Below, in pieces: positions 1-35,676 of a stretch of 35,676 nt of DNA. Source of the DNA: a virus; the IMG/VR virus record IMGVR_UViG_3300035670_000727, positions 1 to 35,676 of that record; one strand, 5' to 3'. The notes below the pieces were generated by a model. It searched no databases. It worked only from the letters and a program-made list of their open reading frames with translations, and had not been told where the DNA came from. Position 1 is the stretch's first letter; every line of letters starts with the position of its first letter. The translations under genes were made by a program, and so were the position numbers.

Positions 1-291
1 GAGTTTGAAGAATTAGAAAGTTATGATTTGTGGAAATATACAGCACAAATTATATCAGATGGAATAAGTGCATATCCAGGCAAACCAAAGTTGTTTTCAG
101 TGCCAGTACAATTTGATGAACAATTATTAGAGGTAATCAAATTAATCAAAATGATTACCATTAAGAATGATGATATTGAACTTGATTTACATTCTGGTAA
201 TATTATGGTCAGACCCGGGCCCATACCTCAATTAGTTATTACTGATCCGTTAGAGGTTGTAAAAACTATGCCACCTACAATTATGAAGTGA
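1..291 (+). CDS. C-terminal part of a protein-kinase/aminoglycoside-phosphotransferase-like protein
   Basis: The frame is open from base 1, so the gene begins outside the window and about 96 C-terminal residues are visible. Near the end, LDLHSGNIMVR followed after a short gap by QLVITDP resembles the catalytic loop (H-x-x-x-N, here with the preceding D) and the DFG-equivalent Mg-binding Asp of APH/kinase-fold proteins. Small kinase-like proteins with a DLHxGN...LVITDP signature are seen in T4-like phages of aquatic bacteria; their targets are not known to me. This is the only plus-strand gene supported here. It is convergent with the next gene, with one base between the two stops. The kinase-like call is moderately sure; the substrate is unknown. 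Confidence 0.55.
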   Translation, partial: EFEELESYDLWKYTAQIISDGISAYPGKPKLFSVPVQFDEQLLEVIKLIKMITIKNDDIELDLHSGNIMVRPGPIPQLVITDPLEVVKTMPPTIMK

Positions 292-292
292 G

Positions 293-589
293 TTAAGACC
301 ACTTCAACATATACAAAGTATATTCAGGATCATTTCGTAAGTAGATTCTAACGTCTGACTCATTGGATACCCAACACCAGTGTTCATTTTGGCATAATGT
401 ATTTGTTTTTTTAACATCACTTAGCCAATAGGGTAGTTCTTTACTAGGACCCCAAGTATCCCAACACCATTCACGCAATTCAAAAAAGTTCTGTAGATAA
501 TTGGTATTCATAGAAGTGACATAATATTTCCAATGTATGTGACCAACATTTCTTTTATCTAACTTTTTTATTAGAAATTTTTTATTCAT
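293..589 (-). CDS. hypothetical protein, Trp-rich
   Basis: A 98-residue soluble protein I do not recognise. It is rich in aromatic residues, with several Trp in the central segment (REWCWDTWGPSKELPYW and EHWCWV), and has no signal peptide or membrane segment. Its start overlaps the stop of the upstream gene by four bases (ATGA, 586-589), which suggests translational coupling with the Rossmann-like gene. A good frame, typical phage gene packing and similar base composition support it as a real gene. No function can be given. Confidence 0.6.
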   Translation of the reverse strand: MNKKFLIKKLDKRNVGHIHWKYYVTSMNTNYLQNFFELREWCWDTWGPSKELPYWLSDVKKTNTLCQNEHWCWVSNESDVRIYLRNDPEYTLYMLKWS

Positions 590-1305
590 TTTTCAAATCG
601 TACACTTATAACATGTTCGTAATTTTTCTTCAATATACTCTTGTACATTATATTTTTGTGAATTACAAAATCACTAGCACCAGAATCATAAGCAAATTTA
701 GCAAATTGTTTGAAATACAATGTACGTCTTTGCCACTCACCAATACATGTTGCATTAAGTTTTTCTAAACGATAAAGATATGATTGCCATGCATTTCTAT
801 CAACATGTGACCATTCATGCATTTCAACATATGCCATTAAATCTTTATTTCTGATTACCGCTGGTTGACTATATTCACGTTCTTTAAAATCTTGATTTTT
901 GTAATCCTTTACGGTGGTGATTAACAAATCGTTGGCATGATTACATAAGAATTTTATTTTATCTATTTGATCGGTTTCACTGTCCACGTAGGTTAGATAT
1001 TCTTCAGTAGCAACTATGCAATCATACATGTCTGTTATTTTATCTACTACAGTAACATTTATATGGTTTGATTTCAGCCATTCAACAACTGCTGGCTCTA
1101 CTTCAGTTATGTATAACTTTTTAGTTAAACTCATACCTAAAATTGCTGGGTTGAATCCAACAAAAAGATAGTTATCTACCGAAATGTTATAAAACTCTTC
1201 AACTGAATTTATTATGTATTTTTTCTTATCAACTATATCTTGTTTCTTTTGATGAGAAACAAATGCATTGAAGATTTCAAAATTATACTGCGTAAAATTG
1301 TTCAT
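586..1305 (-). CDS. conserved phage protein, Rossmann/methyltransferase-like fold (tentative)
   Basis: 239 residues. The order YLFVGFNPAILG (about 46-57), LYITEVEPAVVEWL (about 64-77) and DCIVATEEYLTYVDSE resembles the motif I glycine loop, the acidic end of strand 2 and the motif IV region of class I SAM-dependent methyltransferases. The canonical GxGxG is degenerate, so activity is uncertain. The C-terminal half (about 150-239) is basic and aromatic and unlike a standard methyltransferase. It lies downstream of the nucleotide-sugar dehydrogenase but beyond that gene's terminator. A late-type box (CATAAATA, 1329-1336) sits 23 bases before the start. Function unknown. Confidence 0.6.
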   Translation of the reverse strand: MNNFTQYNFEIFNAFVSHQKKQDIVDKKKYIINSVEEFYNISVDNYLFVGFNPAILGMSLTKKLYITEVEPAVVEWLKSNHINVTVVDKITDMYDCIVATEEYLTYVDSETDQIDKIKFLCNHANDLLITTVKDYKNQDFKEREYSQPAVIRNKDLMAYVEMHEWSHVDRNAWQSYLYRLEKLNATCIGEWQRRTLYFKQFAKFAYDSGASDFVIHKNIMYKSILKKNYEHVISVRFEK

Positions 1306-1328
1306 AAAATATTATCACTTTCAAACAA

Positions 1329-1336
1329 TATTTATG
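1329..1336 (-). promoter_or_regulatory. possible T4-late-type promoter box
   Basis: Minus strand reads CATAAATA, one base from the T4 late consensus TATAAATA, 23 bp upstream of the gene ending at 1305. The spacing allows a short leader. The motif is easily produced by chance in AT-rich DNA, so this is weak. Confidence 0.3.
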
Positions 1337-1346
1337 ATCAATTAGT

Positions 1347-1372
1347 TGAAAAGGTGACATGATGTCACCCTT
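1347..1372 (-). terminator. rho-independent terminator after the nucleotide-sugar dehydrogenase
   Basis: Inverted repeat GGTGACAT (1353-1360) and ATGTCACC (1362-1369), followed on the minus strand by a short T-run (A-run at 1349-1352). It begins a few bases beyond the dehydrogenase stop codon, the expected place for an intrinsic terminator. Confidence 0.7.
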
Positions 1373-1376
1373 TCAC

Positions 1377-2630
1377 TCATGTTCTGGTATTGCCGTAATG
1401 TATTACTCTTACGGTAGATGTTGAATTTAACTTACGCCAAGGATCAACGATAATTGAACCAGATGGAATTTCACAGTATGGCTGCGTCTTTGTCTGTTCG
1501 CCAGTGTATTCATATGTAATCTGACGATCATGTGCCCACAAAACAATATGTGGTGCTTCAACTCGTTGAACTACATCAGTGGAATCATCTGCTAGTGGAT
1601 CAAGATACTTGACGGTGACACCCATCTCGTTGAGATAAAATCCTACCAGGGTTGAATAACTACCGATACAATATGGAACATCTGGCTTATATGCTTTGCC
1701 ATGAATCACTACAGGAAGATTGCCGTTTGCAACGCTAGTTTTTAGCAAGAATTTGGCCAGATTCTTTGCCTGGATCTCACGGGCATGCATCACTGTGTCA
1801 AATAGATCATAGCCTAGATCATATTCTTGTGCTAGCCAACGTAGAGCAATGTTATCACGTGGATGACATGCACCCGCATCACCCATGCCAGCGGTCATAT
1901 ATTTTGGTCCCATGATTCGCATGGTACTACGTGCCAGTGCGTTAGTTACTACATCTACATTGATGTTACCAATACGCATAGCAAAGTCTTGGATCATGTT
2001 TACTAGGCCAACCTTCGCACTGATGAATGTATTGTAAAAAATCTTGATTGCTTCACATTCGTCCCACGTTCCTACTTCGTATCGTGGATCGTTTTGCATG
2101 ATCGTCTTGTATAGATCAATCAGTTCACCTGCGACACCAGTTAAACTGCCATCTTCGGTTCCGATGATTACCATTTCTGGATTAGCCATGTCCCACTTTA
2201 CACTGCCCATAGCAATCAAGTATGGATTGTACAAGAATAAGTGCTTCTTGTCCAGTAGTGAAACAAAATGCTTACGGGTAGTACCGGGTAATACGGTACT
2301 AATTAACACAATCCGTTTCGTAGTGGTTGCGTGTGTATTGATTTTGTTGATAGCATCAATGACTGCATCATGTCCGAAGTCTTTCGGTGGCATATGACTG
2401 CTTGGCACTGATCCATCGTATCCTTCAGTGTGTGGAGTAGGTACAGCAATAAAGATCCAGTCACTCTCACGAACTAATTCAGCAATATCGCATACTTTAA
2501 CTGTATCACTTGTTCTAGGAACAATATCGTAACCACGAACTTCATGACGTTCGGCCATTACTTCAGCACAATCTAATCCTAATTTTCCAATTCCAATAAA
2601 TCCAATTTTTTCTCTCTTGATCATTTTCAC
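1377..2630 (-). CDS. UDP-glucose/GDP-mannose dehydrogenase family protein
   Basis: 417 residues, the usual family length. N-terminal NAD-binding Rossmann domain with GIGKLG (13-18) and the IAVPTP motif (61-66); central helical domain with E193/K196/N200 in ECEAIKIFYN; catalytic Cys255 in GDAGACHPRD; C-terminal UDP-sugar domain with GKAYKPD (311-317, K315). The family oxidises a nucleotide-sugar C6 hydroxyl to a carboxylate with two NAD+. The usual D-D-x-R-x-S after KPD is replaced by PYCIGSYS, so the Arg of this motif is absent and the exact sugar is uncertain. It has a ribosome site (AAAGGG) before ATG 2630 and its own terminator. Inference: it could make UDP-glucuronate for the glycosyltransferase at 4109-5107; capsule or LPS modification are alternatives. 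Confidence 0.88.
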   Translation of the reverse strand: MKMIKREKIGFIGIGKLGLDCAEVMAERHEVRGYDIVPRTSDTVKVCDIAELVRESDWIFIAVPTPHTEGYDGSVPSSHMPPKDFGHDAVIDAINKINTHATTTKRIVLISTVLPGTTRKHFVSLLDKKHLFLYNPYLIAMGSVKWDMANPEMVIIGTEDGSLTGVAGELIDLYKTIMQNDPRYEVGTWDECEAIKIFYNTFISAKVGLVNMIQDFAMRIGNINVDVVTNALARSTMRIMGPKYMTAGMGDAGACHPRDNIALRWLAQEYDLGYDLFDTVMHAREIQAKNLAKFLLKTSVANGNLPVVIHGKAYKPDVPYCIGSYSTLVGFYLNEMGVTVKYLDPLADDSTDVVQRVEAPHIVLWAHDRQITYEYTGEQTKTQPYCEIPSGSIIVDPWRKLNSTSTVRVIHYGNTRT

Positions 2631-2652
2631 CCTTTTATAGAAAATACAGTAT

Positions 2653-2677
2653 TATATATGCTGATGTAGCATATATA
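2653..2677 (-). other. stem-loop in the leader of the dehydrogenase gene
   Basis: Perfect 10-bp inverted repeat TATATATGCT / AGCATATATA with a 5-base loop, between the secreted-protein gene and the dehydrogenase. On the minus strand the T-run comes before the stem rather than after it, so it is not a classical terminator for that strand. A TATAAT hexamer (2651-2656, minus) overlaps the base of the stem and might be a -10 element, but the matching -35 is poor. Confidence 0.45.
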
Positions 2678-2693
2678 AAAAATATTGATTAAT

Positions 2694-2999
2694 TTACTTT
2701 GGATAAGACAGTTCTACAGAAACTCCAGAACTGATTACACATGCAGTTTTGCTGGTAAGTTCAAGGACAGTGTAAGTATCTTTATCTTTATTAAAGAGAA
2801 CTACGGTACTTAATTTTTCATCGTTAAGTTTAGTATCGTCAACTTCGCCGAGAAAGATGGGTTTTTCTCCCAACTTATTCATTAACTCTTTTAGTAGATA
2901 TTCTGTTTCGTAACACCATACAGGCTTGTTGATTTTTTGTTCTGCGAGAGCAACGGTTGACGTTAGCATCATTAGTGCTAGGATAGCGATCTTTTTCAT
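2694..2999 (-). CDS. small exported protein with signal peptide and two cysteines
   Basis: 101 residues. MKK, a hydrophobic stretch (4-17) and ALA|E at 17-20 form a classical Sec signal peptide, leaving a mature protein of about 82 residues. The mature part has exactly two cysteines (C29 in PVWCYETEYLL and C87 in TACVIS), which could form a periplasmic disulfide. I recall similar short secreted proteins (WCY...GEKP...ACV) in aquatic T4-like phages, with no known function. The ribosome site TTAAAGGAAAT before ATG 2999 is good. Its place between phosphate/lipid genes and the dehydrogenase may mean it acts in the host periplasm; this is inference only. Confidence 0.7.
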   Translation of the reverse strand: MKKIAILALMMLTSTVALAEQKINKPVWCYETEYLLKELMNKLGEKPIFLGEVDDTKLNDEKLSTVVLFNKDKDTYTVLELTSKTACVISSGVSVELSYPK

Positions 3000-3107
3000 A
3001 GTAAGATTTCCTTTAAGTTGAATGTAGTAAGTTCAGCGCACTATTTTTTGAGAATGATGCTGTGTGAATTTACCAGGTTTGAATGTTTTCCCTAAATCAC
3101 CTTGACA

Positions 3108-4100
3108 TTATATCATACTGTCAAACAAATCCGCAATGGTTCTGCTGCCGGAATACAACACTTTTTTAGTTTTTTCTGCAAGTGCCTGTGCTTCTGGCGT
3201 CGTTGCTTTGTCAAATTTGCTAGATCCTATGACTTTATCAATTTTGTTTAAATATACATTCTTTATGGTACTTATCATCTCGTCAGCACTTGAGTAACTT
3301 AATCCAGTTACGCCCAACTTATCATTTAGTGCTAGCGTTTTTGCAACACCCACGATAGATCCAACCAGTTGATTGAGTGTAACTTCTTCGCCCATGCCAG
3401 GATATTGCTTAAGTAATGCATCAATCTTTTTGCAACCAAAAAATGCAACTAGATCTATTGCCCAACGATCTTTGTTTGTAGTTACCGTAACAGTTTCTAC
3501 GTTTTTTTGTTTTGAGAATGGCACTACTTTACCATCTGCTGTTTTTAATTGAATACCCAAATCACTGATACTTATGTTAAACGCCTCAGCAAGTGCTGAG
3601 TATAAACTGGCACTTAACACACCCTTGACACCTTCAGGCGGTGCAAGTACTGAACTCCATGACACCAAATCACTGAACAAACTTACTAGATCGACTTGAA
3701 CGTAATTATCTGCATCTATGTTGATGATGATGTTTTTGCCATTCTCAGTCTCAAAAGCGCCAGTGGCGTCGCCATACTGCTTTATCAAATCATAGTAAAA
3801 TTTGCGATTTTCGTTAGTTGACTTATCTGATAATTTTGGTATGATAAACTGTATATCTATATCGCCGTACTGTTTATCTGGCTGAGTTTGTAGATGCTTT
3901 TGATAATATGTACCACTACCTACTGGCTTACCAAATTCGATAGGCATAATGTCTTTTGACTCTAGCCATTGATTTAATTGTGGCTGTATTGAACTGCTTA
4001 AGTATTTTACAACCCGTTGTAGTAATGCGGGCGTAAGAACTGTATTTTGTGTTTTTGTGCTAGCCCAGCCACCTTCAAGAATTATTTCGTTTATTTTCAT
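3108..4100 (-). CDS. DNA polymerase beta superfamily nucleotidyltransferase-like protein
   Basis: 330 residues. GKPVGSGTYYQK (58-68) followed by YGDIDIQ (D80, D82) and VQVDLVS (D137) gives the hG[GS]...DhD...D catalytic signature of the Pol-beta nucleotidyltransferase fold. Substrate unknown: nucleotide addition to RNA, protein or small molecule are all possible. The N-terminus MKINEIILE|GGWAS fits the T4 prohead protease rule ([LI]-x-E, cut after E9) and resembles N-termini of homologues I recall from cyanophages (EILNE|GGWAS), so it may be a capsid-packaged protein. It lies 8 bp downstream of the Agt-like glycosyltransferase and is probably co-transcribed. A second, different nucleotidyltransferase is at 26179-26979. 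Confidence 0.75.
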   Translation of the reverse strand: MKINEIILEGGWASTKTQNTVLTPALLQRVVKYLSSSIQPQLNQWLESKDIMPIEFGKPVGSGTYYQKHLQTQPDKQYGDIDIQFIIPKLSDKSTNENRKFYYDLIKQYGDATGAFETENGKNIIINIDADNYVQVDLVSLFSDLVSWSSVLAPPEGVKGVLSASLYSALAEAFNISISDLGIQLKTADGKVVPFSKQKNVETVTVTTNKDRWAIDLVAFFGCKKIDALLKQYPGMGEEVTLNQLVGSIVGVAKTLALNDKLGVTGLSYSSADEMISTIKNVYLNKIDKVIGSSKFDKATTPEAQALAEKTKKVLYSGSRTIADLFDSMI

Positions 4101-4108
4101 TAATATAT

Positions 4109-5107
4109 TTAGTGTATACTAATTAAATTCTTCTTGAATATATTCCATGCTGTTTCCCATGACCATCGCTTACTACTTTGGTAAACTTTCTTTCTATCTA
4201 ATTTTAAACAGCAAGAGATTGCGTAGTTCAAATCATAGGACAAGTAGCCATCAACTTGTGACAGTATAACATCTTTGGGACCAGTAACTGGATATGCTGC
4301 TACTGGAGTACCGCACGCCAGGGATTCTATCATCACTATGCCAAAAGTGTCCCATGTACTAGGAAAAACAAAAACATCTGCCATTTGGTAATAACTTGCT
4401 AATTCTTTACCTGTCTTAAATCCTGTGAACTCTACGTCTTTATATTTTTCTTCTAGGTGTTTTCTGTATGGGCCATCACCTACTAATATCTTTCTAGAAT
4501 TTGGATAATCTAAACTACAAAAAGCATCTAGATTTTTTTCTTTACTAAGTCTACTTACACACAGTAATACAATTTTTTCATCTCTTTTGATTTCTATTGA
4601 TTTAAATATATCACGATCTACGCCTCTAGTCCAAGGTATTATGTCTGTTTTTAGACCATGATCAATTAGTTCATTGCACATCGAGATAGTAGTTGTTAGA
4701 ACTTTACCACTATGTTTGTGAAACCATCTAATGTATTTCCATGACAGAAATTCTGGTATATGTAAAAGTTTCTTCAGTGCTTCTGGTAATTTGGTATGAT
4801 AACTGGTATTATATCTTATATTTTTACTATCTAAGTAAAGTCTGGCTGCTAGACCAACGGGTCCTTCTGTTGCGATATGAATATAATCTGGAGAAATACG
4901 TCCAATTTTTTCTGCTATACCAATTGGAATACTTAATTTTATTTCAGAATATCCCGGCATAGAAAAATGTTTGAAACTAGTGGGATCCAGAAAAATTATT
5001 TCATATCCTTCTAGAACAGCACATTTCGCCAAATTTTTATATGTTGTTACTACGCCATTTATTTGATCTGGTAGATTATCAGTAATAATTAATATTTTTT
5101 TATGCAT
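4109..5107 (-). CDS. agt: GT4-family glycosyltransferase, Agt-like (diacylglycerol glycosyltransferase candidate)
   Basis: 332 residues, GT-B fold. The N-terminal acceptor domain has NGVVTT (17-22), YIHIATEGP (75-83) and SYHT (102-105). The C-terminal donor domain has SRLSKEKN (185-192), GDGP (210-213), FTGF, and the donor-site signature DTFGIVMIE (253-261) followed by SLACGTPVAAYPVTGP. This is the pattern of GT4 proteins such as bacterial Agt, which moves glucose or glucuronate from UDP-sugar to diacylglycerol during phosphate starvation; the related MgtA mannosyltransferases are the main alternative. Pairing with the PlcP-like gene upstream (126-bp gap) mirrors the bacterial plcP-agt arrangement. 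A sigma70-like promoter is predicted at 5145-5173. Family sure; exact substrate inferred. Confidence 0.82.
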   Translation of the reverse strand: MHKKILIITDNLPDQINGVVTTYKNLAKCAVLEGYEIIFLDPTSFKHFSMPGYSEIKLSIPIGIAEKIGRISPDYIHIATEGPVGLAARLYLDSKNIRYNTSYHTKLPEALKKLLHIPEFLSWKYIRWFHKHSGKVLTTTISMCNELIDHGLKTDIIPWTRGVDRDIFKSIEIKRDEKIVLLCVSRLSKEKNLDAFCSLDYPNSRKILVGDGPYRKHLEEKYKDVEFTGFKTGKELASYYQMADVFVFPSTWDTFGIVMIESLACGTPVAAYPVTGPKDVILSQVDGYLSYDLNYAISCCLKLDRKKVYQSSKRWSWETAWNIFKKNLISIH

Positions 5108-5144
5108 TGTGCTTCTATCCTAAAATTTTTAAATTTGAGTTCGT

Positions 5145-5173
5145 ATTGTAGCGTGGTTGCACTAGCAATACAA
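5145..5173 (-). promoter_or_regulatory. predicted sigma70-type promoter for the Agt-like gene
   Basis: Minus strand: -35 TTGTAT (5168-5173), 17-bp spacer, -10 TACAAT (5145-5150). The -10 is one base off consensus; the -35 keeps only TTG. Expected start near 5138 gives about a 30-base leader with AGGA before ATG 5107. It implies the gene can be transcribed by host sigma70 polymerase independently of plcP. Confidence 0.45.
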
Positions 5174-5187
5174 GATTCATATGAATC
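5174..5187 (-). promoter_or_regulatory. perfect 14-bp palindrome next to the predicted -35
   Basis: GATTCATATGAATC is a perfect palindrome immediately upstream of the predicted -35 hexamer of the glycosyltransferase promoter. Its position suits a dimeric regulator. Part of a 126-bp gap between plcP and agt, long for this phage. A further small hairpin (CCAGG/CCTGG) lies near 5208-5222. No known operator was recognised. Confidence 0.3.
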
Positions 5188-5233
5188 AAATTCTAAACTA
5201 ATCCTACCAGGAATATCCCTGGAATTATTAACA

Positions 5234-6013
5234 TTAATTGCTAGTAGTAATAGAATCCACATGATCTTCAGTCACCCAAGTTATAATAGACCATTTCCCA
5301 TCCCAGTCCTCCACTAGCGCAGTACAACTTTCTACCCAATCTCCAGTATTCATATAGATGGTATTATCTATGGTTTTTATTTCTGCCTTGTGAATATGCC
5401 CACATATTACACCATCATATCCACGTTTTTTACAATATGTGGCAAGATTGCTTTCAAATTGAAACATAAAATCAACAGCACGTTTTACTTTGGATTTTAG
5501 GTATTTACTTAGACTCCAGTAACCAAATCCCAGTTTATGTCTTATCCAATTAAATTTAGAGTTCAGTCTAAGAACTATATCATATGCACGATCACCTAAA
5601 AAACTGATCCATGGCGCTAATCTAGTTATACCATCAAATAGATCACCATGTACTATTAAATAATGTTTGCCATCTATGCCTATATGTTCACATTGATTTT
5701 TTATTTCTATCATACCAAAACTGAATTTGTATGATAAAAATGGTCTAATAAATTCATCATGATTGCCTGCAATATAAACTACACGGGTGCCACGCTTTGC
5801 GTGGCCTAATATGCTACGAATAACATTTGTATGACTTTGTTTCCAACGAAGTTTATTTCTTTGAATTTTCCATCCGTCAATTATATCTCCTACTAGATAC
5901 AGTTGTTCACATGTATTATTTTTCAAGAAATTAACTAGGTGATCCGCCTTGCAATCTTTTGTTCCTAAATGAACATCACTAATTGCTATGGTTCGGTAAG
6001 TCTTTTTATGCAT
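5234..6013 (-). CDS. plcP: PlcP-like metallophosphoesterase (phospholipase C-type, lipid remodelling)
   Basis: 259 residues, a complete calcineurin-like phosphoesterase: SDVHLG (12-17, D13/H15), VGDIIDGW (41-48, D43), GNHDE (83-87), HGD (122-124), GHIH (205-208), then YMNTGDWVESCTALVE (220-235). The last block, together with GYWSLSKYLKSKVKRAV, is as I recall characteristic of PlcP, the Pho-controlled enzyme that cleaves phospholipid head groups to diacylglycerol, rather than of LpxH, its relative in lipid A synthesis. It begins just after the pstS terminator and precedes the Agt-like glycosyltransferase, the same order of functions as in bacterial plcP-agt. ATG 6013 has AAAGG upstream. Read-through from the pstS promoter is possible. 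Activity on lipids is inferred. Confidence 0.83.
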   Translation of the reverse strand: MHKKTYRTIAISDVHLGTKDCKADHLVNFLKNNTCEQLYLVGDIIDGWKIQRNKLRWKQSHTNVIRSILGHAKRGTRVVYIAGNHDEFIRPFLSYKFSFGMIEIKNQCEHIGIDGKHYLIVHGDLFDGITRLAPWISFLGDRAYDIVLRLNSKFNWIRHKLGFGYWSLSKYLKSKVKRAVDFMFQFESNLATYCKKRGYDGVICGHIHKAEIKTIDNTIYMNTGDWVESCTALVEDWDGKWSIITWVTEDHVDSITTSN

Positions 6014-6030
6014 AGTTTATAACCTTTAAA

Positions 6031-6057
6031 TGAAAATAGGACCTTTCGGTCCTATTT
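6031..6057 (-). terminator. rho-independent terminator after pstS
   Basis: Perfect 10-bp stem AAATAGGACC (6034-6043) / GGTCCTATTT (6048-6057) with a 4-base loop, GAAA on the minus strand, then TTTTCATTT. It lies between pstS and plcP, so it would limit plcP expression from the pstS promoter unless it is read through. Confidence 0.75.
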
Positions 6058-6093
6058 GCTGGTTACGAATTCCAGCACCTCTCAATCATTGAG
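6058..6093 (-). other. two further stem-loops between pstS stop and its terminator
   Basis: GCTGG (6058-6062) pairs with CCAGC (6072-6076) across 9 bases, and CTCAA (6081-6085) pairs with TTGAG (6089-6093). With the terminator stem they make three consecutive hairpins in about 60 bp of pstS 3' untranslated region. It lacks tRNA arms of the right size. Possibly an RNA-stabilising or attenuation structure. Confidence 0.45.
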
Positions 6094-6099
6094 GCCGAT

Positions 6100-7113
6100 T
6101 TACTTAGTATTGATCTGTGTCCATACACGTTGACGAATTTGATTAGTCAATGTGTCTGGTAGTGGAACATAATCTAATTCTAACGCAAGAGTTTTGCCAT
6201 TCTTGAATGCCCAATCAAAGAACTTGATTACATCAGCACTTTGTTCTTTGTCTTTGGGATTCTTGTACATGATGATAAAACTTGCACTAGATACTGGCCA
6301 TGCATTTGGATTTGCTTGATCAACAATACTTAGTCCCATGCCAGGTACACTGAACCAGTTTGCGCCATCTGCCGCTGAGGCAAATGTCTTGTCATCTGGG
6401 CTTACATAGTTTCCTGCTTTGTTTTGCAGTTGCATGAATGTCAGACCATTCTTCTTAACATATGCATATTCTACGTAGCCAATACTACCCTTGATGCGTG
6501 TGACGTTTGCAGCAACCCCTTCATTGCCTTTTCCACCAACACTACTTGCTGCTGGCCATTTTACTGCTGCACCACGACCTACACGTTGTGCCCATTCTGG
6601 ACTAACTACTGTCAGATAATCTGTCCAGTTGAATGTAGTACCACTGCCATCAGCACGATGCACTACTGTGATGTTTAGATTAGGCAGATTCTTACCTGGA
6701 TTTAGAGCAACTAATTTTGGATCATTCCATTTGACGATATTGCCAAGAAAGACTTCAGCGAGAACTGCACCAGTGATGCGTAGTTCACCTGGCTTAAATC
6801 CCTCTAGATTTACGATAGGCACAGTTCCACCGATGATTGCTGGAAACTGTACTTGTTCACGCTTGTCTAAATCTTCACCTTTAACAGGTGCATCACTTGC
6901 GCCAAACGCAACTGTGCCAGCATTGATCTGACGAATACCACCACTACTACCGATACTTTGATAGTTTAGTCCTACGCCAGTTTCTTTCTTATAGGCTTCT
7001 GCCCACTTGGCATATACTGGATAAGGGAATGTAGCGCCTGCTCCTGTGATATCAGCGGCGTATACCATGGTAGCAGTAAATGCTGTAGCGATAATTGAAA
7101 CTAATTTTTTCAC
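6100..7113 (-). CDS. pstS: periplasmic phosphate-binding protein PstS
   Basis: 337 residues, normal length. Signal peptide 1-19 (cleavage after VYA). The mature protein starts with DITGAGATFPYPVYAKW and carries the phosphate-site segments GAGATF (T28), SIGSSGG, GASDAP and RADGSGTTF, then the conserved GNEGVA, GSIGYVEYAY, KFFDWAFKNG and LDYVPLPD. It is the substrate-binding part of the high-affinity Pst phosphate transporter; no pstCAB is present here, so it must work with the host transporter. Sequence style is beta/gamma-proteobacterial. Start is GTG 7113, chosen for the complete signal peptide and the AAGGAGAT ribosome site. A Pho box lies 50 bp upstream, and a terminator follows. Phage pstS is known from cyanophages. 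Confidence 0.96.
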   Translation of the reverse strand: MKKLVSIIATAFTATMVYAADITGAGATFPYPVYAKWAEAYKKETGVGLNYQSIGSSGGIRQINAGTVAFGASDAPVKGEDLDKREQVQFPAIIGGTVPIVNLEGFKPGELRITGAVLAEVFLGNIVKWNDPKLVALNPGKNLPNLNITVVHRADGSGTTFNWTDYLTVVSPEWAQRVGRGAAVKWPAASSVGGKGNEGVAANVTRIKGSIGYVEYAYVKKNGLTFMQLQNKAGNYVSPDDKTFASAADGANWFSVPGMGLSIVDQANPNAWPVSSASFIIMYKNPKDKEQSADVIKFFDWAFKNGKTLALELDYVPLPDTLTNQIRQRVWTQINTK

Positions 7114-7162
7114 TGTGTTAATCTCCTTGTTGTGTTAACATATGGTATTTAAACATAAAAGT

Positions 7163-7180
7163 GTGACAATCCTGTGACAA
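7163..7180 (-). promoter_or_regulatory. Pho box (PhoB operator) in front of pstS
   Basis: Minus strand TTGTCAC-AGGA-TTGTCAC: two identical 7-mers separated by 4 bp, an 11-bp period, matching the proteobacterial PhoB box (CTGTCAT N4 CTGTCAT). It ends 50 bp before the pstS GTG and directly abuts the stop codon of the upstream gene. About 10 bp downstream is TTTAAATA, usable as a host -10 or as a near-match to the T4 late box. It suggests direct control of the phage gene by host PhoB when phosphate is scarce. Confidence 0.85.
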
Positions 7181-7489
7181 TTATGTATTTTCTGAAGAAA
7201 TTCTAGCCAAAATTGTACTATAAAACGTATCCAACTCACCACCAAACTTGCCAGTAAGGTGTCCAATAGCATCTACGCAGAATTTGTAATTTTTGTTATA
7301 GTATTCTTGAATGAATTTCCTATGTAGTTCTTTATAGTTTTCAAGATTCAATAGATCTGGCACTGGTACATTGTTAACTACACAAAATGTTTTAATTGGA
7401 CCATTATCGGTTGTAAAGGTCTCAAGTTCCAGTACGGTATAGTTTTCTTTTAGTTTTTCTGCTGCTGTTTCGCCGATGATAATGTTCAT
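7181..7489 (-). CDS. conserved phage hypothetical protein
   Basis: 102 residues, soluble, no recognised domain. It has a Cys in each half (KTFCVV and YKFCVDAIG) and a mixed alpha/beta pattern. Its ATG overlaps the stop of the exonuclease gene by four bases (7486-7489), indicating co-translation with it. Its own stop codon is immediately followed by the pstS Pho box. No function can be assigned. Confidence 0.65.
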   Translation of the reverse strand: MNIIIGETAAEKLKENYTVLELETFTTDNGPIKTFCVVNNVPVPDLLNLENYKELHRKFIQEYYNKNYKFCVDAIGHLTGKFGGELDTFYSTILARISSENT

Positions 7490-8019
7490 AGTGTTGTTAA
7501 ATTAAATTTTGATACTACTCGTTTAATGGCACGAATTTGTTCTTTACAATCTTCCAATGCATTATGTGCTTTTGCGCCCGCATTTCTACTATCACCTAAT
7601 GCTTGTAGCAGTGTTCTACTGTCCCGTACATTGTAGTATTGCCATGGAATTGGAGTTGATTTTTGCCTGTAAAGATTTTCAAGTATACACATATCAAATG
7701 TGGGTCCTTGCGCCCATACACGCTTTGAATTTACAACTAGTTTTGTAAGTATTGCGCTATACTCTGAGAATTTTACTCTACCTTCGTCCGTCAATGCTTC
7801 AAGTTTTGATTCATCTGACTGTTTGCCCCACCATTCGATAGTGTCTTCGTTGACATCTCTGTCTAAATCCAGTTGCTCTTCAATATCAAATCTGAAATAT
7901 GTTTCAGAGAAAAAGGTTTCAACGGGACTAAATGGATCAAATTGAACCGCTCCTAACGTCAGTACTACGGCATTAGGTTTAATACTCAGTGTTTCTATGT
8001 CTATCATTAAATCTGACAT
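7486..8019 (-). CDS. DnaQ-fold 3'-5' exonuclease (DexA/Rv2179c-like)
   Basis: 177 residues. MIDIETLS (D7, E9) is the ExoI motif of DEDD exonucleases; WAQGPTFDMCILENLY holds the second Asp region; KAHNALEDCKEQIRAI is the ExoIII motif with H and D of the DEDDh type. The layout matches T4 DexA and Rv2179c-like 3'-5' exonucleases or exoribonucleases. It may degrade host DNA or RNA ends or process phage nucleic acid. It follows the ClpS-like gene with 3 bp between them and overlaps the next gene by four bases, so the three are likely one transcript. Fold sure; substrate (DNA or RNA) not decided. Confidence 0.85.
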   Translation of the reverse strand: MSDLMIDIETLSIKPNAVVLTLGAVQFDPFSPVETFFSETYFRFDIEEQLDLDRDVNEDTIEWWGKQSDESKLEALTDEGRVKFSEYSAILTKLVVNSKRVWAQGPTFDMCILENLYRQKSTPIPWQYYNVRDSRTLLQALGDSRNAGAKAHNALEDCKEQIRAIKRVVSKFNLTTL

Positions 8020-8022
8020 AAT

Positions 8023-8337
8023 TTAATCTGCCATTTCTAGTTTTACGATTAATGGGAAACCACGATTTCTTGCTAGCAGAGTTACTTCATACCCTTTTTG
8101 TTCAGCCATTTCGTACGGCAGTGTAGCAACTACTGCTGAATTTTCATCATTGATTTTTTTTGCCATAGTTTCTGCCTCTAATGAAGCATAGCCTAGTATT
8201 ACTACCAGTGTTTCTACTACGAATTCAAAGGTAGTAACATCATCATTTAGATATATGACATTGAATTTTGATGGTTCAGCAATATCAGATTTTGTTTTAT
8301 TTTTTAAAATAGGTTTTGCTTCTATAGTATCAACCAT
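8023..8337 (-). CDS. clpS: ClpS-like N-degron adaptor
   Basis: 104 residues. After a 22-residue tail, FNVIYLNDDVTTFEFVVETL (25-44), SAVVATLPYEMAEQKGYEVTLLARNRGFPLIVKLE (67-101) aligns over the full ClpS fold, which delivers proteins with N-degron residues to the ClpAP protease. The NDD triad (31-33) is kept, but the gatekeeper Met40 of E. coli ClpS is Phe37 here and the His66 that binds the alpha-amino group is Asn63. The adaptor may therefore bind other substrates or act as a decoy. It is just upstream of the exonuclease gene and downstream of hsp20, separated from it by a terminator. ATG 8337 has AATAATCTT upstream, a weak ribosome site. Confidence 0.85.
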   Translation of the reverse strand: MVDTIEAKPILKNKTKSDIAEPSKFNVIYLNDDVTTFEFVVETLVVILGYASLEAETMAKKINDENSAVVATLPYEMAEQKGYEVTLLARNRGFPLIVKLEMAD

Positions 8338-8366
8338 AAGATTATTGTATTTGAGGATTATTGTAA

Positions 8367-8384
8367 GGGGGGATAAAACCCCCC
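8367..8384 (-). terminator. GC-rich hairpin terminator after hsp20
   Basis: GGGGGG (8367-8372), loop ATAAAA, CCCCCC (8379-8384), just past the hsp20 stop. The T-run on the minus strand is poor (TTACAAT), but the six G-C stem stands out strongly in AT-rich DNA. Confidence 0.7.
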
Positions 8385-8393
8385 GTGTTGTGA

Positions 8394-8837
8394 TTACTTA
8401 GTAAAAGTAATGGCGATTTTCTTAGGACGTTGTTCTTCTGGAATAATTAGTTCCAAGTCAATGCTGAGAATGCCATTCTTTACAGTAGCCAATTTTACTT
8501 CAACATTGTCTGCCAATGTGAAATTTCTGGTGAAACTTCTAGTGCTGATACCCTTGTGGATATAGCCAGTAGAGTCAGTTTTGGTTCTCTTTTCTCCACT
8601 GATCGTTAGAACACGATCAGTTAGTTCTACATCTAGTTCACTTTCTTCAAATCCAGCCACTGCAACTTCAACAGTATAATGTGAATCATCGTGTTGAATT
8701 ACATTGTATGGTGGATAGTTCTCACTGCCACGAACGTTTGCGAATGTGCGATTCAAATCATGAATCATACGTTCAAAGCCAATTGCATGGCGTGATAGTG
8801 AAGGCAAATCTAGTGTATTAATTCCATATTGTGTCAT
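8394..8837 (-). CDS. hsp20: small heat-shock protein Hsp20/IbpA family
   Basis: 147 residues. The alpha-crystallin domain runs from about 43 to 135, with YPPYNVIQHDDSHYTVEVAVAGF, LDVELTDRVLTISGEKR, the GYIHKGISTRSFTRNFTL block and the conserved NGILSIDLE. An ATP-independent holdase that keeps unfolded proteins soluble. Hsp20 genes are frequent in marine T4-like phages; a role in capsid assembly or in buffering host stress has been suggested. It stands alone, with a perfect late-type promoter box 68 bp upstream and a GC-rich terminator, so it is probably strongly expressed late. ATG 8837 follows the ribosome site AAAGGAGAAA. Confidence 0.95.
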   Translation of the reverse strand: MTQYGINTLDLPSLSRHAIGFERMIHDLNRTFANVRGSENYPPYNVIQHDDSHYTVEVAVAGFEESELDVELTDRVLTISGEKRTKTDSTGYIHKGISTRSFTRNFTLADNVEVKLATVKNGILSIDLELIIPEEQRPKKIAITFTK

Positions 8838-8904
8838 ATTTTTCTCCTTTCGTTAAGCAAGTTTTATGACTTTGTTGTAGACCTCATATGAGCGTCTACA
8901 GGTG

Positions 8905-8912
8905 TATTTATA
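8905..8912 (-). promoter_or_regulatory. T4-type late promoter box for hsp20
   Basis: Minus strand TATAAATA, an exact match to the T4 late promoter -10 consensus, 68 bp before the hsp20 start in an 89-bp gap. The best late-promoter candidate in the window. Confidence 0.6.
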
Positions 8913-8926
8913 CATGGAGTATAAAA

Positions 8927-9175
8927 TTAAAACAACTTTTTTGGTAATTGTTGATCTGCGATTTTCTTGTTCCATCGATTGATGGCAGCGGACTTAGCAC
9001 GCTTGCGAATCGTGGTAGGTTTTTGATAGAATTCTTTTTCTTTTAGAATTTGCATTATGCCACTGTCATTGACTTTCTTTTTGAATTTACGTAGGGCTTT
9101 TTCAATGTTGTCGTCCTTGACAAACACTTTGTTGCCTACAATTTGTGGCTTTCTAAACTCAGAAGTCATCGTCAA
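8927..9175 (-). CDS. rpsU: ribosomal protein bS21 homologue
   Basis: 82 residues against about 71 in E. coli. VFVKDDNIEKALRKFKKKVNDSGIMQILKEKEFYQKPTTIRKRAKSAA carries the bS21 signature (single N-terminal strand, then long basic helices with the FxKPSxxRKRK-like motif). bS21 sits at the 30S platform near the anti-Shine-Dalgarno sequence and is exchangeable, so a viral copy could shift host initiation towards phage mRNA; this is inferred. Phage bS21 genes are known, including from pelagiphages and huge phages. It overlaps the upstream gene by 17 bases. An N-terminal extension of about 11 residues may be phage-specific; a start at the internal Met3 is an alternative. Confidence 0.92.
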   Translation of the reverse strand: MTMTSEFRKPQIVGNKVFVKDDNIEKALRKFKKKVNDSGIMQILKEKEFYQKPTTIRKRAKSAAINRWNKKIADQQLPKKLF

Positions 9176-9431
9176 TGCTCCTTAAAAAATCTTCTGGCTT
9201 CATATGTGTGTATAGGCTCCAATCATAAACTTTAACCGAACTTGTTCTGATTCCTTCGGCCCATTGAACATCATTCATATCGTCATGATAAATGTATATA
9301 TCATAGTTTTTGTCACCCAGAAATGGAACTAGATCATATAACTGCGATGTAGTCCATAAACAGTTTCTGACTAAAACTCGAGGTATACTTCTATTGAAGT
9401 CTAAATCTGGTGGTGTAAAAATTCTTGTCAT
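9159..9431 (-). CDS. conserved phage hypothetical protein
   Basis: 90 residues, no known domain. Acidic C-terminus (SIDDDF), centre with DIYIYHDDMNDVQWAEGIR. It sits between the methyltransferase (4-base overlap) and rpsU (17-base overlap) and so is translated as part of that cluster. I recall short proteins of this kind in aquatic T4-like phages but no function. Confidence 0.65.
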   Translation of the reverse strand: MTRIFTPPDLDFNRSIPRVLVRNCLWTTSQLYDLVPFLGDKNYDIYIYHDDMNDVQWAEGIRTSSVKVYDWSLYTHMKPEDFLRSIDDDF

Positions 9432-10210
9432 AGTTTAGCATCTATAAGTAAGTGCCATCCAAGATGTTTTTCAAACAGTTTGAACATTTCTTCGGGCATT
9501 GATTGGAACCATGGTTCTACTACATATTCTTTGTTAATGTATTTTTCAGTATTATACTTGAAAATAAAATCCTGTACAACATCAATCTGACTAAATGACG
9601 CAGATGTGAAAATTTGTTTAACTTCATCAACAGTATATGTCATCGCTTGTGGACAATTTGATTGTGCTTCTGGCTGTTCTAGTCCGCCATTTATCAATAT
9701 GTTTTTCCAACTGTTTTTAGCGTATAGCATTATTTTTGCAACAGAATTTTTATTCATATATTTAGGCAAGTTCAGAATAATTTTCTGTGGATCAGGAGAG
9801 TGATGTATCACGCCATAACTGTATATTAGATCAAATTTTTCATTGTTATCTAATACATGATCTATATCTTCAGCGTTACATTCTAGAAATCTTCCAGATA
9901 AATTGTAAACGTCAAATCTCTTTTTTGCCAAAGCAATACTTTCGTCACTTAGGTCTAGTCCTGTATAATGTGCTCCAGCCCTGGCAAAATTCACAGCATC
10001 AGTGCCAATGCCACATCCTATCTCCAATACTTTTAATCCCTTCCAACGATGAAACTCTGCAAAATTATAGTTATGCGGTTCGTTGAAATATCTTCTACGT
10101 TCTACTTCATCAAAGTAGTCTTTTGATCCTATTTCTTTGTTACTGTGTCTGACATTGCATGGACGATTATTCCAGTATGTCTTAATGTTTGTAAGAATAT
10201 CAGTTGACAT
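9428..10210 (-). CDS. class I SAM-dependent methyltransferase
   Basis: 260 residues. VLEIGCGIGTD (61-71) is motif I, YTGLDLS (82-88, D86) ends strand 2, FDLIYSYGVIHHSPDP is the motif IV region typical of the Methyltransf_11 group (small molecule, sugar, lipid or quinone methyltransferases). There is no DPPY/NPPY motif, so a DNA adenine or cytosine-N4 methyltransferase is unlikely. It overlaps the GT2-like glycosyltransferase upstream by 11 bases, so the two may modify the same glycan or surface molecule. Substrate unknown. Confidence 0.88.
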   Translation of the reverse strand: MSTDILTNIKTYWNNRPCNVRHSNKEIGSKDYFDEVERRRYFNEPHNYNFAEFHRWKGLKVLEIGCGIGTDAVNFARAGAHYTGLDLSDESIALAKKRFDVYNLSGRFLECNAEDIDHVLDNNEKFDLIYSYGVIHHSPDPQKIILNLPKYMNKNSVAKIMLYAKNSWKNILINGGLEQPEAQSNCPQAMTYTVDEVKQIFTSASFSQIDVVQDFIFKYNTEKYINKEYVVEPWFQSMPEEMFKLFEKHLGWHLLIDAKL

Positions 10211-10916
10211 TTGGTGGCAACTCCTTCAACATGTTAATCCAGTTAATCAAATCTTTTTGACGTTCTGGATGTGAATAATCATCTGGGTTTGTAGGGTCTT
10301 TGCCATCTGCTGCATAACTTTGCTCGGCATAGGTTTCATCGTTATTGCCACCAGATAGATCAGCCCGATCATGATATACTTCTACTGGAATATTTTTAAC
10401 TCTGTCTGCTACGCTGTTTACATGAAATAACCACCAGTCACTGTGATTAACAGGACTTATGCAGCCAAACATGTTAATCCATTCACGTGGAATGATAGGA
10501 AACAGTGCAAATGGATGACGATGATTAACGCATGGCATTCTAAGCAATCCAAACCAATCATTGTTGGCTACAATAATTTCGTCCCAGTTTTCTGTTAACA
10601 TCAATGCGTCGTCATTCCAAAACATGATCCAACGGCCACTGGCATTTCTTCCTAAAAAGTTTACATAACGATTTAGTTTTAAGTATCCATACCGTGGAGT
10701 TTCAAATATCTTACTAGTGGCTGCACATTGAGCAATATAATCACCCCATACGTTAGCAAAAAACTCTTTACTTTCCTCATCGTCATTATCATATGCGATT
10801 AGAATTTCTATTCTTGATGTATCTTTTGCTGTTGCTAGTAAACTATTCAGACTGTTGATTAGTGTTTTTGTTCTTTTTCTTGTCGGCAATATTATTGAAA
10901 TTTCAGGTGTTTTCAT
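10200..10916 (-). CDS. GT2-like (GT-A fold) glycosyltransferase
   Basis: 238 residues. ISIILPTRKRTKTLINSLNSL (6-26) is the start of the GT-A fold; EILIAYDNDDEES (37-49) gives the nucleotide-binding Asp region; WIMFWNDDALML (96-107) holds a DxD-like metal site. Possible acceptors are phage DNA, a virion protein or a host surface sugar. Coupled by overlap to the methyltransferase downstream and separated from the membrane-protein gene upstream by 19 bp. The C-terminal third is acidic and polar, with no membrane segment, so the enzyme should be cytosolic. Confidence 0.8.
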   Translation of the reverse strand: MKTPEISIILPTRKRTKTLINSLNSLLATAKDTSRIEILIAYDNDDEESKEFFANVWGDYIAQCAATSKIFETPRYGYLKLNRYVNFLGRNASGRWIMFWNDDALMLTENWDEIIVANNDWFGLLRMPCVNHRHPFALFPIIPREWINMFGCISPVNHSDWWLFHVNSVADRVKNIPVEVYHDRADLSGGNNDETYAEQSYAADGKDPTNPDDYSHPERQKDLINWINMLKELPPNVN

Positions 10917-10935
10917 TGATCCTCTTTGAGTGTGT

Positions 10936-12024
10936 TTATTTTAATTTACGTATATTTAATGTCTCTGGCACTGTTGGCATTGGTGCTTTATACCGTTCAG
11001 CCGTTTCTGGAATCTTATCTTTTATTTTATTGTCAACAGATTTGACATTTGTTATTTCAACATTGTTATTTACTTCGTCGTGATTTTCAAGTATTTTTTC
11101 TTCTTTATATACTTGTGGTTTCAAATTCTTGAAGTGTTCAAATTTATTCAGATATGGATATTTTTCAGGGTCAAATATACGTTCTTCAACTGTAATATTT
11201 TCTGTTGATGGAGACTCTGTTGACATTGGTATCGTACTGTCTATATTTTCTGTGATTAAAACTTTTTCTTCTTTAGCCCACCGTATACTTTGTTGCCCTG
11301 CTATAATCAATATAAGAGCAAGCGGGTCAAACACAGCAACTATAATTATAATCACTATACGAACCGCTTTTTCTAGGGTAGTAGCATCTACATTATCATC
11401 GTATATTAGGGCGGCAATATACTTTATTGGTCCGACCTCTACTTCAATATTGCGTAATTGTACGGCTAATGGCTGTCGCTGTTCGTTATATTTAGATATG
11501 TTACTCTGTGCGTTCGCAATATCACGTTGCAATCTTCTGCGTTCTGCTTGCTGAGAACGACGTAAATTTGCGGCTCTGACAACTGCGTCCTCACTTGATG
11601 ATCTAGCAATAGTTTCATCAACTGTTTTATCCAATTGTTGTAGTGCTTTTCTTGCAACATTTACGTTCTCCTTCTCTAAAGCAATTTTTTCATCTAAAAA
11701 TGCTATCTGTTCTACAACAGTAGCAGAAGGTACAGCTTGATCCAGATGAGCACGACTTAAAAAGCCGAATATTCCCATACTGGTCAGTAACATTAATACT
11801 GCAACTGCTGGTATAAGATATAGTTTAAAAACCAAATTAGCCCTGTGCCAATTTAATTTTAACCATAACGCAGCAGTTACCTTTCCTACTTCCAGTGCAA
11901 CGCCCATAATAATTATGGGAATCATTGCTGCTGAAAATATAGAAGTTAAACCGACAATACTGTAATATGCCGCTACTGCACTTATTGTTATAGCAACGGC
12001 TAAAGTAAAAAAGCCAAATATCAT
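10936..12024 (-). CDS. membrane protein with long cytosolic coiled coil
   Basis: 362 residues. Hydrophobic segments at about 2-24, 27-47 and 67-91, then a charged coiled coil (about 107-195, rich in E/K/R/Q with leucine spacing), a further hydrophobic segment (about 221-246, IVIIIIVAVFDPLALILIIAG) and a polar low-complexity tail ending in basic residues. No catalytic motif. Similar membrane proteins occur in marine T4-like phages with no known role; superinfection exclusion, membrane reshaping or a lysis-related function are possible. It is rather large for an accessory gene of unknown role. Confidence 0.75.
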   Translation of the reverse strand: MIFGFFTLAVAITISAVAAYYSIVGLTSIFSAAMIPIIIMGVALEVGKVTAALWLKLNWHRANLVFKLYLIPAVAVLMLLTSMGIFGFLSRAHLDQAVPSATVVEQIAFLDEKIALEKENVNVARKALQQLDKTVDETIARSSSEDAVVRAANLRRSQQAERRRLQRDIANAQSNISKYNEQRQPLAVQLRNIEVEVGPIKYIAALIYDDNVDATTLEKAVRIVIIIIVAVFDPLALILIIAGQQSIRWAKEEKVLITENIDSTIPMSTESPSTENITVEERIFDPEKYPYLNKFEHFKNLKPQVYKEEKILENHDEVNNNVEITNVKSVDNKIKDKIPETAERYKAPMPTVPETLNIRKLK

Positions 12025-12035
12025 TAATTATTTAT

Positions 12036-12368
12036 TCAAATTATTGCAATATCATTTTGTCTACGTCTGTTGCAATAAATTTTATGACCACGTTCTCTGA
12101 TTAAATCAGCAGAAGTTTGTGGCGAATCCTTAAACATGGTTACCAAATCGTCTTCAGTGATAGATTCATCTACTGTTACTGCATAAATCTCATAATGACG
12201 CTGTAGGTTAAATCTGGCCCTTAGCAGCATAAGATTTAGTGGAACAGAAGTTTCATCTTTGACGCCAGATAAAGCGTTCAATACTTTTTTATGTTCAATT
12301 TTGGTGATGTTTATGCACGATTCAAGACCATGCATATCCCACACAAGCATAAAGGTAGTAGTGTTCAT
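12036..12368 (-). CDS. hypothetical protein
   Basis: 110 residues, soluble, with a mixed alpha/beta pattern and a basic C-terminal region (IRERGHKIYCNRRRQND). No motif recognised. It lies 11 bp upstream of the membrane-protein gene, so probably in the same transcript. Function unknown. Confidence 0.55.
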   Translation of the reverse strand: MNTTTFMLVWDMHGLESCINITKIEHKKVLNALSGVKDETSVPLNLMLLRARFNLQRHYEIYAVTVDESITEDDLVTMFKDSPQTSADLIRERGHKIYCNRRRQNDIAII

Positions 12369-12421
12369 ATGACTTCACCTAAGTTAGGAATATGAGATTT
12401 TACTACCTTTAGATTTTTATG

Positions 12422-12640
12422 TCAATGAACTGGATTCAAATTCCACACATGTAGATTGTACATCTTCAGAATGGTTTCTACGCTATCTGGAATAGACATG
12501 CTTTCATAATTTTCAGGTAAAATAACATTTTTTAGATTACCATCACTGTCTAGCACGAACACATAGTCTTCTATATCCAAGGAATCTAAAAATTCCTCTT
12601 CAGTCATATCATCTACTTCTGGATTAATTTCAGGTTTCAT
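12422..12640 (-). CDS. small acidic hypothetical protein
   Basis: 72 residues, strongly acidic in the first half (EVDDMTEEEFLDSLDIEDYVFVLDSDGNLK). ATG 12640 has the ribosome site AAAGGAAAAA. Small acidic phage proteins sometimes act as DNA mimics or inhibitors of host enzymes, but nothing here proves that. Confidence 0.55.
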   Translation of the reverse strand: MKPEINPEVDDMTEEEFLDSLDIEDYVFVLDSDGNLKNVILPENYESMSIPDSVETILKMYNLHVWNLNPVH

Positions 12641-12652
12641 GTTATTTTTCCT

Positions 12653-12952
12653 TTATCTAAAAAAAATCAAAGACAACAGTACAGATTGTACTATGAATCC
12701 AATGCCAATTGTTAATGTATTTAATTGATCCTTCAAAAGTACAGCACGTACAAACAACAGTAGCAATGCCGACCACACGAATAGCACTATTTCAAGATTA
12801 GGCAGTTTATCCGTAATGCCAGATAGAACCGCTAAAATGCTAGGAACAGTGCTAGACAACAGTGTTAGTGATGCTAGCCATCCAAGTGTATCCGCTGTTA
12901 TTGTTTTGAATCGATTTGAAATGTATTCTTTTATTTGATAGTAATAATTCAT
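12653..12952 (-). CDS. small membrane protein, holin candidate
   Basis: 99 residues with about three hydrophobic segments (roughly 23-45, 54-70 and 77-97) and a short basic N-terminus. Its ATG overlaps the stop of the SleB-type lysozyme gene by four bases (12949-12952). Size, topology and coupling to the cell-wall hydrolase fit a holin. No family signature is visible, so this remains inference from context. Confidence 0.55.
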   Translation of the reverse strand: MNYYYQIKEYISNRFKTITADTLGWLASLTLLSSTVPSILAVLSGITDKLPNLEIVLFVWSALLLLFVRAVLLKDQLNTLTIGIGFIVQSVLLSLIFFR

Positions 12953-13503
12953 CGCATTTTTTCTTTATAAAAAATATGTCTGCCTATTTTAACTATGCGC
13001 TTTTTATTCCATCGAGGATTTACGTAATCCGCATGATAAAATAGTGCTTCAGTTAAACTTGGTAATCTGAAATTTTCAAATAATACTTTTTTGGCAATGT
13101 CTTCACTTTCTTTGTAGTGTTCAGGTGCTATTGGTTGAACTTTGTGTTTATTCTCACACACCCAACTGAATTGACATACTATTCGCTGAGATACATGAGT
13201 TTTTTGGTGTACGACCTTGCACACGGTGTCGCCAAATCTACCGTCATCCACTCGATTCATGGTTACTTGAGCAACTGCAATTTTGCCCTCTACGGGTTCG
13301 TTTGCTGCTTCCCAATATATATTTCGTGTCAAACAGTCTAATTGCTTAAGATTTTCCTTAATTGAAACTATTTCAGGTCTGGTATTGTTTTTAGAGTTTA
13401 GATATTCAAATGTTGTACGTACACTGTAATATAGAATAAAACTAAAAACTATAAAACCAATAACGTACATTGTTATTTTTACTATCTTGTCAATTGTTTG
13501 CAT
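12949..13503 (-). CDS. SleB-type cell-wall hydrolase with N-terminal membrane anchor (endolysin)
   Basis: 184 residues. Hydrophobic segment 10-28 acts as an uncleaved signal anchor. The Hydrolase_2/SleB domain follows: CLTRNIYWEAANEPVEGKIAVAQVTMNRV (57-85) with the catalytic Glu65, and the C-terminal ALFYHADYVNPRW block. SleB-type enzymes are lytic transglycosylases that cut peptidoglycan glycan strands. The anchor suggests secretion through Sec and release in the periplasm, as in signal-anchor-release endolysins. Overlap with the holin candidate downstream supports a lysis cassette; the main structural genes lie upstream. Confidence 0.88.
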   Translation of the reverse strand: MQTIDKIVKITMYVIGFIVFSFILYYSVRTTFEYLNSKNNTRPEIVSIKENLKQLDCLTRNIYWEAANEPVEGKIAVAQVTMNRVDDGRFGDTVCKVVHQKTHVSQRIVCQFSWVCENKHKVQPIAPEHYKESEDIAKKVLFENFRLPSLTEALFYHADYVNPRWNKKRIVKIGRHIFYKEKMR

Positions 13504-13525
13504 TATACTCCTTTTACGACAAAAA

Positions 13526-15256
13526 TCACACAGTACCTGTTATTTTTACTCCTGCTTCTCCTAATTCCTGTGTATTCTTGTATTGATTTAATATTGATTT
13601 TGCGATATTGCCCGCCTCATTATCTTGACACATTCCAAATAACATTGTATCTGTGCCAACGTTTTGAGTATCGGCAGCATATGCTGGCATGCCATTTACG
13701 AAATTATAAATTTGACTGTTGTCTCTGTAAATTTCTGTACTAAAGTTTGCTCTGTTGAAATTGGTAACCTCGTAATACGTTGCCTGACAAAATCTATTGT
13801 AGGCAGCATTTACAGTTTCAACCGTTGAAGCAAACTCTGGATCAGCGGCAATGCTAGCAAGTATATCATTATACGCTTTAATCTTTTCATCATACGTACT
13901 TTTTGTAAAAAAAGTTGTAGCCACTCGCCCTGAGTTGACGGCACGTATAGAATTGAAGTAATTTTTGGACGCAAAACCTATATCCTCTAATGCATTGTGT
14001 ATTTGTGTACCATAACTTGATTGCTCAATTTTCAATAAGCCTTCATTGACAGTACGTAAATCATCAGTTAGATAACCAGATGCCATGCCGATAACGTTCA
14101 GCATAGATACTGGTTTGTTGTCTTCAGTGATTGGTAAATATTTTCTCAATTCATCTATTATTGACTGTGGCAATAATTTACCATCTCTACTCAACTCTTC
14201 CACACTTGCACTAACATCGTCTAATACATTGTCAATAATAGTTACTAATTCTTGTCCAGTTTCCACATTTAATACAGGTGTTCGCTGTTTAATATCTTTG
14301 CCAAACTCCGTTAGTGTTCTGAAGAAACTATCGTTCGGTACTCCTGATGTCTTTTCAATACTGGTATAATCTAGCGGTGATTTTAAATTATTTACGGTTG
14401 TTTTTAATACCTCTTGAATAGTTGTTAAATCATTTGAATTTGTTATAGTTAACAATACTTCACTTATTTGTTGTGCATATGCCTCATTATAAATGTTATT
14501 CACATTAACGTTTGCTGCATTTAGTTTTGCTACTAAATTGCCAATAGAACCTAACCCAGATTTAATCATTATGCTGGCAATACTGTTAGGTGTTCCAAAA
14601 TGACCTACGTTTATTTCTGTTATTATTTTACCTAGATTAGCAAGTGATCTTTTCAAAGCAACGCTCTGTTTATACTTACTGAATCCCTGTGATAAAAATT
14701 CTTTATAGTTAGAACTACCGTAATATTCTAAGTTATTTTGTTCTGAGTTTTTAAGTCCTGCTAGATAGTTATTTGATGTAATTACCCAGTTCAGCACTTG
14801 ATTGAATACGTTTATGAAAGAAAAATTGTCAAAGAAATTACTACCAGTTATACGAGTTAACTGAAGATCAATATAGTAAAGTAAATTTCCAGAAAAATCA
14901 TTGAAAGTTGATGGTATAACAGCAGTTATTGCTGGTATAGCAGAATCTGCTCCTAATGACATTTTGGTCGGATCACGCCAATATTCACGCATGTAGCCAG
15001 TCAGATATGGCTGTATAGACAAAAATCCATTAGGATCAGTGCCATATAGAGGTGGACCTTCATTTATTGCCATAGCAATTAAATTGCCATGTGCTGAAAG
15101 TGTTCCTCTGAATAGTCCCGGTGAATTTGGAATTTCTGGATTTGGAGGCAGATATGCGCAATCTGTTTTAAATCCAGTCAATAATGGATTTGTTGTATTT
15201 GCTGTTACCGTTGGACCTTTATAAGGTATACCATTTATTGATAGACTAGTTGCCAT
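13526..15256 (-). CDS. large virion protein near the PAAR spike gene
   Basis: 576 residues. Starts MATSLSINGIPYKGPTV, Pro/Gly-rich in the first 120 residues (YLPPNPEIPNSPGLFRG, GPPLYGTDPNG), then long Asn/Ser-rich helical stretches; no enzyme motif or membrane segment. It lies 3 bp downstream of a Gly-rich protein, which itself follows the PAAR gene, so the three form a unit that may build the central spike or baseplate hub. Low sequence complexity and the location support a structural role. No T4 counterpart was recognised. Confidence 0.65.
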   Translation of the reverse strand: MATSLSINGIPYKGPTVTANTTNPLLTGFKTDCAYLPPNPEIPNSPGLFRGTLSAHGNLIAMAINEGPPLYGTDPNGFLSIQPYLTGYMREYWRDPTKMSLGADSAIPAITAVIPSTFNDFSGNLLYYIDLQLTRITGSNFFDNFSFINVFNQVLNWVITSNNYLAGLKNSEQNNLEYYGSSNYKEFLSQGFSKYKQSVALKRSLANLGKIITEINVGHFGTPNSIASIMIKSGLGSIGNLVAKLNAANVNVNNIYNEAYAQQISEVLLTITNSNDLTTIQEVLKTTVNNLKSPLDYTSIEKTSGVPNDSFFRTLTEFGKDIKQRTPVLNVETGQELVTIIDNVLDDVSASVEELSRDGKLLPQSIIDELRKYLPITEDNKPVSMLNVIGMASGYLTDDLRTVNEGLLKIEQSSYGTQIHNALEDIGFASKNYFNSIRAVNSGRVATTFFTKSTYDEKIKAYNDILASIAADPEFASTVETVNAAYNRFCQATYYEVTNFNRANFSTEIYRDNSQIYNFVNGMPAYAADTQNVGTDTMLFGMCQDNEAGNIAKSILNQYKNTQELGEAGVKITGTV

Positions 15257-15259
15257 AAT

Positions 15260-16021
15260 TTATCCTGGAAAATTTCCCAATGAAGCAGCAACGGCCGCTT
15301 CTGGACTAAATCCGGCACCTTGAGTTTCTTCATTTAGTCCGTTTGAAATTGTCTGAGCGCCTAATGTTACAGCGGATGCCATTCCGGCAGCAGCAGTTCC
15401 GAACGCTCCTGCTAGTGCCCAATCTGGATTACCGTAAGTTAAGAAACCACCACCTGCCGCTATTGGATTACCAGACCCATCTCTAACATAACCACCATAA
15501 AATGTGTCAAATGTTGGTTCATATCCTGGACCACCATAATCGTTATAACTAGCGATTATTGGAGGAGGTCTATCTATCGCATTGCAAGGTCCGGGAAATG
15601 CACTACTTAATCCACCAGTACCCCACGGTCCGCCAGCGCCAGTACTTACTGATCCGCCTCGAATGGTTGTAGTATCAAATGACCAAGCATCTGGAACTAA
15701 ATCTGCTCTGCTACCAACTATCACGGAATCGTAACGTTCAATTTCAATTGGCCCACAATTTTCTGCACGACGTATAATTTTAACCCATGGCCCATCAGCA
15801 ATAACACTAACATTGCCTACATTTTCTAAATTCAAATCACTAGGAGTAACTAAACCACTACTTGAAAACACTTTCAAAACGTTTATGAATTCAGTGTTAA
15901 CTGAAAAGGGCACAACCTGACCCAAATCCATGAAATACGCTAATGCAAGTTGTAGTGGACTAAGATTGCCTATTTCTTGAGTAGGTGTTCCAGCCTGATA
16001 TTGTCGTGGTAGTGTTGCCAT
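15260..16021 (-). CDS. Gly-rich structural protein of the spike region
   Basis: 253 residues. N-terminal half soluble mixed alpha/beta (FMDLGQVVPFSVNTEFINVLKVF, VIADGPWVKIIRRAENCGPIEIERYDSVI); the second half is rich in Gly, Ala, Pro and Tyr (GAGGPWGTGG, GGFLTYGNPDWALAGAFGTAAAGMAS). No catalytic motif. It lies between the PAAR gene (4 bp away) and the 576-residue protein (3 bp away). Probably a virion part associated with the spike or baseplate; inferred from position and composition. Confidence 0.6.
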   Translation of the reverse strand: MATLPRQYQAGTPTQEIGNLSPLQLALAYFMDLGQVVPFSVNTEFINVLKVFSSSGLVTPSDLNLENVGNVSVIADGPWVKIIRRAENCGPIEIERYDSVIVGSRADLVPDAWSFDTTTIRGGSVSTGAGGPWGTGGLSSAFPGPCNAIDRPPPIIASYNDYGGPGYEPTFDTFYGGYVRDGSGNPIAAGGGFLTYGNPDWALAGAFGTAAAGMASAVTLGAQTISNGLNEETQGAGFSPEAAVAASLGNFPG

Positions 16022-16025
16022 TATC

Positions 16026-16310
16026 TTATCCTACTGAAACGTCTAAACTAGATGTGACAACAGGATGACCACACATGCCTACTGAACCTAACGATAGTGG
16101 TATTTGATCTTCAATAGTTACTCCGTATGAAATTCCTATAGTTGAGCCGAAACAGTGCTGTGGACGTTTGGGAGAACAACCAAGATGGGCGGTATATATA
16201 CAACCTTGTAGTGCAACTGAAAAGTCATTCACTGTTACTGACGTACTAGATGGACTTGTTAATATACCACCTACACCTAATGCGTCACCTTGTCTTGCTA
16301 TCCCAGGCAT
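16026..16310 (-). CDS. PAAR-domain spike-tip protein
   Basis: 94 residues, a bare PAAR-like fold. MPGIARQGDALGVGG matches the usual start of PAAR proteins (MPxAARxGDxxxxGG), followed by LTSPSSTSVTVNDFSVALQG and paired His/Cys segments (HLGCSPKRPQHCFG and GMCGHPV) that probably bind the metal at the tip. In T4 the PAAR protein gp5.4 caps the gp5 spike and sharpens the membrane-piercing device. The short length leaves no room for an effector domain. It heads the spike group that continues to 13526. Confidence 0.88.
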   Translation of the reverse strand: MPGIARQGDALGVGGILTSPSSTSVTVNDFSVALQGCIYTAHLGCSPKRPQHCFGSTIGISYGVTIEDQIPLSLGSVGMCGHPVVTSSLDVSVG

Positions 16311-16318
16311 AATTGTCC

Positions 16319-16630
16319 TTACATTATTAGAGAACCTTTTGTCACTGGCTGAATGCCAGTAGTTGTTTGAATGTAGTGATCCGACATTTGTTTAATAACA
16401 GGCGCATGCATCATTACATGTTCTTTTCTAAGTTCTATATCTTTATTTATGTCCGCTGAAAACATGCTTTGCATAAGACCCAAGCCTTGTGGACTAGGTA
16501 CAATTGTGCATGGACGACTGACTGTGAAACTTATCATGTCTTCAGAAATCATCTTAGCAACGATTTCATCTCCATTTACTAGTTTAAATCCTACAATTTC
16601 TCCACCATCATAACTTTTATTGACTAACAT
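16319..16630 (-). CDS. conserved T4-like phage protein, LSm-like (tentative)
   Basis: 103 residues. The start GGEIVGFKLVNGDEIVAKMISEDMISFTVSRPCTIV has the strand pattern of an Sm/LSm barrel (a chain-reversing NGDEI turn like the LSm GxxxxG/NG element), followed by PQGLGLMQSMFSAD and HVMMHAPVIKQMSDHYIQTTTGI. I recall this type from cyanophages, also near nrd genes; no function is known. It overlaps the glutaredoxin gene by 14 bases. An RNA-binding or ring-forming role is only a guess. Confidence 0.6.
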   Translation of the reverse strand: MLVNKSYDGGEIVGFKLVNGDEIVAKMISEDMISFTVSRPCTIVPSPQGLGLMQSMFSADINKDIELRKEHVMMHAPVIKQMSDHYIQTTTGIQPVTKGSLIM

Positions 16631-16871
16631 TTAACTTTTCCTTTAGTTCTTGATCTGACATTTTCACTAATCCTTGATAACCGCCTACTACAAATAAACT
16701 GTCATTCAGATATATCTGTGGTAGTGTTCTATGACCTTCTGATAACAAAAATTCTCTAGCCGAATTATCAACATCAATTCTGACTTCTTGGTATTCTATA
16801 TTTTTGCTTTCTAGTAGCTTTTTTGCCTGTGTACAATATGTACAATTTTCTTTTGAATAGACTTTTAACAT
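16617..16871 (-). CDS. grx: glutaredoxin
   Basis: 84 residues, standard glutaredoxin length. Redox motif C10-T-Y-C13 in YSKENCTYCTQAKKLL; cis-Pro in RTLPQIYLND; GG motif in VVGGYQGL. It reduces the C-terminal cysteines of ribonucleotide reductase with glutathione or thioredoxin reductase as electron source. It lies 4 bp downstream of nrdB and belongs to the nrdA-nrdB-grx operon, as in T4 (nrdC-type role). Confidence 0.95.
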   Translation of the reverse strand: MLKVYSKENCTYCTQAKKLLESKNIEYQEVRIDVDNSAREFLLSEGHRTLPQIYLNDSLFVVGGYQGLVKMSDQELKEKLNVSQ

Positions 16872-16875
16872 ATTT

Positions 16876-17979
16876 TTAAATTATTGGTAATTCCTCATAT
16901 TTTACGTTGTCGCTCATAATTCCTATTACGTAATTTGTTGATTCATTTTCTTGTAGTGCTGTTTGCTTTTTGCTAGTATCACTATGTTTATTGAACCAAG
17001 GAATAGGTGTTACTTTTGGCGCAGATACATTATACTTTATTCCAATCTCTTTTAATGCATTAAATGCAGTATAATCTACGAAATCTTTTAATATTTGTGA
17101 ATTAAGTCCAATCACAGGACCCTTCTTGAATAGATAATCTGCCCATGCTTTCTCTTCACGAATGACATCCATGTATAGTGCGTAAACTTCTGCCTCACAC
17201 TCTACTTTTGCCTTAGCAAATCGTGGATCATCTTTGACTACTGTATTGATAAGGTATGCTGTCCATTCTTTATGGAGTATTTCATCTTGCAGAATAAGAC
17301 TAATGATGTTACCATTACCGATAAAAATCTTGTTTTCAACCATTGCAAGGCTGGTTGCAAAACTTACCATAAATCTAAAGGCTTCTAGGGCATAACTTGC
17401 ATTTAATGCTAACCATATTGCTTTTATGTGCGATTCTTCTGGGCAGTTATTTGGGTCATCATCTATTTCTTTGACACAGTTTAATCTGTGTAAATTATCA
17501 TAGTACTTGCCAACACTGCTAGCCATGTCCACAATTTCTTTTGTGTCATGAATAGTGTTGAATACTTCTTTCGGGACGTTATAGATATTACGTATGATAT
17601 GACTATAACTGCGACTATGAATGTTTGACTCAAAGAAACCCCAGTTGAACATTAGAGTTTCTAGTTCAGGTACACTAACAACTGGTGTGAAAATTTGTGT
17701 AGGGCCACGTCCCTGTAAACTATCAAGTGCAGTCTGACGTAATAGATTACTAGTGAAGATATGTTTCACGGCATCACTAGCAGTCTTAAAATCACCGGCG
17801 TCTTTAGTTAGACTAATTTCTTCTGGCACCCAGAAGAAACCACGGGCAGTAGTTTCGTAGTTAGCAATTTTTGGATATCTGAATTCTTCAAATCGTTGTA
17901 CAGTAACCGCACCATCCAAAAACATCTTGCGACGCAAGTAGTTTGGGTTTTTCAATAAATCGTATTGTTCTTTTGACAT
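16876..17979 (-). CDS. nrdB: ribonucleotide reductase class Ia small subunit NrdB
   Basis: 367 residues from MSKEQYDLL. I chose ATG 17979 because it has AAAAGGAAA upstream; the frame is open up to ATG 18003 (MCFIKGKI...), inside the end of nrdA, without a good ribosome site. Metal ligands: D86 (ALDSLQGRGP), E117, H121, E199 (YALEAFRFMVSF), E233 and H236 (QDEILHKE). The radical Tyr125 lies in IHSRSYSHII. Between E117 and H121 there is one extra residue compared with E. coli (E115-x-x-H118), see findings. It makes the tyrosyl radical used by NrdA to produce deoxynucleotides for phage replication. Follows nrdA by 11 bp. Confidence 0.96.
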   Translation of the reverse strand: MSKEQYDLLKNPNYLRRKMFLDGAVTVQRFEEFRYPKIANYETTARGFFWVPEEISLTKDAGDFKTASDAVKHIFTSNLLRQTALDSLQGRGPTQIFTPVVSVPELETLMFNWGFFESNIHSRSYSHIIRNIYNVPKEVFNTIHDTKEIVDMASSVGKYYDNLHRLNCVKEIDDDPNNCPEESHIKAIWLALNASYALEAFRFMVSFATSLAMVENKIFIGNGNIISLILQDEILHKEWTAYLINTVVKDDPRFAKAKVECEAEVYALYMDVIREEKAWADYLFKKGPVIGLNSQILKDFVDYTAFNALKEIGIKYNVSAPKVTPIPWFNKHSDTSKKQTALQENESTNYVIGIMSDNVKYEELPII

Positions 17980-17990
17980 AATTTTTCCTT

Positions 17991-20312
17991 TTATAAAACA
18001 CAACTATCGCAGTGTTCTTCTTGTTCTTCTTCAATAACGGCTGTTAGTGTTGGTAAAACTTCAGCAACGGCTTTAGAGCCAGACTTATCAATTAAACTGT
18101 AGTACAGAGTTTTTAGACCCCATTTGTATGCTAACATCAAGTTCTTTGCTATCAATGTAACAGGAACTTTCTTGTCAGCAAAATGCTTAGGAGAATAGAA
18201 TGTGTTAGTGCTGATGCTTTGATCTATATATGCCGCTAACACTGCGGCGGTCTTTAGATATTCAACACAATCTTTCTGATCCCACATCAGTTGATATTTG
18301 CTCTTCAATCGTTGATATTCTGGCACTACTTGCGTTAGACTACCGGCCTTGCTTTCTTTAGTTGAAATCAAACTCATTGGAAGTTCAATGCCATTTGTAG
18401 AGTTGATAACCACTGAACTTGATTCTACTGGTGCGATTGCTCCATTAGTTGCATTACGAACACCATGCGTAATCATTTCCTTACGTAGTGTTTCCCAATC
18501 TAATTCTGGCGTAAAGTCAGTTAGTTCATTAACGCCACTTGATCTACGCTCCCAGGGAAATACGCCCTTACCATACCAAGTTTTATCACTGCCTAAGCAT
18601 TTACCACGTTCTTTGGCTAGTTCCACACTTGCTTCAGTTAAGTAGAACATTTGATGTTCTATCCAACTTTTTACTTCATTCAATGCATCCTTGTCTCCGT
18701 ACTTCAAACTACGCTTTGCATGCCAGTATGCAAGATTGGTTACACCAATACCTAATGGGCGAATTTCTTCATTGCTTAGTTTGCTTTGTATGCTCAAGAA
18801 ATCTTGATAATCTAGAATGTTGTTTAGACTTCTATGCAGGATCCTACATGCACGACGCATATCTTCTGGATTACGGAATGCGCCCCAATTGATGCTTCCT
18901 AGAGTACATAGGGCGATTCTGCCCCGCTCGTCATCCAATCTAGTGAATGATTTCGTTGGCAGAAGAATTTCCTGACACAGATTACTCTGATAGATAGGAT
19001 CTACTTGAGTATCAAAGGGACCTTGATTTTGTACGTTATCGATGAATGTAAGATAGATTCTACCTGTGTCAGTTCGTTCTTTGAGAACACCACCTTTGAA
19101 AACTTCTTCCGCAGACATTACCTTTTTCTTTAGATCAGTACGACGTTCGCACTCTTCATATAGTCTATCAAATGTCTTGATATCACGATAGAATGATTCG
19201 TACAGTTCAGGAACCTGGTTTGGATCAAAGAATGTGATGTTTTCTTTGTTCTTGAATCTACGCCAGAACAGTGAACTTAGCACAACATTATAGTCTAGAT
19301 GACGTACTCTGGTTTCTTCTGTTCCCTGATTATTTTTCAGAACAATTAGATCATCAAATTGGTAGTGCCAGATGGGATATGTTATAGTAGCACTTGCATT
19401 TCTGATTCCGCCCTGACTGCAACTGCGTAGATCGCCGAACCACTTCTTCAAGAAAGGAACCAGACCGGTGTGTAGAATTTCACCCTTTCTGATTGGTGCG
19501 CCAAGTGGACGAACTCTGCCAACTTCTAGACCGATGCCAGCACGTTTGCTAGCATATTTGGCCATCATTTCGCCACTAGCAAATATACTATCAAGATCGT
19601 CATCACTCCTAATAAGGACACAACTGCTAAACTGCTTGGTAGGAGTGCCGAGACCAGCAAGCACAGGAGTAGCCAGAGTAAAAAGACCATCGGATGCGGC
19701 ATGGTAATACTCCTTTATGTAACGCATTCTAGCAGAAAGTGGCTCTTCTTTATGAAAGACCGTAGCAGCAGCAACCATGTACCGAACTTGCGGTGTTTCA
19801 TATATCTGCTTAGACGAACGATTTTTTACTAGATATTTCTCTACCAGTTGTTCAATAGCGGCATAACTATACAGTTCATCCTTGCTATGATCAATGATGG
19901 TATCCATCTTATGCCATTCGTCCTCTGTGTACCACACTAGCAATTCTGGTGTATATAGTCCTACTTCTACGTTTCGTTTAACGATGTCGTATAGTTTGGG
20001 AGGATTATAGGTTCCGTAGACATCTTTACGTAGCATACTCAGACGTTGTTTACCAGCAACATATTGATAGTTTACGTGTCCTACATCTGGGTTACTTTCT
20101 ATGTCGATCAAATCAACGCATGCTCTTAGAGTTATTTCATCTATTTCTCTAGTAGTAATACCGTCATAGAAATGCGGTTGTGCTTTGATTTCAATCATAG
20201 ATTGACTTACATCTGAAATTCCCTGGCAAACTTTTGATATTTGATTTTGCCACTTTTCTATTGTTAATGGCTCAATGGAGCCATTTCTCTTTTTGACTTT
20301 AATATTTGACAT
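17991..20312 (-). CDS. nrdA: ribonucleotide reductase class Ia large subunit NrdA
   Basis: 773 residues (E. coli 761). N-terminal ATP-cone (about 4-95) for allosteric activity control. Active site: C231 (SSCVLI), N444/C446/E448 (SNLCQEI) and C469 (LCTLGSINW); radical-path Tyr pair in KTLYYSLIDKSG; C-terminal CDSC pair (EEHCDSCVL), the swinging thiols reduced by glutaredoxin. It turns ribonucleoside diphosphates into deoxy forms. Unlike many phage NrdA it keeps a full ATP-cone and so may respond to dATP. Upstream of nrdB and grx in one operon. ATG 20312 has only a weak purine-rich ribosome site. Confidence 0.97.
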   Translation of the reverse strand: MSNIKVKKRNGSIEPLTIEKWQNQISKVCQGISDVSQSMIEIKAQPHFYDGITTREIDEITLRACVDLIDIESNPDVGHVNYQYVAGKQRLSMLRKDVYGTYNPPKLYDIVKRNVEVGLYTPELLVWYTEDEWHKMDTIIDHSKDELYSYAAIEQLVEKYLVKNRSSKQIYETPQVRYMVAAATVFHKEEPLSARMRYIKEYYHAASDGLFTLATPVLAGLGTPTKQFSSCVLIRSDDDLDSIFASGEMMAKYASKRAGIGLEVGRVRPLGAPIRKGEILHTGLVPFLKKWFGDLRSCSQGGIRNASATITYPIWHYQFDDLIVLKNNQGTEETRVRHLDYNVVLSSLFWRRFKNKENITFFDPNQVPELYESFYRDIKTFDRLYEECERRTDLKKKVMSAEEVFKGGVLKERTDTGRIYLTFIDNVQNQGPFDTQVDPIYQSNLCQEILLPTKSFTRLDDERGRIALCTLGSINWGAFRNPEDMRRACRILHRSLNNILDYQDFLSIQSKLSNEEIRPLGIGVTNLAYWHAKRSLKYGDKDALNEVKSWIEHQMFYLTEASVELAKERGKCLGSDKTWYGKGVFPWERRSSGVNELTDFTPELDWETLRKEMITHGVRNATNGAIAPVESSSVVINSTNGIELPMSLISTKESKAGSLTQVVPEYQRLKSKYQLMWDQKDCVEYLKTAAVLAAYIDQSISTNTFYSPKHFADKKVPVTLIAKNLMLAYKWGLKTLYYSLIDKSGSKAVAEVLPTLTAVIEEEQEEHCDSCVL

Positions 20313-20323
20313 TTCTTTTTCTC

Positions 20324-20770
20324 TTAGCGTAATTTATGTAAAGATAGATCGGTTGTGGTAATTGATTTTATATGTTTCAGTCCACTTTGAATTTGTTTTT
20401 TATTTATAACTTCGTCATGGAGGTAATTAAGAACATATTTTCCTCCGTCGATATAGACTAAATTATAATTGTCTTTTGAAATTTCATCTCTGTATATTTC
20501 AATAGTGCTTTCTATTGCATGACTAGTTAGGTATAGCGTATATACCATGCCCAATGATTTTGCTAGATCACAATAGTAATTATCGTTTACTAGTTCCCAT
20601 GGATTAGGCCAAGTTGCTATCTGATCAGTTGTCAAATAATGTGAAACAAATGGAGCATAGCACCACAAATGATGCGTTTCTTTTATGGCATCCTCTTTTG
20701 ATTGTTCACTAATTTTTTTACGAAAATCATGCCAATAGCGAAGTCTTTCGCTAGGTGTTAGATTCCACAT
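20324..20770 (-). CDS. conserved T4-like phage protein, unknown function
   Basis: 148 residues, starting MWNLTPSERLRYWHDFRKKI, with HLWCYAPFVSHYL, LTTDQIATWPNPWELVNDNYYCDLAKSLGMVYTLYL and NLVYIDGGKYVLNYLHDEVINKKQI. I recall homologous proteins in cyanophages, so it is a conserved T4-like gene, but no function is known to me. No membrane segment. It lies 11 bp upstream of nrdA and 4 bp downstream of the fibre-like gene. Confidence 0.75.
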   Translation of the reverse strand: MWNLTPSERLRYWHDFRKKISEQSKEDAIKETHHLWCYAPFVSHYLTTDQIATWPNPWELVNDNYYCDLAKSLGMVYTLYLTSHAIESTIEIYRDEISKDNYNLVYIDGGKYVLNYLHDEVINKKQIQSGLKHIKSITTTDLSLHKLR

Positions 20771-20774
20771 GGAT

Positions 20775-21302
20775 TTAGAATGAAAGAGTGCTTACTGTGT
20801 ATTGTATATTGGCGTTAAAGCCTGTACTTGTAACCAGATTTGCTGCTATGATAGCGTATGCTCCTGGTTCGCTTGTACCTACCGTTTCGATGTCCCACTT
20901 CATGCCTATATTTGCTGATTCGGTGTATTCCTCGTCATAATAGTAGGTATTATTGGAAAGATTTCTTGCTAGTTTTATCCAACCAACTCTACTATCTTCG
21001 TCTCGTACCGCGGCATATTGAACATAAATTGCTGGTTTATTAGCATCGGCAATCGCATAGCTTAAATTTGCAGTTGAACCATCAGATACTGCTACACTAT
21101 AAACAGTGTAGTTAGGCAAATTACTATATTCGGTCAATATTTCAGTATTACCGATTTCAGGCGCACCTTCGCCTAGTGTGCCATTTCCAATATATAGTTT
21201 TCTTGTATCTACACTCCAGCCAAGTTCAGCAGTAGCCAATTGTGGCAAATCGTTCTGTAGACCATGACGATGTTTGATTTGAGATATTTGTACTATAGCC
21301 AT
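20775..21302 (-). CDS. tail-fibre/tropism-determinant-like structural protein
   Basis: 175 residues. ISQIKHRHGLQNDLPQLATAELGWSVDTRKLYIGNGTLGEGAPEIGNTEILTEYS (6-60) matches the N-terminal module found in phage fibre and hyaluronidase-type proteins (QxRrGxxxxLPxLxxGExGwxxDTxrLyiGNG). The rest is Ser/Thr/Tyr-rich beta structure. Probably part of a fibre, the neck or the baseplate. A late-type box overlaps the stop of the upstream nuclease gene (21321-21328), and AAGGAT serves as ribosome site. Confidence 0.8.
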   Translation of the reverse strand: MAIVQISQIKHRHGLQNDLPQLATAELGWSVDTRKLYIGNGTLGEGAPEIGNTEILTEYSNLPNYTVYSVAVSDGSTANLSYAIADANKPAIYVQYAAVRDEDSRVGWIKLARNLSNNTYYYDEEYTESANIGMKWDIETVGTSEPGAYAIIAANLVTSTGFNANIQYTVSTLSF

Positions 21303-21319
21303 ATTTTTTATCCTTATAC

Positions 21320-22009
21320 TTATTTATTATGGATTTTGTAATATGTTTCTATTCTGTCCAACCATCTATTTGAATAGTGATCAAATCCATCATCAATCAC
21401 TTCAAACTCTTGATATTGATTATCAGAACTACACATCAAAATAACACCAGTCTTTATATCTGTGCCGTGAGTTGCATTATGTGCCATTGCATACGCAGCA
21501 AGTTGTAAAAAATAATCTTCAATCCACTCACGTTTTTTTGGTTTATTCGTTTGTTTGAAATCAAGAATTGCTGGTTTGCCCTTCCATAATCCTATACAAT
21601 CAGATGTACCTGCATATAGTTGACTATAGTACAATGGAACTTCAACACCCCAAAATTCATCTACATATTTTGACAGTGAATTTTCTATGATTATTTTTGC
21701 CATACCATGACTTTGAATGCTGTATGGATTAGTTCCCGGATCACTTATTGTGTCTGATTTGATATAATTTTCAAGCCACTTGTGCATGCGAGTACCACGT
21801 CCGGCTGCTTCGGTGGTTATTTCTTTGGCTTTCGCCTCACCTACACGTTTTTTCCATTCGTATAGTGCTTTTTTTGATTCTTCCGACTTCGTTGCGTCTA
21901 GAATGGTAGTAACACTGGGTACTTTGTGACCTTCTGGTGTTTGATAGTGCCTCTTACCAGCCTCTTCTGCACGACTTAGCGGAGTGTAGTTGTAGATAGA
22001 TTTGATCAT
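21320..22009 (-). CDS. PD-(D/E)XK exonuclease (RecB/MGME1-like)
   Basis: 229 residues. The nuclease core is GTSDCIGLWKGKPAILDFKQTNKPKK (135-160), with D137, D150 and K152 as the D...D-x-K catalytic set, followed by the QxxxY motif in LQLAAYA (Q169, Y173). H76/E80 in RGTRMHKWLENY provide the upstream acidic/His helix. The order fits RecB-family single-strand exonucleases such as MGME1 and phage exonucleases. Probable role: recombination, repair or end processing of phage DNA. Start ATG 22009 lies 5 bases before the A-run of the terminator at 22015-22046. Confidence 0.87.
   Translation of the reverse strand: MIKSIYNYTPLSRAEEAGKRHYQTPEGHKVPSVTTILDATKSEESKKALYEWKKRVGEAKAKEITTEAAGRGTRMHKWLENYIKSDTISDPGTNPYSIQSHGMAKIIIENSLSKYVDEFWGVEVPLYYSQLYAGTSDCIGLWKGKPAILDFKQTNKPKKREWIEDYFLQLAAYAMAHNATHGTDIKTGVILMCSSDNQYQEFEVIDDGFDHYSNRWLDRIETYYKIHNK
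21321..21328 (-). promoter_or_regulatory. possible late promoter box for the fibre-like gene
   Basis: Minus strand AATAAATA overlapping the stop codon of the nuclease gene, 18 bp before ATG 21302, with an AAGGAT ribosome site between. One base from T4 late consensus; AT-rich background limits confidence. Confidence 0.35.
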
Positions 22010-22014
22010 GTTAT

Positions 22015-22046
22015 AAAAAAGTAATGTGCTAATAATAGCACATTAC
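22015..22046 (-). terminator. strong rho-independent terminator
   Basis: Perfect 11-bp stem GTAATGTGCTA (22021-22031) / TAGCACATTAC (22036-22046), 4-base loop, followed on the minus strand by TTTTTT (22015-22020). It ends the transcript of the genes from 24095 down to 22075 and separates them from the nuclease gene. Confidence 0.88.
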
Positions 22047-22074
22047 CTGAAAAAAATTAAATATATTGGAAATG

Positions 22075-22449
22075 TTAACTGCGTCTATTTAGAGCACTTT
22101 TTGCCATTTTCGATACTGTATCTTTATCTTGTTGCTGATCTGCCTCGGGTGAGGTATCAGAGTCATCCTTATCGGATGAGATATTGTCAGTTTTGAAAGT
22201 GATTTTGTCTTTGCTAACACTTTTAATTATGTTTTTCAGTGACTCATTCTTTTCACTGATATCAACTAGATTTTCAATGTTGAAGTTAGAAATTCCTGTA
22301 TTTCTAATATAACGTATAACCATGTTAACAGGTAGTTGATCAGATATTTCACCCTGTTTGATTCTACCCGCTAACAAATTAAGTGCGGCTATTACGTTAC
22401 CTTCTATTGAAGATAGTTCGTCTTCTGCGAGAAATTCGTAGGATCTCAT
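22075..22449 (-). CDS. capsid-associated hypothetical protein (possible prohead core/internal protein)
   Basis: 124 residues. The N-terminus MRSYEFLAE|DEL resembles the T4 capsid-targeting sequence of internal proteins (L-x-E cleavage by the prohead protease, after E9). The middle is helical; the end is acidic and low-complexity (SSDKDDSDTSPEADQQQDKD) with a final TVSKMAKSALNRRS. I recall proteins with a similar end in cyanophages. ATG 22449 directly abuts the stop of the next upstream gene (22450). A role in the prohead core or as a packaged protein is inferred. Confidence 0.6.
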   Translation of the reverse strand: MRSYEFLAEDELSSIEGNVIAALNLLAGRIKQGEISDQLPVNMVIRYIRNTGISNFNIENLVDISEKNESLKNIIKSVSKDKITFKTDNISSDKDDSDTSPEADQQQDKDTVSKMAKSALNRRS

Positions 22450-23109
22450 TTAGCGACGTTCTCTGCCCATTTCTTCTTCGCCACCTGCTGCTACATCTGA
22501 TGCATCAAATCCAGATGGCTCTTGTGGAGGCATTTCTCCAGCAGCGGGAGGTACAGCACCCATGCCTCCACCTTGCTGTGTCATTGGTTGTTGTTCACCG
22601 GCTAGTACACGGGCTCCACTGTCTAATGCATCACGTGCTGCCTTTAGTGCTTCCATTAATCCTTGTAATGCACTGGTCACAGTTGATTCAAATGAATCAG
22701 CCTCTGCTGTTCCTACCTGATCTCTGATGCTGTCAAGTAGAGGAGGAAGTTCCTCGTTTTGCATTTTACTAGCATCAGTAATCATGTCTTGAACTGTGTC
22801 TACCATATCTTTAGCAGCAAGAACAACTTCCGCTGTTTCCAATTCGCCCTCTAGCAACACTTCTTGACGATTGATCCATTCGTTAAGACTTTCCCTAACT
22901 AGTAACATTTCCATGTACTTTGGATTCTTCTCAGCAGTGTGTGCTCCATAACTACGCTTAAGTGACATTAAACTCTCATTTAATGCAGTACTTAATCTAA
23001 TTGCCTTTTGTAAGGACAACTTGTTATAGTTGATTTCAAACCCAAATCTAGATTCTAGGATCTTGTTAATTTTTTTGGATTTAGAAGTAGATAATTCGTT
23101 AAGATTCAT
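22450..23109 (-). CDS. conserved T4-like structural protein (prohead core/scaffold candidate)
   Basis: 219 residues from MNLNELSTSK. I chose ATG 23109 because it overlaps the upstream stop as ATGA and has GGGAAAAA upstream; the frame stays open to ATG 23124. Conserved blocks: KKINKILESRFGFEINYNKLSLQKA, SYGAHTAEKNPKYMEMLLVRESLNEW and LETAEVVLAAKDMVDTVQDMI, which I recall from marine T4-like phages. Mostly helical, ending in a Gly/Pro/Gln-rich tail (TQQGGGMGAVPPAAGEMPPQEP). The helical core plus disordered tail, and L-x-E sites, suit a scaffold or internal head protein; function not proven. Confidence 0.7.
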   Translation of the reverse strand: MNLNELSTSKSKKINKILESRFGFEINYNKLSLQKAIRLSTALNESLMSLKRSYGAHTAEKNPKYMEMLLVRESLNEWINRQEVLLEGELETAEVVLAAKDMVDTVQDMITDASKMQNEELPPLLDSIRDQVGTAEADSFESTVTSALQGLMEALKAARDALDSGARVLAGEQQPMTQQGGGMGAVPPAAGEMPPQEPSGFDASDVAAGGEEEMGRERR

Positions 23110-23645
23110 TTTAATTTTTCCCAAACTTTCATATATTTAGCATAGGCTATGTTTTTTTCTAATTCTTCCATATTAATTTTGTATCTACATTTAGCCTCAT
23201 GTAGTTTATTGTCAATAATGACTATCTCGTCTGTTTTTTTATTTTTTAATAATCTGGTTTGCAGTAGTTGATAGTATTGAATATCGTCATAGTTCTTGGC
23301 TACTTGTTTATCCTTTTCTAATATGTTAGATGCCATTTTAGAATATCTTAAATGTGTCAGTAAAGTAAATAGCACACTGGCGTATTTGCTATAAAATATG
23401 TGAATCGTTTTTTCTTTATCATATACCTGATACATATTTTTTTGTATAGTCTTGATAAACAGTCCACCTATATAAAGAGTTTTTTCATCAAATTCTAAGC
23501 AAACAGGAAATTCACCAAATTTAAGTTTTTCTAGTTCGTTATACACCCAATTATCTAATTTTTTTACCGTAGTATCTACTATCTTTTTACCTATTTTGTC
23601 TTTTGTAGACGATTCTGTCGTTGTCTTTTGTTCGTTGTAATACAT
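23106..23645 (-). CDS. conserved phage hypothetical protein
   Basis: 179 residues, Lys-rich, without membrane segments. A beta-rich centre (FPVCLEFDEKTLYIGGLFIKTIQKNMYQVYDKEKTIHIFY) is followed by helices (KYASVLFTLLTHLRYSKMASNIL and the C-terminal EELEKNIAYAKYMKVWEKLK). It overlaps the upstream short gene by 59 bases in another frame, unusually long here, and I see no better internal start. Overlaps the next gene by ATGA (23106-23109). Function unknown. Confidence 0.65.
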   Translation of the reverse strand: MYYNEQKTTTESSTKDKIGKKIVDTTVKKLDNWVYNELEKLKFGEFPVCLEFDEKTLYIGGLFIKTIQKNMYQVYDKEKTIHIFYSKYASVLFTLLTHLRYSKMASNILEKDKQVAKNYDDIQYYQLLQTRLLKNKKTDEIVIIDNKLHEAKCRYKINMEELEKNIAYAKYMKVWEKLK

Positions 23646-23799
23646 TTTTATTAACCAATTGATTAGCGATTAAAATTTGTCTTTCAGACAAATCTGATTT
23701 GAATTTTGAAGAATCTTTTTTATTGAAATTCAGTAAGAAATCAGCCTCTTCGTTGGTAAGAACTATATTCAGATTATTGGTTAATTCTATAATTTTCAT
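23587..23799 (-). CDS. small hypothetical protein, possible winged-helix-like
   Basis: 70 residues. ERQILIANQLVNKNVLQRTKDNDRIVYKR reads like a recognition helix and wing of a small winged-helix DNA-binding fold (VLxRxxxxxxxVY), but the protein is too short to be sure. It overlaps the upstream coiled-coil gene by four bases (23796-23799) and the downstream gene by 59. Real as part of the packed cluster; function uncertain. Confidence 0.5.
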   Translation of the reverse strand: MKIIELTNNLNIVLTNEEADFLLNFNKKDSSKFKSDLSERQILIANQLVNKNVLQRTKDNDRIVYKRQNR

Positions 23800-24095
23800 A
23801 ATTTTGTTATTATATGCCAGGCTAGAAAACCTATTGTAGCAATCAGTGAACTAATAATTCCAATGCCCCAAGTTATCAATTGTTTATTTCGATATTGTTG
23901 CATTTTTACTATCATTTCTTTTATCTCGTCTAGCACAGATTCTACTGATGCCATTTTTATATCTAGTTTTTTTTCAACGGTTGAAACCCGAGTTTCAACG
24001 GTATCAAGCTTATCATTTAAGTTTTTATAACGCTCTGCGCACAATTCCACATGGGCTTCTAAATTCTTTTTTTCTATATCAGATGGACCAGACAT
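23796..24095 (-). CDS. coiled-coil protein with C-terminal membrane anchor
   Basis: 99 residues. Residues 5-70 form an amphipathic coiled coil (ERYKNLNDKLDTVETRVSTVEKKL...), then a short basic loop and a transmembrane segment at about 74-96 (ITWGIGIISSLIATIGFLAW). This tail-anchored layout is found in phage spanin- or holin-like and tail-tip proteins, but no specific family is recognisable. The upstream gap holds a late-type box. Function unknown. Confidence 0.65.
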   Translation of the reverse strand: MSGPSDIEKKNLEAHVELCAERYKNLNDKLDTVETRVSTVEKKLDIKMASVESVLDEIKEMIVKMQQYRNKQLITWGIGIISSLIATIGFLAWHIITKL

Positions 24096-24122
24096 GACTT
24101 AAAAATTCCTTACACATAAACA

Positions 24123-24557
24123 TTATTTATTAAATTTCAAGTTTGGACTACTTAGAAAATGCAAATTTTTCAATATTCCACGTGTATGTGTTATTGGTAA
24201 CATAAATTTAGCAGTTTCTTCTAGATGTAGAGTCATTGGAATATGATCGCAGTCGTTAATTAGTAATTCTTCTGTATATATGTTTGATTCGCTGTAAAAA
24301 CTAAATGCCCATATCGTTTGCTTTGATGAATAAAAACTTCCAAAAATTGAATCATTTATTTCAAAATTTTCAATTTTTTCTGGATATGCTAATATTTCTA
24401 TTTGTGTTTTTAACGATAATGCTTGTATTAAAGACTCCCAATTTCTTTGTTGATTTCTTTGTATTGATTCTCCGCGAGTTATGCCGGTACTGGTAATATC
24501 TATCAGAGATATTCCAATCCATGAATTTTCTACATTTAATAGATGTTGTATATTCAT
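24123..24557 (-). CDS. conserved T4-like phage hypothetical protein
   Basis: 144 residues with ITRGESIQRNQQRNWESLIQALSLKTQIEIL, SKQTIWAFSFYSESNIY and NDCDHIPMTLHLEETAKFMLPI. I recall this pattern from cyanophage genomes, where it is a conserved protein of unknown function among structural genes. No membrane segment or enzyme motif. It has no clear ribosome site before ATG 24557; a NATAAATA-like motif lies only a few bases upstream of the start. It lies downstream of the terminator of the 127-residue structural gene. Confidence 0.7.
   Translation of the reverse strand: MNIQHLLNVENSWIGISLIDITSTGITRGESIQRNQQRNWESLIQALSLKTQIEILAYPEKIENFEINDSIFGSFYSSKQTIWAFSFYSESNIYTEELLINDCDHIPMTLHLEETAKFMLPITHTRGILKNLHFLSSPNLKFNK
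24124..24131 (-). promoter_or_regulatory. possible late promoter box for the coiled-coil gene cluster
   Basis: Minus strand AATAAATA, 28 bp before ATG 24095, with TAAGGAA as ribosome site between. It would drive the cluster that ends at the strong terminator at 22015-22046. One base from consensus. Confidence 0.35.
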
Positions 24558-24576
24558 GAAAATATTTATTACAATG

Positions 24577-24600
24577 AAAAAGGGGACAATAAATGTCCCC
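24577..24600 (-). terminator. rho-independent terminator after the monocistronic structural gene
   Basis: Stem GGGGACA (24582-24588) / TGTCCCC (24594-24600), 5-base loop, followed on the minus strand by TTTTTC. It starts 22 bp after the stop of the gene at 24623. Confidence 0.85.
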
Positions 24601-24622
24601 TGCTGTTTAGATTAACTGAGAA

Positions 24623-25006
24623 TCAAGAAGTTGCTAGTTTGAAGCCAACGTTAGTGATACCGTTAACGCCAAATCCTTCGATACCTGCTGCTGAAATCGC
24701 TGTATTAGCATTTGCAGCGGTGAAAGAAGTTGTGTCGCCATCTTCGACCATAACGCTTAATAGCGCACTGTCTACTTGATATGCAACCAATGATGTGGTA
24801 GTACCTAACCAACGTAGTAAGGTTTCAACTGTTTCGCCTGTGCCCATCTGTGCAGCAATGCTGGTGTTTGCTGTAATGCCCAAGCAAATTACTGGCTTGC
24901 CGATACCAGTACTGATGATTACACCGGTTGTCTCTGCACTTATACCAACGTTACCGGCACTAACTACGGTCTGTGCATTACCGTTTGTTCTTGTAAAAAC
25001 TGCCAT
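24623..25006 (-). CDS. small virion protein, head-decoration candidate
   Basis: 127 residues, rich in Ala, Thr, Gly and Val, with no charged clusters: MAVFTRTNGNAQTVVSAGNV, VISTGIGKPVICLGITAN, and the final ISAAGIEGFGVNGITNVGFKLATS. The composition suits a compact beta-rich capsid decoration or fibre protein. It has its own late-type box (25047-25054), ribosome site AAAGGAAA and terminator, so it is monocistronic and likely abundant. No homologue can be named from sequence alone. Confidence 0.7.
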   Translation of the reverse strand: MAVFTRTNGNAQTVVSAGNVGISAETTGVIISTGIGKPVICLGITANTSIAAQMGTGETVETLLRWLGTTTSLVAYQVDSALLSVMVEDGDTTSFTAANANTAISAAGIEGFGVNGITNVGFKLATS

Positions 25007-25046
25007 TTTAATTTCCTTTAAAGTGTCTGCGATAATCGCATACTAT

Positions 25047-25054
25047 TATTTATC
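25047..25054 (-). promoter_or_regulatory. T4-type late promoter box for the small virion protein
   Basis: Minus strand GATAAATA, one base from T4 late consensus, 40 bp before ATG 25006, leaving a leader of about 35 bases with AAAGGAAA. Together with the terminator it frames a single-gene late transcript. Confidence 0.5.
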
Positions 25055-25080
25055 AAAACACAAAAATAACTTCAATTTCA

Positions 25081-26163
25081 TCAGTGTTCTTTAGAAAAAT
25101 GTGCAATGCCAAAGTTTGGATTTATCAACTTGATCAATCCTTTACTGGTAGAAAATACGATACCTTCTCCACCTGGTCCAGCAACTGTTTCCTGTTTGAA
25201 TCCTGATATTTGATTTTCGAAAGCATTGACAATAGCCATCTTTGCATCAAATATGCTTTTCCAAATGGCATTCAGTGCCATAAGACCATCTCTGTTACGT
25301 ATCAAATAACCAGATCCATCGCTGCCTATTAAATTGTTGTACTGTTTCTTGTTAGCGTTTTGTTCTAGCCAGGTAGGTAAATCATCGCTGGTTTGTTTAG
25401 TTCTTACGTGATTAAGATATTGTGCTATCAGTTTACGTGCAACGTTATCTAAGCCTGAAATAAAGTCGTCACTTGCTTTTCCATATTGAGTTATAGTAGT
25501 GATTGCTTTTCTAACCAGTGCCAATAAAGAATTTTTGTTAGGAAGATCAAACGTATTACCAGCGTTTGGCGATACAACCGCCACATTACTAGCATTTGTC
25601 ATGCCAGACTTACCGTCCCATGGTGCACCATCATACTCATGTACCACTAGTAATGCTACTTTATTTTTTAGTAAGTTACCCAGATAACTGTTCTCTGGTA
25701 CAGTGTATTTGACTGTAGTTGGACTGAAAACGAAAACGCCATTTTCAGATTTTAGCCCAGTGGGATTTATAGCCATCAAGTCGCCCTTGAAAATGCCTCT
25801 AGAATTCCCTACATTCTTCTTTAGACCATCCCACAGTGTTTCTATTTTCTGATAAAGATCGTTACGATTAGCACCACGATTTGCGTCATATTCTCGCCAA
25901 CCGTCAGGACTGGTAGGATAAACACCTTTTGCAGGCATGTATTTGTCAGTTATAAAGAATTCACCGCGTTCGTTATTGCCGAAATAGAGTGCTATACCAC
26001 CGTCCCACTTTATTGTTCCGTTAGAAGGATTGTTTACGATTTCTTGCAGTGCTAATGCTGCTTCCATGGCAGCATCAGAGCCAGAAAAAATAGCATCTTC
26101 TGGGTGAGGTATACGTGGGCCATCGCCGATTGCTTCTGCTAAATATTCAACAAAACGTTTCAT
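25081..26163 (-). CDS. KWDG ligase-like nucleotidyltransferase with capsid-targeting-like N-terminus
   Basis: 360 residues. Motif order of the covalent nucleotidyltransferase (ATP ligase/capping) superfamily: motif I KWDGG (52-56, Lys52 expected to carry AMP), motif III-like GIFKGDLM (123-130), and near the C-terminus GEGIVF (motif IV) and GLIKLIN (motif V). The OB-fold is not obvious, and the middle 150 residues are unlike known ligases. The N-terminus MKRFVEYLAE|A closely resembles the T4 internal-protein signal MKTYQEFIAE|A, which targets proteins into the head and is cut after Glu10. It could be a packaged ligase or end-modifying enzyme. Paralogue of the gene at 26985. Confidence 0.75.
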   Translation of the reverse strand: MKRFVEYLAEAIGDGPRIPHPEDAIFSGSDAAMEAALALQEIVNNPSNGTIKWDGGIALYFGNNERGEFFITDKYMPAKGVYPTSPDGWREYDANRGANRNDLYQKIETLWDGLKKNVGNSRGIFKGDLMAINPTGLKSENGVFVFSPTTVKYTVPENSYLGNLLKNKVALLVVHEYDGAPWDGKSGMTNASNVAVVSPNAGNTFDLPNKNSLLALVRKAITTITQYGKASDDFISGLDNVARKLIAQYLNHVRTKQTSDDLPTWLEQNANKKQYNNLIGSDGSGYLIRNRDGLMALNAIWKSIFDAKMAIVNAFENQISGFKQETVAGPGGEGIVFSTSKGLIKLINPNFGIAHFSKEH

Positions 26164-26178
26164 TATATACTCTTTCTT

Positions 26179-26979
26179 TTATTGATCACACTTGTCAATT
26201 AAATATCTTAACCAACGAATGGATCCTACCTCTACTGATTCTGGTAACATAACACCTTCTTTCCCCAGCGTCTCACGTGCAGATGCTGTAAGTGTTGCAT
26301 AATCAGGTCTAGATTTAATCTTCTTTAAGATGTTTTCTATAGTCTCAAGATCAGTGCTATTAGCAGAATCACCCAACAACAATTTTGCAATCTGATTTGG
26401 ATCTTTTGTTATTACTTTATCAGTTGCAGGATCTATTAGTCCATTCTTGTAACTGTACTTATAATTTTGTGCTCTAGCAATAGACGCTAATAAAACGTGA
26501 CGATGCATGCCTTTATACGGACTATCTGCTAAACCACCACGCATGCTCCACTGTTGCCAAACTGGATCTGCACTGAACATGAAATCTGTTTGTACAAATC
26601 CATTTTTCTCGTCACCCATGATAGGCGCTCTGAAATGTACATTATCACCAGATAGTTGAATCCAATTACTACGATCAACTTTGGTATTCATTACATCAGT
26701 TGACTGTATGCCAGATTTTAATGCCCACTGAATTAGGATGTTCTTCAATTGATCTTTTGTTATTTCGTTCTCATTAACACTTAAGTCTAAATCACCACTG
26801 CTGGTCTTTCTGCCCGTTGTGCCTAGCCACTTAATTGGAATTCCGCTATTGTCTACATCCTTACTAAAATCTAAGCCTGTTATTTTTTCAAGCCACTTGA
26901 TGGTGGGCATTATTTCTTGTTGGTTTATTCTACGACACATTAGTGTGCCGTCTTGTAGTTTAAATACGTTTTGACTCAT
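26179..26979 (-). CDS. Pol-beta-fold nucleotidyltransferase-like protein
   Basis: 266 residues. KWLGTTGRKTSSGDLDLSV (50-68) has the spaced G...DLD of the Pol-beta fold (D63, D65), and VQTDFMFS (D132) gives the third acid. A Trp/Met-rich stretch follows (DPVWQQWSMRGGL). Distinct from the nucleotidyltransferase at 3108-4100. It lies 15 bp upstream of one KWDG ligase-like gene and 5 bp downstream of the other, so the three probably act together on nucleic acid ends or on tRNA. The substrate is unknown. ATG 26979 has weak ribosome site AAAGTTAAA. Confidence 0.72.
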   Translation of the reverse strand: MSQNVFKLQDGTLMCRRINQQEIMPTIKWLEKITGLDFSKDVDNSGIPIKWLGTTGRKTSSGDLDLSVNENEITKDQLKNILIQWALKSGIQSTDVMNTKVDRSNWIQLSGDNVHFRAPIMGDEKNGFVQTDFMFSADPVWQQWSMRGGLADSPYKGMHRHVLLASIARAQNYKYSYKNGLIDPATDKVITKDPNQIAKLLLGDSANSTDLETIENILKKIKSRPDYATLTASARETLGKEGVMLPESVEVGSIRWLRYLIDKCDQ

Positions 26980-26984
26980 ATATT

Positions 26985-28190
26985 TTAACTTTCACTGTAT
27001 TGAATACGATTTATCAAACGCACTATGCCACGATCATTCCCTACGGCAACATAGCCTTCAGCGGAATTTACTTTATATCCATCGTTTTCTTTTACAAATA
27101 CACCGGTACTTTCAATCTGTTTGATTTTATCAAGAATCAACATTTTAAGCTCTATTATTTTTTTGTAAACAGAAAAAACTCCCAATATTGCATTTAGATT
27201 ATCACCTATAAATTTTTCAATTTTTTCAGTTGATTTTGCTGATGCTTCTGGATCTGCGGTTGATACTTCTAAGTTTTTCTCTTTATAGTATTCTATGAAG
27301 TCTTTTAATAATCTCATAGGATCAATAATCAGTTGACGATCACGCATTTTGTCATGTACGAATGATTTCATATACGTTGAAAAATCAACATTATTGATCA
27401 TGCTATTAAATTTTATTGGATCAATTTTGGTAATAGTAGATGCACTCTTGCGAAGTCCTACTAATATTTTTGCATTTTCTTCTGGAGTCAGACTGGCAAT
27501 TCCAGTATAATCTCTGTAAGTATCATCGCTCATCCATACGTTTTTATTCTGTTTTATCCCAGAAGTATTTGCCTCGTAGGTTGGAGTCATTTCTGTTAGA
27601 TTATTACCCTCGTATGTCGTATGAAAGAATATTCCTATTTTTGCTTGACTGATTCTATTTCCTAAATCACTGTCAACTATCACAGCATATGTAGTATTGT
27701 TAGGAGTGAAGGTATACATTTGTTGACCATTTGTGTTTGATATTAAGATATCATCTGCGATAAACAATAATTTACCCTGTATAACTTTTCCTATTTCTAG
27801 AGAAGATAGATATCTAAAACATAGTTTTAGTCTCTTTGCTAGTAGATCATCATCACCGTAGAATTTATCAATATCAGATGATGATTTACATGCTGCGTCA
27901 GGTAATTGTAGTGCTTGATCTGTGCCTATAAAAAATCTGCCATCTGCTGGATCAGCACCACAAACTATAGAAAGGGATCCATCCCATTTTACTTTTGTTT
28001 TTCCTACCTTACCCTGTCCTGTGGCAAACATTCTTCTTAAATTTTCTACATAGTTAAATGCTCTTTTTGCGCCATTAAAGCCTTGCTTGAAGATCAAATC
28101 TTCAAGATGTTCTATATGAAAATCTTTACCCTGTTTGTCTTCTAAAATAAGCCACTTTGGCGAACGATTTTCTACTTCAAATAGTTTCAT
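26985..28190 (-). CDS. KWDG ligase-like nucleotidyltransferase, second copy
   Basis: 401 residues from MKLFEVEN. I chose ATG 28190, with GGAAATTG upstream, over the TTG at 28196. Motif I KWDGS (68-72); motif III-like GKLLFIADDILIS; C-terminal EGYVAV (IV) and GIVRLIN (V, with Arg where the paralogue has Lys). HIEHLEDLIFKQGFNGAKRA near the start matches proteins I recall from cyanophages (HLEHLEDLIF...KWDGAPA), annotated only as hypothetical or RNA ligase-like. Nucleotidyl transfer is inferred from motif I; the Lys-to-Arg change in motif V may lower or alter activity. Confidence 0.72.
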   Translation of the reverse strand: MKLFEVENRSPKWLILEDKQGKDFHIEHLEDLIFKQGFNGAKRAFNYVENLRRMFATGQGKVGKTKVKWDGSLSIVCGADPADGRFFIGTDQALQLPDAACKSSSDIDKFYGDDDLLAKRLKLCFRYLSSLEIGKVIQGKLLFIADDILISNTNGQQMYTFTPNNTTYAVIVDSDLGNRISQAKIGIFFHTTYEGNNLTEMTPTYEANTSGIKQNKNVWMSDDTYRDYTGIASLTPEENAKILVGLRKSASTITKIDPIKFNSMINNVDFSTYMKSFVHDKMRDRQLIIDPMRLLKDFIEYYKEKNLEVSTADPEASAKSTEKIEKFIGDNLNAILGVFSVYKKIIELKMLILDKIKQIESTGVFVKENDGYKVNSAEGYVAVGNDRGIVRLINRIQYSES

Positions 28191-28203
28191 ATTCAATTTC
28201 CAT

Positions 28204-29010
28204 TCATATTGTAGGAGTTTCTATATTCGAAGTATATCCGTCTAGTTTTGATGGAATTGTTCCGCCTATATATCTTTTCCATTGTTCAAATATTTCATTA
28301 AGATATGTTGGATTTTTTACCTCGTAGACCTGATATTTAAACGTTGAGTGAGTTATTTCTACCTTGGGAATATCTCCAATAACACCGGAATCTACTTTAG
28401 ATTTAAGTTCATCTGGCAAATTCAAAAGATATACCCCTTTTTTCCTTATAAAGACCCATGCAGGCTCTCCTGGTCTAGTAGATAACGTTGTTTCAAAAAC
28501 GATTTCATCAGTGTCTGGTATATTGGCCATTAAACTGGAAATATTGGATATAGCAATTTTATTTGAAGTTGGTAATTCAGTTTTTAGTTTAAAAATAATT
28601 TCAGCACGTTTTTTAGCCGTATCCATAAAATATTCTTTTATTGCGTTAAGATTTATACTATTAGGAGGCAATCTTCTAAAGGCATCAGACAAAGTTTCTA
28701 TACCAATTAAAATTTCATTTATTGTTTTATTTTCTTCTCCAGTAGTCATATATGATCTAACATATTGTATTAGACTATCTTTGATAGTATCTTCATTAGC
28801 CAATACATCATCTCTATTAGAAACATTTATATTTGCCGCATCCAATCTTTTTTTATAATCATTAAATCCGGTCATTGCCACCTGAGAAATAACAGTGGGA
28901 TTTTTTACTTCGTTTGGATCTAATCCTTTTAGTCTTGAGTACTCACCACCTGTTTGTTTATCCATCCATCTGGTAAAAAAACCTTCATTTATTTTTTTAT
29001 TTACTTTCAT
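28204..29010 (-). CDS. hypothetical protein of the ligase-like cluster
   Basis: 268 residues, mostly helical (about 30-150), then a beta-rich part (about 168-235: DEIVFETTLSTRPGEPAWVFIRKKGVYLLNLP...). No catalytic motif. The N-terminus MKVNKKINE|GFFTRWMDKQTGGEY contains an I-x-E site like the T4 prohead protease site, so it might also be packaged. It ends 14 bp before the chosen start of the KWDG gene and overlaps the upstream gene by 14 bases. Could be a partner of the ligase-like proteins; function unknown. Confidence 0.6.
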   Translation of the reverse strand: MKVNKKINEGFFTRWMDKQTGGEYSRLKGLDPNEVKNPTVISQVAMTGFNDYKKRLDAANINVSNRDDVLANEDTIKDSLIQYVRSYMTTGEENKTINEILIGIETLSDAFRRLPPNSINLNAIKEYFMDTAKKRAEIIFKLKTELPTSNKIAISNISSLMANIPDTDEIVFETTLSTRPGEPAWVFIRKKGVYLLNLPDELKSKVDSGVIGDIPKVEITHSTFKYQVYEVKNPTYLNEIFEQWKRYIGGTIPSKLDGYTSNIETPTI

Positions 29011-29248
29011 TCTGGATCCTTTTCATACCTCTAGAAAACTTAGACGAGTCCTGATTTCTAATACTGTTAAGTAATCTACGTTCTAATTCATCGGCCTGAT
29101 CTGAATTATAATTTTCTTTTATGGAATTAATTAGATTTATTGCACCTTGAATTACATGTTGTGCTCTTGATTCTATAATCGCATTTTTGTCTTTTTGGAT
29201 TTTTAATGAATCTAATTCTTCCAAAATACTACGAGTTTTTCTTTGCAA
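28997..29248 (-). CDS. conserved T4-like phage small helical protein
   Basis: 83 residues starting with TTG 29248, which has TTGGAG 8 bases upstream; the frame has no closer ATG. Helical and charged: ESRAQHVIQGAINLINSIKENYNSDQADELERRLLNSIRNQDSSKFSRGMKRI. I recall this conserved block (RANHVI...LERRLLNSIR) in cyanophages, always without a function. It lies between the replicative helicase and the ligase-like group, with a late-type box at 29278-29285. Confidence 0.75.
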   Translation of the reverse strand: MQRKTRSILEELDSLKIQKDKNAIIESRAQHVIQGAINLINSIKENYNSDQADELERRLLNSIRNQDSSKFSRGMKRIQNESK

Positions 29249-29277
29249 AATATAGCTCCAAGTTAGTTATAATATTG

Positions 29278-29285
29278 TATTTATT
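29278..29285 (-). promoter_or_regulatory. possible late promoter box
   Basis: Minus strand AATAAATA, 29 bp before the TTG start at 29248, with TTGGAG between. It would drive the helical protein and the KWDG cluster. Confidence 0.4.
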
Positions 29286-29305
29286 TGAAGTATTAAAAAA
29301 ATAAA

Positions 29306-30709
29306 TCAATCTCTACTTAACTTTAAGTCATTAAGCAAACTTTTCAATTTACTACTTTGTGCAGTTGCTTCTGGCGCCTTAATCTCGCCGGTTTCTTGAT
29401 CCACTATAGATTTGGCCTTAATTGAACTCATGATACTACCTATTTGTGGTTTAATCGTTCCAGGTGTTCCCTGTGCATCTTCACCCGCATCAGTAATACG
29501 CAGTGTGTCAATATCATAATCCAAATCTATTTTTGTGCCTACGCCACTGCTGCTACGAGTTTTCATCAACTGAATTTGGTATCGTCCACGTTCACGCATG
29601 GCTCTACTGGTAAAAATACCAAACACATTATCTGCTGTATTAATCTTGGAAATACCACCACTGATATGACTATGATCAAATTCTATTTCTTCAACGGACG
29701 ATCTATTCAACTGTGATGCAGTAACTAGTAGAAGATTCAATTCTTTTGCCAGATTACGTAATTCTTCACTGACATATTTGTCCTTAACGAACAAATTAGA
29801 TGGATCAACCTTTGCGCTTACCGGCATGATCAAGTCAAGATAGTCTACCATGATAAAATCTATTCGTTGTCCACTTTGAACTTCAAGTTCCTTTAGATAA
29901 GCACGGATTTGATTTACATTGCTTTGTGCAGGCATGTATTTAATGCGTAGATTTCCAGATTTTTTGCCGGCTATTTTTACTTTGATTTCTAGATTATCTA
30001 AGTCCTTGAATATTTCTTTGGTTGATACTCCTGCAATCATGCTATCCATACGCATAGCACTTAGTTCTTCGCTAAGTTCAAGTGTCAAATAAACACCATT
30101 AAGCCCTTGTGTAACCCAATTAACTGCAATATTTTGCATGAATAGACTTTTACCACTGCCTGACCCACCCGCAAAAATGTTTAACTCACCACGATTCATG
30201 CCACCAAACAATCGCTTGTCCATGGTAGGCCAACCCGTGCTTACTTGTCCATTATTTGATTTAATTTTCAGCAGTCTGGCACGTGGATCAGCAAAGTAAT
30301 CAGTTCCCATATCACGGGTAAGACTGATTTGAACAGCATCTTTGATTAGTTTTTCTACAGGATCAAAATCACCCTTCTCGATCATGTCGGCTGCTTTAAG
30401 AATAGCACGCTCTAGTTCATTCTTCTTTGTGAAACTTTCAAACTCAGCCATGAACCAATCATAGTGATTGACACTTAATTCAGTTACATCCTGTAAGTCA
30501 GTACCAGTTACTGCCTTTATTTGTGCTAACTTTGGCATAGCATTATACTTAGAAGTATGTTCCTTTATGAAAACTGCTACACTTTTTACACTTTTATGAA
30601 AATTATCTGGATTGAATATGTTTTGAACACGAACATATAATTCAGGATTATGAACCATAATCTCTATGAATAATTTTTGTAAATCAACACTATATTCTTT
30701 ATTACTCAT
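29306..30709 (-). CDS. 41: replicative DNA helicase, T4 gp41/DnaB type
   Basis: 467 residues. N-terminal helical domain (1-130), then the RecA-like motor: STGWPTMDKRLFGGMNRGEL, Walker A GGSGSGKS (181-188), catalytic Glu in YLTLELSEELSAMR, Walker B IDFIMVDYLDLI and the SQLNRSS sensor region. This is the T4 gp41/DnaB hexameric helicase that unwinds DNA 5'-3' on the lagging strand and carries the primase. The C-terminal about 50 residues are polar and probably disordered. Overlaps the primase gene by 8 bases, as expected for a primosome pair. Confidence 0.96.
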   Translation of the reverse strand: MSNKEYSVDLQKLFIEIMVHNPELYVRVQNIFNPDNFHKSVKSVAVFIKEHTSKYNAMPKLAQIKAVTGTDLQDVTELSVNHYDWFMAEFESFTKKNELERAILKAADMIEKGDFDPVEKLIKDAVQISLTRDMGTDYFADPRARLLKIKSNNGQVSTGWPTMDKRLFGGMNRGELNIFAGGSGSGKSLFMQNIAVNWVTQGLNGVYLTLELSEELSAMRMDSMIAGVSTKEIFKDLDNLEIKVKIAGKKSGNLRIKYMPAQSNVNQIRAYLKELEVQSGQRIDFIMVDYLDLIMPVSAKVDPSNLFVKDKYVSEELRNLAKELNLLLVTASQLNRSSVEEIEFDHSHISGGISKINTADNVFGIFTSRAMRERGRYQIQLMKTRSSSGVGTKIDLDYDIDTLRITDAGEDAQGTPGTIKPQIGSIMSSIKAKSIVDQETGEIKAPEATAQSSKLKSLLNDLKLSRD

Positions 30710-31757
30710 TCTTTATCTTTTTTTCTAATATTTGTATTTTTATGGGATTAGATTCTACGCCATCTAGAATTGATTTTAGAGTAAATAATTTTCCATATTT
30801 AACAACGGCATCATTTACGTCTTTGCAATCCTTTCTCCACACAGGAAAACTTACATTCCATCCATATTCTAATGCACGCTTTATAGTAACTTCACCTGGC
30901 CAAACTTCACGCCCTTGCTTATTATAATGTTTATCAAAGTCAGGAATTACTATAACATTTTTACCAAGAGATTCTATTATATCTGCCTGCTGCTCTGATA
31001 TATCATTAGTTTGAGTACTAACACCATCAATACTCATAGCATCAAATGTTCCTTCGACCACTAAAACAATTTTGTTATCTTTATGTTGATTATCAAGGTT
31101 GAAAACAAAATGTCCTGGATGATCGCTATGATACTTTTTGATCTTTGTTGTTGTATCAGTAAGTCTAGCCGTATATCCTACAATCTGATTCTTGTAGTAG
31201 AAAGGAACAATTACTCTATGATTTAATTTATTCTCGATATTAGGTGACCAGAAAAAATTATATTTACTCAAGTCTATGCATCTATCATGTATATACTGAA
31301 CTGCGTTTGCTAGATCATCAAATACATTTTCACCACTAGCGATTACAGCATCAATAATGTTTATGGCATTGGATGGTAGTTGTCGTGACTCAAATGAAAA
31401 TTCTTCTTGAACAGCAATAGGATTTTCTATTAGTATGGTATTTTTTAATCTAAGACTTTCGAGTACCAATCGCTGTATTTCATTTTCGTTGGCACCCATC
31501 CATTTAAGTAATTTTCTGTATTTGAAACTTAAGGTTCTACCAGGTACATAACTGGTTTTAAATCCACAGTTGAAACAGTGATAACTTATTTTGCCATCTG
31601 TTTCTACTAGTACGCCGCCGCGACTTCTGGTGTCCGAATTATGACCATTGTTATGGCAGCAGGGCGCATTGAAACTTAACCATCCACTTTGTGATGATTT
31701 TTGTTTTCTCGGCAATAAAGATATGGTATAGTCGCTGATGATAGTATTAAGCATCAC
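30702..31757 (-). CDS. 61: DNA primase, T4 gp61/DnaG type
   Basis: 351 residues. N-terminal zinc ribbon with C33/C34/H35 and C61/C64 (CFNCGFK), then the TOPRIM core: VVEGTFDAMSI (acidic E/D) and VIPDFDKHYNKQG (DxD). It makes the RNA primers for Okazaki fragments together with the gp41 helicase. The start is GTG 31757 or the adjacent ATG 31754; neither has a clear ribosome site. The gene overlaps the helicase gene by 8 bases. Confidence 0.94.
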   Translation of the reverse strand: MMLNTIISDYTISLLPRKQKSSQSGWLSFNAPCCHNNGHNSDTRSRGGVLVETDGKISYHCFNCGFKTSYVPGRTLSFKYRKLLKWMGANENEIQRLVLESLRLKNTILIENPIAVQEEFSFESRQLPSNAINIIDAVIASGENVFDDLANAVQYIHDRCIDLSKYNFFWSPNIENKLNHRVIVPFYYKNQIVGYTARLTDTTTKIKKYHSDHPGHFVFNLDNQHKDNKIVLVVEGTFDAMSIDGVSTQTNDISEQQADIIESLGKNVIVIPDFDKHYNKQGREVWPGEVTIKRALEYGWNVSFPVWRKDCKDVNDAVVKYGKLFTLKSILDGVESNPIKIQILEKKIKNE

Positions 31758-31763
31758 ACTATT

Positions 31764-31806
31764 TTAGTATAAAGATGGAAAACTAACAAATTTTTTGTTA
31801 TACTAA
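31764..31806 (-). other. competing stem-loops before the primase gene
   Basis: An outer stem TTAGTATAA (31764-31772) / TTATACTAA (31798-31806) and an inner stem TAACAAA (31784-31790) / TTTGTTA (31794-31800) share bases 31798-31800 and so exclude each other at that point. The minus strand after the inner stem is GTTTTCC, a weak terminator for the upstream structural gene. Attenuation is conceivable. Confidence 0.35.
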
Positions 31807-31810
31807 CAGA

Positions 31811-33142
31811 TTAGTTGTATTCTTCCCAAATCATGCTTGCGACACAATCATCGTTGTTTGTGGTCGCCTGAACGGCTACTAGAAATACTTCTTGAGTTCC
31901 ATCAATTCTTCGTGTAAGTTGCAAACTGCTATTGAAATCTTTTAACATCATGTTAAATGGCTGCAATGCACCACTAATACTACCTCCAAATATACCCTCT
32001 AACATTTTTGTACCACCTGTGTAACTAGTGGCAGTTATGTTATATTCAACATGGCTTTCGTTAGCGGCACTAACCCACGTGCCTCCAGTTAATGTAATAT
32101 CGTTTAATATTTGATATCTATATGCAGCGTTTTGAAGTCCATATAAATTTACATTTGATGGCACTACTACACCATCAAGTTGAGCGGATTTAAGACGTAA
32201 TGCTATGATCGGCGTAAAATCAGTGTTTGATAAATTGACACCAGTTAATGGAGTAGAAACTGCTCTAGGACTTACTTTCGGCGTAGAACCACCTTCCGAC
32301 ACAACTGTATTACAAATATGTTTCAATCTGCTATTGCTTGAAGTACTAGAAACATTTTCTATTTCATATCGTATAGGCAGAGTAGCAGTGGTCATGTAAA
32401 CGCTGTCTAATATATTTGCATGATTGAACGTATGTGCTAAGACAAATTTTCCGTCTATTACAAATCCTATTCTTATACTGCCAGCACCTAGCCACTCGAC
32501 GTCTGCCCACATTATCTGTGCTTTTGTCCAGTCAAGATTAATAGTGCTTGTGCCACTGCCATTTAAAGGATCATTGCTCCATTCTGTTTGTGATACACGA
32601 ATATCACTGGCTGATCCAGTAGTATAACTACGTTTTACAATATATGTTGTAGTGCCATCACGTTCTAAAAATATACCGTTACGTGCACCGAATAATCCTA
32701 CTCGTTGTCTTAATCCTTCTTTACCCTCGTTAAAAACGAAAGTGTTTATAGTAAGTTGACTTTTACCAGGTTGATATATAAAAACTCTTTTTGTTTCTCT
32801 GACAACTTTATCGCCTGACGATGTGGTAACGTTCATTGACATCGTGCTTTCATTTACCAAGTGAGTAATTGATCCAGATCCAGATAGTGCAGTATCCCAT
32901 ACTCTGGTATCATCACCATAACGTAGGGTACTATCAAAAAGAGTATACGGTTCAGATACTCTAAAACGTCCAAAAGCATCAGTTGCAATTGCTGCGAATT
33001 GTGTTCTTAGAACTGGTTGTCCAAAACTGTTGTATTCTAACGCCTTATGTAAATTTAGCAGATTAGTTTCTTGCGGATGCCAGTAGTTTGTAGTGTTAGT
33101 TCTTGGCGATTGATTTGGTTGTGGACCAGTGATGATTGTCAT
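31811..33142 (-). CDS. virion structural protein of marine T4-like phages
   Basis: 443 residues. YNSFGQPVLRTQFAAIATDAFGRFRVSEPYTLFDSTLRYGDDTRVWDT is a block I recall from structural proteins of marine T4-like and other large phages. The rest is beta-rich with Ser/Thr/Asn, including TFVFNEGKEGLRQRVGLFGARNGIFLE and YTTGSASDIRVSQTEW. No enzyme motif or membrane segment. Probably a fibre or capsid-surface protein. It is separated from the ubiquitin-like gene upstream by 3 bp and ends near the competing hairpins. Confidence 0.75.
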   Translation of the reverse strand: MTIITGPQPNQSPRTNTTNYWHPQETNLLNLHKALEYNSFGQPVLRTQFAAIATDAFGRFRVSEPYTLFDSTLRYGDDTRVWDTALSGSGSITHLVNESTMSMNVTTSSGDKVVRETKRVFIYQPGKSQLTINTFVFNEGKEGLRQRVGLFGARNGIFLERDGTTTYIVKRSYTTGSASDIRVSQTEWSNDPLNGSGTSTINLDWTKAQIMWADVEWLGAGSIRIGFVIDGKFVLAHTFNHANILDSVYMTTATLPIRYEIENVSSTSSNSRLKHICNTVVSEGGSTPKVSPRAVSTPLTGVNLSNTDFTPIIALRLKSAQLDGVVVPSNVNLYGLQNAAYRYQILNDITLTGGTWVSAANESHVEYNITATSYTGGTKMLEGIFGGSISGALQPFNMMLKDFNSSLQLTRRIDGTQEVFLVAVQATTNNDDCVASMIWEEYN

Positions 33143-33145
33143 AAA

Positions 33146-33568
33146 TTATGTCCAGGGTCTGCCTTCTATTAATCCATCAGGATTTGAATTATCCACTACG
33201 GTATTGCCACTGTAATAAGTTGGTAATTCGGCTATGTTGAGAGTAAATCTTGGATTACCACTTGCTTCACGATCTAAGGCTGCTAATGCTAATTTAGCCA
33301 CTTGACGATCTTCTAGAGTTGTTAATCTTGATATTTTATTTGCACTACGCAGTGACACATTGCTTTCTATGCCATAATCTTCAAACGTTGCATCAGTATT
33401 ACTCAACAGTGTACTGCCATAGTATAGGGTATACCAACTGACATTGACATTCGTTGCTGTTTCTATGTTTGCTTTAAGTGTGCCAACCGTGTCGGTAGTT
33501 GCAACTACATAAGTATCATATAGCGCCGTATTCAACAAACTTTGAACTGACAGTGATATAGTTGCCAT
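33146..33568 (-). CDS. virion-region protein with ubiquitin-like beta-grasp N-terminus
   Basis: 140 residues. Residues 2-78 fit a ubiquitin-like fold: a beta hairpin start, VGTLKANIETATNV (helix, cf. VxxLKxxIxxxTGI), WYTLYYGSTLLSNTDATFEDYGIESNVSLRSA (cf. QxLxYxGxxLxxxxTLxDYGIxxxxxLxL). It has no C-terminal GG, so conjugation is unlikely. The C-terminal part (RQVAKLALAALDREASGNP...TYYSGNTVVDNSNPDGLIEGRPW) is a block I recall from marine phage structural proteins. Probably an attachment module in the virion. It overlaps the next upstream gene by one base. Confidence 0.7.
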   Translation of the reverse strand: MATISLSVQSLLNTALYDTYVVATTDTVGTLKANIETATNVNVSWYTLYYGSTLLSNTDATFEDYGIESNVSLRSANKISRLTTLEDRQVAKLALAALDREASGNPRFTLNIAELPTYYSGNTVVDNSNPDGLIEGRPWT

Positions 33569-33837
33569 TATTTAGTGGCTCCATATCCTGGGTAAAGACT
33601 GACACTATCACTGCGCATATCGGCTGGATTTTTACTATGATGTATATCATCGCCTGCTGGATAAGCACTACTTAATGGAAAGTAGTGTTCATCGGGTTCA
33701 GTGGTTGCTTTACCTATGCCAGACAATACAAGTATATCTGTTACACCGTCATCATCATCTGAGGGTATATCTTTTTTCTTTGCTGGCTCCAATGCACTGA
33801 GTTCATCAAATGTTTTAAGTAATTCGGCTATTTTCAT
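33568..33837 (-). CDS. hypothetical protein, Asp-rich
   Basis: 89 residues, largely disordered: KKKDIPSDDDDGVTDILVL in the middle and a Pro/Ser/Tyr-rich end. The first 15 residues (MKIAELLKTFDELSA) form a short helix with an L-x-x-x-D pattern but no clear L-x-E cleavage site. It lies among virion genes, overlapping the ubiquitin-like gene by one base. Function unknown; structural association is inferred from position. Confidence 0.55.
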   Translation of the reverse strand: MKIAELLKTFDELSALEPAKKKDIPSDDDDGVTDILVLSGIGKATTEPDEHYFPLSSAYPAGDDIHHSKNPADMRSDSVSLYPGYGATK

Positions 33838-33852
33838 AGTAGTATTTATCCA

Positions 33853-34575
33853 TTATGGTGTTAACAGTAGTTTTGTAAATCCACTTTCTATTGCTGCGGT
33901 ATTACTTCCGCCGTATGGATTTGCACTAGCAGTTGCAGTTAATGCGCTGGTAGGCACCGTAAAATTGCCTGTATATACAGCAAGTCCCTTGATAAATCTA
34001 AAACTAGTTATATCGCCAACAAATGCTGCATTAGTTGCAAACGTATTAGTATTGCCTACTACGAAGGTTGTTGTATTATCTGTAATATTATTAGTATCTG
34101 AAAAACTAGAACCTAATAAAATTCCGTTTTTATATACACTGGTAGTGCCGCTGCTGCGTACTACTGCAAAGTGGTACCAAGTGTTAACAGTAGTTGCACC
34201 GCTTGAACTGTATCTAAAAGAGTTATTTGCCCAATAATAAAAGATGCTAGATTCAATGCTTACACCTATTTTTATGTTAGGATAATCTCCGACGGAAAAT
34301 ACTCGTTGAAACTGTGAAGTATCACTTTGATAACTAAACCATTCAACTGTAAAATCTCCTGTGCCAACTGCCCAATCATTACTGCCAGGAGTAGTGATAT
34401 AACTGTTGACACTACTAGAAAATCGATAACTATTGCCGCTACCAAATGGGCTCTGAGCGACTGTGGTTACCGCCGATCCAAATGTTAATGTTGGATTTTC
34501 AAATGGTACTGGCGGCGCTGGTGACGCAATAACTCTGTTTATAGAGTTCATGGCGCTTAACATAATACCTGCCAT
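33853..34575 (-). CDS. LamG/concanavalin A-like lectin-domain virion protein
   Basis: 240 residues. From about residue 40 to 215 a jelly-roll of LamG type: NSYITTPGSNDWAVGTGDFTVEWF, FRYSSSGATTVNTWYHFAVVRSSGTTSVYKNGILLG, FVGDITSFRFIKGLAVYTGNFTVPTSAL. Such domains bind sugars and are frequent in phage fibres and baseplates; it may bind host surface glycans. It overlaps the next upstream fibre gene by one base and so belongs to the fibre group. Confidence 0.85.
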   Translation of the reverse strand: MAGIMLSAMNSINRVIASPAPPVPFENPTLTFGSAVTTVAQSPFGSGNSYRFSSSVNSYITTPGSNDWAVGTGDFTVEWFSYQSDTSQFQRVFSVGDYPNIKIGVSIESSIFYYWANNSFRYSSSGATTVNTWYHFAVVRSSGTTSVYKNGILLGSSFSDTNNITDNTTTFVVGNTNTFATNAAFVGDITSFRFIKGLAVYTGNFTVPTSALTATASANPYGGSNTAAIESGFTKLLLTP

Positions 34576-35676
34576 TAGTTGACTCCAGTACCATTAATGA
34601 ACCAGGTATCCGTTGCTACTTTCATCAGCGTAGCCATACCATAATTACCTAATGTTCTTGATCCGGCTGTACTATTGCCAGCCAGATATAGGGTAACTCC
34701 AGAATCTGGTGTTATTGTTAAGTTCGCAGTGCCTTCTTGTACTATGCTAACGGCTGTTCCTATGTTAAAATTTACTGTAGCATTGTTAGGAATAGTAATC
34801 ACATTAGCACTGTTAGCACTGTAGTAATGTTTACCCGCGTCAGTTAACGATAAAGTAGAATTGCTAGTGAATATAACTTGTGGAATATCACGATAGCCAA
34901 TGCTATAACCGTTAACATTACCTGAAATATTACCTGAAGCGATTAAGTTAATTGCAGAAACTGAAGAAAATCCGCTGATTACAGGAGCAGGGCTAGCGCC
35001 AGTTGTAATTATAGATTCAGACACTATAAAGTTAGTGCCAGAAACGTTACCAGGCGCTGTCAATGTTCCATCGGTATTAAATATCCAACTCGCTGTGTTG
35101 GCAGTTATTACTACGTTATTTCCGCTATTGATGATTTCAGAGTCAGTGCCGTCACCTAGACTTAGATTGCCTGGAAACGCTACATTAGCAGAGCCGTTGA
35201 CGCCAAATGTGAATTGCTGAAAGGCAGCATTACCATTAGTAGTAATATAAAACTGTTGGCCGGCTACATATATGCTAGGATCAAAGTTTGGATCAGTGAC
35301 TACGAAGGTGCCATCCATTTGATTGCCAATGCTAATCACTCCGCCTTCTGTCTTAACAGTCATTACATTGAGATTTCCTCCAGTGCCTACAGCAAGATTA
35401 CCAATGATTTCCACATTGTTTGCTGTAATGTCGCCAGTAACGGTTAATCCTTCAGAATTCACAACGGTAATAACATTTGCTTCTGCTATATTACCAACGA
35501 ATGTTTTTACAATACCGTTAGTGCTGCCTAGAATTAGGTTTCCAACATTACCAGTACTTGGTCCAGTAGCATCGTTGCCTACTACAACTAAATATCCATC
35601 ATTAGACGAATTACTATCGCCGAACCATGATGGATCAGAGTAATTGCTTCCATCTATTCCTAGATTTATATAGTAT
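34575..35676 (-). CDS. tail-fibre protein, C-terminal part (truncated by window edge)
   Basis: The frame is open to the end of the window; about 366 C-terminal residues are visible. A start at GTG 35462 is possible but unlikely, because coding-type sequence continues upstream without interruption (YINLGIDGSNYSDPSWFG...VVVGNDATGPSTGN). Repeated short beta motifs with Gly/Asn/Ser/Thr (TVTGDITANNVEIIGNLAVG, NLSLGDGTDSEIINSGNNVVITAN, DGTLTAPGNVSG) and the final TLMKVATDTWFINGTG are typical of phage fibre shafts and of marine phage fibres I recall. Likely host-recognition fibre. Confidence 0.82.
   Translation of the reverse strand, partial: YYINLGIDGSNYSDPSWFGDSNSSNDGYLVVVGNDATGPSTGNVGNLILGSTNGIVKTFVGNIAEANVITVVNSEGLTVTGDITANNVEIIGNLAVGTGGNLNVMTVKTEGGVISIGNQMDGTFVVTDPNFDPSIYVAGQQFYITTNGNAAFQQFTFGVNGSANVAFPGNLSLGDGTDSEIINSGNNVVITANTASWIFNTDGTLTAPGNVSGTNFIVSESIITTGASPAPVISGFSSVSAINLIASGNISGNVNGYSIGYRDIPQVIFTSNSTLSLTDAGKHYYSANSANVITIPNNATVNFNIGTAVSIVQEGTANLTITPDSGVTLYLAGNSTAGSRTLGNYGMATLMKVATDTWFINGTGVN

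Follow-up and report, generated by a model that had tools for sequence, protein, structure and literature searches.

The stretch of DNA analysed here, called the window below, is a virus record of 35,676 bases that is probably a fragment, and all its features described in this report lie on the minus strand. At its centre of interest is pstS (6100-7113), which starts with GTG and codes for a periplasmic phosphate-binding protein of 337 aa. The identity of this gene is beyond doubt, with matches to PHROG 5385 (E 1e-65) and to NCBIfam NF008171 (386 bits against a cut-off of 339); at the DNA level, comparison of the pstS region with deposited phages gave nothing useful. In front of the gene lie a ribosome-binding site AAGGAG (7123-7128), recognized from the sequence and from the enrichment of AAGGAG before phage genes, and then a TAAATA late-type promoter core (7146-7151, within TTTAAATA at 7146-7153) and a Pho box (7163-7180), both supported by the sequence itself and by relatives. 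The stop codon of a called gene to which no function was assigned (7181-7489) abuts the box on its other side. Following pstS, in this order, are a plcP-like gene (5234-6013), whose 259-aa product is a calcineurin-type metallophosphoesterase predicted from similarity and a phylogenetic tree to be a phospholipase C, and an agt-like gene (4109-5107), whose 332-aa product is a GT4 glycosyltransferase predicted from similarity and the GTcp motifs to be a diacylglycerol glycosyltransferase. A 417-aa protein similar to UDP-glucose dehydrogenase (1377-2630) could be a source of UDP-glucuronate for the glycosyltransferase, and genes of this kind also occur near pstS in the related loci L004, L019, L028, L069, L071, L073 and L077.

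The 3' UTR of pstS (6033-6099) has a fold z of -4.7 and consists of two conserved hairpins followed by a terminator-like hairpin of the form AATAGGACC-GAAA-GGTCCTATTTT (6033-6056). The two hairpins directly past the pstS stop codon (6050-6099) read TAAACCGACCACAA..GAGTGG.GCTGGAACTCGTAACCAGC and are also found in about 20 relatives, with compensatory changes at six pairs and a covariation score of 0.392 against 0.141 after shuffling; they have no credible match in Rfam. Other relatives carry a different element at the same place, which reads as an H-type pseudoknot (ACTCGCC-GGCTGAC-GGCG...GTCAGC).

Several further genes of the window deserve mention in their own right. These include a 140-aa protein with a ubiquitin-like domain (33146-33568; PF00240, E 1e-6, above the cut-off), a 179-aa protein with a weak match to the STING ligand-binding domain (23106-23645; PF15009, E 3e-4, below the cut-off), a protein with an Mtd_N domain, the N-terminal domain of the major tropism determinant (20775-21302), and phage genes for a ClpS adaptor and an HSP20 protein (8023-8337 and 8394-8837), just upstream of an exonuclease gene. 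The 330-aa product of 3108-4100 matched no family, and its segment GSGTYYQ...YGDIDIQF resembles, by eye, a nucleotidyltransferase motif.

The Pho box of the window

Read on the minus strand, the box comprises TTGTCAC (7180-7174), the linker AGGA, and a second TTGTCAC (7169-7163), giving a repeat period of 11 bp. The first-pass annotation of this DNA had described two identical 7-mers 4 bp apart, 50 bp before the pstS GTG and immediately following the upstream gene's stop codon, and each of these statements is exact or nearly so: the repeats are identical, the interval to the GTG (7113) measures 49 nt, and the box starts at the base next to the stop codon TAA (7183-7181). With two 7-bp CTGTCAT-like direct repeats and a 4-bp linker it agrees with the proteobacterial Pho box as defined in the literature (PMC3511308). 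It is the single exact match to the box pattern in the whole window; if 3 mismatches are tolerated, there is no enrichment of the pattern there (5 found versus 5.2 expected).

The likeness to proteobacterial PhoB sites, also claimed at first pass, was borne out by a matrix built from the 50 E. coli PhoB ChIP-seq sites listed in PMC10294691. This matrix gives the box 17.4 bits, more than any other site on either strand of the window; for comparison, the median of the E. coli sites is 14.6 bits, and phoA and pstS reach 19.1 and 21.0. This matrix replaced an earlier one derived from six E. coli promoters, which gave too much weight to the linker and so had ranked other sites of the window higher than the box. 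A score of 17.4 bits was reached somewhere in 9 of 200 random windows generated by a first-order Markov model, and hence the significance of the box is marginal if judged from the one sequence.

Conservation of the box and its spacing from TAAATA

To place the box in a wider context we scanned IMG/VR with the PstS of the window, which retrieved 80 loci with PstS proteins 78-87% identical to it, and dereplicated their pstS upstream regions to 40. A perfect YTGTMAY-N4-YTGTMAY, with 14 of 14 fixed letters, is present in 28 of these 40 regions from related viral contigs, and 13 of the 14 letters are present in a further 5; a convincing box is missing from the remaining 7. In 8,000 shuffles the 14/14 pattern never arose and the 13/14 pattern arose in 0.3%. 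The repeat, whose absence from all close relatives with pstS would have told against the first-pass reading, is thus kept in most of them, while the sequences flanking the conserved boxes differ widely. It is this position and conservation among relatives that set the box beyond chance. Across the 3.3 Mb of 16 large relatives there are 19 strict boxes, a count of sites rather than of independent events because some of the large records are near copies, and 17 of the 19 directly precede pstS or a plcP-like gene. One more lies at the end of a contig whose other end begins inside plcP. A perfect box at L170:1501-1518 (G009:69457) is followed by neither pstS, plcP nor TAAATA, and is probably a product of chance.

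The second conserved element is TAAATA, which in the window (7151-7146) begins 11 nt past the box. Of 57 unique perfect boxes, 49 show the same start, exactly 11 nt after the box, and three others have TAAATA at 21 nt, which adds one helical turn; in the background the hexamer has a density of 0.0004 per position. A clear sigma-70-like -10 hexamer at 10 nt after the box was found solely in L003 (TATAAT) and L010 (TAAAAT), and in both TAAATA comes after it as a separate element. The T4-type late promoter, a TATAAATA-like element placed before late (structural) genes, has TAAATA as its core and is read by gp55; as a sigma-70 -10, NTAAAT/TAAATA is weak, which counts against use of the element by the host polymerase. 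In these phages TAAATA is the top enriched hexamer before genes that lack a box (7-fold over coding sequence), and it stands upstream of the portal, tape-measure-like and head genes in G003, a relative bearing gp23. The relatives are uncultured T4-like phages: homologs of T4 gp23 (E about 1e-98) are encoded by relatives of up to 364 kb, and 7 of 14 large relatives yielded a relative of T4 gp55 (E 1e-5 to 2e-7), the window itself being a fragment. An exonuclease-like ORF follows the best of these gp55 relatives. TAAATA is therefore a general late-type promoter motif, and box and TAAATA together make up a composite Pho-box/late-promoter element, in which the two are separate modules joined at a fixed spacing. 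This fits the first-pass suggestion that a motif downstream of the box could serve late phage transcription.

Other readings of the repeat have to be weighed. That it arose by accident where a phage intergenic region is rich in A and T, as the marginal matrix score in a single window would by itself allow, is refuted by the conservation, since the pattern found in 28 of 40 relatives appears in none of the shuffles and TAAATA is held at 11 nt from it; we regard the probability of this reading as virtually nil. Direct repeats are also bound by other winged-helix regulators, such as KdpE (PMC3264566), and the repeat might be the operator of another OmpR-family protein encoded by the host or by the phage. 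That is very improbable, given that the box fits the PhoB matrix and stands almost only before pstS and plcP, and that a search of 14 large relatives for an OmpR/PhoB-type DNA-binding domain found none, where 10 of 14 control genomes were positive. The latter result implies that the regulator must be one of the host. A more substantial alternative is that the box came with pstS as part of a host promoter and is now an unused relic, with TAAATA and the late sigma factor alone accounting for transcription. TAAATA is a general late-type motif; L034, L074, L075 and L082 have pstS preceded by TAAATA with no box; and in the pstS promoters of Burkholderiales-type genomes a comparable box is separated by 10 nt from a -10-like hexamer, so that the box could be inherited. 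However, an unused box would be expected to decay, and the 28 perfect dereplicated copies have instead kept a fixed spacing amid differing flanks. Moreover the same module also stands in front of plcP, a gene located apart from pstS in some relatives. We accordingly consider a relic to be a decidedly unlikely explanation.

The plcP-like and agt-like genes

The metallophosphoesterase encoded after pstS belongs to the Pfam Metallophos family and has the metal ligands of the calcineurin type (DxH, GDxxD, GNHD, HGD and GHIH); in the alignment the residues D13, H15, D43, N84, H85, D86, H122, H206 and H208 are invariant. In a maximum-likelihood tree the 19 PlcP-like proteins of phages form one clade (support 99/99), which joins the bacterial PlcP-like proteins and is split from LpxH (100/100). 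The protein is 55% identical to a Pseudomonas aeruginosa protein located before a family 1 glycosyltransferase which, to judge from its neighbours rather than a locus tag, is PA3219; the characterised pair PlcP (PA3219) and Agt1 (PA3218), which has a Pho box, is arranged in this way (PMC8528852). Among 80 bacterial loci, mostly alphaproteobacterial, that encode homologues of the metallophosphoesterase, 49 have a GT4 homologue next in line, and this is the order described as type 2 plcP-agt (PMC4796936). The GT4 protein of the window has H104, SRLSKEKN and FPSTWDTFG, which match the dyad and nearly match the motifs of the SAR11 GTcp, namely the His104-Asp256 dyad, GRVAXEKN and FPSXTDTFG (PMC8231724). 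In some of its phage homologues Glu takes the place of the dyad Asp.

Both pstS and plcP are classical phosphate-starvation genes. The agt-like gene follows plcP in the window and in ten relatives. About half of the relatives with plcP have a Pho box of its own in front of it (L012, L018, L020, L025, L032, L033, L036, L037, L040 and L051), including cases where plcP lies apart from pstS yet has the same box-TAAATA module. In the window plcP has no Pho box of its own and is preceded by the terminator-like hairpin, so that control of this copy by PhoB would need read-through.

The metallophosphoesterase and the GT4 protein might alternatively serve the modification of lipid A or of surface sugars rather than the recovery of phosphate. 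Phage genes of this sort are generically annotated as UDP-2,3-diacylglucosamine hydrolase, and the window has other sugar genes, encoding a GT2 glycosyltransferase and the UDP-glucose dehydrogenase. Yet we rejected an identity with LpxH for the metallophosphoesterase, which scores far under the respective cut-offs (50 versus 134 and 40 versus 190 bits) and is set apart from LpxH in the tree; further, the plcP-agt order is that of phosphate-starved bacteria, and plcP has its own Pho box in relatives. On this balance a role in surface modification seems unlikely, if somewhat less so than the relic reading of the box, and we retain the phospholipid-directed function as the preferred prediction.

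Proposed host control and phosphate acquisition

Taken with the composite promoter, the above genes suggest a mechanism that we think is probably correct, in which a host-PhoB operator and a late promoter drive both phosphate import by the phage and the release of phosphate from host phospholipids. The box would be an operator for the PhoB of the host that replaces the -35 region of the composite promoter, the downstream element of which would be the TAAATA late-type promoter of the phage. In a phosphate-starved host, phosphorylated PhoB on both half-sites would recruit RNA polymerase, probably in its sigma-70 form; when the host has ample phosphate, or at late stages of infection, the gp55-like sigma factor could read TAAATA independently of PhoB. 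The PstS so produced is expected to increase phosphate capture through the PstCAB of the host, and in relatives the same promoter would also drive plcP directly. PlcP is predicted to cleave host phospholipids to diacylglycerol, which Agt would convert to a phosphorus-free glycolipid that keeps the membrane intact. Thus, phosphate for phage DNA synthesis may be drawn from two sources, the medium and the membrane of the host. The fixed spacing of 11 nt (or 21 nt) between box and TAAATA raises the more speculative idea, which we consider rather doubtful, that host PhoB itself recruits the gp55-type late polymerase. Because PhoB is known to work via the sigma-70 holoenzyme, this would be a new mode of activator action, and it would mean that a nutrient sensor of the host tunes the late transcription of genes for phosphate import and phospholipid stripping.

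The first-pass annotation had also pointed to a proteobacterial host, with which three results agree: the PstS of the window is 71-78% identical to its nearest relatives, the PstS proteins of Burkholderiales-type genomes; several relatives encode a tmRNA of betaproteobacterial type; and the large relatives have no PhoB-type domain of their own. One of the Burkholderiales-type genomes, G256, has a 16S sequence 96% identical to that of Variovorax and 94% identical to that of Comamonas. An enterobacterial donor of pstS was rejected, with 52% identity to Salmonella PstS versus 71-78% for the Burkholderiales-type proteins. A betaproteobacterial (Burkholderiales) host is therefore likely for the phage group, as judged from these similarities, and is not proven for the window. 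The phage tmRNA, of betaproteobacterial or permuted type and scoring up to 125 bits on the betaproteobacterial model, is encoded upstream of pstS at loci that include L033:1803-2231, L040:2730-3234, L042:3973-4411, L018:1503-1852, L072:3526-3872 and L078:4450-4912; the window has neither tRNA nor tmRNA. Seven genomes carrying PlcP were searched for a PstS of the phage type and gave no match, so the two proteins may have come from different donors.

The closest precedent is provided by cyanophages, in which pstS comes under the host PhoBR, as reported in PMC10976474 and the work it cites for P-SSM2 in Prochlorococcus and S-PM2d in Synechococcus. These are likewise T4-like phages with a host-derived pstS whose transcription is tied to the host PhoR-PhoB, and the same paper cautions that predicted Pho boxes of S-PM2d are not always bound by PhoB. 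They differ from the present phages in several respects: the cyanophage box is PyTTAAPyPyT/A and the one described here is the proteobacterial TGTMAY box; the part of PMC10976474 consulted describes no lock to a late promoter, whereas box and late promoter are locked here; and plcP-agt, present in the window, has not been reported for them. Among the matches listed, cyanophage PstS proteins are about 36-40% identical to that of the window. The PhoB promoters of E. coli phoA and pstS resemble the phage element in having a 7-4-7 direct repeat, which in E. coli replaces the -35 and in the phage would do so, and a downstream element about one helical turn away, but in phoA the -10 starts 10 nt past the box, whereas in the phage TAAATA takes its place at 11 nt, or occasionally at 21 nt. 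A layout like that of phoA, with TAAAGT or a similar hexamer, is seen in the pstS promoters of the nearest bacteria.

As to the downstream genes, bacterial plcP-agt operons (SAR11, Agrobacterium, Pseudomonas aeruginosa PA3219-PA3218 and Methylosinus; PMC4796936, PMC8528852, PMC9239053) have the same gene order, are likewise preceded by Pho boxes and encode proteins that are 47-61% and 36-45% identical to the phage PlcP-like and Agt-like proteins, with catalytic motifs in common. The genes described here differ in being encoded by phages, in forming a single phage clade (99/99) and in standing beside a phage pstS. The isolate Pelagibacter phage Mosig EXVC030M (MT647606) is also T4-like, and next to its gene for a phosphate transporter lies one for a PlcP-like protein (50% identity) that bears the annotation UDP-2,3-diacylglucosamine hydrolase; its gene order, however, is divergent, with no adjoining agt and no TGTMAY box. 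The intergenic region between its divergent pstS and plcP-like genes (L256:5842-5991) contains an imperfect ACTTAAC repeat with 26-nt spacing, possibly a Pho box of the SAR11 type.

In the open literature, as distinct from subscription papers and preprints, which lay outside the search, we found no report of phage plcP-agt and no paper joining plcP with auxiliary metabolic genes; a survey of phosphorus genes in soil phages (PMC10987575) covers pstS, phoD and others, and its main text has neither "lipid" nor "Pho box". The same literature yielded no case of a late-type promoter to which a proteobacterial Pho box is locked, and it showed phosphate genes of phages under host control for cyanophages only, as far as found. 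PhoB control of a phage pstS is already known from cyanophages, and what is new, as far as found, is the lock between a proteobacterial box and a late promoter, together with the phage plcP-agt genes.

If the proposed mechanism is correct, phosphate control by the host extends to a widespread group of large T4-like phages whose hosts are heterotrophs, probably betaproteobacteria, through a promoter design that couples a sensor of the host to the late programme of the phage. With plcP-agt, phages would have an auxiliary gene set of a new kind, by which membrane phospholipid would be mined for phosphate and replaced with glycolipid; this could change the burst size when phosphorus is limiting, as well as the lipids that lysates contain.
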